This document shows, one piece after another, positions 1 to 44,957 of a stretch of 44,957 bases of DNA (position 1 is its first letter; each line of letters begins with the position of its first letter). A model generated the notes under the pieces. The model had not been told where the DNA came from, searched no databases, and worked only from the letters and a program-made list of their open reading frames with translations. Source of the stretch: Eubacteriales bacterium. GTDB lineage: Bacteria > Bacillota > Clostridia > Lachnospirales > Lachnospiraceae. Location: positions 1 to 44,957 of the forward strand of contig JAUNJN010000016.1 of the NCBI GenBank assembly GCA_030533235.1. Direction: 5' to 3'. The translations under genes were made by a program, and so were the position numbers.

Positions 1-117
1 TGGCTGTCCCTGTGGCTGCTGGTACATTGGCTGTCCCTGTGGCTGCTGCATAGCTCCGCATACCGGACAAGTTGCCTGTCCGTCCGGAATCATAGCTCCG
101 CAAACTGAACAATTCAT
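1..117 (-). CDS. Zinc-ribbon, Q/P-rich protein, N-terminal part only
   Basis: Only the first 39 codons are present; the gene runs off the left edge of the window. The start ATG (115-117) follows an AGGAGG-like site at about 123-128. Residues 3-6 (CSVC) and 17-20 (CPVC) form two CxxC knuckles spaced as in a zinc ribbon. A tail built of repeated PQGQPMYQQ-like units follows. In related bacteria such proteins usually carry membrane helices after the ribbon, but nothing of that is visible here. The function is unknown. The coding repeat at the edge resembles the Q/P tail of the gene at the other window end. Confidence 0.7.
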   Translation of the reverse strand, partial: MNCSVCGAMIPDGQATCPVCGAMQQPQGQPMYQQPQGQP

Positions 118-238
118 AACAAATCCTCCTGTTTAAATACAAATTAATAATTTGCACACACAATATGTACATTTGATAAAATAATAACACATACCCCCCT
201 TTTATATCAAGGGATTTTTCGATAAATTGTTTCCTTTT

Positions 239-1216
239 CTACTGGTTCTTAAGCATTTCAAATGATCCGAAAACCATAACGTAAGCTTTTAAATCCGTAA
301 ACGGCCAAAAAAAGGTTTTAAACTGTCTTGCGGCAACTTGTTCTGCCGCGATCGCTTTTGTCAGCTTCTCCGTCAAATGTTCATTTCCCGCAATCGTGGT
401 ATATAAATCATATGGTGGCCAAACAGGCTGCTCTAACCAATCCTCATAGTCCTGATTAATTTCATATATTTCGTCTCGCACCGTCATTTCCGTCTGCATC
501 ATATTGTCGGTACCGATATCTCTTATCTCATATCCGTAAATAATCATATTATTTGTCAGCACATCAACGGTCCGCCAAAGCTGTTCCACTGCTTTCTTAT
601 TTAATATATGCATATATTCCGCAAGCTGATTGGTGCGTCCGTAAAATGTCATAAGCATACTAAGTCTTACGTTAAGCTGACTCGCAACCCCCACACAAAC
701 ACTGAAATCAAAATGCGGAAGTTTGGAATAATCCGGTCTATGCATGGATTGAACAAGCTCCTCAATATATTTCATAATTCCCGCATCCGGCACATCATCC
801 TTCAACATCGCCTCAATCATTTTGTAATCATCATGCGAAATGTCCCAAAATGAAAGATCCACACAGGCACACATTTTTTCATCAAGTCCAAATCGTTTTA
901 CTGTGCGTTTTAGCAGTTCCGTATCCCTATCAATCAAAACAAGACGAAAGTACTTTGCAAGTCTCGGCAGATCCATATCATTTCCACCGCCCGCTCCCCA
1001 AATTGCAAGAACAGGTTTTTTTAAATTCTCATCGATAACCTGCTTCATCCCATACTCCTTCGATATACGAAGGATTTTTTCTGAAACGATTTTTCGTCTC
1101 CGATAATAATTTTGCACACTGTCTATGATATAATCAGTAATTTCTCTCCGGTAATCTGTCCATGCATCATACTGATTATCCGTGCATTCTGTCTGTATCA
1201 TCTGTTCATATGTCAT
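239..1216 (-). CDS. Rossmann-fold (SAM methyltransferase-like) protein of unknown role
   Basis: A 325-residue protein that I cannot assign to a named family. Residues 69-98 read as a beta strand, a glycine-rich loop (WGAGGGNDMDLPRL) and a strand ending LIDRD. This is the usual layout of motif I and the acidic residue that binds S-adenosylmethionine in class I methyltransferases. The next conserved-looking piece (CVDLSFWDIS) fits the adenine-contact region. There are no membrane segments or signal peptide. The ribosome-binding site before the ATG at 1216 is weak. It is transcribed leftward and ends next to the truncated zinc-ribbon gene. The methyltransferase reading is inferred from the fold motif only, and the substrate is unknown. 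Confidence 0.7.
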   Translation of the reverse strand: MTYEQMIQTECTDNQYDAWTDYRREITDYIIDSVQNYYRRRKIVSEKILRISKEYGMKQVIDENLKKPVLAIWGAGGGNDMDLPRLAKYFRLVLIDRDTELLKRTVKRFGLDEKMCACVDLSFWDISHDDYKMIEAMLKDDVPDAGIMKYIEELVQSMHRPDYSKLPHFDFSVCVGVASQLNVRLSMLMTFYGRTNQLAEYMHILNKKAVEQLWRTVDVLTNNMIIYGYEIRDIGTDNMMQTEMTVRDEIYEINQDYEDWLEQPVWPPYDLYTTIAGNEHLTEKLTKAIAAEQVAARQFKTFFWPFTDLKAYVMVFGSFEMLKNQ

Positions 1217-1302
1217 CTAACGGTTCCATCCATTTATATTTTTTTATAAAACAAAAACACCGACCCCGCAGTACTATCTGCAAAACCGATGCTTTCTTTA
1301 AG

Positions 1303-1375
1303 TGGGCCGCCGGGGGCTCGAACCCCGCACACCCTGATTAAGAGTCAGGTGCTCTACCAAATGAGCTAGCGGCCC
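1303..1375 (-). tRNA. tRNA-Lys (anticodon CTT)
   Basis: A 73-nt cloverleaf on the minus strand. The acceptor stem pairs GGGCCGC with GCGGCCC, with discriminator A at 1303. The D arm contains AGCTCATTTGGTAGAGC, the anticodon stem CCTGA/TCAGG encloses loop CTCTTAA (anticodon CTT), and the T loop is TTCGAGC. CCA is not encoded. It decodes AAG. It has its own promoter (1414-1442). Confidence 0.96.
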
Positions 1376-1754
1376 GTATTTAATTTGTTTGATTTCTCAA
1401 CCGAACAAGGAATATTATAATACATGCTTTTAAGAAAAGCAAGTACTTTTTTGTATTTTTTTGTATTTTTTTCAGCGTTCAATGTTCTGACATGCATATC
1501 ATATATTATCTTGCAGTCTAAAGCTTATTATCCCCGGATGTATTCTTTTTTATACACCGAACCAATTGCACCCTTTGCCGAATACATTCCAGTTGTTTAA
1601 TCTGCTCCAAATTGCACCCGATTGCACGCACAGTCCTTTTCAACGTGCCATGTGAATACACACAGGAATGTATCCGGTATAATATACGCCGACTTCTCAT
1701 ATTAATTCCTTAACACTTCTTACTAATACTATATACAAACACTGTGCGTATGTG
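1376..1754. other. Intergenic, no convincing gene
   Basis: Apart from the tRNA-Lys promoter, this 379-bp stretch shows T-rich runs around 1440-1470 (TTTTTGTATTTTTTTG) and no ORF with a ribosome-binding site. A 60-codon minus-strand frame (1518-1700) has unusual composition and no family resemblance, and is treated as noise. Confidence 0.5.
1414..1442 (-). promoter_or_regulatory. Promoter for tRNA-Lys
   Basis: On the minus strand TTGCTT (1437-1442), a 17-bp spacer and a perfect TATAAT (1414-1419) form a sigma-A type promoter. The start of transcription would lie about 30 nt before the tRNA 5' end. Confidence 0.75.
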
Positions 1755-2402
1755 CTAATTTCTGCGTCGATATACCATTCTGCAAATCGGATTTCCCTGT
1801 TCCGAAAAGCGCTGTTCATATTCTGTCATCACATTTCCCTCTGCATAAGGCGAATTATGCAAATCATATGTAATATTATCTATCTGCCAGCCTGCTTCCT
1901 TTGCAGACTCGACCGAAAAATCAAACAACGGTCGATTATCCGTCTTAAATGTGATTCCTGCCTCATCTGACATTATATTTGTATATCTCGCAAGGAATCG
2001 GTCCGATGTCAGACGGCGCTTTGCATGTCGATCCTTTGGCCACGGATCTGAGAAATTTAAATAAATGTAGTCAATTTCTCCCTTTTCGAATGCATCTTCA
2101 ATAAGCTCTGCATCCATACGAATAAAGCATAGGTTTGGCAGCTTGTGCTCCGCCTGCTTTTCAAGTGCACGAACAAGCACACTGGAAAACTTTTCCACCC
2201 CGATATAATTGATTTCCGGATGGAGTCTTGCCATATCCATAATAAATCTTCCCTTCCCCATACCAATCTCAATATGAATCGGATGATTATTTCCAAATCG
2301 TTCATGCCAACGTCCTTTCATCTCGGAAATTTGCTCCTCTAGCACAACATATTCACTTGCTGCAATTGTTTCTCTTGATCCTTTCACGTTTCTAAGTCTC
2401 AT
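1755..2402 (-). CDS. trmB: tRNA (guanine-N7-)-methyltransferase TrmB
   Basis: This protein forms 7-methylguanosine at position 46 in the variable loop of tRNAs, using S-adenosylmethionine. At 215 residues it is normal for the Bacillus/Clostridium type. Diagnostic motifs are the SAM loop EIGMGKGRF (45-53), the family signature NFSDPWPK with HAKRR (116-130), and TEYEQRF near the C-terminus (193-199), which contributes to the catalytic and tRNA-binding face. GGAGG lies upstream of the ATG at 2402. It is a single gene on the minus strand, followed on the other side by a plus-strand histidine kinase-like gene. The assignment is clear from sequence. Confidence 0.97.
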   Translation of the reverse strand: MRLRNVKGSRETIAASEYVVLEEQISEMKGRWHERFGNNHPIHIEIGMGKGRFIMDMARLHPEINYIGVEKFSSVLVRALEKQAEHKLPNLCFIRMDAELIEDAFEKGEIDYIYLNFSDPWPKDRHAKRRLTSDRFLARYTNIMSDEAGITFKTDNRPLFDFSVESAKEAGWQIDNITYDLHNSPYAEGNVMTEYEQRFSEQGNPICRMVYRRRN

Positions 2403-2525
2403 GATGACCTCCGAACTTTTGTAGTTTTATATCTGAATCTTGTTATACAATATACCATAAATCATCGATTGGCAACATCCGATACCATTGTTTCTTATTT
2501 TTCATTGGAATCCCCATTTTCTTGC

Positions 2526-2554
2526 TTGTTTTTTGAGATGTTTTATAGCATAAT
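2526..2554 (+). promoter_or_regulatory. Probable promoter of the DegS-like kinase gene
   Basis: TTGTTT (2526-2531), a 17-bp spacer and CATAAT (2549-2554) precede the gene by about 50 bp. It matches sigma-A consensus moderately. Confidence 0.45.
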
Positions 2555-2602
2555 TAGTTTGTGATGGTGCGTACATTTTTCGTACCGGTTAGGGGGACAA
2601 CT

Positions 2603-3736
2603 ATGGATAAACAACCGAAGACAAATTTTGAACAAATTCGCGTTGCCAACAAAGAGATGCTGGACTATTTTAATGATTCCTTTTTAAACTCTTTGGAGGA
2701 GCTTCAGGAATTAAAAACCCAGGCATTTGAAATTGATATCAAAATAGAGGAGCTGGAGAAAACAAAGGATCTTTATGCCTTCAAATCCACCTCAAAGAAA
2801 AGTGTCTTTTCTCCAAAGACTAATGACAACATCGAAACGGAACGCAGTCGTATTATCGACAATCAGATTGAAGATTTGCTGGGTGTCAAAGAAACGCTCG
2901 GATTCAAAATCAGGAGTACGGAGCGTTCTCTCGAAAGCTTAAAGCGAAGGCTTAAGCTTCTGACCGATGCAGAGGATTCCATCAACGAATTAATGGAATA
3001 TTATCCATCCCTAAACACAACCGCCTCATCGGTCGGTAAAGCCGACGATTATTCATACGATGAAAAAACGACAAACGATTGTTCCGCACATGGTTACAAT
3101 ATCTTAATGCTGTCTGCATTTGAGAAAACATATCTGTCTGCAATGATCGACAAAGATGTTAAGGTTGAAATCGACAACCTGTCGCACAAAATGGAAATGC
3201 TTTCTTATCTGCTTAGCACGGATGTTTCCCGCGCCAAGCTTACGTTGCAGGAAATCATTCTTGCGTCGAACAAGCTATCCAATACGGTAACCGATATTTG
3301 CGACCATATAAACAGCCATGTAGACAGTTCCAAGCCAATCTGGAACTGCCTGGATGAGTTTATTATGAACGAGCGCGATCAACATCCGGAGTATTTGATT
3401 GATACGGATATTTCATGCGCAAGCTATGAAACAAGTCTGCATCCTGTTTTCACAATTAACATTATTACACTTCTTTCTATCTTCTTTGATAACGTATTTA
3501 AGCATGCAAATGCAAACAGTATTTCTCTTGTGATGAAGATTTCCGACGAAGAAGTGGATGCATCCATCATGGATAACGGAACCGGAATTTCAAAAGACTA
3601 CTTGACAAGCAGTCCTTGGTACAGTAGTCTACACAAGGCACATGAAATAATTTACCTATTAAATGGTACGCTTCTTGTAACCGGCGAGCCGAATGCCGGA
3701 ACACATGTGAAGTTTCATTTTCCTGTAAAAGGTTAA
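2603..3736 (+). CDS. DegS-like sensor histidine kinase, degenerate phosphoacceptor region
   Basis: A 377-residue cytoplasmic protein. The start at 2603 is chosen because AGGGGG sits just upstream; an in-frame ATG at 2561 lacks one. The N-terminal half (about 10-135) is charged, predicted coiled coil resembling the DegS sensor region. The C-terminal 110 residues are a HATPase_c domain with an N-box-like FFDNVFKHANA, a G1 box DNGTGIS and a terminal GTHVKFHF strand. Between them a histidine occurs in NLSHKMEML, where HisKA_3 kinases normally have an ERxRIAREIHD-like motif. That motif is not recognisable here, so kinase activity is uncertain. No response regulator gene is adjacent. It ends 17 bp before argS and is probably cotranscribed with it. 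Confidence 0.75.
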   Translation: MDKQPKTNFEQIRVANKEMLDYFNDSFLNSLEELQELKTQAFEIDIKIEELEKTKDLYAFKSTSKKSVFSPKTNDNIETERSRIIDNQIEDLLGVKETLGFKIRSTERSLESLKRRLKLLTDAEDSINELMEYYPSLNTTASSVGKADDYSYDEKTTNDCSAHGYNILMLSAFEKTYLSAMIDKDVKVEIDNLSHKMEMLSYLLSTDVSRAKLTLQEIILASNKLSNTVTDICDHINSHVDSSKPIWNCLDEFIMNERDQHPEYLIDTDISCASYETSLHPVFTINIITLLSIFFDNVFKHANANSISLVMKISDEEVDASIMDNGTGISKDYLTSSPWYSSLHKAHEIIYLLNGTLLVTGEPNAGTHVKFHFPVKG

Positions 3737-3753
3737 CTATATCGGAGGACACT

Positions 3754-5445
3754 ATGAAAAATAAGATTATTGATTTAGTTCATGCTAATGTAGAAGGTCT
3801 TTCAAGGGATGCTATTGCCTCTCTCATTGAAATTCCGCCAAAATCAGAGCTCGGAGATTTTGCTTTTCCTTGCTTTTCACTCGCCAAAACAATGCGCAAA
3901 GCTCCACAGATCATTGCCCAGGAGCTTTGTGATGCAATCGGCACCGTAGATGATATTGATGAAATTAAGGTTCAGGGCGCATACTTGAATTTTTATATTA
4001 ATAAAGATACCTTTGTAAAGTCTATGGTAGAATCTGCATCCGCGGAAGATTTCGGTTCCTCCGACGTCGGAGCAGGACAAACCATCTGTATCGACTATTC
4101 TTCACCAAATGTTGCAAAGAATTTCCACGTTGGTCATCTTCGTACAACGATTATCGGAAATTCATTATATAAAATATTTTCAAAGCTTGGATACAAGGTT
4201 GTCCGTATCAATCATTTAGGTGACTGGGGCACCCAGTTCGGCAAGCTCATTGTTGCCTATAAAGCTTGGGGCAACGAAGAAGCCGTAAAAAAAGATGGCG
4301 TTGCAGAGCTTATGCGTTTATATGTCCGTTTCCATGATGAAGCTGAAAAGAATCCATCATTAAACGATGAAGCGCGTGCCTGGTTTACAAAAATGGAACA
4401 CGGCGATGAAGAAGCTCTTCGTATCTGGCAATGGTTTAAAGATATCAGTCTAATTGAATACAAACGCACATACGAACTGCTTGGTGTTGATTTTGATTAT
4501 TATCTTGGTGAAAGTTTTTACTGCGATAAAACCGAAGATGTTGTAAAACGTCTCACTTCTGCAAACCTGTTATCAGAAAGTCAAGGCGCAAAAATTGTAG
4601 ATCTTGAAGCATATGATATGGCACCGTGTCTTATTCTAAAAAACGACGGAAGCTCCATTTATGCAACCCGTGACTTAGCAGCCATCTTCTATCGTAAAGA
4701 AACCTACAATTTTTCAAAGTGCTTATATGTAACCGGCCAGGAACAAAAGCTTCATTTTGCACAGGTATTTAAGGTCGTTGAATTACTCGGAAACGACTGG
4801 GCAAAGGATCAGCTTGTTCATATTCCATACGGTCTTGTAAGTTTGGAGGGTGCAAAGCTTTCTACCAGAAACGGAAATGTCATTTATGCAGAAGACATTT
4901 TATTGGAAGCCATCTCCAAAATCCGTGAAATCATCGAGGAAAAAAATCCAAACATTCCGGATAAGGATGAAACTGCAAAAAAAATCGGTGTCGGTGCAGT
5001 ATTATTTAATGACTTGTACAATCAGAGAATTAAGGATGTTTCCTTCAAATGGGAAAAACTCCTCAACTTTGACGGTGAAACCGGTCCGTATGTACAATAT
5101 ACCTACGCACGCTGCGCAAGTATTTTGAGAAAGATTGACGATTTCGACCCAAGTGCTCCGATTGATTATTCTCAAATTACAAATCCGGAAGCGATGGATT
5201 TGTTAAAGGAAATCACCCGATTCCCGAAGGTTATTTTGGATGCCTCCGAAAAATATGAGCCTTCTGTTATCGCGCGTTTCGCAGTTGATGTTGCGCAATC
5301 CTTCAACAAATTCTACAACGCCTGCAGAATTAATGTGGAAGATACCTCCACACGAAATGCACGAGTAATGCTTGTATATCTTACAAAGAAAACAATTAAG
5401 GATGCATTACTTCTCCTTGGAATCGAATGTCCGGAACAAATGTAG
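3754..5445 (+). CDS. argS: Arginyl-tRNA synthetase
   Basis: A class I aminoacyl-tRNA synthetase that charges tRNA-Arg with arginine using ATP. At 563 residues it is normal for the family. An N-terminal arginyl-tRNA synthetase additional domain (about 1-90) binds the tRNA elbow. The HIGH-type motif is HVGH (125-128), and the KMSKS counterpart is KLSTR (368-372), a common ArgS variant. The C-terminal helical anticodon-binding (DALR) domain ends GIECPEQM. GGAGGA lies 8 bp before the ATG. There is no T-box leader, because the upstream gene ends only 17 bp away. A terminator follows at 5535-5575. Confidence 0.97.
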   Translation: MKNKIIDLVHANVEGLSRDAIASLIEIPPKSELGDFAFPCFSLAKTMRKAPQIIAQELCDAIGTVDDIDEIKVQGAYLNFYINKDTFVKSMVESASAEDFGSSDVGAGQTICIDYSSPNVAKNFHVGHLRTTIIGNSLYKIFSKLGYKVVRINHLGDWGTQFGKLIVAYKAWGNEEAVKKDGVAELMRLYVRFHDEAEKNPSLNDEARAWFTKMEHGDEEALRIWQWFKDISLIEYKRTYELLGVDFDYYLGESFYCDKTEDVVKRLTSANLLSESQGAKIVDLEAYDMAPCLILKNDGSSIYATRDLAAIFYRKETYNFSKCLYVTGQEQKLHFAQVFKVVELLGNDWAKDQLVHIPYGLVSLEGAKLSTRNGNVIYAEDILLEAISKIREIIEEKNPNIPDKDETAKKIGVGAVLFNDLYNQRIKDVSFKWEKLLNFDGETGPYVQYTYARCASILRKIDDFDPSAPIDYSQITNPEAMDLLKEITRFPKVILDASEKYEPSVIARFAVDVAQSFNKFYNACRINVEDTSTRNARVMLVYLTKKTIKDALLLLGIECPEQM

Positions 5446-5526
5446 TTCTTATTTACTTACAAAATGAATTTGTTTTTCGTATTATTTTTTATGACCACCG
5501 ATCCATTGTATAGTTATTAACATAAG

Positions 5527-5754
5527 TTATCCACAAAGCCACAGTTATTATTTTTAATATATCTGTGGCTTTTTTATTATATGAATTACTGTGGATAAAT
5601 ATGTTTATTTTGTGGACTATTTATTGCTACTACAATATATAGTTTTTTCTCCTTGTGATTAACTTTCCTTTATAATCTATGTATTTTCGTTCCCAAATAC
5701 ACTTTTCCACATAGTTATCCACATTTTCCTCCATTTTTTAAAAAGTTATTCACA
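5527..5754. promoter_or_regulatory. DnaA-box cluster near argS/parA
   Basis: Perfect 9-mers: TTATCCACA at 5527-5535 and 5715-5723, and TGTGGATAA (reverse) at 5590-5598. TTATTCACA at 5746-5754 fits TTATNCACA. A further near match, TTTTCCACA, is at 5704-5712. Four good matches within 230 bp is far above chance even in AT-rich DNA. Possible roles are a DnaA-titrating or regulatory site, or the remnant of a former oriC-proximal segment. Confidence 0.7.
5535..5575 (+). terminator. Rho-independent terminator after argS
   Basis: AAAGCCACAG (5535-5544) pairs with CTGTGGCTTT (5563-5572) and runs into a T tract. It overlaps the first DnaA box by one base. Confidence 0.8.
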
Positions 5755-5783
5755 TATGGTTATATGCATTTACCCAGTCACTA

Positions 5784-5799
5784 TGTTTCACGTGAAACA
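5784..5799. promoter_or_regulatory. parS site 1
   Basis: Perfect 16-bp palindrome TGTTTCACGTGAAACA, the consensus ParB/Spo0J binding site. ParB loads here and spreads to build the partition complex that recruits SMC. Confidence 0.95.
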
Positions 5800-5966
5800 T
5801 ACAATAATATTCTCTTTACAATCTAGTAATTCATCAGTCGAATGGAGTATAATTACGAATATGCGCTTGAACATCACATCTATTATCATTTTGTATTAAT
5901 GTAATTATTCTATGATACTCTCTATGATATATTCAATGATACAATGTTTATATTTTCTTTATATAA

Positions 5967-5982
5967 TGTTTCACGTGAAACA
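5967..5982. promoter_or_regulatory. parS site 2
   Basis: Second perfect copy of TGTTTCACGTGAAACA, 183 bp from site 1. Confidence 0.95.
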
Positions 5983-6479
5983 TTCTTTGTTATGAAGTAC
6001 TGACAGATATATTAATTTGTAATGAAACTATCATATAATACATATGAACGCATCCTTATATCACATATTTATATATTCATCAATAAATACTATCTAACAA
6101 TTATATATTAATTTATATTCCAAAACATCTATATGTATGAAGATATATTTAATCTTACCTTGTTTATTTATGTGACACACTTTAGATTTGTACAACTATT
6201 TAATTGTATGTCTTTCCACATCTGGTTTACATAACTATGTTAGGTATATTTTTAATAGTAAACAACTATTATGACATATTAATTCTATTTAATATTTTGA
6301 TTTCACAATTTATTGTCTCTATATTAATTACGATTTATATATCCATATTAATATCAATTTTGATACTGACAATATTAGTATTGATGATTTTTCATTTTGA
6401 TTTCCTATCTCTATTATTCATTCTTTGAATATTGTCAAAGTATAATAATTGTAATTAATTACTAATACATTATCACGAA

Positions 6480-6495
6480 TGTTTCACGTGAAACA
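6480..6495. promoter_or_regulatory. parS site 3
   Basis: Third perfect copy of TGTTTCACGTGAAACA in the same gap. Confidence 0.95.
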
Positions 6496-6658
6496 TTCTA
6501 TACGTAATCGTAATATAATATATAACATTAATGTTTTTTAAAGAGTCAAAACAACATCTAATATATGCAGCGAATACATTTTACAATCATCACGTAAATG
6601 AGTAAATTGTTTCTATACAAAAAGTGTTTTACGCAACACGTTATTCAATTACAAGACA

Positions 6659-6674
6659 TGTTTCACGTGAAACA
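6659..6674. promoter_or_regulatory. parS site 4
   Basis: Fourth perfect copy of TGTTTCACGTGAAACA, about 150 bp upstream of the parA promoter. ParB bound here could also affect parA transcription. Confidence 0.95.
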
Positions 6675-6820
6675 TTATAAATCACTTTACAAAAAACTTT
6701 TCAAAACAAATTCCATCCAGCCAAGTGAAACAGTGAAATCTCAACGCAGATAAAAATCTATATATTGTACCCTCTAAACACAAGTACCTATATTTAGATA
6801 TAGCACAAAAGAGTGAAAAG

Positions 6821-6829
6821 TGTTATAAT
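6821..6829 (+). promoter_or_regulatory. Extended -10 promoter of parAB
   Basis: TGTTATAAT is a perfect extended -10 element (TGnTATAAT). The -35 position (TAGCAC at 6801) is poor, which is typical for extended -10 promoters. The parA ATG follows at 6855. Confidence 0.65.
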
Positions 6830-6854
6830 ACTGTTTACGTATGGAGGTTTGAGT

Positions 6855-7640
6855 ATGGGAAGAATAATAGCCATCGCCAACCAAAAGGGCGGTGTAGGAA
6901 AGACAACAACATCAATCAATCTTGCCGCATGTCTTGCGGAGAAGAAAAAGAAGGTACTGGCAGTTGATATGGATCCACAGGGAAACCTGACAAGCGGCCT
7001 TGGTATTGATAAAAATACACTTTCCCTCACAATCTATGATGCGATGTGCGGCGAATGCAACATTGGCGAATGCATGGTTGTCCACCCACTCGGCAGTAAA
7101 TTGAATTTAAGTGTTCTCCCATCAAGCCGAGAGCTTGCCGGTGCAGAAGTTGATTTTATGGACAGAGAACGTCCACAATACATATTGAAGGAACTTCTGG
7201 CCAAGGTTCGAGACAAATATGATTTCATAATCATTGATTGTCCACCCGCATTGGGTATGCTTACAGTCAACTCCATGACAGCTGCTGACACAGTACTTGT
7301 TCCGATTCAATGTGAATTTTTTGCTTTGGACGGACTATCCCAGCTTATATACACGATTGACTTAATTAAGAAGAAGCTAAACCGAGAGCTTGAAATCGAG
7401 GGTGTTGTCTTTACAATGTACGATGCAAGGACAAACCTTTCATTAGAAGTAGTAGAAAATGTGAAAGAGAATCTGGATCAATTCATCTACAAAACAATTA
7501 TCCCAAGAAACGTAAGACTGGCAGAGGCTCCAAGCTTCGGATTACCAATTAATTTATATGATAGTCGTTCTGCCGGGGCTCAAGGATACCGGGATCTTGC
7601 AACAGAGGTCATCAAAAACAAATTATATGCAAACTTATAA
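6855..7640 (+). CDS. parA: Chromosome-partitioning ATPase ParA/Soj
   Basis: A ParA-type deviant Walker ATPase of 261 residues that works with ParB to separate replicated origins and, in firmicutes, modulates DnaA activity. The start at 6855 is preferred because GGAGG lies 7 bp upstream; the open frame extends 14 codons further back into the promoter. Motifs are deviant Walker A KGGVGKTT (11-18), the Walker A' aspartate in DMDPQG (about 40) and Walker B IIIDCPP (about 125-131). It heads a plus-strand run with parB, the DUF4446 gene, serS and the DUF3881-type gene. Confidence 0.96.
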
Positions 7641-7708
7641 ATCAACGTAGTTTAATCTATAGATATAACACATTATACTATCTTTATTTACAAAGGGGAG
7701 GCACATCC

Positions 7709-8626
7709 ATGGCAACACGCAGAGGATTAGGCAGAGGTCTTGACAACCTGATACCGACTGACGAACCGATATCAAATAAGAAGGATACAACCGTAAAACC
7801 GGTTGTAAAAACAGAGGTTAAGGAAGTCATCAAAAAGGTAGAGCAGACCTTGAACATCAATAGAATTGAACCAAACAAAAATCAGCCAAGAAAACATTTC
7901 GATGAAGACGCACTTTCTGAACTGGCTGATTCCATCAAACAATTTGGTATTATCGAACCGCTTGTTGTTGTCAAACGTAAGGGCTTCTATGAGCTGATTG
8001 CAGGTGAGCGACGCTGGAGAGCTGCACGTCTTGCCGGTCTTAAGGAGGTTCCGGTTGTAATTAAGGATTACTCCGATCAGGAGGTTGTTGAAATTGCCCT
8101 GATTGAAAACATTCAGCGTGAGGATTTAAATCCAATTGAAGAAGCACACGCATACGAAAGATTAATCCAGGAATTCCACTTAAAGCAGGATGAAGTTGCT
8201 GAACGTGTTTCCAAGAGTCGTACCGCAATAACAAATGCGCTGCGTTTGTTAAAGCTTACTGAACCGGTTCAACAGATGTTGATTGATGATATGCTTTCGA
8301 CCGGACATGTTCGTGCATTAATCAGCATTGAAAATCCGGATCTTCAATACGAGACTGCCATGTTTGTGTTTGACAAAAAGCTTTCTGTTCGCGAAACAGA
8401 GAAATATGTCAAAAAACTTTTATCTGAAAAACCGGCAAAACAGGAAGAGGCCGCTACAACCGATTATTCCTTCCTATACAAGGAAATTGAGGAGCATTTA
8501 AAAACAATCCTTGGAACAAAAGCCACAATCAAGGCAAAAAATAAAGATAAAGGCAAAATCGAAATTGAATATTATTCAGAAGCTGACTTAGATCGTATCA
8601 CACAGCTTCTTTACAACGCAAAATAG
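7709..8626 (+). CDS. parB: Chromosome-partitioning protein ParB/Spo0J
   Basis: A 305-residue centromere-binding CTPase that recognises the parS palindromes found just upstream of parA. The N-terminal ParB/sulfiredoxin CTP-binding domain contains GERRWRAARLAG (99-110) and ENIQREDLNP (133-142). A helix-turn-helix DNA-binding region follows (about 155-180), then a C-terminal dimerisation domain. It starts MATRRGLGRGLDNLIP, the typical ParA-stimulating N-terminus. A strong AGGGGAGG ribosome-binding site precedes the ATG at 7709. The spacing to parA is 68 bp with no terminator, so the two genes are probably one transcript. Confidence 0.96.
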   Translation: MATRRGLGRGLDNLIPTDEPISNKKDTTVKPVVKTEVKEVIKKVEQTLNINRIEPNKNQPRKHFDEDALSELADSIKQFGIIEPLVVVKRKGFYELIAGERRWRAARLAGLKEVPVVIKDYSDQEVVEIALIENIQREDLNPIEEAHAYERLIQEFHLKQDEVAERVSKSRTAITNALRLLKLTEPVQQMLIDDMLSTGHVRALISIENPDLQYETAMFVFDKKLSVRETEKYVKKLLSEKPAKQEEAATTDYSFLYKEIEEHLKTILGTKATIKAKNKDKGKIEIEYYSEADLDRITQLLYNAK

Positions 8627-8642
8627 AAAAGAGGAACCCACA

Positions 8643-9200
8643 ATGAACGAGATTACCGTACTTGGTATGAACATAAAATTTGTAACAACCATTTTGGTGC
8701 TCCTTGTAATATTTCTTCTCGTATTAATATTTCTCATGATTCGTAAAATGAATATCATGAGCAGAAAATACAGCGCTCTGATGAGCGGTAAAAAAGGCGC
8801 CGACCTCGAAAAAATCATCCGTATACGTTTTAAGGAAATGGATCAGGTCAAGGCAAACGCCAAACGCGTTACAAAGGAACACAAAGAGATTAAAGGACAT
8901 CTTTCCTCGTGTATTAATAAATACGGCCTCGTAAAATACGATGCATTTAACGAAATGGCCGGTAAGCTAAGCTTTGTTATTGCACTTCTAAATGACGAAA
9001 ATTCAGGAATTGTTCTAAATGCAATGCATTCACGTGAAGGTTGTTTTACTTATGCAAAGGAAATCATCAAAGGCGAATCCTTTATCCCACTTTCCGATGA
9101 AGAAAAGCAAGCCTTAGAACAAGCCAAAACCGTAGAAGAGGAAATTAACGACTTAACCAAAGAAGCTGAAACGGAAGACGATATCAACTTTGATTTATAG
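8643..9200 (+). CDS. DUF4446-family membrane-anchored protein
   Basis: A 185-residue protein with one N-terminal transmembrane helix (about 12-33, LVLLVIFLLVLIFLMI). A charged cytoplasmic region of about 140 residues follows, with the block GLVKYDAFNEMAGKLSFVIALLND and a following strand-rich region. This arrangement and its position after parB match the DUF4446 family, which is widespread next to parAB in Clostridia. The function is not established; location suggests a link to origin or membrane organisation. The tail (about 150-185) is acidic and probably unstructured. It starts 16 bp after parB and ends 17 bp before serS. Confidence 0.8.
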   Translation: MNEITVLGMNIKFVTTILVLLVIFLLVLIFLMIRKMNIMSRKYSALMSGKKGADLEKIIRIRFKEMDQVKANAKRVTKEHKEIKGHLSSCINKYGLVKYDAFNEMAGKLSFVIALLNDENSGIVLNAMHSREGCFTYAKEIIKGESFIPLSDEEKQALEQAKTVEEEINDLTKEAETEDDINFDL

Positions 9201-9217
9201 TAGAAAGGACAAAGATT

Positions 9218-10495
9218 ATGTTAGACATCAAATTTGTGAGAGAAAACCCGGATATTGTAAAAGAAAATATAAAAAAGAAATTTCAGGACAACAAGCTTCC
9301 TCTCGTAGACGAGGCAATTGAGCTTGACCAAAAGGCAAGATTACTTCAACAGGAAGCCGACGAGCTTCGTGCAAAGAAAAATGCAATTGCCAAACAAATC
9401 GGTGTACTCATGGCACAGGGCAAAAAGGAAGAAGCCGAAGAAGTTAAGAAGGAGGTTGCCGCAAATGCAGCTCGCCTTGCCGAATTAGAAAAACAGGAGC
9501 CGGAAGTAAGAGAGCAGTTGAACAAAATCATGATGGTTATTCCGAATATTATTGATCCAACAGTTCCAATCGGTAAGGACGATTCCGAAAATGTTGAGCT
9601 CGAGAAATTTGGCGAGCCGGTAACTCCTCCGTTTGAAATTCCATATCACACAGAAATCATGGAAAAATTAAACGGTATTGATTTGGACAGTGCCCGCAAG
9701 GTTGCCGGAAACGGTTTCTACTATTTAATGGGTGATATTGCCAGATTACATTCTGCAATTATTTCTTATGCAAGAGATTTCATGATTGACCGAGGATTTA
9801 CTTATTGTATTCCTCCGTTCATGATTCGAAGCAACGTTGTAACCGGAGTTATGAGCTTCGCAGAAATGGATGCAATGATGTACAAAATCGAAGGTGAGGA
9901 TCTATATCTCATTGGCACAAGCGAGCATTCCATGATTGGTAAATTTATTGACACAATGATTGCTGAAGAATCCTTGCCACAGACACTTACAAGCTATTCT
10001 CCTTGCTTCCGTAAGGAAAAAGGTGCACACGGTATTGAGGAACGAGGTGTTTATCGTATTCACCAGTTTGAAAAGCAGGAAATGATTGTTGTCTGCAAGC
10101 CGGAAGAAAGCCCGATGTGGTTTGACAAGCTCTGGAAAAATACCGTCGATTTATTCCGTTCTATGGACATCCCTGTTCGTACAATCGAATGCTGCTCAGG
10201 CGATTTGGCAGATCTTAAGGTAAAATCCTATGATGTCGAGGCTTGGTCTCCTCGTCAGCAAAAGTATTTTGAAGTTGGCAGCTGTTCAAACCTCGGTGAC
10301 GCACAGGCACGCAGACTTAAGATTCGCGTAAAGGGTAAGGACGGCAAATACTTTGCTCACACATTAAATAATACAGTTGTTGCTCCACCTCGTATGTTAA
10401 TTGCATTCCTCGAGAATAATTTGAACGAAGATGGTAGTATTAATATTCCAAAGGTACTTCAGCCTTACATGGGTGGTAAGGAGAAGATCTGTTAG
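9218..10495 (+). CDS. serS: Seryl-tRNA synthetase
   Basis: A class II aminoacyl-tRNA synthetase of 425 residues, the usual length. It charges tRNA-Ser, and selenocysteine tRNA if present. The N-terminal 110 residues form the long antiparallel coiled-coil arm that reaches the tRNA variable loop, visible as a Lys/Glu/Ala-rich segment. Motif 2 lies around 263-285 (CFRKEKGAHG), and motif 3 around 384-400 ends PPRMLIAFLEN. AGAAAGGA precedes the ATG. It sits in the parAB run, head-on to a fork leaving dnaA. There is no T-box leader because the intergenic space is 17 bp. Confidence 0.97.
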   Translation: MLDIKFVRENPDIVKENIKKKFQDNKLPLVDEAIELDQKARLLQQEADELRAKKNAIAKQIGVLMAQGKKEEAEEVKKEVAANAARLAELEKQEPEVREQLNKIMMVIPNIIDPTVPIGKDDSENVELEKFGEPVTPPFEIPYHTEIMEKLNGIDLDSARKVAGNGFYYLMGDIARLHSAIISYARDFMIDRGFTYCIPPFMIRSNVVTGVMSFAEMDAMMYKIEGEDLYLIGTSEHSMIGKFIDTMIAEESLPQTLTSYSPCFRKEKGAHGIEERGVYRIHQFEKQEMIVVCKPEESPMWFDKLWKNTVDLFRSMDIPVRTIECCSGDLADLKVKSYDVEAWSPRQQKYFEVGSCSNLGDAQARRLKIRVKGKDGKYFAHTLNNTVVAPPRMLIAFLENNLNEDGSINIPKVLQPYMGGKEKIC

Positions 10496-10504
10496 GAGGC
10501 TTTC

Positions 10505-11380
10505 ATGCATTCATATTTAAGAGCCATTGGATTTAGCAAAATAAAATCCCGCAAGCAGTTAGAACAAATTTATCGCCATACCTTACGGGAACCAAACAGA
10601 AAGATAGCCACGACCATCAGCGTGGATACTTCTCTCATACAATTTGAAAAAGACTTCGGCCCTTCCATAGGTCTTGCACTGATTGGAGAATATGATGCAA
10701 ACGGTGCATTATCTATCGAACATTACTACCCTTACCTAAAGGGTGAGGCCTTTATGGAATACGAGAATATTACGATTGAGAAGCAGACTGACAAAGAATC
10801 CTATGCCGGTGTGTGCGATGATTTTCGCCTGGGTATGACACTCATCTTTTATGTGCAAAACATTGCAGATTATGCCAAATCCAAATGGTTTAATTATTCC
10901 AATCGGCATTTATCCTCTGTAAAGTTCTCTGCACTTTCGGTAAGCGGAACGATTTTGCTTGGTGTCTATCAAAACAAAAGCAGCCGCCGTTATCTTGAAC
11001 AAATGAAGACGGCCCGTTACGATCTTCTTTCCGCTGCAAAAAACGGAGATACCGAAGCAATTGAAAACTTAACCATCGAGGAAATGGATACGTATACAAC
11101 CTTAACAGGTCGTGTCCAAAAGGAAGATATATTATCCATCGTGGATACGAGCTTTATGCCATGCGGTGTTGAATGCGACCACTATATGATTGTCGGTAAC
11201 ATTCTGAAGGTTACCGCTGTTACCAATCATTTATCCAACGAAACAATATTTATTCTGCTGCTTGAGTCAAATGACATCATTCTCAACGTTGCGATTAATG
11301 AACAGGATCTTCAGGGTGAACCCCAAGAAGGTCGTCGCTTCCGTGGTGAGATTTGGCTCCAGGGTACTGTAAGAATATAA
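10505..11380 (+). CDS. DUF3881-type protein
   Basis: A 291-residue soluble protein with no signal peptide or membrane helix. The N-terminus MHSYLRAIGFSKIKSR and the position directly after serS match what I recall of DUF3881, a family found mainly in Lachnospiraceae. The family name is from memory of gene context, not from a search. Middle residues contain SVSGTILLGVYQNKSS, and the C-terminus has a short beta-rich block ending RFRGEIWLQGTVRI. The function is unknown. It starts 9 bp after serS with AGGAGG, so it is very likely in the same operon. A bidirectional terminator follows. Confidence 0.7.
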   Translation: MHSYLRAIGFSKIKSRKQLEQIYRHTLREPNRKIATTISVDTSLIQFEKDFGPSIGLALIGEYDANGALSIEHYYPYLKGEAFMEYENITIEKQTDKESYAGVCDDFRLGMTLIFYVQNIADYAKSKWFNYSNRHLSSVKFSALSVSGTILLGVYQNKSSRRYLEQMKTARYDLLSAAKNGDTEAIENLTIEEMDTYTTLTGRVQKEDILSIVDTSFMPCGVECDHYMIVGNILKVTAVTNHLSNETIFILLLESNDIILNVAINEQDLQGEPQEGRRFRGEIWLQGTVRI

Positions 11381-11397
11381 AACGAAATGAAGATACA

Positions 11398-11429
11398 AAC
11401 AAAGCCCCGCGATATCGCAGGGCTTTGTT
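11398..11429. terminator. Bidirectional terminator between convergent genes
   Basis: AACAAAGCCC (11398-11407) pairs with GGGCTTTGTT (11420-11429), and an inner GCG/CGC stem continues the helix after one mismatch. It lies between the plus-strand DUF3881-type gene and the minus-strand ROK gene, whose stop codon is at 11431. Confidence 0.8.
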
Positions 11430-11430
11430 G

Positions 11431-12396
11431 TCATAAAGCGTCTTCGTATTTTTGTTTAAAGTTATATAACGCTCCAAACAAGTTGGAATCGTTTCGATAT
11501 TTGCAAACATCCAGACGAATCTCATTTAATATCGGATCTGTCTGTTTTATTTCATTTACATATCGCATAATTCCTTCGAAAAATGCAGGTTCCGCACTGA
11601 TACCGCCTCCGATTAATATAACATCCGGATCTAAAATAGCATAAAGTGTACAACAGCCTTTTGCAATGGAAAAATAAAAATCCTCCAACAGCTCCTGCAT
11701 ATCCTTGTTCCCTTCTCTTGCAAGCTTGTAAATAAGCTCGCCGTTTACCTCGGCCGGATTCATTTGAAGCTTTTTTGCCGCCATCACACAGTTAGCAGAC
11801 GTCGACGCGGTTGCAGATAAAAAGAAGGAATGATCATATGCCTCATACAAGTTTGTACATTTCGGCAGCTGTTTCATTTTGTCCATATCCTTGCGGTCCA
11901 TATTTCCCATCATATACGAAAGCTCACCGGCAATCATACGATTTCCGCGATACACCTTCCGGTCTATGATAACACCACCGCCGACCCCTGTTCCAAAAAC
12001 CATAACGACTGCATTTTGAACGTCCTTGGCATTTCCAAGCCATACCTCTGCCAAAGCAGCACACTTTCCGTCGTTTTCCAAGGCTACACGAATACCGTCG
12101 CAACGCTTCGAAAGCAAATCACCAACCGGCACCTGATCGAGATAAGTCAAAGCACCGCCGCCGTAGACAATTCCGTTCTCCACATCTACACGACCGGGCA
12201 AATCCATAGCGATACCTTCTATTGTTTCCTTCTCTTTGTATTCGTCATAAACCTTCCCAATTGCTTCGATAAATTCTTCCGGTTTTGTTTCCTTCGCACG
12301 TTTTGACTCGAATTTGCCTTTCTCGCGAATCTCACCTTCTCCGGTCATGCACGCATATTTCACAAATGTTCCGCCGACATCAAATACCAGATACAT
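11431..12396 (-). CDS. ROK-family sugar kinase-like protein without the zinc site
   Basis: A 321-residue member of the ROK family (actin-like ATPase fold) with no DNA-binding N-terminus, so it is a kinase type rather than a repressor. It has the phosphate-1 loop DVGGT (6-10), the probable catalytic Asp in LENDGK (about 109) and the glycine-rich GTGVGGG (135-141). The usual AGExGH is AGELSY here (about 157-161), and the CxCGxxGC zinc motif is absent. It therefore belongs to the zinc-less branch, as in some beta-glucoside or other sugar kinases. The substrate cannot be read from sequence. AGGAGGG precedes the ATG at 12396. It is a single-gene unit. Confidence 0.85.
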   Translation of the reverse strand: MYLVFDVGGTFVKYACMTGEGEIREKGKFESKRAKETKPEEFIEAIGKVYDEYKEKETIEGIAMDLPGRVDVENGIVYGGGALTYLDQVPVGDLLSKRCDGIRVALENDGKCAALAEVWLGNAKDVQNAVVMVFGTGVGGGVIIDRKVYRGNRMIAGELSYMMGNMDRKDMDKMKQLPKCTNLYEAYDHSFFLSATASTSANCVMAAKKLQMNPAEVNGELIYKLAREGNKDMQELLEDFYFSIAKGCCTLYAILDPDVILIGGGISAEPAFFEGIMRYVNEIKQTDPILNEIRLDVCKYRNDSNLFGALYNFKQKYEDAL

Positions 12397-12483
12397 GCTA
12401 CGCCCTCCTATAATATGATTGAAATCTCCGTAATAACCATCTTTTCGTTAATTTTACTATGATTTCTCCGGTTGCGCAACGAC

Positions 12484-13809
12484 TTACCGCTCTGATTTCA
12501 TAAAGGTTCTGTAAAATGCGAAGGAGAGCACCGCTCCGATAAACCAGCCGACCGGCCATGCACACCATATACCGACGCTTCCAAACATCTTCGAAAATAT
12601 AAACGCAAGCACCACTCGAAGAATTAAATCACTGAATGTTCCAATCATAAAAGGAACCATCCGTCCTGCACCGCGGAGCACACCGTCCGCGATAAGTTTC
12701 ACGGAAATCACGAAATAAAACGGCGCTACTATCCGCAAAAACATAATGCCCGTATCCAAAGCCTGAACAGACGGAGCATGGATAAACACATGCACAAGCG
12801 CTCTGCCAAATACAAGATATGCAAACACAATCGGAGCCGAAATTGTCCAAACCATATACAGACCTCCGCGAAATCCCTGTCTGATTCGTTCCTTCAATCC
12901 TGCACCTAAGTTTTGCGCCGCAAAGTTTGACATTCCGTTTCCGAGTGTTGTAAACGATGTAATAACCAGATTGTTAAGCTTGATTGCGGAAGCATATCCT
13001 GCAATTGTTCCGGCACCATATCCGTTAATAATACTCTGTATTAAAATATTACCGACCGACACAAAGCTTTGCTGCAGAATACTCGGAATTGCAATCTTCG
13101 CAAAGTCACGTAAAAGACTCCACGAAAAAACCGGCGCCTTCTCCTTTGTCTTAAATGCATCCATCCGCCTGAATACAAACGTAACCGCGAGCACACAGCT
13201 TACTCCCTGACACAAAAACGTCGCCCATGCGACTCCGGATACTCCCATGTGAAAGCCCTTTACAAACAAAATATCTACAGCAATATTTGCCGTTGATGAA
13301 GCTGCCAGAAAATAAAATGGTGTCTTTGAGTCGCCGAGCGCAGAAAAAATGCCGGTCGACATATTATAAAAAAACACAAAAGGAAGACCCAATATGTAAA
13401 TATCCAGATAAAGCTTTGATGCAGAAAGCAGCTTCTTTGGTGTCCGTATTGCCTCCAGCATCAACCCGGAGCATAAAATTCCAACAAGCATCAATACCGC
13501 ACATAATACCGCACTTGAAATAAGCGCCGTAGATACTGCGGTTTTCAGATTTCTTGTATCCTTTGCACCAAACAATTTGGCAACAATGACCGAACAGCCT
13601 ATATTACAGCCGAATGCAAAGGCAATGAAAATCAAAGTAATTTCATAGCTGTTTCCAACCGCTGCGAGAGCATCTTCACCGATAAACTTACCCGCCACAA
13701 AGCTGTCCGCAATGTTATACAGCTGCTGAAATATAATACTTCCAAACAACGGAAGACAAAATTTCCATAATACCTTTTTGGGATCGCCAATTGTTAAATC
13801 TTTATTCAT
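12484..13809 (-). CDS. MATE-family multidrug/cation efflux transporter
   Basis: A 441-residue integral membrane protein with about 12 hydrophobic segments in two homologous halves. The N-terminal WKFCLPLFGSIIFQQLYNIADSFVAGKFIG is characteristic of the MATE transporters close to NorM/DinF in firmicutes. These export drugs or metabolites in exchange for Na+ or H+; the substrate here is unknown. The ribosome-binding site GGTGAGG lies just upstream of the ATG at 13809. It shares orientation with the ROK gene but is separated from it by 87 bp. Confidence 0.93.
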   Translation of the reverse strand: MNKDLTIGDPKKVLWKFCLPLFGSIIFQQLYNIADSFVAGKFIGEDALAAVGNSYEITLIFIAFAFGCNIGCSVIVAKLFGAKDTRNLKTAVSTALISSAVLCAVLMLVGILCSGLMLEAIRTPKKLLSASKLYLDIYILGLPFVFFYNMSTGIFSALGDSKTPFYFLAASSTANIAVDILFVKGFHMGVSGVAWATFLCQGVSCVLAVTFVFRRMDAFKTKEKAPVFSWSLLRDFAKIAIPSILQQSFVSVGNILIQSIINGYGAGTIAGYASAIKLNNLVITSFTTLGNGMSNFAAQNLGAGLKERIRQGFRGGLYMVWTISAPIVFAYLVFGRALVHVFIHAPSVQALDTGIMFLRIVAPFYFVISVKLIADGVLRGAGRMVPFMIGTFSDLILRVVLAFIFSKMFGSVGIWCAWPVGWFIGAVLSFAFYRTFMKSER

Positions 13810-13918
13810 AAGTCACACCTCACCGGAAAAAGTATAGTACAAACGCTTTGAAATGTAAATCTTCTTTACTTTTTTGTTAGAATAAATTACAATGTTAAAG
13901 GTTATAAATTTTATATAG

Positions 13919-13992
13919 GTTTCCGTAGCTCAGCAGGATAGAGCAACCGCCTCCTAAGCGGTAGGTCGGGCGTTCGAATCGCCTCGGGAACA
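13919..13992 (+). tRNA. tRNA-Arg (anticodon CCT)
   Basis: A 74-nt cloverleaf. The acceptor GTTTCCG pairs with CGGGAAC (one G-T pair), with discriminator A at 13992. The anticodon stem ACCGC/GCGGT encloses loop CTCCTAA, anticodon CCT, which decodes AGG. The T arm is CGGGCGTTCGAATCGCCTC-like. CCA is not encoded. It is followed directly by a terminator. Confidence 0.95.
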
Positions 13993-13999
13993 CGCAAAG

Positions 14000-14024
14000 C
14001 CATCTCGGTCGGAGATGGTTTTTT
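14000..14024 (+). terminator. Terminator after tRNA-Arg
   Basis: CCATCTC (14000-14006) pairs with GAGATGG (14012-14018) across loop GGTCG, followed by six T residues. The pyrophosphatase gene begins 21 bp later, so its promoter is either read-through or hidden. Confidence 0.85.
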
Positions 14025-14044
14025 CATAAAAAAGGAGGACAACT

Positions 14045-15703
14045 ATGCCACACAATAAATCAACTGACAAAATTTATGTCATTGGTCATAAAAATCCTGA
14101 TACCGATTCCATCTGTTCGGCAATATGCTATGCATATCTAAAGCGCGAGCTGACCGGACAAAACTATGTTCCGATGCGTGCCGGTGAAATCAACGCAGAA
14201 ACAACCTTTGTTATAAATACATTTCATATGGATCCTCCGGAATACGTCGAAAATGTCTATACACAGGTAAAGGATGTGGAGTATCGTCATTTAGACGGCG
14301 TTCCGGATGATATTTCCATCAAAAAAGCATGGGAAATCTTAAGTGCATCCGGCGCAACGACGCTTCCTTCCGTCGACAGCTCCGGCCATTTGGAAGGTCT
14401 TATTACGGTTCGTGATATCGCCATGACTTATATGGAGGTCTATGACAATGAGATTATTGCAACCGCAAAAACACCTTATTCCAATATTATTGATACATTG
14501 TCCGCATCACTTCTTGTCGGAAATAAAAACAACACGGTACAAACAGGTAAAGTGTTAATTGCCGCAGCCAATCCGGACATGATGGAAAATTATATTTCCA
14601 AAGGCGATATTGTTATTCTCGGAAACCGTTATGAATCTCAGCTATGCGCAATCGAGATGGAAGCACAATGCATTATTATCTGTGATGGTGCCGTTGCATC
14701 CAAGACAATCACAAAGCTCGCGGAGGAACGTGGTTGTTCCATCATCAGTACGCCATATGATACGTACACGGTTGCCCGCTTAATTAACCAGAGTATTCCG
14801 ATTCGTCATTTCATGAAAAAGGAGAATCTGATAACCTTTTCTACCGAAGATTATATCACGGATATACGTGGGGTTTTGGCAAGCAAACGACATCAGTATT
14901 ATCCGGTGTTAAACGAATTCGGACGCTATGTAGGTCTGATTTCCCAACGTAATTACTTGAATGCTAATCCGAAAAAGGTTATCTTAGTTGATCACAACGA
15001 GCATGCACAAACAGTAGATGGCATTGATGAGGTCACTCTTTTGGAAATCATCGACCATCACCGTATCGGCGGCTTGCAGACAATGAATCCGGTATACTTC
15101 CGCAATCAACCGCTTGGCTGTACGGCAACCATAATCTATCAGATGTTTCAGGAATCCGGTGTTGCGATTCCAAAGGATATTGCAGGACTTCTCTGTTCTG
15201 CCATTCTGTCCGACACTCTGATGTTTCGGTCTCCGACTTGCACGGCAATTGACAAGGAAGCTTGTAAAACCCTGGCAGGCATCGCGGGAATTGACATCGA
15301 AGCATATGCCGTAAAAATGTTTCATGCCGGCAGTAAGCTTCGCGACAAAACCGACGAGGAAATCTTCCATCAGGATTACAAGGTATTCTCCACAGACAGT
15401 TTTACATTCGGAATCGGACAGATTTCTGCATTTACGAATGACATTTTAGATGACATTAAGCCTCGTATTCTATCCTATATGAAACAGGTTTTCCCCGAAA
15501 AAGAGGTTGATATGCTGTTCTTCATGCTGACGAATATCTTTACGGAGACGACAGAGCTTTTGTTTTATGGAAAAGACGCAGACAAACTTATGGCACAGGC
15601 ATTTCCAAAAGCCGAAATATCTGAGACGAGTGTCTTACTTCCACAGGTTGTCTCCCGAAAAAAGCAGGTTATTCCAAAAATAATGAATGCAGCACAGGCA
15701 TAA
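14045..15703 (+). CDS. Manganese-dependent inorganic pyrophosphatase with CBS/DRTGG insert
   Basis: A 552-residue family II pyrophosphatase (DHH superfamily) that hydrolyses pyrophosphate to phosphate. The N-terminal GHKNPDTDSI (14-23) supplies metal ligands, and DHH (337-339) is the family signature. The remaining C-terminal part is the DHHA2 substrate-binding lobe. The protein is about 240 residues longer than the plain enzyme because a regulatory block is inserted after the first DHH part. This block contains two CBS regions around a DRTGG-like domain, with VRDIAMTYME and LISQRNYLNAN ending the two CBS parts. Such CBS pyrophosphatases are regulated by adenine nucleotides. AAAGGAGG precedes the start. 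Confidence 0.95.
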   Translation: MPHNKSTDKIYVIGHKNPDTDSICSAICYAYLKRELTGQNYVPMRAGEINAETTFVINTFHMDPPEYVENVYTQVKDVEYRHLDGVPDDISIKKAWEILSASGATTLPSVDSSGHLEGLITVRDIAMTYMEVYDNEIIATAKTPYSNIIDTLSASLLVGNKNNTVQTGKVLIAAANPDMMENYISKGDIVILGNRYESQLCAIEMEAQCIIICDGAVASKTITKLAEERGCSIISTPYDTYTVARLINQSIPIRHFMKKENLITFSTEDYITDIRGVLASKRHQYYPVLNEFGRYVGLISQRNYLNANPKKVILVDHNEHAQTVDGIDEVTLLEIIDHHRIGGLQTMNPVYFRNQPLGCTATIIYQMFQESGVAIPKDIAGLLCSAILSDTLMFRSPTCTAIDKEACKTLAGIAGIDIEAYAVKMFHAGSKLRDKTDEEIFHQDYKVFSTDSFTFGIGQISAFTNDILDDIKPRILSYMKQVFPEKEVDMLFFMLTNIFTETTELLFYGKDADKLMAQAFPKAEISETSVLLPQVVSRKKQVIPKIMNAAQA

Positions 15704-15765
15704 CCGGAACCCATAGAGTAACATATAGCCGGTTGTGAAAAAATGTGAAATTCTTACACAATCAG

Positions 15766-15905
15766 CTTTCTCCACGGTGATGGTTCCATTCCGGGACCGC
15801 TTCCGCTTAGTTGCTCCGCGTAGCAGTACTAAATTCGTGCGTTGCACTCATTAAGTACTGACGGTCGCAAATGTCCCTGCATGGAATCCATCACCGTGGA
15901 GAAAG
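15766..15905. repeat. 140-bp hairpin-forming inverted repeat
   Basis: The left arm begins CTTTCTCCACGGTGATGG (15766-15783), and the right arm (15887-15905) is its reverse complement. Pairing continues past a one-base bulge into TTCCAT/ATGGAA, and GGGAC pairs with GTCCC further in. A nested hairpin uses CAGTACT (about 15824-15830) and AGTACTG (about 15854-15860), with GTGC-gtt-GCAC at the tip. It could be a transcribed RNA structure, a palindromic repeat family or a small non-autonomous element. No terminal target duplication was recognised. Confidence 0.8.
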
Positions 15906-15923
15906 TGTCCGTGTAAAAACCAT

Positions 15924-15946
15924 GCCAACAATTCCTTGACGGAAAC
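15924..15946 (+). repeat. Direct repeat copy A (23 bp)
   Basis: It begins GCCAACAATTCCTTGAC and continues GGAAAC. It matches 16201-16223 at 22 of 23 positions, 277 bp away, and flanks the second hairpin. Confidence 0.85.
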
Positions 15947-15984
15947 GAATATCTGTCTGGAATATTATTTATGGGATAGCAACA

Positions 15985-16175
15985 GCCATGATTCTCATAA
16001 TGATATAAAAGCAAAGACGATAGCAAGGCTTTCGTAATGAGGTTTGCGCTAGCTACCGGCACCAAGCCCACTGTCTGAGCCCGAAAGGGCGAGTTTGGGC
16101 GACTGCCGGTAAATAAGCGCGCGAACCGAATAGAAAACGAAGCGTGTCTTGCGTTATATCATATGTGAATATGGC
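15985..16175. ncRNA. Candidate structured RNA (191-nt extended hairpin with GAAA tetraloop)
   Basis: Nested complementary segments pair in order from outside inward: GCCAT...TGATATAA (15985-16008) with TTATATCA...ATGGC (16154-16175); GCAAG (16023-16027) with CTTGC (16148-16152); CTTTCGT with ACGAAG; GGTTTGCGC (16041-16049) with GCGCGAACC (16119-16127); TACCGGCA (16054-16061) with TGCCGGTA (16104-16111); GCCCA (16066-16070) with TGGGC (16096-16100); and GCCC (16079-16082) with GGGC (16087-16090) closed by a GAAA tetraloop. G-U pairs and a GNRA loop are more typical of RNA than of DNA palindromes. I do not recognise a known RNA class, and the strand is undetermined. Confidence 0.6.
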
Positions 16176-16200
16176 GTACGGATAGGCGGATAAGAGTATT

Positions 16201-16223
16201 GCCAACAATTCCTTGACAGAAAC
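16201..16223 (+). repeat. Direct repeat copy B (23 bp)
   Basis: It begins GCCAACAATTCCTTGAC and continues AGAAAC, differing from copy A (15924-15946) at one base. Confidence 0.85.
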
Positions 16224-16239
16224 ACCGCAAACGCTACAG

Positions 16240-16268
16240 TTGTCAATATTTTGGAATTATGCTATGAT
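16240..16268 (+). promoter_or_regulatory. Promoter of the coiled-coil membrane protein gene
   Basis: TTGTCA (16240-16245), a 17-bp spacer and TATGAT (16263-16268), with the start codon at 16300 after AAGGAGG. It is a good sigma-A type match. Confidence 0.75.
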
Positions 16269-16299
16269 AATACAAATGACTTAAGGAGGTTTTGCATCC

Positions 16300-16887
16300 A
16301 TGAAACATCGATCCGGATCAACGCTTACAATCAGTGCTGTTGCATTTATTGCATCGCTTTTAGCAGATATTTATTTGATGCTCGTATATCCGTCTTCCAT
16401 CGAATTAATTGTTGCTGTTTCGCTTATCGTGATTGTGGATACTTATTTTATGGTAGATGCAATTCTTGCGAAGGTCGATGAAGTTGTATCCCTAAATCTT
16501 GACAAACAAAACGAATTGACAAAGGTTGAAAAGGGAATTTACTCGGTAGCCAAACGAGAGGAAATTGCTCGTGGGCAAAGTATGTCCGGACTTGTTGATT
16601 TGATTTTGGAAATGAAAAACGAAAATGCAGCCTTGATGAATGAGCTGATTGACCAAGATAAGGTTATGACCAAGCTTACAATCAAAAAAGATATGGACAA
16701 TACGACCAAGGTTGTAAACAGCAATGAACGCATGGCTGTATTACTTGCACAGATGGCAACCGCCAACGCAAAATCACAGAAAGAAGCATTAGAAATTCTA
16801 AATGATATTTGCAAAGAGCTCGAATCACGAAACGGCAATTTAGACACTACAAACGATTTTTCACATTTACGTGTCATGAAATCATAA
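16300..16887 (+). CDS. Small membrane protein with coiled-coil tail
   Basis: A 195-residue protein of unknown family. Two N-terminal hydrophobic helices (about 9-28 and 33-53) are joined by a very short turn. A cytoplasmic tail follows that is rich in Lys, Glu and Leu and predicted to form coiled coil (about 55-180), with segments such as VDLILEMKNENAALMNELIDQ. No enzyme motif is visible. AAGGAGG precedes the ATG at 16300. It ends 21 bp before a 3'-5' exonuclease gene, and the two probably share the promoter at 16240-16268. Possible roles include a membrane tether or scaffold, but this is a guess from shape only. Confidence 0.8.
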   Translation: MKHRSGSTLTISAVAFIASLLADIYLMLVYPSSIELIVAVSLIVIVDTYFMVDAILAKVDEVVSLNLDKQNELTKVEKGIYSVAKREEIARGQSMSGLVDLILEMKNENAALMNELIDQDKVMTKLTIKKDMDNTTKVVNSNERMAVLLAQMATANAKSQKEALEILNDICKELESRNGNLDTTNDFSHLRVMKS

Positions 16888-16908
16888 GCCGGGTAAGAGA
16901 GGACCCTG

Positions 16909-17871
16909 ATGAATTACATCGTTTTTGATCTTGAATGGAATCAGGCAGGCAGTGGATATGAACCAAACCCCAAACTTCCCTTCGAGATAATTGAGATCGG
17001 TGCTGTCAAGATGGACAGCAATTTTAATATTATTGATACGTATTCCAGTATTGTTAAGCCCCGCATATACAAACGCTTACAGCAACATGTCCGGGAAATG
17101 CTAAACTATGATGAAGCTACCTTACGCAAAGGTCGCCCATTTGATATGGTTTGCAGAGAATTTCTTAAATGGTGCGGCGAGGATTATATATTTTGTACCT
17201 GGGGATCCATGGATTTGTACTATCTGCAAAACAATATGGATTTTTACTACATGCGCAAGCTACCATCCCCGCTCAAATATTACAATATCCAACAGATTTA
17301 CGCAGATACGGTAGACAAAGAAGGTTCCATTGTCAAGCTTGAACGCGCTGTCGAATTTTTACAAATTCCGATTGACCGACCGTTCCACAGTGCCGTAAAT
17401 GATGCATACTATACCGGACTTGTACTTGCGGCAAAGCATCCAAAGGACTTAGAGGATCGTTACACCTACGATATCTACAACAACCCAAAGGACAAAGAAA
17501 CTGAAATAATCGCTTATCATAAGCGCTACATGGAACATATTTCCAGAGAATTTCCGGATAAAATACAGGCGATGGATGACCGAGATTTAGTCTCGACCTA
17601 CTGCTACAAATGTAATAAAAAACTATCCAAGAAAATCAAATGGTTTTCAAGCTCTCCAAACTCGTATGTCTGTGTAGGAAAGTGCTGGTCACACGGTTTA
17701 GTAAGCGGAAAAATTAAATTTAAGCAAGCCAAAGACGGCAATGTTTTTGTTATAAAAACAATGCAGCCAACCGACAAAAAAGGCATGGAGCAGGTCAAGG
17801 CAAGACAAAATGAGCTCCGGGTACGACGTCAGGAAAAACGTCACAACAAAAAGATTACATATCCGAATTAG
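16909..17871 (+). CDS. DEDDh-type 3'-5' exonuclease with C-terminal zinc finger
   Basis: A 320-residue member of the DnaQ/RNase T superfamily, closest in style to ERI-1/KapD-like enzymes that trim single-stranded nucleic acid 3' ends. All catalytic positions can be seen: D7 and E9 in VFDLEWN, D102 in WGSMD, and H160 and D165 in FHSAVNDAYYT. After the nuclease domain (about 1-180) comes a helical linker, then a putative zinc-binding element with Cys at about 232, 235, 255 and 259, and a basic C-terminal tail (RRQEKRHNKK) likely to contact nucleic acid. It sits downstream of the coiled-coil membrane protein, probably cotranscribed. The substrate is unknown. Confidence 0.88.
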   Translation: MNYIVFDLEWNQAGSGYEPNPKLPFEIIEIGAVKMDSNFNIIDTYSSIVKPRIYKRLQQHVREMLNYDEATLRKGRPFDMVCREFLKWCGEDYIFCTWGSMDLYYLQNNMDFYYMRKLPSPLKYYNIQQIYADTVDKEGSIVKLERAVEFLQIPIDRPFHSAVNDAYYTGLVLAAKHPKDLEDRYTYDIYNNPKDKETEIIAYHKRYMEHISREFPDKIQAMDDRDLVSTYCYKCNKKLSKKIKWFSSSPNSYVCVGKCWSHGLVSGKIKFKQAKDGNVFVIKTMQPTDKKGMEQVKARQNELRVRRQEKRHNKKITYPN

Positions 17872-17883
17872 TCCGTAATATAA

Positions 17884-17920
17884 AGCAAACAGCCCCTTTT
17901 TATGAAAGGGGCTGTTTGCT
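17884..17920. terminator. Bidirectional terminator overlapping the rsmG stop codon
   Basis: AGCAAACAGCCCC (17884-17896) and GGGGCTGTTTGCT (17908-17920) are perfectly complementary, with T/A tracts in the loop region. It separates the plus-strand exonuclease gene from minus-strand rsmG. The rsmG stop codon (17900-17902) is in its loop, so the hairpin encodes the last rsmG codons. Confidence 0.88.
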
Positions 17921-18622
17921 TGCTGTTCCGGGTTTTCTCGGATAGCTCTTTGGTGTTGGTTTAACTTTTTTTATAAATACAAAGCTACGGTGAATATCAG
18001 AACCCGGAAGTATCAAATGCTTTGTTTCCTTTATGCTTCCGCCAAGTATCGAAACTGCTTTTTTTCCTTGCGCAAGCTCTTCCTCGATTTTGTCCGTTTT
18101 ATAAGGGATAAAATATCCTCCGACCTTAGCAAACGGCATACAATATTCTGCAAGTACCGCCATATTTGCAACCGCCCGCGATACGACAACATCAAAGCCT
18201 TCACGAAGTTTCGCATTTCTTCCGCCTTCCTCGGCCCGTCCATGAATACATTCAACCGGAATTTTTAGTGTCTCCGCTGTTTCCTGTAAAAATCTTACAC
18301 GTTTATTTAAGGAATCAAATAATGTCACCTTTAGATTTGGAAATGCAATCTTAAGAGGAAATCCCGGAAACCCGGCACCTGTTCCGACATCAATTACCGA
18401 CAATTCCTTCTCATAAATATCCGGAAAATATATCGCAACTGCAAGGCTGTCAATAAAATGCTTTAATATGACGTCCTCACGCTCCGTAATCGCCGTAAGA
18501 TTCATCACTTTGTTTTTTTCAACCAACAAATGAAAATACGTATCGAACTGTGCAAGCTGATTTTCTGTTAATATCACCTTACCATCTGTGATACTTGTTA
18601 CATATTCTCTTATTTTTTCCAT
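17900..18622 (-). CDS. rsmG: 16S rRNA (guanine-N7-)-methyltransferase RsmG (GidB)
   Basis: It methylates G527 of 16S rRNA (E. coli numbering) using S-adenosylmethionine; loss gives low-level streptomycin resistance in several bacteria. It has 240 residues. The family signature near the N-terminus is NLTAITERED (41-50), and the SAM loop is DVGTGAGFPG (78-87), followed by VSRAVANM. The C-terminus is extended by a proline/lysine-rich tail (YPRKPGTASKQPLS). It lies 9 bp downstream of mnmG on the minus strand, the usual partnership. Confidence 0.97.
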   Translation of the reverse strand: MEKIREYVTSITDGKVILTENQLAQFDTYFHLLVEKNKVMNLTAITEREDVILKHFIDSLAVAIYFPDIYEKELSVIDVGTGAGFPGFPLKIAFPNLKVTLFDSLNKRVRFLQETAETLKIPVECIHGRAEEGGRNAKLREGFDVVVSRAVANMAVLAEYCMPFAKVGGYFIPYKTDKIEEELAQGKKAVSILGGSIKETKHLILPGSDIHRSFVFIKKVKPTPKSYPRKPGTASKQPLS

Positions 18623-18631
18623 TCAAATCTT

Positions 18632-20572
18632 TTAACCTTCTCTTTGATTTTTAGCAGTCAAATAAATTAACAGTACTGAAACATCTGCCGGCGATACCCC
18701 GGAAATACGGGAAGCCTGACCGATGGAAGTTGGACGAATCGCAGACAGCTTTTGTCTTGCCTCTTTGCGCAAATTCGGAACATCCTCATAATTCAAATCA
18801 TCCGGTATACGTTTCTTTTCCATTTTTCGAAATTGTTCTACCTGCTGTTTTTGTCTGCTGATATATCCATCATATTTAATCGAAATATTAATCTGCTCGA
18901 TCACCTCCGGTGAAAGCTTTGTATCCGGACGTTTAGAATCCAGCTCGGCAATCATTTCATAATCAAGCTCGGGTCTTCGTATCAATTCTGCAAGAGTTGC
19001 AGCAGTTCCGAGGGGAGAACTGTTATGAGCAATTAAAAAATCCTGAACAACCTTTCCTCCTCCGACAACAACCTCGTTCATACGTGCAACCTCTGCTTCA
19101 ATCTGACTGCGCTTCTCACAAAAACATGCGTACCTTTCATCGTCAATGAGTCCAATCTCATGACCAATTTCCGTCAAACGAAGATCCGCGTTGTCCTGAC
19201 GTAACAATAATCGATATTCGGCCCGCGAAGTCATCATACGATATGGCTCGTTTGTCTCCTTTGTCACAAGGTCATCAATCAGCACACCGATATATGCCTG
19301 TGATCGGTCTAACACTAGTGCAGGTTTTTCCTGCAGCTTACGCGCAGCATTAATACCGGCAATAATACCCTGTGCTGCAGCCTCCTCATAGCCGGAGCTT
19401 CCATTGATCTGTCCTGCAAAAAACAAACCATTGATATCGCGCAATTCCAAATTTTCCTTTAGGTTTGTTGCATCAATACAATCATATTCGATTGCATAGG
19501 CGTTACGCACAATCGCAACATGTTCAAGTCCCGGAACCGTACGTATCATCGCATATTGAACATCCTCCGGTAACGAAGATGACATACCTCCCATATACAT
19601 CTCATTTGTAAATTCGCCTTCCGGCTCAATAAACAGCTGATGACGATTTTTATCCGGAAACTTCATGACCTTATCTTCAATGGATGGACAATATCTAGGT
19701 CCCGTTCCTTCGATAAATCCGGAAAACAGCGGTGATCTGTCAATGTTGTCCTTAATAATTTTGTGAGTCTCTTCATTTGTATACGTTAACCAGCATGAAA
19801 TCTGTTCACGCTTGATATCTTCTTCTTTGTTTGTGAAGGAAAAAGGAACAATATGTTCATCTCCCTTTTGTTCTTCCATTTTTGAAAAATCGATTGTTTT
19901 TTTATCTAGACGTGCCGGCGTACCTGTCTTAAATCTACGGATAAAGATACCTGCATCCCTCATAGAATCCGACAAATGATTTGCTGCCATAAGTCCGTTT
20001 GGTCCGGTATGATTAACGACATCTCCGTAAATACATCTTGCCTTTAAGTATGTTCCGGTACAAAGCACAACCGCCTTTGCATAGTAAGTTGCACCGGAAT
20101 ACGTGCGAACACCTCTAATTATTCGTTTTGTTGATGTATGCACACCTTCTGTTGCATCGGAGACTTCTTCAACAATAATCTCCGATACTTCTGCCTGACG
20201 TAATATGAGGTTCTCTGTATTTTGAAGCGTAAGCCGCATCTGCTTTGTATATTCGACCTTATCAGCCTGTGCACGAAGGGAATGTACGGCAGGGCCCTTA
20301 GATACATTTAACATTTTAGATTGAATATAGGTTTTATCGATATTCTTGCCCATCTCGCCGCCCAATGCATCGATTTCTCTTACAAGATGACCCTTTGAAC
20401 TTCCGCCAATATTCGGATTGCAAGGCATCATAGCGACACTGTCCATACTGATTGTAAACAGAATTGTCTTCATGCCAAGACGCGCTGAAGCAAGTGCAGC
20501 CTCACATCCGGCATGACCTGCACCTACAACGACAACATCATAATATTCTTCGATACAAATTTTTTCACTCAT
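18632..20572 (-). CDS. mnmG: tRNA uridine 5-carboxymethylaminomethyl modification enzyme MnmG (GidA)
   Basis: An FAD- and folate-dependent partner of MnmE that installs (carboxymethyl)aminomethyl groups on the wobble uridine of certain tRNAs. From the start at 20572 it is 646 residues, close to family length. The N-terminal FAD-binding loop is [10 protein letters not shown] (17-26), followed by [20 protein letters not shown], a GidA signature. ATG codons at 20575 and 20572 share the site AGGAT. A longer frame to 20620 would begin about at the transcription start of the promoter at 20632-20660 and is unlikely. It is divergent from mnmE, whereas these genes are normally co-oriented. Confidence 0.96.
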
Positions 20573-20631
20573 CATTTTATATCCTATCCTGATTTCTTTC
20601 GCATCTGTCGAAACAATCACGAAACGATACT

Positions 20632-20660
20632 ATTATATACTTTAATTTCTTGATACTCAA
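20632..20660 (-). promoter_or_regulatory. Promoter of mnmG-rsmG
   Basis: On the minus strand TTGAGT (20655-20660), a 17-bp spacer and perfect TATAAT (20632-20637). Confidence 0.78.
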
Positions 20661-20690
20661 CCTTAATTTCGGATTTACACACAAAATAAA

Positions 20691-20719
20691 TTGTTCTTTT
20701 CAATCAGATTTGCTATAAT
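20691..20719 (+). promoter_or_regulatory. Promoter of mnmE
   Basis: TTGTTC (20691-20696), a 17-bp spacer and TATAAT (20714-20719) within an extended -10 context TGCTATAAT. It overlaps the 5' part of the longest open frame, which supports the mnmE start at 20751. Confidence 0.8.
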
Positions 20720-20750
20720 CCAAAGCAGAAATGATTATGCGGAGGTTCTT

Positions 20751-22124
20751 ATGAACGATACGATTACAGCAATTGCAACCGGCATGGGAAATTCCGGAAT
20801 CGGAATTATCCGAATCAGTGGAGATCTTGCAATTTCAATTGCTGACAAAATATTTGTACCAAAAAATAAAAACAAATCCATCGCTTCCATGGAAAGCTAT
20901 ACCGCGGCCTTCGGTGTAATTTCTTATGAAGACGAAATCTACGATGAAGCAATTGCACTTGTCATGCGTGCTCCTCATACGTACACCGCTGAGGATGTTG
21001 TTGAACTTGACTGTCACGGAGGTATCATAGCCTTAAAGCGTATTCTTGATTTAGTCATAAAGCTTGGTGCAAGACCGGCCGAACCGGGTGAATTTACCAA
21101 ACGCGCATTTCTAAACGGGCGCATTGATATGTCTCAGGCAGAATCGGTTATGGATCTGATACATTCCCAAAACGAGCTTGCTGCAAAATCTTCCGTTTTA
21201 CAATTAACAGGTGGTCTCAAAACGATCATTACCTCCATGCGGGAACAGCTTTTATATAAAATAGCATACATTGAATCTGCGTTAGACGACCCTGAAAACT
21301 ACTCTTTAGATAGTTTTTCACAGGAATTACAAAACACTGTGGATAACTTGTTGATAACTATTGAAAACCTCATAAAATCAAGCAATAACGGTCGCTTGAT
21401 TCATGAAGGTATCCGAACCGTTATCGTAGGTCGCCCAAACGCAGGTAAATCCTCGGTTCTTAATATGTTATTAGGCGAAAATCGTGCGATTGTAACCGAC
21501 ATTGCAGGTACTACAAGAGATACGTTAGAGGAGCATATTAATATTGATCAAATATCACTAAATATCATAGATACCGCGGGAATTCGCGAAACAGAAGACA
21601 TTATCGAGCGGATTGGTGTGGACAAAGCAATCGATTCCATAGACGATGCAGATTTGATTTTATATATTGTTGACGGTACAACAAATCTTGATGAAAATGA
21701 TTTCCACGTTATGGACAAAATTAAGGAAAAAAAAGTAATTACCCTCATTAACAAAAACGATCAACCATTGATTGTGGATAAGTTGTTAATAACTTCAAGA
21801 ATTACGACCGAAATACTAGAAATTTCAGCCAAAGAAGGGGTTGGAAAAGATGCAATTGGAGAATTATTGAAAAAGATGTTTTTTGACAATGAGTTATCCT
21901 ACAATAATCAAATTTACATCTCCAATATGCGTCACAAATCACTTTTGTATGAAGCTAAAGACAGTTTAAACAAAGTTCTTGAAAGCATTGATCTTGAAAT
22001 GGGAGAAGATTTCTTTACCATCGATTTAATGTCTGCGTATGTCAGTCTCGGTAAAATTATCGGCGAAGAATTAGAAGATGATTTGGTCAATAAAATTTTC
22101 TCTGAATTTTGTATGGGTAAATAA
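20751..22124 (+). CDS. mnmE: tRNA modification GTPase MnmE (TrmE)
   Basis: A 457-residue GTPase acting with MnmG on wobble uridines. The start at 20751 follows GCGGAGG, and the protein then begins MNDTITAIATG as in the family. The N-terminal folate-binding domain is followed by a helical domain, with the G domain inserted: G1 GRPNAGKSS (227-235), G3 DTAG (about 274), G4 NKND (about 334). The C-terminal motif FCMGK carries the conserved cysteine. The gene is oriented opposite to both mnmG and the jag-rpmH group, unlike the usual single-direction cluster. Two perfect DnaA boxes lie inside its coding sequence (21338-21346 and 21773-21781). Confidence 0.96.
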   Translation: MNDTITAIATGMGNSGIGIIRISGDLAISIADKIFVPKNKNKSIASMESYTAAFGVISYEDEIYDEAIALVMRAPHTYTAEDVVELDCHGGIIALKRILDLVIKLGARPAEPGEFTKRAFLNGRIDMSQAESVMDLIHSQNELAAKSSVLQLTGGLKTIITSMREQLLYKIAYIESALDDPENYSLDSFSQELQNTVDNLLITIENLIKSSNNGRLIHEGIRTVIVGRPNAGKSSVLNMLLGENRAIVTDIAGTTRDTLEEHINIDQISLNIIDTAGIRETEDIIERIGVDKAIDSIDDADLILYIVDGTTNLDENDFHVMDKIKEKKVITLINKNDQPLIVDKLLITSRITTEILEISAKEGVGKDAIGELLKKMFFDNELSYNNQIYISNMRHKSLLYEAKDSLNKVLESIDLEMGEDFFTIDLMSAYVSLGKIIGEELEDDLVNKIFSEFCMGK

Positions 22125-22125
22125 T

Positions 22126-22162
22126 AAAAACCACTTAGATTGCATGAATCTAAGTGGTTTTT
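22126..22162. terminator. Bidirectional terminator between mnmE and jag
   Basis: AAAAACCACTTAGAT (22126-22140) and ATCTAAGTGGTTTTT (22148-22162) form a perfect 15-bp stem with a 7-nt loop and T/A tails on both strands. Confidence 0.92.
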
Positions 22163-22179
22163 ATAACTAAAAATTCTGA

Positions 22180-22809
22180 TTAGGAATTTTTCTTTAAGTA
22201 TACGATAACCTTACGATAAGGCTCCTCACCCTCACTTCTTGTTGATACATATGCATCATTTTGAAGTGTCGAATGAATAATTCTTCTTTCATACGGATTC
22301 ATCGGCTCGAGAGTAAACGGACGTCTTGTTCTCTTAACCTTGAATGCAATATTCTTTGCAAGATTCTCAAGCGTATCCTTTCTTCTTGCACGATAATTTT
22401 CCGTATCAAGCTTTACACGAATATAGGACTCGCTCTTTTTATTTACAAATAGGCTGATCAAATACTGAAGTGCATCCAATGTCTGTCCGCGCTTACCGAT
22501 CAAGATACCCATATCAGGACCTGCCACGTCTATATCCATTGCAGATTTTTCTTCATCAAATTCAATCGTAACCTTTGCTTCGATATCCATTGCTCGGAAT
22601 AAATTATCCAAATATTCCTGAATATCATCTAAGAAAGACTCTTTTTTCTTAGCCTTAATAACAGCCGGCTTTGAGCCAATTCCCAAGAATCCTGTACTGC
22701 CTTTATCGATTACTTCATATTCTAATTCTGTACTTGCAACGCCAAGCTCCATTGATGCTGTTGTAATTGCTTCTTCAACTGTCTTAGCCTTGAATTCCCT
22801 GAATTCCAT
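22180..22809 (-). CDS. jag: RNA-binding protein Jag/KhpB (Jag-N, KH, R3H)
   Basis: A 209-residue RNA-binding protein, also called KhpB or EloR in streptococci. There it binds small RNAs with KhpA and affects cell elongation. The N-terminal Jag-N domain (1-52, with STGFLGIGSKPA) is followed by a type II KH domain with GKRG (105-108) and an R3H domain (about 140-206) with ERRIIHSTLQ. AGGTAAGGG-like bases precede the ATG at 22809. It is the last gene of the leftward origin cluster and follows yidC by 15 bp. Confidence 0.95.
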   Translation of the reverse strand: MEFREFKAKTVEEAITTASMELGVASTELEYEVIDKGSTGFLGIGSKPAVIKAKKKESFLDDIQEYLDNLFRAMDIEAKVTIEFDEEKSAMDIDVAGPDMGILIGKRGQTLDALQYLISLFVNKKSESYIRVKLDTENYRARRKDTLENLAKNIAFKVKRTRRPFTLEPMNPYERRIIHSTLQNDAYVSTRSEGEEPYRKVIVYLKKNS

Positions 22810-22824
22810 TAGCCCTTACCTCCA

Positions 22825-24069
22825 TTACTTTTTGTCGTTATTATATCGTTGCATAGCATTTGCCTTCGCAGCAAGACTTCCTGCCTTATATCTTGTTGTT
22901 CCGTTTGAATTGTTCATTGTACTTGATGAATAATTCTTAAGGTTTGCAGATGCAACATTACCGTTTACATGTGCTGAAGAATTATTTTGATTTGCTGCTG
23001 ATTCCTGCATACGCTCCATAAAGGTCTTCTTACCCTTTGCCTTACGCTTTGCAATCTTTTTCGCTGCCTTTGCTTTGCTCTTTTCAACAATCTTATCCAT
23101 ATCTGCTCTCTTAAAGTAAGCAGCAATACTGATGGATGTTAAGAAAGAAACAAGGGAACCCATTGCCCAGTATAAACCGATACCTGCCGGTGCAGTTACA
23201 CTGATGAAGAAAGAGAATATCGGCATGATATTCATGAATGTTTTCATGGACTTCATAGTCGCTGCCTGTTGCGGATCGGAAGGTTCCTGCTGCGGTGTAG
23301 CATGCATACTCAAAAACTGGAATATAAATGATAATACCGGAATAATCATTGCAATTGTAAATGCAAAGCCCGGAGCTGTAGTCAAATTAATTCCAAAGAA
23401 ATCATAACGTTCATTTATTTGTGGAACATATTGATTAATAGCATCAACAATCGGACCCTGATTATTGAACAATTCTGCAAACTTATCCCAAGCAGACTCA
23501 GAAAACTTTGCCAAGACGTCAATAATTGTATCCGGATTTTCCACTGTCAACTTAACTCCGCTTAAAGCCTTTTCTCCGGCCTGAAATTCCTGCAACTTGT
23601 TAAATGCATCCGGATTTTTTGCAATTGCATTGGCGATTGGATTATATAATGCTTTAATATTGTCAATATACGCCGGGATGTTTCTAATAACATTGTACAT
23701 CGCCATAAAGATCGGAAGCTGAATTAATGATCCCAGACAACCTCCTGTCATGCTTGCTCCATACTTTTGCTGAAGCTCGCTTGTCTCTCTTTGCTGAGCC
23801 ATCATCGATTCCTGATCTTTTTTGCCTCTGTATTTTTTTGCTATCTTATTAAGTTCAGGCTGAATCGTTTTGATGATTTCTGATGTCCGCTTCTGTTTAT
23901 ACATATTCGGCACCATAAACAAACGAATTATGAATGTAATTAAAATAATGGAAAATCCTACACTTAAAACTCCAAAATTTTCAAACAATTCATAAATGAA
24001 GTTCATGAGGGCTCCTAAGAGAATTGATATCGGTTTCATAATAAAACCGCCCTGTTTTGTTAAAAACAT
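22825..24069 (-). CDS. yidC: Membrane protein insertase YidC/Oxa1
   Basis: It inserts and folds membrane proteins alone or with SecYEG. The start at 24069 is chosen because GGAGGA lies 4 bp upstream and it avoids overlapping yidD; the open frame extends 17 codons further. The resulting length is 414 residues, long for a gram-positive YidC because of an insert between the first helices and the conserved core (about 120-215). The core begins VGFSIILITFIIRLFMVP, with the family's positively charged groove residue. A very basic segment (about 330-350, KSKAKAAKKIAKRKAKGKK) and an Asn/Ser-rich tail end the protein. No lipobox is visible. Confidence 0.94.
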   Translation of the reverse strand: MFLTKQGGFIMKPISILLGALMNFIYELFENFGVLSVGFSIILITFIIRLFMVPNMYKQKRTSEIIKTIQPELNKIAKKYRGKKDQESMMAQQRETSELQQKYGASMTGGCLGSLIQLPIFMAMYNVIRNIPAYIDNIKALYNPIANAIAKNPDAFNKLQEFQAGEKALSGVKLTVENPDTIIDVLAKFSESAWDKFAELFNNQGPIVDAINQYVPQINERYDFFGINLTTAPGFAFTIAMIIPVLSFIFQFLSMHATPQQEPSDPQQAATMKSMKTFMNIMPIFSFFISVTAPAGIGLYWAMGSLVSFLTSISIAAYFKRADMDKIVEKSKAKAAKKIAKRKAKGKKTFMERMQESAANQNNSSAHVNGNVASANLKNYSSSTMNNSNGTTRYKAGSLAAKANAMQRYNNDKK

Positions 24070-24097
24070 ACTTTCCTCCAAACTAAACTGTTCCTTA

Positions 24098-24310
24098 TTA
24101 TGGTAGCGGATCAAATCCACCCTTTGAAAAAGGATTACATCTTAGAATTCTCCAAACCGTAAGTGCTGTACCTTTGAAAAATCCATATTTTTCATATGCC
24201 TGAAGTGCATATTCGGAACAGGTCGGTACGTATTTGCAACAACCATGTTTTTTCAGAGGAGAAATATTTTTTCGATAAAAACGAATCATAGCCATACACA
24301 CGCGTTTCAT
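24098..24310 (-). CDS. yidD: Membrane protein insertion efficiency factor YidD
   Basis: A 70-residue protein with the invariant YidD features: [10 protein letters not shown], then [21 protein letters not shown] and a C-terminal [14 protein letters not shown]. It helps YidC-dependent insertion at the inner membrane face. It begins 3 bp after rnpA and precedes yidC in the conserved order. Confidence 0.96.
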
Positions 24311-24313
24311 TGT

Positions 24314-24664
24314 CTACTTTTCCTCCGTAAGATTCATCAAATGATGATGCCTTGCCAAATGCAAAAAAGCATCGTTAATTTCCCAATAATTCTTACCCTT
24401 TGCTGCAGGTCTTGCAACAATTACGATGTCATATCCTTTTTTTATTTTACCGAGATTTAACCTATAACTTTCTCTGATTAATCTGGTAATCCGATGTCTG
24501 ACCACACTATTGCCAACTTTTTTACTGACAGAGATTCCGATTCTACTGTATTCTAAGCTGTTGGCCCTTAGATACATCACTAAATATTTATTGGCATACG
24601 ATTCTTTGTGGTTATATACCATGCCAAACTCTCTGCTGTTTTTGAGTGAAACAATGTTTTTCAT
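24314..24664 (-). CDS. rnpA: Ribonuclease P protein component
   Basis: The protein subunit that helps RNase P RNA cut tRNA 5' leaders. The ATG at 24664 gives 116 residues; a GTG at 24676 four codons earlier is the alternative. Family features are SLKNSREFGMVY near the N-terminus and the basic helix SKKVGNSVVRHRITRLIRESYR, where the common RNR motif reads RHR. It follows rpmH and a small attenuator-like hairpin, and is followed by yidD at 3 bp. Confidence 0.95.
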   Translation of the reverse strand: MKNIVSLKNSREFGMVYNHKESYANKYLVMYLRANSLEYSRIGISVSKKVGNSVVRHRITRLIRESYRLNLGKIKKGYDIVIVARPAAKGKNYWEINDAFLHLARHHHLMNLTEEK

Positions 24665-24679
24665 CTTATTCACCACTTA

Positions 24680-24704
24680 AAAAGGTCACAATGACTTGTG
24701 ACCT
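24680..24704 (-). terminator. Attenuator-like hairpin between rpmH and rnpA
   Basis: On the minus strand GGTCACAA-type arms (24684-24691 and 24696-24703) enclose a 4-nt loop and are followed by five T residues. The rpmH stop codon lies in the first arm. Partial termination here would give more rpmH than rnpA mRNA, a ratio known to matter in other bacteria. Confidence 0.65.
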
Positions 24705-24837
24705 ACGCTGATAACTGCTTTCTACCCTTAGCTCTTCTTGCGGCCAAAACTTTTCTTCCATTTGCTGTGCTCATTCTGCTTCTGAAACCGTGAACCTTTG
24801 AACGCTGTCTCTTCTTCGGCTGAAATGTCATTTTCAT
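24703..24837 (-). CDS. rpmH: 50S ribosomal protein L34
   Basis: A 44-residue, strongly basic ribosomal protein with the family sequence beginning [18 protein letters not shown] and the central [14 protein letters not shown]. The start at 24837 is supported by AAGGAGG upstream; 16 extra open codons before it are not typical of L34. It is the first gene of the leftward cluster, driven by the promoter at 24894-24922. Confidence 0.97.
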
Positions 24838-24893
24838 AATGATAATCCTCCTTCTTTCATTAGTTGTCTTTATCCGAAAAGACACCAGTCCAT

Positions 24894-24922
24894 ATTATAT
24901 TGAAAAAACGGCTTATCGTCAA
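24894..24922 (-). promoter_or_regulatory. Promoter of the rpmH-rnpA-yidD-yidC-jag cluster
   Basis: On the minus strand TTGACG (24917-24922), a 17-bp spacer and perfect TATAAT (24894-24899). It lies beside the DnaA boxes of the upstream origin part. Confidence 0.85.
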
Positions 24923-24947
24923 GCATTTCTTTTCGTTTCCTCTATAA

Positions 24948-25103
24948 TTATCCACAGTAAACCATAATCAATTTACATAATGTTATCCACAAATTGTTAT
25001 TAACCTGTGGATAACTAGTCAATTTCATGTGGATTTATTTACTATTTTACGTTTTTCAACACTTTTTACGTTGTGGATAACTTTTCATGAATATTTATTC
25101 ACT
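24948..25103. promoter_or_regulatory. oriC: oriC, upstream DnaA-box region
   Basis: Perfect DnaA boxes: TTATCCACA at 24948-24956 and 24983-24991, and TGTGGATAA (reverse) at 25006-25014 and 25072-25080. A one-mismatch box TTATTCACT is at 25095-25103. The region lies between divergent rpmH and dnaA, as in the bipartite origins of Bacillus-type chromosomes. Bound DnaA may also autoregulate dnaA. Confidence 0.93.
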
Positions 25104-25182
25104 TGACATAAATCACATCACATAATGAAAAGTAACCTTTCTAACACCCTATATGTTTTTTCTCCGTTTTCACGTTATTTTC

Positions 25183-25211
25183 TTGAAAAATAACTGAATT
25201 TATATTATATT
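25183..25211 (+). promoter_or_regulatory. Probable dnaA promoter
   Basis: TTGAAA (25183-25188), a 17-bp spacer and TATATT (25206-25211). It leaves a leader of about 60 nt before the dnaA ATG at 25278. Confidence 0.6.
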
Positions 25212-25277
25212 ATATATGTGTGCGCTTATGCACCGATTACTCTTATTTTTGCATTGTTTTCCTGCATGGAGGAAGTT

Positions 25278-26645
25278 ATGAAAAAATTAATTGAAAGCAA
25301 ATGGGAAGAAATACTTTCCCTTTTGGAAACACAATATGATATTTCCGGTATTATGATTAACACATGGATTCGTTCTCTCAAAATCTATGAAGTGAAGGAT
25401 AATACTGTTTATTTTTATGTCGATGAAAAGCTGGGAGAAAATGCTGTCAAATTTTTATATCGTAAAGAGTTTGATTTATTTCTTCTTTCTTCTATTCGAG
25501 AAACCTTAAATGACATTAATGTTGAAATCGTAATTGACGAAAAGAAAAATTACATATCAGACGATGAAACTAAACAAAAAGACGAGTCTTCTTCTTTTAA
25601 AGAAGCAATCAGCAGAAGTAATTTAAATCCAAAATACACATTTGAAACATTTATTGTAGGAGATGGTAATCGCCATGCTCATGCGACATGTCTTGCTGTT
25701 GCGGATTTACCCGGCCAGGATAATTTTAATCCTCTTTTCTTATATGGAAATGCAGGACTCGGAAAGACGCATCTTATGCAGTCTATTGCTCATTATATTT
25801 TGCAACGCAATGAAAAAACAAATGTTTTATATGTTTCATCTGAGACATTTACAACTGAAATTATCGATGCGATTCGTAATCACACAACCAATGAATTTCG
25901 TGATAAATATCGAAAGGTTGATGTTCTTTTGATTGACGATATTCAATTTATTATCAATAAAGAAAGTACACAGACAGAATTTTTCAACACATTTAATGAA
26001 CTTTATAACGATAATAAACAGATTATATTATCATCAGACCGCCCTCCAAAGGAGCTGAAATCTCTGGATGAACGTATTCGTTCCAGATTTGAATGCGGCG
26101 TTCCGATTGATATTCATGAGCCTGATTACGAGACACGTATGGCAATTCTTAGAAATAAAGCGGAAATTTCTCATATTACCGGTATTCCGGATGAGGTTTT
26201 CCAATATATTGCCGAAAATGTTACAAAAAATATTCGTGATCTTGAAGGAGCCTTAAATAAAATTTCCATTTATTCCAAGCTCTTGAAAAAAGAAGTTACA
26301 TTGGAAATTGCAATTGATTCTTTAAAGGACATTATAAATAAAGATACTTCTCAGACAATTACTCCTGAACTTATTATTAAGACAGTATCCGAGCATCTCA
26401 ATATTTCTGCTGAAGATATTCGTTCAAAAAAAAGAAGTCAGGATATTGCAACTGCAAGACAAATCGTTATGTATTTATGCAGAATTCATACGGTATTATC
26501 ACTTCAAACAATCGGAGCAGCCGTCGGAGGAAAGGATCATGCTACCGTTATGAATGGTATCAAACGTGTGGAAACACGTATGAATGAAGATGCTTCCTTT
26601 AAATCTATGATTGATACAATAGTTAAGAAAATGATTCCTTCTTAA
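25278..26645 (+). CDS. dnaA: Chromosomal replication initiator protein DnaA
   Basis: A 455-residue AAA+ initiator that binds DnaA boxes, melts the origin and loads the helicase. The start at 25278 is chosen because GGAGG lies 5 bp upstream; the open frame extends 20 codons further without a site. Domain I is about 1-85, linker domain II about 86-110. Domain III has Walker A GNAGLGKTH (157-165) and Walker B LLIDDIQF. Domain IV has the DNA-binding helix-turn-helix and signature GGKDHATVMNGIKR (about 417-430). DnaA boxes occur on both sides of the gene. Confidence 0.98.
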   Translation: MKKLIESKWEEILSLLETQYDISGIMINTWIRSLKIYEVKDNTVYFYVDEKLGENAVKFLYRKEFDLFLLSSIRETLNDINVEIVIDEKKNYISDDETKQKDESSSFKEAISRSNLNPKYTFETFIVGDGNRHAHATCLAVADLPGQDNFNPLFLYGNAGLGKTHLMQSIAHYILQRNEKTNVLYVSSETFTTEIIDAIRNHTTNEFRDKYRKVDVLLIDDIQFIINKESTQTEFFNTFNELYNDNKQIILSSDRPPKELKSLDERIRSRFECGVPIDIHEPDYETRMAILRNKAEISHITGIPDEVFQYIAENVTKNIRDLEGALNKISIYSKLLKKEVTLEIAIDSLKDIINKDTSQTITPELIIKTVSEHLNISAEDIRSKKRSQDIATARQIVMYLCRIHTVLSLQTIGAAVGGKDHATVMNGIKRVETRMNEDASFKSMIDTIVKKMIPS

Positions 26646-26668
26646 ATTTAATATAAATTAAATTAAAA

Positions 26669-26710
26669 TGTGGATAAGCTGTTTATACTATATCTTTTCT
26701 TTGTGGATAT
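26669..26710. promoter_or_regulatory. oriC: oriC, downstream DnaA boxes
   Basis: TGTGGATAA (26669-26677, perfect) and TGTGGATAT (26702-26710, one mismatch) directly after the dnaA stop codon. Confidence 0.8.
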
Positions 26711-26833
26711 TTTTATAACTGAAAAGATGCCTCTTAAAGTTCTCACATTTTACACACATCATTTTTTTCATTTACCAACATAGTTTTAATATTAATATTT
26801 TAAGTAACAGAGCCATTTGTAAGGTGTTTGAAC

Positions 26834-26868
26834 ATATCAACAGCCCCTACTACTATTACTACTAATTA
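26834..26868. promoter_or_regulatory. Origin unwinding element with DnaA-trios
   Basis: A degenerate DnaA box ATATCAACA (26834-26842, 7 of 9) is followed by GC-rich GCCC. Six consecutive trinucleotides CTA CTA CTA TTA CTA CTA come next (26847-26864), then A/T-only DNA. Read on the other strand these are 3'-GAT/AAT repeats, the DnaA-trio motif described for the B. subtilis origin. Its place between dnaA and dnaN matches the known unwinding site there. Confidence 0.8.
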
Positions 26869-26916
26869 TTTCATATATAGATTGTATTGCGCATGCGCGA
26901 AAGGAGATATCAACAG

Positions 26917-28032
26917 ATGAAAATTCAATGTTTAAAATCCAACCTGCTGTCAGCACTAAATATTGTTTCAAAAGCAGTTTCTACGAAAACGACGATGCCT
27001 ATTTTGGAATGTGTATTAATTGAAGTATATGCGGATTCCGTTAAGCTCGTAGCAAATGACCTGGAACTGGGTATAGAAACGGTTCTTGAGGGCAAGGTTA
27101 TTGAAATGGGAAGAATAGCGATTGAGGCTAAAATTTTTACGGATATCGTAAGAAAGCTTCCTGATAGTGATATTTTTATTGAATCTACAGAGGATTACAA
27201 AACCATTATCCGTTGTGAAAAAGCAAAGTTTGTAATTTCTTCAAAGTCAGGAGAAGATTTTACAGAGCTTCCTGAAATAGAAATGAACAAGAAAATTTCT
27301 ATTTCACAGTTTGCTCTTAAGGAAGTTATTCGTCAGACCATATTTTCCATTTCAGATAATGAAAACAATAAGCTTATGACAGGTGAATTATTTGAAGTAA
27401 AGGATGGTAAGCTTACGGTTGTTTCCTTGGACGGACATCGAATTTCACTTCGTAATATCGAGCTTAAAGAAACGACAGAAAATATGCGGGTAGTAGTTCC
27501 GGGAAAAACCTTAAATGATGTATCAAAGATTATAAGCGGCGGTGCGGAAGATATGGTAGATATCTATTTTTCTGAGCGTCACATCGTATTTAAGTTTGAT
27601 CAGACAGTTGTTGTATCTCGTTTGCTTGAAGGAGAATACTTTAAGATTGTTCAGATGCTTTCCATGGATCATAAGATTAAGGTTCGAGCAAACAATCGTG
27701 AATTTTTGGATTGTATTGATCGTGCTTCACTCTTGATTAAAGAATCTGATAAAAAACCGATTATTGTAAATATCAAGGATGACAATAATATGTATCTTAA
27801 GGTTGATACAATGATGGGTTCCATGAACGAAGAAATTGAGATATCAAAAGAAGGCGAGGAAATAATAATTGGTTTTAATCCAAGATTTTTGATGGATGTT
27901 CTTCGTGTAATCGACGATGAGGATATTTACTTGTATATGCGTGATGCTAAGTCACCATGTATTATTAAGGATGATGCCGAAAGCTTTATTTATGTAATAC
28001 TTCCGGTAAATATTAATGCAGGAGCTTACTAA
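26917..28032 (+). CDS. dnaN: DNA polymerase III beta subunit (sliding clamp)
   Basis: A 371-residue protein; two copies form the ring that tethers DNA polymerase to the template. The start at 26917 follows AAAGGAG; ten open codons before it include the palindrome GCGCATGCGC. The N-terminus MKIQCLKSNLLSALNIVSKAV and a C-terminus ending VILPVNINAGAY are typical, and three clamp-fold domains are expected from length. It is followed by the S4-domain gene after one base, so translation is probably coupled. Confidence 0.97.
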   Translation: MKIQCLKSNLLSALNIVSKAVSTKTTMPILECVLIEVYADSVKLVANDLELGIETVLEGKVIEMGRIAIEAKIFTDIVRKLPDSDIFIESTEDYKTIIRCEKAKFVISSKSGEDFTELPEIEMNKKISISQFALKEVIRQTIFSISDNENNKLMTGELFEVKDGKLTVVSLDGHRISLRNIELKETTENMRVVVPGKTLNDVSKIISGGAEDMVDIYFSERHIVFKFDQTVVVSRLLEGEYFKIVQMLSMDHKIKVRANNREFLDCIDRASLLIKESDKKPIIVNIKDDNNMYLKVDTMMGSMNEEIEISKEGEEIIIGFNPRFLMDVLRVIDDEDIYLYMRDAKSPCIIKDDAESFIYVILPVNINAGAY

Positions 28033-28033
28033 G

Positions 28034-28249
28034 ATGCATATTTTAAAATTAAGAGACGGAGAAGATTTTATTAAATTAGGTCAGGCACTAAAGGCATGCG
28101 GTATGGCAGACAGCGGCATCGAAGCCAAAGAAATTATTATGCAGGGGCTTGTTTTGGTAGACTGTGAGATAGAAACACGTCGCGGACGTAAGCTTTATGA
28201 TGGTGCCGAGGTTGAATATGACGGTGATAAAATCAGCATCCAAAAATAG
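28034..28249 (+). CDS. S4-domain RNA-binding protein, YaaA type
   Basis: A 71-residue protein with one S4 fold (EDFIKLGQALKACGMADSG, then a basic GRKLYDGAEVEY loop). This is the small S4 protein regularly found between dnaN and recF in firmicutes (YaaA in B. subtilis), with a suggested link to ribosome assembly that is not firmly established. The start at 28034 lies one base after the dnaN stop, with GGAG at 28021. It precedes recF by 45 bp. Confidence 0.93.
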   Translation: MHILKLRDGEDFIKLGQALKACGMADSGIEAKEIIMQGLVLVDCEIETRRGRKLYDGAEVEYDGDKISIQK

Positions 28250-28294
28250 ATTTGTAATTCTTTAAATTATTTTAAATATACAGGAATTTAAGAT

Positions 28295-29371
28295 ATGTAT
28301 ATAGATTCATTGGCACTTCAACAATTTCGCAATTATGAAAGTGCGGAAATATCATTTTCACATGGTATTAATATTTTATACGGAGATAATGCCCAGGGAA
28401 AAACCAATATTCTGGAAGCCATTTATATGTTGGCAACGACCAAGTCTCACCGCGGAAACAAGGATCGGGAAATGATAGGTTTTTCATATGAGGAAAGTCA
28501 TATACGTGCAGATATACAAAAACATGATATCAGTCATCGTATAGATATGCATTTGCGAAAAAATAAAAATAAAGGGGTTGCTGTTGATCTTGTCCCTATA
28601 AGACGGAGTGCTGAGCTGTTGGGACTTGTAAATATCGTATTGTTTTCTCCGGAGGATTTGACAATTATAAAAGAAAGTCCTGCCGAAAGAAGAAGATTTA
28701 TAGATATGGAACTTTGTCAGTTAAATCGCATCTATTTTAGTGATTTATCAAATTATAACAAGGTTTTGAACCAAAGAAATAACCTACTCAAGCAAATATC
28801 GATACATCATGCGGATATGGATATACTATCCGTTTGGGATAAACAGCTTGTTGATTACGGACAAAGAATAATAAAAGAAAGAAAAAATTATATTGGACGT
28901 ATCAATGAAATTATTTTTGATATTCACAAAAAACTGTCTGCAGGAAAAGAAGCTTTGACGCTTGTGTATGAAAGAAGTGTGGAGGAAGATAGGTTTGAGG
29001 AAGAGCTAAGTGCAAAGACAGATACGGATCTAAGATATCAAAGTACACAAATTGGTCCGCATCGTGATGATATATCATTTATGGTAGGAAGCATGGATGT
29101 AAAAAAATACGGTTCTCAGGGACAGCAGCGAACCGTTGCACTATCATTAAAGCTTGCAGAAATTGAATTAGTAAAACAAACAATTCATGATAATCCCATA
29201 TTACTGTTGGATGATGTCATGTCAGAGCTTGATTCTACAAGAAGAGATGCTCTGCTTGCATCAATTAGTGATATTCAGACGATTATTACTTGTACAGGGT
29301 ATGATGATTTCATAAAGGAACGTCTTTCAATTGATAAGATATACAAGGTTGTATCCGGTCAGTTAATGTAA
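28295..29371 (+). CDS. recF: DNA replication and repair protein RecF
   Basis: A 358-residue SMC-like ABC ATPase that helps load RecA at gaps in single-stranded DNA. Walker A is GDNAQGKTN (30-38). The signature region lies around YGSQGQQRT, and the Walker B/D-loop LLLDDVMSELD at about 303-313. It lies in the standard dnaA-dnaN-S4-recF-gyrB-gyrA order. Confidence 0.97.
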   Translation: MYIDSLALQQFRNYESAEISFSHGINILYGDNAQGKTNILEAIYMLATTKSHRGNKDREMIGFSYEESHIRADIQKHDISHRIDMHLRKNKNKGVAVDLVPIRRSAELLGLVNIVLFSPEDLTIIKESPAERRRFIDMELCQLNRIYFSDLSNYNKVLNQRNNLLKQISIHHADMDILSVWDKQLVDYGQRIIKERKNYIGRINEIIFDIHKKLSAGKEALTLVYERSVEEDRFEEELSAKTDTDLRYQSTQIGPHRDDISFMVGSMDVKKYGSQGQQRTVALSLKLAEIELVKQTIHDNPILLLDDVMSELDSTRRDALLASISDIQTIITCTGYDDFIKERLSIDKIYKVVSGQLM

Positions 29372-29401
29372 AGAGGTTCATGTAAAGTTAGGAGGATATA
29401 A

Positions 29402-31318
29402 ATGGGCAGTAATGAAAATTACGGTGCAGATCAAATTCAGATTTTGGAAGGATTAGAAGCGGTTCGAAAGAGACCGGGTATGTATATCGGCAGTACTTCC
29501 ACAAGGGGATTGCACCATTTGGTGTATGAGATTGTGGATAATGCGGTAGATGAAGCACTTGCAGGATTTTGTACGGAAATTCAGGTGTTTATTAATCCGG
29601 ATAACTCCATTACGGTTATTGATAACGGTAGAGGTATTCCAATCGGTATTCATGAAAAGGCCGGAATTCCTGCTGTAGAAGTTGTATTTACAATCCTGCA
29701 TGCAGGCGGTAAGTTCGGTGGTGGAGGATACAAGGTATCCGGTGGTTTGCACGGTGTTGGTGCATCGGTTGTAAACGCGCTTTCCAACTGGTTAGAGGTT
29801 GAAATATCCAGAGATGGTAAAGTATATAAGCAGCGCTATGAGCGTGGTCATGTTATGTACAAGCTGAAAGAAATCGGAAAGACCGATAAGGTAGGAACAA
29901 AGGTTACCTTTATGCCGGATGATACGATTTTTGATGATGTTATTTTTGATTATGCGACGCTTCGTACAAGACTTCGTGAGATGGCATTTCTTACAAAGGG
30001 ACTTAAGATTCATCTTGAAGATTTGAGAGAGGGTAATGAAAAGGCAGAAGATTTCCACTATGAAGGCGGTATTCGAGAGTTTGTTACTTATTTGAATCGT
30101 CATAAGACAGCACTTTACGACAAAGTTATTTATTGTGAAGGTGCAAAGGATGATATTGTAGTTGAAGTAGCACTTCAACATAATGATTCCTATAATGAGG
30201 TTACACTCAGCTTTGTAAATAACATTAATACACCGGAGGGTGGTATGCACCTGACCGGATTTAAGAGTGCTCTTACAAAGGTATTTAATGATTATGCAAG
30301 AACAAACAAGATTTTAAGAGACAAAGAGGAAAATCTTTCCGGTGATGATTTAAGAGAAGGATTGACTGCAATTGTAAGTATCAAGATTCCGGAACCTCAG
30401 TTTGAGGGTCAGACAAAGCAGAAACTCGGTAATGCAGAGGCAAGAACAGCTGTAGAAGGACTTGTAACGGAAAAGCTTACATATTTCCTTGAGCAAAATC
30501 CTCAGATTGCAAAGGCAATTGTCGGAAAGGCAGTTGTTGCGCAGCGTGCACGTATGGCCGCCAGAAAGGCAAGAGATGTTGCACGAAAGACCAATCTTGA
30601 AGGAAATATGGCACTTCCGGGTAAGCTTGCAGATTGTTCGGATACAAATCCAAAAAATTGTGAGATTTACATCGTAGAGGGAGATTCCGCCGGTGGATCT
30701 GCAAAGACAGCAAGATCCAGAGCAACTCAGGCAATTTTACCTTTGCGCGGTAAGATTTTGAATGTAGAAAAAGCCCGTATTGATAAGATACTTGGTAACG
30801 AGGAAATCAAGGCAATGATTACCGCCTTCGGTACCGGCGTCAGAGAAAATTTCAATATCGAAAAGCTTCGTTATGATAAGATTATTATCATGACCGATGC
30901 CGATGTAGACGGTGCACATATTGCAACGTTAATGCTTACGTTTTTCTTCCGCTTTATGCCGGATTTGATTCGTCAGGGTCATGTATATCTGGCACAGCCA
31001 CCACTTTATAAGTTAGAGAAAAACCGTAAGGTTTGGTATGCATACAGCGATGAAGAACTTTCAAAGATTTTGGATGAGGTCGGAAGAGACCAGAGTAATA
31101 AAATTCAGCGATATAAGGGTCTTGGAGAGATGGATGCAGAACAGCTTTGGGATACAACCATGGATCCTGAAAAGCGTGTATTGCTTCGTGTGTCTATCGA
31201 TGAAGACAGTGAGTCAGAGCTTGACATTACGTTTGATACTTTGATGGGTGAACGTGTTGAGCCGAGACGTGAGTTTATCGAATCAAATGCGAAATTCGTA
31301 AAGAATCTCGACATCTAA
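29402..31318 (+). CDS. gyrB: DNA gyrase subunit B
   Basis: A 638-residue ATPase subunit of gyrase, which introduces negative supercoils. The GHKL ATPase domain includes [13 protein letters not shown] and the glycine-rich [14 protein letters not shown]. The TOPRIM domain has EGDSAGG (about 426-432) and DADVDG (499-504). The C-terminal tail region carries [19 protein letters not shown]. The length matches the gyrase type without the gram-negative insert. AGGAGG is upstream, and gyrA follows after 13 bp. Confidence 0.98.
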
Positions 31319-31331
31319 TAGGAGGAAAAAA

Positions 31332-33899
31332 ATGGACGATAGTACAATTTTTGACAAAATCCATGATGTGGATCTTAAGAAAACCATGGAAGAATCATAT
31401 ATTGATTATGCCATGAGCGTTATTGCTGCCAGAGCCCTCCCTGATGTAAGAGATGGATTAAAACCGGTACAGCGTAGAATTTTACATTCCATGGTTGAGC
31501 TTAACAATTATCCGGACAAACCACACAGAAAATGTGCGCGTATTGTCGGTGATACGATGGGTAAGTATCATCCTCACGGAGACAGCTCTATCTATGAGGC
31601 AATGGTTAAGCTTGCACAGGAGTGGAATACAAGATATCCGCTTGTTGACGGTCACGGAAATTTTGGTTCTGTCGATGGTGACGGTGCCGCTGCTATGCGA
31701 TATACAGAAGCAAGACTTTCCAAAATTTCAATGGAAATGATTGCGGACATTAATAAAAACACGGTAGATTTTGTACCAAACTTTGATGAGACAGAAAAAG
31801 AACCGACGGTTCTTCCGTCTCGTTATCCAAACCTTTTGGTAAACGGTACAACCGGTATTGCGGTAGGTATGGCTACCAATATTCCACCGCATAACTTAAG
31901 AGAAATCATCCAGGCGGTTGTTAAAATTATTGATAACCGTGTCATGGAGGATCGTGAGACAGAGATTGAGGAGATTCTTGATATCGTAAAGGGACCGGAT
32001 TTTCCAACGGGAGCGCAGATTCTCGGTACTGCGGGAATCAACGAAGCATATCGAACCGGTCGTGGAAAGATTAAGGTACGTGCCGTATCTGAGATTGAAC
32101 CGATGTCAGGTGGTAAGCAGCGTATTGTAGTGACTGAACTTCCGTACATGGTAAACAAAGCAAAGCTGATTCAGAAAATTGCTGAGCTTGTAAAGGATAA
32201 GAAAATCGAAGGTATCACAGCTCTACGTGATGAGTCTTCCAGAGAAGGTATGCGAATTGTGATTGAACTCCGTAAGGATTGCAATGCCAATATTGTTATG
32301 AACCAACTCTATAAGCATACACAGATGCAGGATACTTTTGGTGTAATTATGCTTGCTCTTGTGGACGGACAGCCAATGGTACTTAATATCCTTGAGATGT
32401 TAGGTTACTATTTAAAGCATCAGGAAGAGGTTGTTACACGTCGTACAAAATATGATTTAAATAAAGCAGAAGAACGTGCACATATTGTTGAGGGCTTATT
32501 GATTGCACTTGATAACATTGATGAGGTTATCAAAATTATTCGTGGTTCAAAGGCGGTTGCAGATGCAAAGCTTTCTTTGATGGAGCGTTTCGGTCTTACG
32601 GATACACAGGCACAGGCTATTGTGGATATGCGTCTTCGTGCACTTACCGGTTTGGAGCGCGAGAAACTTGAACAGGAGTACAGAGAGCTTATGGCTCGTA
32701 TTGCAGAGCTTCGTGCGATTCTTGCAGATAATAAAAAGCTTCTTGGTGTTATCAAGGAAGAGATATTGATAATCGCTACAAAGTACGGAGATGACAGAAG
32801 AACATCCATCGGTCTTGACCTGGAGGATGATATTACGGTTGAAGATTTGATTCCGAGGGAGAATATCGTAATTGCCATGACAAAGCTTGGTTATATCAAG
32901 CGTATGACAATCAACAACTTCAAGAGTCAGAACCGTGGTGGTAAGGGTATCAAGGGTATGCAGACAATCGAGGAGGATTTCATCGAGAATCTGTTTATGA
33001 CAACGACGCACCACTACATTATGTTCTTTACGAATCAGGGACGTGTATATCGCTTAAAGGCATACGAAATTCCGGAATCAAGCCGTACAGCGAGAGGAAC
33101 CGCAATTGTAAACTTATTACAGTTGTTACCGGATGAAACGATTACAGCAGTTATTCCGATTCGTGAGTATCATGAAGGAAGATATCTCTTCATGTGTACA
33201 AAGAACGGTATTGTTAAGAAGACAAAGATTACAGAGTATGCAAATGTACGTCGTACCGGTCTTGCAGCGATTACCCTAAAGGAAAATGATGAATTAATTG
33301 AGGTTAAGGCAACGAACAACAAGAAGGATATTATTCTTGTAACAAAGCAGGGTATGTGTATCCGCTTTAATGAGTCGGACGTTCGTTCGACCGGTCGTAC
33401 ATCGATGGGTGTCATCGGTATGAATGTTGCGGATGATGATGAGATTGTTGGTATGCAGCTTGATACACAGGGAGAGGCAGCATTGATTGTTTCCGAAAAC
33501 GGTCTTGGTAAGCGTACAGCAATCGAAGAGTTTACTCCACAAAGACGTGGCGGTAAGGGTGTTAAGTGTTATAAGATTAACGAAAAATCCGGATGTGTAG
33601 TCGGCTTTAAGGCAGTTAACGATGACAGTGAGATTATGCTTATTACAAATCAAGGCATTGTAATACGTCTTCTTTGTAAGGACATCTCAATGCTCGGTAG
33701 AATTACAACGGGTGTTAAGCTTATTAACATGGATATCCAGAACGATATCAGTGTTGCAAGTATCGCAAAGGTACGTCAGAAATCTGCAGACGAATCAGAG
33801 TCTCTTGTAGCAATGGAGCAGGAGATGGAGGATGCAGACAACGAAGAATGCAACATCGAGGAGCCAATCGCCGGGGAAGAGGAATCAACGGAAGAATAA
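31332..33899 (+). CDS. gyrA: DNA gyrase subunit A
   Basis: An 855-residue breakage-reunion subunit of gyrase. The active-site tyrosine is Y124 in [11 protein letters not shown]. The quinolone-determining region [11 protein letters not shown] (80-90) keeps a serine at the common resistance position and an acidic residue four positions later, so no obvious resistance change is present. The C-terminal DNA-wrapping domain carries the GyrA box QRRGGKG (737-743), which marks a true gyrase rather than topoisomerase IV. It ends with an acidic tail. A small membrane protein gene follows 15 bp later. Confidence 0.98.
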
Positions 33900-33914
33900 T
33901 CCGGAGGTAGTTTT

Positions 33915-34121
33915 ATGTCAGGTGAAAGTATAAAAGACGGACTGGAAGGTCTTAGCAAAATTGAAGGATTTACAGATGTGTTATTCAATGCAATTTATTG
34001 GGTTGCAGTCATCTTTGTAATCTTATTTGTTGTATATATCTTTTTTGCGGTACGGTGCTTCGTAATTCGCAGAAAGACCGGAGTAAGACGTTCAGATGAG
34101 GACGATTTCTTAGATGATTAG
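33915..34121 (+). CDS. One-helix small membrane protein downstream of gyrA
   Basis: A 68-residue protein with an N-terminal amphipathic part, one transmembrane helix (about 27-48, YWVAVIFVILFVVYIFFAV), a basic stop-transfer stretch (RRKTGVRRS) and an acidic end (DEDDFLDD). CCGGAGG lies upstream of the ATG. The family is unknown to me. Its position, 15 bp after gyrA and before a strong terminator, makes it the last gene of the gyrase transcript. Confidence 0.75.
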   Translation: MSGESIKDGLEGLSKIEGFTDVLFNAIYWVAVIFVILFVVYIFFAVRCFVIRRKTGVRRSDEDDFLDD

Positions 34122-34142
34122 AGTTATTTCGCTGTAATAATT

Positions 34143-34197
34143 AAAAAAGGGAGTTAAATATATTTTCATGTTTATGAAATATATTTAGCTCCTTTTT
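34143..34197 (+). terminator. Terminator of the gyrase transcript
   Basis: AAAAAGGGAG then TTAAATATATTT-type arm pairs with AAATATATTTAGCTCCTTTTT across a loop centred at about 34170. The long stem is followed by T residues. Confidence 0.85.
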
Positions 34198-34237
34198 GTA
34201 ATGTTAGAGTGGGAAATGAGAAATGCCGAATATTAAC

Positions 34238-34265
34238 TTGCGTTTTTGATTCAATTGTTTATAAT
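34238..34265 (+). promoter_or_regulatory. Promoter of the fumarase genes
   Basis: TTGCGT (34238-34243), a 16-bp spacer and perfect TATAAT (34260-34265), about 50 bp before the start codon. Confidence 0.7.
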
Positions 34266-34314
34266 CGTATATATGTTTATTGTTGAGTGAAATGCATGAA
34301 TAACGGAGGAAACT

Positions 34315-35157
34315 ATGCGTACATTACATACAGATTTAATTATCGATACAGTAAAAGAAATGTGTATATCAGCTAATTTGTATCTTGCACCGGATATGGA
34401 TGCAAAAATGAGAGAGGCAGCGACCGAGGAGGATGGAGAACTCGGAAAGCAGATATTAAATCAACTGATTGAAAACCTTGAGATTGCGAAAGAAGATAAA
34501 ATTCCGATTTGTCAGGATACAGGCATGGCAGTCTTTTTTGTAAATGTCGGACAAGACCTTCATATTGAGGGAATGAATCTTACAGATGCAATTAACGAAG
34601 GTGTTCGTCAAGGCTATACAGAGGGATATTTAAGAAAATCCGTAGTTGCAGATCCTTTACTTCGCGTGAATACAAAAGATAATACACCGGCAATCATTCA
34701 CTATGATATTGTACCAGGAGATCAGTTAGAAATAACAATTGCACCAAAGGGATTTGGCAGTGAGAATATGAGCCGCGTATTTATGTTAAAGCCGGCAGAC
34801 GGTGAGGAAGGCGTAAAGGCAGCAGTTGTTCAGGCAGTAAAGGATGCCGGTCCGAACGCATGTCCTCCGGTCGTAGTTGGTGTAGGTCTTGGCGGCGATT
34901 TTGAGCTTGCGGCTAAGATGGCAAAGAAGGCACTTACGAGGGAGACTGGTTCTCATAACAAGGCAGAGCATATCGCAAGAATCGAGGATGAAATCCTTTC
35001 TATGGTCAATGAAACCGGTATCGGACCGGGTGGTTTGGGCGGCAGGACAACGGCACTCGCCGTTCACATCGAAAGCTATGCAACGCACATTGCGGGTATG
35101 CCGCTTGCTGTGAATATGTGTTGTCATGTAAATCGTCATAAGACGGTTGTATTGTAG
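34315..35157 (+). CDS. Class I fumarate hydratase (tartrate dehydratase type), alpha subunit
   Basis: The 280-residue iron-sulfur subunit of a two-subunit, oxygen-sensitive hydro-lyase that interconverts fumarate and malate. Sequence alone does not exclude L-tartrate dehydratase. Cysteines expected to hold the 4Fe-4S cluster are C66 in IPICQDTG, C183 in GPNACPPVVVGVG, and C269 or C270 in NMCCHVNRH. Glycine-rich GGDFELAAKMAKKAL matches the family. GGAGG precedes the ATG. The beta subunit begins 10 bp after the stop. Confidence 0.95.
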   Translation: MRTLHTDLIIDTVKEMCISANLYLAPDMDAKMREAATEEDGELGKQILNQLIENLEIAKEDKIPICQDTGMAVFFVNVGQDLHIEGMNLTDAINEGVRQGYTEGYLRKSVVADPLLRVNTKDNTPAIIHYDIVPGDQLEITIAPKGFGSENMSRVFMLKPADGEEGVKAAVVQAVKDAGPNACPPVVVGVGLGGDFELAAKMAKKALTRETGSHNKAEHIARIEDEILSMVNETGIGPGGLGGRTTALAVHIESYATHIAGMPLAVNMCCHVNRHKTVVL

Positions 35158-35167
35158 GAGGTCGAAG

Positions 35168-35779
35168 ATGGAAAAGCATATTAATGTACCATTTCAAAAG
35201 GACGAATTGGCAAATCTTCATGCCGGGGATTATGTTTATTTGACAGGAATATTATATAGTGCCAGAGATGCTGCACACAAGCGTATGTATGATGCGATTT
35301 TGCAGGCAGAAGAAGATGGAAAGGTAAATGAAACAGCAGATGCGGCAACACTTTTTGAAAAGGGTGTTTTGCCACTTAATATTACAGATCAGGTTATTTA
35401 TTATTTAGGACCGACACCTGCAAAGGAAGGTCAGGTGATTGGTTCTGCAGGACCTACAACAAGCAGTCGTATGGATAAGTACACACCGCTTCTTTTGTCG
35501 AAGGGGTTAACAGGCATGATTGGAAAAGGAAAGCGCAGTCAGGCAGTTCTGGATGCGATTGTAGAAAATAAGGCTGTATATTTTGCAGCTGTCGGTGGTG
35601 CCGGTGCACTTCTTTCCAAGTGTATTAAGGAATCAACCGTAATCGCATATGATGATTTAGGGACAGAGGCCATCAGAAGGATGCGTGTGGAAAATTTCCC
35701 ATGTATCGTAGTTGCAGATTCCGAGGGGAATAATTTGTATGAGACAGCAGTTGAGGACTATAAAAAAGAAAAAAACTAA
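35168..35779 (+). CDS. Class I fumarate hydratase (tartrate dehydratase type), beta subunit
   Basis: A 203-residue swivelling-domain partner of the alpha subunit. The start at 35168 follows TAGGAGG; seven open codons before it overlap the alpha stop. Family features are LTGILYSARDAAHKRM, YYLGPTPAKEGQVIGSAGPTTSSRMD, and MIGKGKRSQ. In anaerobic Lachnospiraceae such an enzyme would supply fumarate or malate in partial TCA reactions; that role is inferred. Confidence 0.95.
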   Translation: MEKHINVPFQKDELANLHAGDYVYLTGILYSARDAAHKRMYDAILQAEEDGKVNETADAATLFEKGVLPLNITDQVIYYLGPTPAKEGQVIGSAGPTTSSRMDKYTPLLLSKGLTGMIGKGKRSQAVLDAIVENKAVYFAAVGGAGALLSKCIKESTVIAYDDLGTEAIRRMRVENFPCIVVADSEGNNLYETAVEDYKKEKN

Positions 35780-35790
35780 GGAGAATGTGA

Positions 35791-37521
35791 ATGGGAATTA
35801 TGAATGAATCGATCAAGAAACCGAAAAAGGTGAAGGTCGAATATGATGTCAAAGACAAAAAAGAAAAAAAGAAGCGCGGCAACAATATGTCACGAATCGG
35901 AAAGCGAAATATTATTCATTATGTGATTTTACTTGTGGTTGAGGCAATATATTATTATTTTGCGGTGCCATCCATCAATATACACCGACCGGGTTTTTGG
36001 ATGTGGCTTGCCGTAACACTTGTCGCAATCTGTATATGTTCGCTTGATCTTTCCGAAAAGGAAATCATTTTATTAACAAGACATCAAAAGAACGACAATA
36101 TTACACCGGTTGCAAAATATTCTTTTTTTGCGGCAATTGCATGTGTTGTAATCATGGTAATTGGAGGTATTATTTCTTCAAGGGTTTTTATGGCTTCCAA
36201 ATATGCGAATGTAATTAAGATCGAGGATGGAGATTTCAACGTTGATGTCCCGATGAGTGAAAATGTAAGTAACATCGCATTGATGGATACAGACAGTGCA
36301 CGTATTTTAGGTGAGCGTGCAATCGGTTCCTTGTCGGATGTTGTAAGCCAGTATGAGGTTAGTGATAACTACAGCACAATCGATTACAATGGAGTTCCGA
36401 TGAAGGTTGCTTCACTGGAATATGCAGGATTTTTTAAGTACATGAACAACAAATCACGCGGAATTCCCGGTTATGTGTTAGTCGATCCTGTAAAAAATGA
36501 AGCAAAGTATGTAGAGCTTAGCAAGCCGATCAAATATACGCCATCCGCATACTTTAATCATAACCTGCGCAGACATGTGCAAATGGCCTATCCAACCTAT
36601 GAATTTAACGGTTATTATTTTGAGCTTGATAATGAGGGAAATCCGTATTATGTATGCCCGGCGCTTAAGCCGAATGCAGGCTTGTTTGGAGCAAAGGATG
36701 TTTACCGCGTTGTTATATGTGATCCGTGTACCGGTGATTGCACTTCCTATGATGTAGAGGATGTACCGAATTGGGTGGACCGTGTGTATGACGGAAATCT
36801 TGCTTGTCAGAAATTTAATTGGAGCGGAATGCTTTCCGGAGGTTTTGTCAACAGTGTAATTGGAAATAAGGGTTGTAAGGTGACAACCGACGACTTTGGT
36901 TATAAGGTTATGGATGGTGATGTTTGGGTGTATACCGGTGTTACATCCGTAAACGGAGACCAGTCTAATATCGGATTTATCCTTATGAATTCAAGAACAG
37001 CGGAGAGTAAATATTTTGCTATCGCGGGTGCAGAGGAGCATTCAGCGATGTCTTCTGCACAAGGTCAGGTCCAGCATCTTGGCTATGTGGCATCGTTCCC
37101 GTCTCTGATTAATGTGGATGGAGTACCGACGTACATTATGGTTATGAAGGATAATGCCGGACTTGTCAAAATGTATGCGATGGTGAATGTTGAGAAATAC
37201 AACATTGTTGCAACCGCTGCAACGCAGAAGGAGGCGCTTGCAAGCTATCGTAAGCTGCTAGCCGAAAATGGAATCATAGAGGGGAGTGCATCCGTGTCTG
37301 ATGATACTCCAAGTAAGACTATCGAGGTAAAGGAAATCCGTTATATTACAATGGATAATGCGACGTATGTATATATTACGGATACAAATAAGAATGTATA
37401 TAAACAGAACTTTGCGGATGATGAGACTGCCATCTTTATCGAGGAAGGATCAAAGCTAAAGGTGTTCTATACCGAAGAGGATAATAATATTAAAACATTG
37501 ATTTCATTTGAATTGTTGTAG
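35791..37521 (+). CDS. Membrane-anchored protein with large ectodomain, unknown function
   Basis: A 576-residue protein that I do not recognise. A basic N-terminal cytoplasmic part (1-35, Lys-rich) is followed by three predicted helices (about 42-60, 68-88 and 110-132). After these comes a roughly 440-residue predominantly beta-strand domain that should lie outside the membrane. The domain contains CDPCTGDC (about 310-317) with three cysteines and repeated Tyr/Asn-rich strands such as YFELDNEGNPYYV. A conserved-looking C-terminal segment (VYITDTNKNVYKQNF) resembles an OB-like fold. AAGGAGA lies before the ATG at 35791, 11 bp after the fumarase beta gene. Nothing points to an enzyme; it could be an envelope assembly factor. 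Confidence 0.75.
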   Translation: MGIMNESIKKPKKVKVEYDVKDKKEKKKRGNNMSRIGKRNIIHYVILLVVEAIYYYFAVPSINIHRPGFWMWLAVTLVAICICSLDLSEKEIILLTRHQKNDNITPVAKYSFFAAIACVVIMVIGGIISSRVFMASKYANVIKIEDGDFNVDVPMSENVSNIALMDTDSARILGERAIGSLSDVVSQYEVSDNYSTIDYNGVPMKVASLEYAGFFKYMNNKSRGIPGYVLVDPVKNEAKYVELSKPIKYTPSAYFNHNLRRHVQMAYPTYEFNGYYFELDNEGNPYYVCPALKPNAGLFGAKDVYRVVICDPCTGDCTSYDVEDVPNWVDRVYDGNLACQKFNWSGMLSGGFVNSVIGNKGCKVTTDDFGYKVMDGDVWVYTGVTSVNGDQSNIGFILMNSRTAESKYFAIAGAEEHSAMSSAQGQVQHLGYVASFPSLINVDGVPTYIMVMKDNAGLVKMYAMVNVEKYNIVATAATQKEALASYRKLLAENGIIEGSASVSDDTPSKTIEVKEIRYITMDNATYVYITDTNKNVYKQNFADDETAIFIEEGSKLKVFYTEEDNNIKTLISFELL

Positions 37522-37548
37522 GAATCGAAAAACTCTTTAAAAAATTTA

Positions 37549-37577
37549 TTGACAACTGTGTATATACCGTATATACT
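37549..37577 (+). promoter_or_regulatory. Promoter of the YtrA/ABC operon
   Basis: Perfect TTGACA (37549-37554), a 17-bp spacer and TATACT (37572-37577). The spacer and -10 are covered by operator copy 1 (37561-37575), so a bound repressor would exclude RNA polymerase. Confidence 0.85.
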
Positions 37578-37616
37578 GTGCATATCAGATATATACGGTA
37601 TATATGCGCAGTTGTC
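37551..37616. promoter_or_regulatory. Nested palindrome with two operator copies
   Basis: TATATACCGTATATA (37561-37575) and its reverse complement TATATACGGTATATA (37590-37604) are each odd-centred palindromes of the form TATATAC-N-GTATATA. They sit inside an outer repeat GACAACTG (37551-37558) and CAGTTGTC (37609-37616), followed by TTTTTT. The sites probably bind the GntR/YtrA-type regulator encoded downstream. The same sequence can also act as a terminator for the upstream membrane-protein gene. Confidence 0.75.
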
Positions 37617-37623
37617 TTTTTTG

Positions 37624-37902
37624 TTGCATAGGATTCGGGTGTCAAAAGCCTCGTGTTCAATTTTGTCTCGGCAGATTGTACAAATAAAAATGTCTGAATG
37701 ACTTTTTGTGCTATGGAGATGAGACATAAAGAAGTGTGGAAGCTTTTGTTGAACACACTTCTTTGCATCAAGTGGCTCATCGGAATGGTTTGCACAACGG
37801 AATGAAGACATTTTTATTTGTACAATCTGCCGAGGCACTGTATCAACAGGGGCTTTTGACACCCGAATCTGTATAGGAAAGTGCTTCGCACATCCTATGC
37901 AA
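37624..37902. repeat. 279-bp inverted repeat, extended leader hairpin
   Basis: TTGCATAGGAT (37624-37634) pairs with ATCCTATGCAA (37892-37902). TCGGGTGTCAAAAGCC (37635-37650) pairs with its exact complement at 37851-37866. A 29-bp perfect arm (37667-37695) pairs with 37806-37834. Further in, GATGAG and CTCATC pair, and AAAGAAGTGTG pairs with CACACTTCTTT around the apex. A side hairpin GTGC-TTC-GCAC lies in the right arm. It would be transcribed as the 5' leader of the regulator mRNA, and no protein is evident in it. Confidence 0.88.
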
Positions 37903-37920
37903 TAAAAAAGCGATAATTGA

Positions 37921-37942
37921 TAGAATCTGTCGACGGATTCTA
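37921..37942 (+). promoter_or_regulatory. Small hairpin before the regulator's ribosome-binding site
   Basis: TAGAATC pairs with GATTCTA around TGTCGACG. It lies about 10 bp before AAAGGAA, so it may influence translation of the regulator. Confidence 0.5.
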
Positions 37943-37963
37943 CCGAAAAGAAAGGAATTATTC

Positions 37964-38335
37964 ATGAATATTATTATTAGTAACTCGTCAGGCGAACCGA
38001 TTTACGAGCAGATCGTTTCGCAAATCAGAGGGTGCATTTTACGTGGAGAATTAAAGGAAGGGGACGCTCTTCCGTCTATGCGTGTACTGGCAGCACAGCT
38101 TCGAATCAGTATTATTACGACGAAGCGTGCATATGAGGAGCTTGAGAAGGCCGGTCTTGTTGTAACAGTAGCCGGAAAGGGCTGCTTCGTTGGAAAGCAG
38201 AATACCGAAGCGATTCGTGAAAATTGTCTTCGTATAACAGAGCAACATTTACAGGCGGCGGTCACAGAAGCAAAGCAGGGAGGAATTTCTGTAGAAGAAT
38301 TACAGGAAATGATTTCGCTTTTGTATGAAGAATAG
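37964..38335 (+). CDS. GntR-family transcriptional regulator, YtrA type
   Basis: A 123-residue regulator with an N-terminal winged helix (about 1-75: PIYEQIVSQIRGCILRGELKEGDALPSMRVLA). It has only a short helical C-terminal tail, the layout of the YtrA subfamily that controls adjacent ABC transporter genes, often in response to cell-wall-active compounds. It probably represses its own promoter through the palindromes at 37561-37604. The ABC ATPase gene begins 14 bp after its stop codon. Confidence 0.93.
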   Translation: MNIIISNSSGEPIYEQIVSQIRGCILRGELKEGDALPSMRVLAAQLRISIITTKRAYEELEKAGLVVTVAGKGCFVGKQNTEAIRENCLRITEQHLQAAVTEAKQGGISVEELQEMISLLYEE

Positions 38336-38349
38336 CATGGAGGGTGCAA

Positions 38350-39231
38350 ATGGATTACACAAATGCAATTGAAATTAATCAAATAAAAAAGGTATACGAT
38401 GGTTTTACATTAGGTGCGCTTAGCTTCACAGTACCAAAGGGCTGCGTAATGGGCTTTGTCGGTCAGAATGGTGCAGGAAAAAGTACAACAATCAAAGCCA
38501 TTTTGAATGTAATCAAGCCAAATTCCGGAGACATAAAGGTTTTAGGGTTTGACAGTGTCACGGAAGAAAAACAGTACAAGGATGATATTGCGGTCGTTTT
38601 TGACAGTCTTCCGTTTCATGAAGGATTAAATGCCCGCAAGGTTGACCGAATATTAAAATCAATCTACAAAAAATGGAACAGTGAAGTGTTTTTTCATTAT
38701 TTAAAGCGCTTTAACCTGCCGGAGAAAAAGAAGCTTGGTGATTTTTCAAAGGGCATGAAGATGAAATTCCAGATTGCGACTGCGCTTTCGCATGATGCAA
38801 AGCTTCTAATCATGGATGAGGCAACTTCCGGACTCGACCCGGTTGTTCGTAGCGAGATGTTAGACGTTTTTATGGAATATATGCAGGATGAGGAGCATAC
38901 AATTCTTATGTCCTCCCACATTACAAGCGATCTTGAAAAAATCGCTGATTGTGTGACATTTATTCATAACGGACAACTTCTTCTGTCCGGTTATAAGGAT
39001 GAGATTATAGAAAATCATGGAATTATACAGTGTGAAGAGGCGTATATCAAGGAAATTGATGAAGCAGATATAGTAAGCATTCGCCGCAATGATTTTGGTG
39101 CTTCGGTCATGATTAAAAATCGCACGCAAACCGGGTCAAAATATGCCGGAGCGGTTGTCGATTCTGCATCGCTTGATGACATTTTACTTTTCTATGTACG
39201 TGGACTTACAGGAAGGGAGTGGCGTATATGA
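38350..39231 (+). CDS. ABC transporter ATP-binding protein (YtrB-like)
   Basis: A 293-residue ATPase. Walker A is GQNGAGKST (38-46), the signature is the variant FSKGM (132-136) seen in YtrB/EcsA-like exporters rather than LSGGQ, and Walker B is LLIMDEATSGLDP. The start at 38350 follows GGAGG; a GTG two codons earlier is less likely. The C-terminal 80 residues form an extra domain. It overlaps the next gene in an ATGA stop/start. With the two downstream membrane proteins it forms an exporter whose substrate is unknown. Confidence 0.94.
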   Translation: MDYTNAIEINQIKKVYDGFTLGALSFTVPKGCVMGFVGQNGAGKSTTIKAILNVIKPNSGDIKVLGFDSVTEEKQYKDDIAVVFDSLPFHEGLNARKVDRILKSIYKKWNSEVFFHYLKRFNLPEKKKLGDFSKGMKMKFQIATALSHDAKLLIMDEATSGLDPVVRSEMLDVFMEYMQDEEHTILMSSHITSDLEKIADCVTFIHNGQLLLSGYKDEIIENHGIIQCEEAYIKEIDEADIVSIRRNDFGASVMIKNRTQTGSKYAGAVVDSASLDDILLFYVRGLTGREWRI

Positions 39232-40013
39232 TCGGTTTATACAAGAAGGATCTCTATCTTAGCAAAAAGATGCTTTTCATTATGATTTCCACATTTGTAC
39301 TTCTTCTTGTATTCGGAATTCTTTGGAGATCGGCATATGATTATGGAAATCTCGCAAGCTTTCCGCCGGAGGATTTGGAATATGGAAAGCGTTCAAGTGA
39401 GAAGACATTTCCGTTTCTCGTTGCATTGTTGCTTGGATGTGAAAGTGCTTTTTTTACAGTAAATACGATTGAGATGGATATAAAAAGCAAATTTGTAATG
39501 TATGCATATTCGGGTCCTGTTTCTGATCAGGATAAGACAAAGGTTAAGGTATATGAACTATTAACAGCGTTTGTTGTTTGCAGTCTTGCAACTGTGATAT
39601 ATGGTTTGATTTTTGGAATATTATATGGTTTTTCGGATGTTGGAATCGGTATTCTTATCGGCATCGGAATAAGTGTCGTTATTAATTGTATGGCATGCAT
39701 CAGCGTTCCTCTTGCATACAAGCATAAAAATGCGGCGCGGGCAATATCAACGCCTGTCGCTGTTTTGATTGGTGGATTTTATGCCATCGGCATTCCGGTA
39801 GCGCTTTTCGGAGGAGAGGATGGTCTTGAGAGGTTTATTTCGAAGCTTGTTGCGCCGATTACAAAAGCAGGTGGGTTTAAACCATGGCTATCAAATAACT
39901 GGGTTTGGCTTGTATCTATCATTTTGATTGTACATGTTTTGTTTCTTGCGTGGGCATACTTTGCAACACTTCGTCAGGTAAAAAGGAGGGAACGTATATG
40001 TGGGGCATCTTAA
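39228..40013 (+). CDS. ABC-2 type permease subunit 1
   Basis: A 261-residue membrane protein with about six hydrophobic segments, including MLFIMISTFVLLLVFGILW near the N-terminus and VSIILIVHVLFLAWAYFATL at the C-terminus. Glycine-rich helices around residues 130-165 (FGILYGFSDVGIGILIGIGI) are typical of ABC-2 permeases in YtrA-type operons. The start overlaps the ATPase stop by ATGA, and its end overlaps the next start by 16 bp, so translation is coupled. Confidence 0.88.
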   Translation: MIGLYKKDLYLSKKMLFIMISTFVLLLVFGILWRSAYDYGNLASFPPEDLEYGKRSSEKTFPFLVALLLGCESAFFTVNTIEMDIKSKFVMYAYSGPVSDQDKTKVKVYELLTAFVVCSLATVIYGLIFGILYGFSDVGIGILIGIGISVVINCMACISVPLAYKHKNAARAISTPVAVLIGGFYAIGIPVALFGGEDGLERFISKLVAPITKAGGFKPWLSNNWVWLVSIILIVHVLFLAWAYFATLRQVKRRERICGAS

Positions 40014-40717
40014 AAAATGATTATTATACAAATACCAAAATGTTCCGGACCACAATCCTTCTTCTGCTTGGAATTTCGATTCCTTTTTATTTGAAAGTAT
40101 CTGCATCCGTATTAGAGGATAGTGTTACTTTGTTACTGTTAAATGCGGGATATTTCTTCATTTCATTTATTATGTTTATAATTATGGGAACACTGATTAA
40201 TAGTATAATAAAAGAAAATGAGCAGACAATCTGGCAGATGTATTTGGCAACAACAATAACAGGCAGAAAAGGCTATATTGCACAAAAATACATTTTATCG
40301 ATGGTATTCTATTTCATTACCGGTGCATATGCATGGTTTGTCAATGAAGTTGCGTATCAAATTAACGGCGTTTGTGTCAGCAAATCTTTCATCCTTTTGT
40401 TTGTGATTTTTTTTGTATTTCAGGCGGCTCTCGAGCTTCCGTGTATGCTTCGATTTGGAACGGTATATGGCGGATACATAAAGATCATTTTAATGTTTGC
40501 AGTTATATTCGGAATCATAATTTACGGATTGTACGGTAATATTAAACTCTTTAGCATGGAAAATCAGGACAAAATAATTGATTGGACGTTGCGTTTGATC
40601 GGTGAGGGACTAAACGGACCGACGGCAAAGAAGGGAATCCTCATTGCCGGAATCGCAACAACGGTAGTTTATGGAGCTTCATATGCTTTATCGTTGGCAA
40701 CACGAAAAAAGTTGTAA
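39998..40717 (+). CDS. ABC-2 type permease subunit 2
   Basis: A 239-residue membrane protein with about six predicted helices (for example TTILLLLGISIPFYL and YFFISFIMFIIMGTLI). The start at 39998 follows AAAGGAGGG inside the end of the preceding gene. It shares the N-terminal pattern of subunit 1 (short cytoplasmic start ending in K or Y residues, then a helix), so the two probably form a heterodimeric channel with the ATPase. It ends 40 bp before the tRNA-Ser promoter. Confidence 0.85.
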   Translation: MWGILKNDYYTNTKMFRTTILLLLGISIPFYLKVSASVLEDSVTLLLLNAGYFFISFIMFIIMGTLINSIIKENEQTIWQMYLATTITGRKGYIAQKYILSMVFYFITGAYAWFVNEVAYQINGVCVSKSFILLFVIFFVFQAALELPCMLRFGTVYGGYIKIILMFAVIFGIIIYGLYGNIKLFSMENQDKIIDWTLRLIGEGLNGPTAKKGILIAGIATTVVYGASYALSLATRKKL

Positions 40718-40757
40718 AAGCACGAAAGAAAGAGTAGAAATGAGACTTCAAAGTCCC

Positions 40758-40786
40758 TTGACAAATGGTTTGATATTTGCTATTAT
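40758..40786 (+). promoter_or_regulatory. Promoter of tRNA-Ser
   Basis: TTGACA (40758-40763), a 17-bp spacer and TATTAT (40781-40786) with an extended TGC before it. Confidence 0.82.
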
Positions 40787-40844
40787 AGTCAAGCGTGTTA
40801 ACTACACAACCTAATACAACCATTTTTGGTAGGATTTAGGCACT

Positions 40845-40932
40845 GGAGATGTACTCAAGTGGCTGAAGAGGCGCCCCTGCTAAGGGTGTAGGTCGTTTGC
40901 GCGGCGCGAGGGTTCAAATCCCTCCATCTCCG
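40845..40932 (+). tRNA. tRNA-Ser (anticodon GCT)
   Basis: An 88-nt tRNA with a long variable arm as expected for serine. The acceptor GGAGATG pairs with CATCTCC, with discriminator G at 40932. The anticodon loop is CTGCTAA within stem CGCCC/GGGTG. It decodes AGC/AGU. CCA is not encoded. Confidence 0.95.
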
Positions 40933-40948
40933 TTTTTGAAAAATAGTG

Positions 40949-40977
40949 TTGACTTATCAGCATTTTTTCAATATAAT
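40949..40977 (+). promoter_or_regulatory. Promoter of tRNA-Asn and tRNA-Cys
   Basis: TTGACT (40949-40954), a 17-bp spacer and perfect TATAAT (40972-40977), 32 bp before tRNA-Asn. Confidence 0.82.
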
Positions 40978-41008
40978 CAAACATGCGGTTTTGATAATCG
41001 CTTCATAT

Positions 41009-41080
41009 TCCTCGATAGCTCAATGGTAGAGCACTCGGCTGTTAACCGAGTTGTTGTAGGTTCGAGCCCTACTCGGGGAG
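41009..41080 (+). tRNA. tRNA-Asn (anticodon GTT)
   Basis: A 72-nt cloverleaf: acceptor TCCTCGA with TCGGGGA, discriminator G. The anticodon stem CTCGG/CCGAG encloses loop CTGTTAA. The T loop is TTCGAGC. It lies 4 bp before tRNA-Cys. Confidence 0.95.
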
Positions 41081-41084
41081 CTTT

Positions 41085-41155
41085 GGCGCCATAGCCAAGT
41101 GGTAAGGCATCGGTCTGCAACACCGCTATCACCAGTTCAAATCTGGTTGGCGCCT
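41085..41155 (+). tRNA. tRNA-Cys (anticodon GCA)
   Basis: A 71-nt cloverleaf: acceptor GGCGCCA with TGGCGCC, discriminator T. The anticodon loop is CTGCAAC, anticodon GCA. The T arm is ACCAGTTCAAATCTGGT. It is last in the Ser-Asn-Cys cluster. Confidence 0.95.
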
Positions 41156-41166
41156 CTAAGGATAAG

Positions 41167-41198
41167 AAACTGATTCAAGAGATTGAGTCAGTTTTTTT
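41167..41198 (+). terminator. Terminator of the tRNA cluster
   Basis: AAACTGATTCAA (41167-41178) pairs with TTGAGTCAGTTT (41183-41194) across GAGA with one T-G pair, followed by T residues. Confidence 0.88.
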
Positions 41199-41199
41199 A

Positions 41200-41228
41200 T
41201 TGACAAAATCAATTATTGCGACTAATAT
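41200..41228 (+). promoter_or_regulatory. Promoter of the DUF4143-type ATPase gene
   Basis: TTGACA (41200-41205), a 17-bp spacer and TAATAT (41223-41228), immediately after the tRNA terminator. Confidence 0.72.
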
Positions 41229-41265
41229 AAAATTACACTTTAGATTAGTCGGAGGAGAGGTTGAT

Positions 41266-42498
41266 ATGGCATATATAGAAAGAGCAATTACACATATATT
41301 GAAGAAAAGAGTACAGGAAAGTAAATGTACTCTTATTACGGGTGCAAGACAGGTAGGAAAGTCAACTCTGGTTAAGAATGAGTTTAAAGATTACAATAGA
41401 GTGAATTTTGATGACAGACTCACAAGGCTTCAGGCGAAAGAAGAGCCAAAGCTTTTTTTTCTGAATAATCCGTGTCCGCTGTTCATTGATGAGGTTCAGA
41501 AAGAAAACAGCATATTAGAAGGGGTTAAGATGATAGTTGATGAGTCAGATAAAAGAGGGATGTTTATTATGTCCGGTTCACAGAAGCTTGAGCTTATGAA
41601 GGGAATGAGTGAGTCTCTTGCCGGAAGAGTATCTATAAATGAGTTATCGGGTCTATCATTGCGTGAAATACATGGAGTTAAATATAACAGGCATTTTGTT
41701 CCAACAAATGATTATCTTGAAAGTCGTGAAAAGGAAATAAAGCCATACGACAATTTGTGGGAGATAATACACAAGGGCTCATATCCTGAGCTGTATGATG
41801 TGGAACGCGATTGGCAGGAATATTATTCTTCCTATGTGTCCACATATCTTGAGAGAGACATAAACGAATTGATTTCTGCAGACAGCATTACATTTACCAA
41901 GTTTCTTACAGCTGTTGCTGCCAGAACGGGGGAATTATTGAATTATGCAAATATTGCAGGCGAAGTTGGAGTTAGTGAGCCTACTATTAAGAAATGGATT
42001 TCTATTCTGGAGAGAACGGGAATCGTATTTCTGTTGCAACCATATAGTGCGAGTGCATTGAGCAGAGCTATAAAAACTCCAAAGCTTTATTTCAGGGATA
42101 CCGGTTTAGCCTGTTATCTCACAAGGTGGCTGACTGCGGATGCATTAAAATGTTCAGCCGTAGCAGGGAATATGTTTGAAACGTTTATGGTATCTGAGGT
42201 ATTAAAGTCTTATATAAATGAGGGAAAGGATTACAAGTTTAGCATATTCTATTACCGGGGCAAAGATAAAGGTTCTTCCGGTGAAAATGAGATTGACCTT
42301 ATCATAGAAGAAGATGGTATTCTATATCCGATAGAAATAAAAATGTCCGGAAATCCAAAAGCCAATATGGGGGCAACAAACCCGGTACTTGATAAGATTA
42401 AAGAAAAGTCAAGAGGCATGGGAGTGATACTCTGTCTTGTAGATAAAAAGACTTATCTAAGAGAGAACCTGGTCGCATTACCGATAGAGTATGTCTAA
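41266..42498 (+). CDS. AAA-type ATPase with C-terminal DUF4143 domain
   Basis: A 410-residue ATPase. The start at 41266 follows GGAGGAGAGG; earlier open codons overlap the promoter. Walker A is GARQVGKST (26-34) and Walker B LFIDEVQ (72-78), with a sensor-like IMSGSQKLEL. A winged-helix-like segment (about 220-260, AGEVGVSEPTIKKWI) is followed by a nuclease-fold region with E-N-E-I-D and PIEIKMS (about 340-357), as in DUF4143 proteins. The family is common and variable between strains of gut anaerobes and its function is unresolved; links to mobile or defence DNA are only suggested. It lies directly after a tRNA cluster. Confidence 0.88.
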   Translation: MAYIERAITHILKKRVQESKCTLITGARQVGKSTLVKNEFKDYNRVNFDDRLTRLQAKEEPKLFFLNNPCPLFIDEVQKENSILEGVKMIVDESDKRGMFIMSGSQKLELMKGMSESLAGRVSINELSGLSLREIHGVKYNRHFVPTNDYLESREKEIKPYDNLWEIIHKGSYPELYDVERDWQEYYSSYVSTYLERDINELISADSITFTKFLTAVAARTGELLNYANIAGEVGVSEPTIKKWISILERTGIVFLLQPYSASALSRAIKTPKLYFRDTGLACYLTRWLTADALKCSAVAGNMFETFMVSEVLKSYINEGKDYKFSIFYYRGKDKGSSGENEIDLIIEEDGILYPIEIKMSGNPKANMGATNPVLDKIKEKSRGMGVILCLVDKKTYLRENLVALPIEYV

Positions 42499-42632
42499 AA
42501 TAAAATCAACTTTAAAGTGGCTTTATTCTATAGAAATTTCAAAAATAACAAAAAATATCAAAGAAAGTATTGACAGAAAACCATGTTTATAGCTTAATGT
42601 AGCCTCAGAAAACAAAAAAGGAGGTTAGTGAC
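42499..42632. other. Short AT-rich spacer
   Basis: No gene is visible. A possible weak promoter, TTGACA at 42570-42575 with TTAATG about 18 bp later, precedes AAAAAAGGAGG at about 42615-42625, so transcription of the broken genes downstream once started here. Confidence 0.4.
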
Positions 42633-42777
42633 ATGAAGATGGAAGAACTAAAAGGTGCAATAAAACGGCTTAGTAAAAGTAGTAGAAAAAGATGTTATTA
42701 AAAGCAATTTTAGTTTCAGTAATTTTAATGAAAAAAATATGATTCCCTACCAACATTTATTCGAAATGTTATCATAG
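42633..42777 (+). pseudogene. Small gene with probable one-base frameshift
   Basis: The ATG at 42633 follows an excellent ribosome-binding site (AAAAAAGGAGG). It encodes MKMEELKGAIKRLSK and then stops after 22 codons at 42701. Removing one A from the run at 42675-42678 would open a frame to 42777, giving a 47-residue protein that continues VVEKDVIKSNFSFSNF and ends HLFEMLS. The well-placed start and the coherent second half argue for a damaged gene rather than noise. No family is recognised. A short functional 22-residue peptide is the alternative. Confidence 0.5.
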
Positions 42778-43385
42778 CGTTTTTTTAACAGGATGTATTC
42801 TTTGTTTTTGGAAGAGAGTGCGATACAGTTACGGATTTCTCGATTTCGATTGATGATGACGGAAGATGTACAATCACGACGGATTATGACTACTTACCGG
42901 ATGTAACAATTGAGCCGACAAATCGAAGTATTGAAGATTTAACTGCGAGCAATTACCGATGGGAACGAATTCGTACGACAGATTCAGATTTGAATTTTGT
43001 AATAAGAATGCCGGATGAAACAGGAACAGGTGCAAATCCATATAGTTATGAGCCGGAACAATATACATATATGTGTACAGATGGAGCCATTCATGTACCA
43101 GCGCATATTGACTTACTTGATCGAAATACATGTGTATTGTTGGCAGAGCGTGCAATCTTGGATCACGGTCAAAATGGTGAATTTGGTGGCATGAGTCGGA
43201 CGAGAATTGCAAAGGAAATGTATGCGCATGTTGTGATGTACTATGATACATCATGGGTTGGTGATAATGTAATTTCAGAACATGCCGGAGTTGCGGATAT
43301 AAATTTAGGTGATGGCTTTGTATTTGAGGCAGCGTATGAAACAATTTGGGATTTAGGTGTGTTATCAGATGTAACATACAGATAA
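42728..43385 (+). pseudogene. Broken lipoprotein-like gene
   Basis: A frame open from 42789 to 43385 lacks a credible start but is clearly protein-like (DFSISIDDDGRC, VTIEPTNRSIEDL, HVPAHIDLLDRN). In the same frame upstream a hydrophobic stretch (FIRNVIIAFF, 42756-42785) is cut by TAA at 42786-42788. A lipobox LTGC is encoded in another frame at 42785-42796. One extra T in the 7-T run (42780-42786) and one fewer in the 5-T run (42805-42809) would join these into an ordinary lipoprotein, N-terminus then LTGCILCFGREC. The body is about 190 residues with no recognised domain. Sequencing errors in homopolymers are an alternative explanation. Confidence 0.6.
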
Positions 43386-43402
43386 GTTGCAGGAGTCTTT
43401 GT

Positions 43403-43780
43403 ATGAAAAAGAAAAAAAGTCTAATTTTAGTTGTGATTGTGTGCATATTCGCTGTATGTGGAATTTGTCTTGCGTGTGGTATAATAAATTATCGTTCCAA
43501 GATACCGAAGTATAATCTAAAAAAAGGCGTGCATGCAAAAGTCGGAGACACGATTACCATCGATGATGTTGCAGAAGTATCAGACAATATGAAGGATTGG
43601 TATATATCCGCACATTGGGAAGATGATTCGTTTGATGGCATAGAGTTTGATGAGAAACATCACACGATTACGATCCTATCAAAGCCGAAGGAAGGTAGCT
43701 GTACCTTAACAGTTGGAGTATCCGTATGTGGTTCAAACTATGAATATGTTGGAGGAGATATGTTTGTAGTAGTAGAATAG
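43403..43780 (+). CDS. Small secreted or membrane-anchored protein
   Basis: A 125-residue protein. The start at 43403 follows AGGAG. It has a basic N-terminus (MKKKK) and one hydrophobic segment (about 6-27, SLILVVIVCIFAVCGICLAC) that may be a signal peptide or a poor lipobox. An extracellular, acidic, beta-rich domain of about 95 residues follows, with GDTITIDDVAEVSDN and a terminal GGDMFVVVE. This resembles small immunoglobulin-like folds. No family is recognised. It lies 17 bp after the broken lipoprotein gene, so it was probably part of the same transcript. Confidence 0.78.
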   Translation: MKKKKSLILVVIVCIFAVCGICLACGIINYRSKIPKYNLKKGVHAKVGDTITIDDVAEVSDNMKDWYISAHWEDDSFDGIEFDEKHHTITILSKPKEGSCTLTVGVSVCGSNYEYVGGDMFVVVE

Positions 43781-43794
43781 GAATTATATAGCTG

Positions 43795-43868
43795 CACAGC
43801 AAGGGTGTCCATCGTGAGGTGGAATCTGAAGTAAGCCGGATGAGAGGAACATACTAACTTACTTATGA
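43795..43868 (+). ncRNA. Candidate structured RNA motif between small membrane-protein genes
   Basis: The segment contains TCCATCGTGAGGTGGA, which folds as TCCA/TGGA around GTGAG. AAGTAAG pairs with CTTACTT (7 bp) further on. Its GC content and regular composition differ from the AT-rich flanks. It reminds me of a short recurrent intergenic sequence (GTGAGGTGGAATCTGAAG) that I associate with variable-gene cassettes in Lachnospiraceae. That recollection is not verified, and no known RNA family is assigned. Confidence 0.4.
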
Positions 43869-43883
43869 TCGGAGGGCCAAAAG

Positions 43884-44351
43884 ATGAACGAAAATAATTT
43901 AAGAATATTGGGGCTACAACAAAAGATTGAAAATAATAAAAAATTATCAAAACAATTGAAGGTAGTAGCCGGAGTTTGTTTGTTTTCTTCCGGTTGCTAT
44001 TGTCTTGGTGCAAAGAATTTAGGAAATGCAATAGACAGAGCAAATGTTATATTAGTAAATATAATATGGATTATTTCAATTATTATTTTGGTCGGCTTAT
44101 ATGTGAAGGATTCATGTTGTGTGAAACGTAATAAAGCATATGAATTAGATATTTATAGATTGGAAGTTGAAGACTTAATCGATAAGAAGGAAATCGCTAA
44201 AATCACGGGAGAAGTATTACCGGATTATGTATTAAACAAACAGATTGATATGCCGAATGAGAAAGTATCGTTGCCAATCATTTATTACAGTATTCTGGTT
44301 GGAATCGATGTAATAATAAGAATTTCTTTGATAAAAATTTTGTCACTGTAA
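43884..44351 (+). CDS. Three-helix membrane protein, unknown function
   Basis: A 155-residue protein with GGAGGG before the ATG at 43884. An N-terminal amphipathic part (NNLRILGLQQKIENNKKLSKQ) is followed by hydrophobic segments at about 28-46, 54-74 and 130-152. Between the second and third lies a charged cytoplasmic loop (about 75-125) containing ELDIYRLEVEDLIDKKEIAKITG. No motif suggests an activity. It is part of the run of small membrane proteins at the right end of the window. It could be an immunity or accessory protein, but there is no toxin in view to support that. Confidence 0.75.
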   Translation: MNENNLRILGLQQKIENNKKLSKQLKVVAGVCLFSSGCYCLGAKNLGNAIDRANVILVNIIWIISIIILVGLYVKDSCCVKRNKAYELDIYRLEVEDLIDKKEIAKITGEVLPDYVLNKQIDMPNEKVSLPIIYYSILVGIDVIIRISLIKILSL

Positions 44352-44475
44352 AGGTTACTATAAAGTGTATGAAAGGTGCTTTTCTTTATCTTGGTATTTA
44401 TTTACATAAATAGGATATAGTTGTAAAATATAATACATAAAAAAGGTCGGATACGCACTATAAAGGAGGATAATC

Positions 44476-44957
44476 ATGCAGAAAATAAAAAAGAGTTTTA
44501 ACACAGGAAATCTTGTAACAGTCATTTCGGCAATATTGATGTTAATAGCAAGCTTTTTGCCGTTTGTGGCTGATCGCTATAGGTCGTATAACTATGTTGA
44601 TATCAATGATTTAATTGATGAAGAATTATTCTCGATATTCTTTTATTGCTCATTAATCGGAGCGGTAGTCATTGCATTTTTTTCAGCTCTGAGAATCAAC
44701 TGGGCATGTATATTGTGTTCATTTCTGTTACTCATTCCAAATGGGATAACGATTGCAATCTGTGTGATTGCAGTAGCCGATGTGGGAGGATCCGCAAACC
44801 TTGGAATCGGTTTTTATATTTTTGCAGTAGCAACACTTGCTATGGTGATTTTCTCTATCGTTGGAGCTGTTAAGGGAAAAAAAGAAATGCGTGCATTGCC
44901 AATGAATGGCGGAGTACCACAGTACCAGGCGGGCCCACAGTATCAGGCGCAGCCACA
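44476..44957 (+). CDS. Four-helix membrane protein with Q/P-rich tail, 3' end cut
   Basis: At least 160 residues; the frame is open to the window edge. AAAGGAGG precedes the ATG at 44476. Four hydrophobic segments (about 13-32, 55-73, 77-98 and 112-132) are followed by a short basic stretch (KGKKEMRAL) and a tail of PQYQ-type repeats (VPQYQAGPQYQAQP). Small membrane proteins with such tails are common in gut Clostridia and sometimes also carry a zinc ribbon, as in the gene at the left window edge. The function is unknown. Confidence 0.8.
   Translation, partial: MQKIKKSFNTGNLVTVISAILMLIASFLPFVADRYRSYNYVDINDLIDEELFSIFFYCSLIGAVVIAFFSALRINWACILCSFLLLIPNGITIAICVIAVADVGGSANLGIGFYIFAVATLAMVIFSIVGAVKGKKEMRALPMNGGVPQYQAGPQYQAQP

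Follow-up and report, generated by a model that had tools for sequence, protein, structure and literature searches.

Group IIC introns are retroelements that insert just behind intrinsic terminators, as does the MITE group described here, and they are without inverted ends or a target duplication of the MITE kind. Of the described systems, the IS1182 family and its member IS1272 appear to resemble this group in their DDE transposase group, short inverted ends and stem-loop targets, as far as excerpts of the literature on them show, although the element in the window itself carries no transposase. According to passages of PMC5678879, IS1272 replaces the stem-loop that it targets, and its four insertions near genes are all immediately downstream of them; here, in contrast, the terminator stays intact with a 7-bp duplication beside it. 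Other IS1182 relatives are presented in part of PMC12056078 as inserting with or without a duplication, at targets defined by sequence or by structure. The Correia/Nemis MITEs of Neisseria, as covered in sections of PMC10969869, likewise occur between promoter and gene and form an RNA hairpin, and their transcripts are cut by RNase III, a cleavage reported for these elements and, by analogy, only possible for the present one. Whereas Correia elements carry promoters, no outward promoter was found inside the window's MITE copy in a consensus scan. YtrA/PmtR-type GntR repressor operons likewise combine a short GntR regulator, an ABC ATPase, membrane genes and a promoter with operator-like palindromes. 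Portions of PMC6746942 deal with a YtrA repressor that covers the start site of its own transcript, and bacterial YtrA motifs are given there as typically 24 bp long, in contrast to the 15-mers found here. No description of the present MITE was found among open-licence papers on such MITEs, IS1182 or terminator targeting.

Here the analysis covered a stretch of 44,957 nucleotides, referred to as the window, from an Eubacteriales bacterium (Lachnospiraceae; GCA_030533235.1, contig JAUNJN010000016.1, positions 1-44,957, forward strand). In the labels below, G000 is the window's own genome, other G numbers are genomes of relatives, C denotes contigs of the own genome and L denotes loci. Sequence comparison indicates that a giant hairpin in the leader of a YtrA-type operon is very probably a MITE that landed downstream of the operator-covered promoter and ahead of the ribosome-binding site. 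An odd leader structure would thus be explained as a transposon insertion, with an empty site for comparison: the structure is confirmed, its origin as a transposon-derived palindrome is ordinary, and the interest lies in the target preference.

Promoter, operators and operon

The operon and its promoter region comprise the following features.

35791..37521, + strand: upstream gene, 576 aa, without Pfam or NCBIfam match, ending 29 bp before the palindrome
37549..37577, + strand: sigma-70-type promoter TTGACA-17-TATACT of the ytrA-like operon, from a consensus scan, identical over all 29 bases to that of the G031 ortholog
37551..37616, no strand: palindrome enclosing promoter and both operators, directly followed by T6 (37617-37622)
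37561..37575, no strand: operator-like 15-mer 1, TATATACCGTATATA
37590..37604, no strand: operator-like 15-mer 2, TATATACGGTATATA
37964..38335, + strand: YtrA/PmtR-like GntR regulator, 123 aa, from protein-family searches
38353..39231, + strand: ABC transporter ATPase, NCBIfam best model PmtA with a score below cutoff
39219..40013, + strand: ABC-2 membrane protein
39995..40717, + strand: second ABC-2 membrane protein

The short GntR protein, the ABC genes and the operator-like words at the regulator's own promoter point to a YtrA-type operon, an assignment made from these features and not from a dedicated YtrA subfamily model. The regulator scored 137.7 against the PmtR model, below its cutoff of 200, and is therefore not named PmtR.

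The initial annotation had placed the promoter inside a palindrome with two mirror-image 15-bp operators and proposed that a repressor covers it. The promoter agrees with the consensus at 11 of 12 positions, and the two 15-mers are 100% complementary, being perfect reverse complements of each other, so that the layout was recovered as proposed. The putative repressor coverage is supported by conservation, since operator-like words also occur upstream of the regulators of the genus. Of the 25 regulator genes scored, 20 had at least one word in the upstream region, as did 109 of 1250 order-1 shuffles; a pair of separate words no more than 60 bases apart was present in 12 of the 25 and in 5 of the 1250, counts obtained with a word list picked after the upstream regions had been seen. 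Some of the 13 genes without a pair appeared by eye to lie inside an operon. The 25 regions belong to the regulator and its genus relatives, the window's own gene included, and were scanned over 450 bases for the latter and 170 for the others; a match was obtained in 29 of 30 loci, four of which were removed before scoring, L042 as too short and L055, L057 and L059 for a late start or a weak match.

In both G000 and G031 the palindrome reaches beyond the operators and ends in T6. Together with T6 it passes the hairpin/T-tract terminator test described below; between 37400 and 38000 a simpler terminator scan gave no hit. The segment 37551-37622 may have a double role, driving the operon as its promoter and terminating transcription of the upstream gene, and the layout is the same in G031: a read-through transcript from upstream would hold the whole hairpin and could stop there, and one starting at the internal promoter would hold one arm only and would not.

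A palindromic MITE in the leader

The leader downstream of T6 contains the following features.

37625..37631, + strand: left copy of the 7-bp target duplication, TGCATAG
37632..37869, no strand: palindromic MITE, 238 bp, inverted ends GATTCGGGTGTCAAAAG, delimited by its copies and duplications
37870..37876, + strand: right copy of the 7-bp target duplication, TGTATAG, one mismatch
37877..37910, + strand: remainder of a short hairpin repeat split by the MITE, corresponding to the first hairpin in a multi-hairpin repeat of ~140 nt that is dispersed in the genome, and giving the outer 11-bp arm
37921..37942, + strand: small hairpin ahead of the ribosome-binding site

The giant hairpin spans 37624-37902, exactly 279 nt, and is near-perfect. 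Its perfect blocks measure 11 bp (37624-37634/37892-37902), 19 bp (37632-37650/37851-37869), 29 bp (37667-37695/37806-37834) and, innermost, 11 bp (37728-37738/37754-37764); the initial annotation had three of these right and had given 16 bp for the second, and the further small hairpin that it placed before the regulator's ribosome-binding site is present at 37921-37942. At the corresponding place G031 has a different short inverted repeat, CTAAAA/TTTTAG, possibly a conserved structure. The 380-nt leader folded at -167.2 kcal/mol, as compared with -90.35 (sd 5.55) for 100 shuffles (z = -13.85). Most of the ribosome-binding region is unpaired in this predicted fold. Rfam at gathering thresholds returned five tRNAs and nothing else over the whole window.

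The core of the hairpin has the properties of a MITE, being short (238 bp), non-coding, bounded by 19-bp perfect terminal inverted repeats, present in multiple dispersed copies and flanked by a fixed-length 7-bp target-site duplication, which carries one mismatch in the window copy. Inspection of 15 regions showed that the unit starts with GATTCGGGTGTCAAAAG and closes with its reverse complement. Two antisense open reading frames of 131 and 101 aa overlap it but extend beyond it and have no Pfam match. The own genome gave 34 matches to 37580-37870 when full, partial and reverse-arm matches were all counted, including near-full copies at C48 (96%) and C18 (95%) and many partial or single-arm matches elsewhere. 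With up to three mismatches allowed, there are 36 occurrences of the MITE end in the own genome as compared with 16 in G031, and one of the same pattern read backward in each. Only three of the 37 genomes of the genus, the own one included, match the MITE, and no match to the hairpin was obtained in the other 34. In the wider family, the 17-bp end at up to one mismatch was found in 34 of 299 sampled genomes, again including the own, and it occurs in at least 113 stretches of other genome contigs; the 80 of these that were listed are mostly from Lachnospiraceae, and the few others, such as Halovenus and Saprospiraceae, may be due to chance or misbinning. Phage and plasmid records contained no MITE match. 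Paired ends lie 38-315 bp apart except for one 1140-bp pair in L177, which by eye encloses an unrelated methyltransferase-like frame, and a 652-bp pair added by L203.

The 7-bp duplication was exact at 30 of 74 distinct end pairs, carried one mismatch at 13 and two or more at 31, in a set from which pairs had been removed if they lay close to a locus end, contained N, fell outside the length limits or had a common target; swapping flanks between sites gave 0.6% exact duplications and 2.5% at up to one mismatch. A hand list of 58 pairs (60 loci with pairs, minus L177, L180 and L184, plus L203) gave 24 exact duplications of 7 bp, 3 exact over 4-6 bp, 31 without an exact one of at least 4 bp and none longer than 7 bp.

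An empty site is provided by G031, the regulator of which is 99% identical to that of the window. The two loci align up to 37625 and again from 37938. The G031 leader keeps the promoter, the palindrome and T6, followed by 52 bases to the start codon, and is without both the MITE and the short hairpin repeat, so that the distance from the end of the -10 hexamer to the start codon is 93 bases as compared with 386 in the window. The outer arms of the 279-nt hairpin (37624-37631 and 37877-37910) are not part of the MITE and belong to the second dispersed repeat, which is found in the own genome and in G031. The MITE is nested inside this repeat, and the repeat would therefore have been inserted first.

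At 37636, 37668 and 37679 the left arm of the window copy agrees with its right arm, an agreement that the C48 and C18 copies do not show, possibly through template-switch correction of a quasipalindrome; the left-arm state at 37636 is also seen in other MITE copies.

A link to a transposase was obtained from G331, where ends GATTAGGGTGTCAAAAG enclose a 1049-bp element flanked by the exact 7-bp duplication TTAATAG and containing a truncated open reading frame with a DUF772 transposase domain (E 1.1e-9). The query used for this transposase (L200:885-1898, 338 aa) overruns the right end of the element at 1811, and only its first ~298 residues match other transposases. In G198, G317 and G267 the MITE end lies 122 bp before a relative of the truncated frame, the G198 copy being cut by the contig end and the other two being broken. 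Relatives at E 1e-40 were present in 19 of 397 family genomes; that of G311 has a stop codon in the matched frame, ends GATGCTGGGGTCAAAA and the 7-bp duplication ATGACAT. The own genome, G031 and G023 gave no match to the transposase. The common ends connect the MITE to the 1049-bp element with its truncated transposase and to broken or contig-cut ones, among which there was no intact autonomous copy; one may be missing from the own genome because its assembly is incomplete (87%, 67 contigs). The transposase is best described as IS1182-like: the DUF772 domain is clear, and the family models are weak, the truncated frame scoring 35.7 bits with the IS1182 model (cutoff 270) and 38.6 bits with the IS5 model, and a 538-aa relative (49% identical) having IS1182 as its best model at 126.4 bits, still below cutoff. 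Eight plasmid records showed resemblance to the transposase at no more than 37.7% identity, and none of 43 stretches of viral contigs fitting the transposase pattern was confirmed.

Insertion at the edge of terminators

The flanks of the 43 clean sites, defined as pairs with at most one mismatch in the duplication, gave the consensus TTTTTTAT-[7-bp duplication, often ending ATAG]-GAAA, in which the T signal is inflated because all sites were turned with the T-richer flank to the left. L103 and L112, which have a common left flank, were both counted. Sites and controls alike were then scored for a terminator, taken as a T-tract with an adjoining hairpin on either strand, using thresholds that were set after the folds of the sites had been seen and were identical for the controls. 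A terminator was found at 23 of 43 clean sites, as compared with 72 of 1560 intergenic positions drawn at random from these loci (Fisher p 1.5e-18) and with 219 of 4590 positions in a second control draw, and it was not found by the same test at the remaining 20 sites. Where a T-tract was present, a hairpin adjoined it at 23 of 35 sites, as compared with 219 of 1292 controls (p = 4e-10). As for a preference for palindromic targets, the terminator lies on one side (23 of 43), and the duplication fell in a palindrome arm at 10 of 43 sites as compared with 148 of 838 controls, so that a far-side palindrome was not supported as a target signal. Statistically, the MITE group favours positions at the 3' edge of intrinsic terminators, with a spacing of approximately T-tract - 2 nt - 7-bp target - GAAA.

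The MITE probably landed in this leader because the operator palindrome with its T6 resembles a terminator; since this palindrome passes the terminator test, the position is explicable without a regulatory purpose. A broader model is advanced tentatively, with confidence somewhat below even: the IS1182-like system would recognise the 3' edge of terminators (hairpin and T-tract in a near-fixed register, with a 7-bp duplication and the hairpin kept), so that palindromic MITEs would have spread among Lachnospiraceae, mostly reaching safe spots behind genes and now and then a terminator-mimicking operator palindrome, where they become giant leader hairpins. Through the terminator-edge preference, the question of how some DNA transposons reach harmless sites becomes testable.

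The initial annotation had set against a leader RNA a genome-wide family of copies with target duplications and no link to ytrA genes, which is largely what was found, the exception being an excess near the YtrA-like genes of the own genome. A full or partial MITE copy lies within ~120 bp upstream of three of the four listed genes (window 37964, C31:5510 and C50:23276), and the fourth, at C16:37482, is without one; two further weak matches lie outside this list. This excess may reflect chance or a target effect of the operator palindromes, and insertion bias offers no obvious explanation. A link to YtrA outside the genus was weak, with one locus (L113) among the 113 listed having a match to the three YtrA queries.

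Readings of the leader hairpin

The three origins considered in the initial annotation were a regulatory RNA, an RNase III substrate and an inserted palindromic element, and it is the last that is borne out, by the copies at unrelated loci, the duplications and the empty site in the nearest relative. Points against it are the mismatch in the window's own duplication, the 31 of 74 end pairs with two or more mismatches and the failure to find an intact autonomous copy. In the proposed sequence of events, a 238-bp non-autonomous palindrome, the ends of which match the IS1182-like (DUF772) group, would have inserted with a 7-bp duplication into the short dispersed hairpin repeat, itself probably already in place, behind the T6 that follows the operator palindrome. 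The operon, presumably transcribed from its promoter under its own repressor, would then have an mRNA leader of ~380 nt instead of roughly 90 nt. The MITE is probably tolerated, because little of the ribosome-binding region is paired in the predicted fold, and may at most affect mRNA processing; RNase III cleavage is a reasonable possibility because it is reported for Correia elements. The leader hairpin would on these grounds probably be incidental.

A different weight would fall on processing if the MITE had been co-opted, its transcript being cut by RNase III as in Correia/Nemis and the cut tuning the operon. The long near-perfect RNA duplex predicted for the leader and the Neisseria precedent in the sections of PMC10969869 dealing with it fit this reading, but the sister species G031 is without the insertion and the predicted fold keeps most of the ribosome-binding region accessible, and we consider co-option unlikely while giving it real weight.

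That the 238-bp core is a REP-like bidirectional terminator repeat and not a transposon product appears very improbable. Although the element is often beside terminators, has short palindromic pairs of 38-130 bp and contains no promoter-like site, the core is flanked by 7-bp target duplications, its inverted ends are common to a transposase-encoding element, and the T-tract is part of the flank and not of the MITE.

An evolved cis-regulatory leader RNA of the YtrA/ABC operon (attenuator, riboswitch or sensor) is scarcely credible despite the very stable fold and its place between promoter and regulator, since copies occur at unrelated loci, Rfam matched only tRNAs in the window, and a leader conserved upstream of ytrA genes with compensatory changes, as the initial annotation had envisaged, is not supported, given its absence from the orthologous G031 leader and the lack of any match in 34 of 37 genus genomes, although a match to the regulator, at its weakest to a distant GntR gene, was present in all 37. 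Caution is called for with strongly folded leaders of gut Clostridia, which can be repeats instead of riboregulators.

With the 238-bp core best read as an inserted MITE, the REP-like reading may hold for the second, multi-hairpin repeat. Six repeat-bearing loci gave no Rfam match. In the own genome as in G031, the ~140-nt repeat of consecutive hairpins (L063:1519-1660) immediately follows the terminators of genes, and five full-length G000 copies, the query among them, are 98-100% identical to the query.
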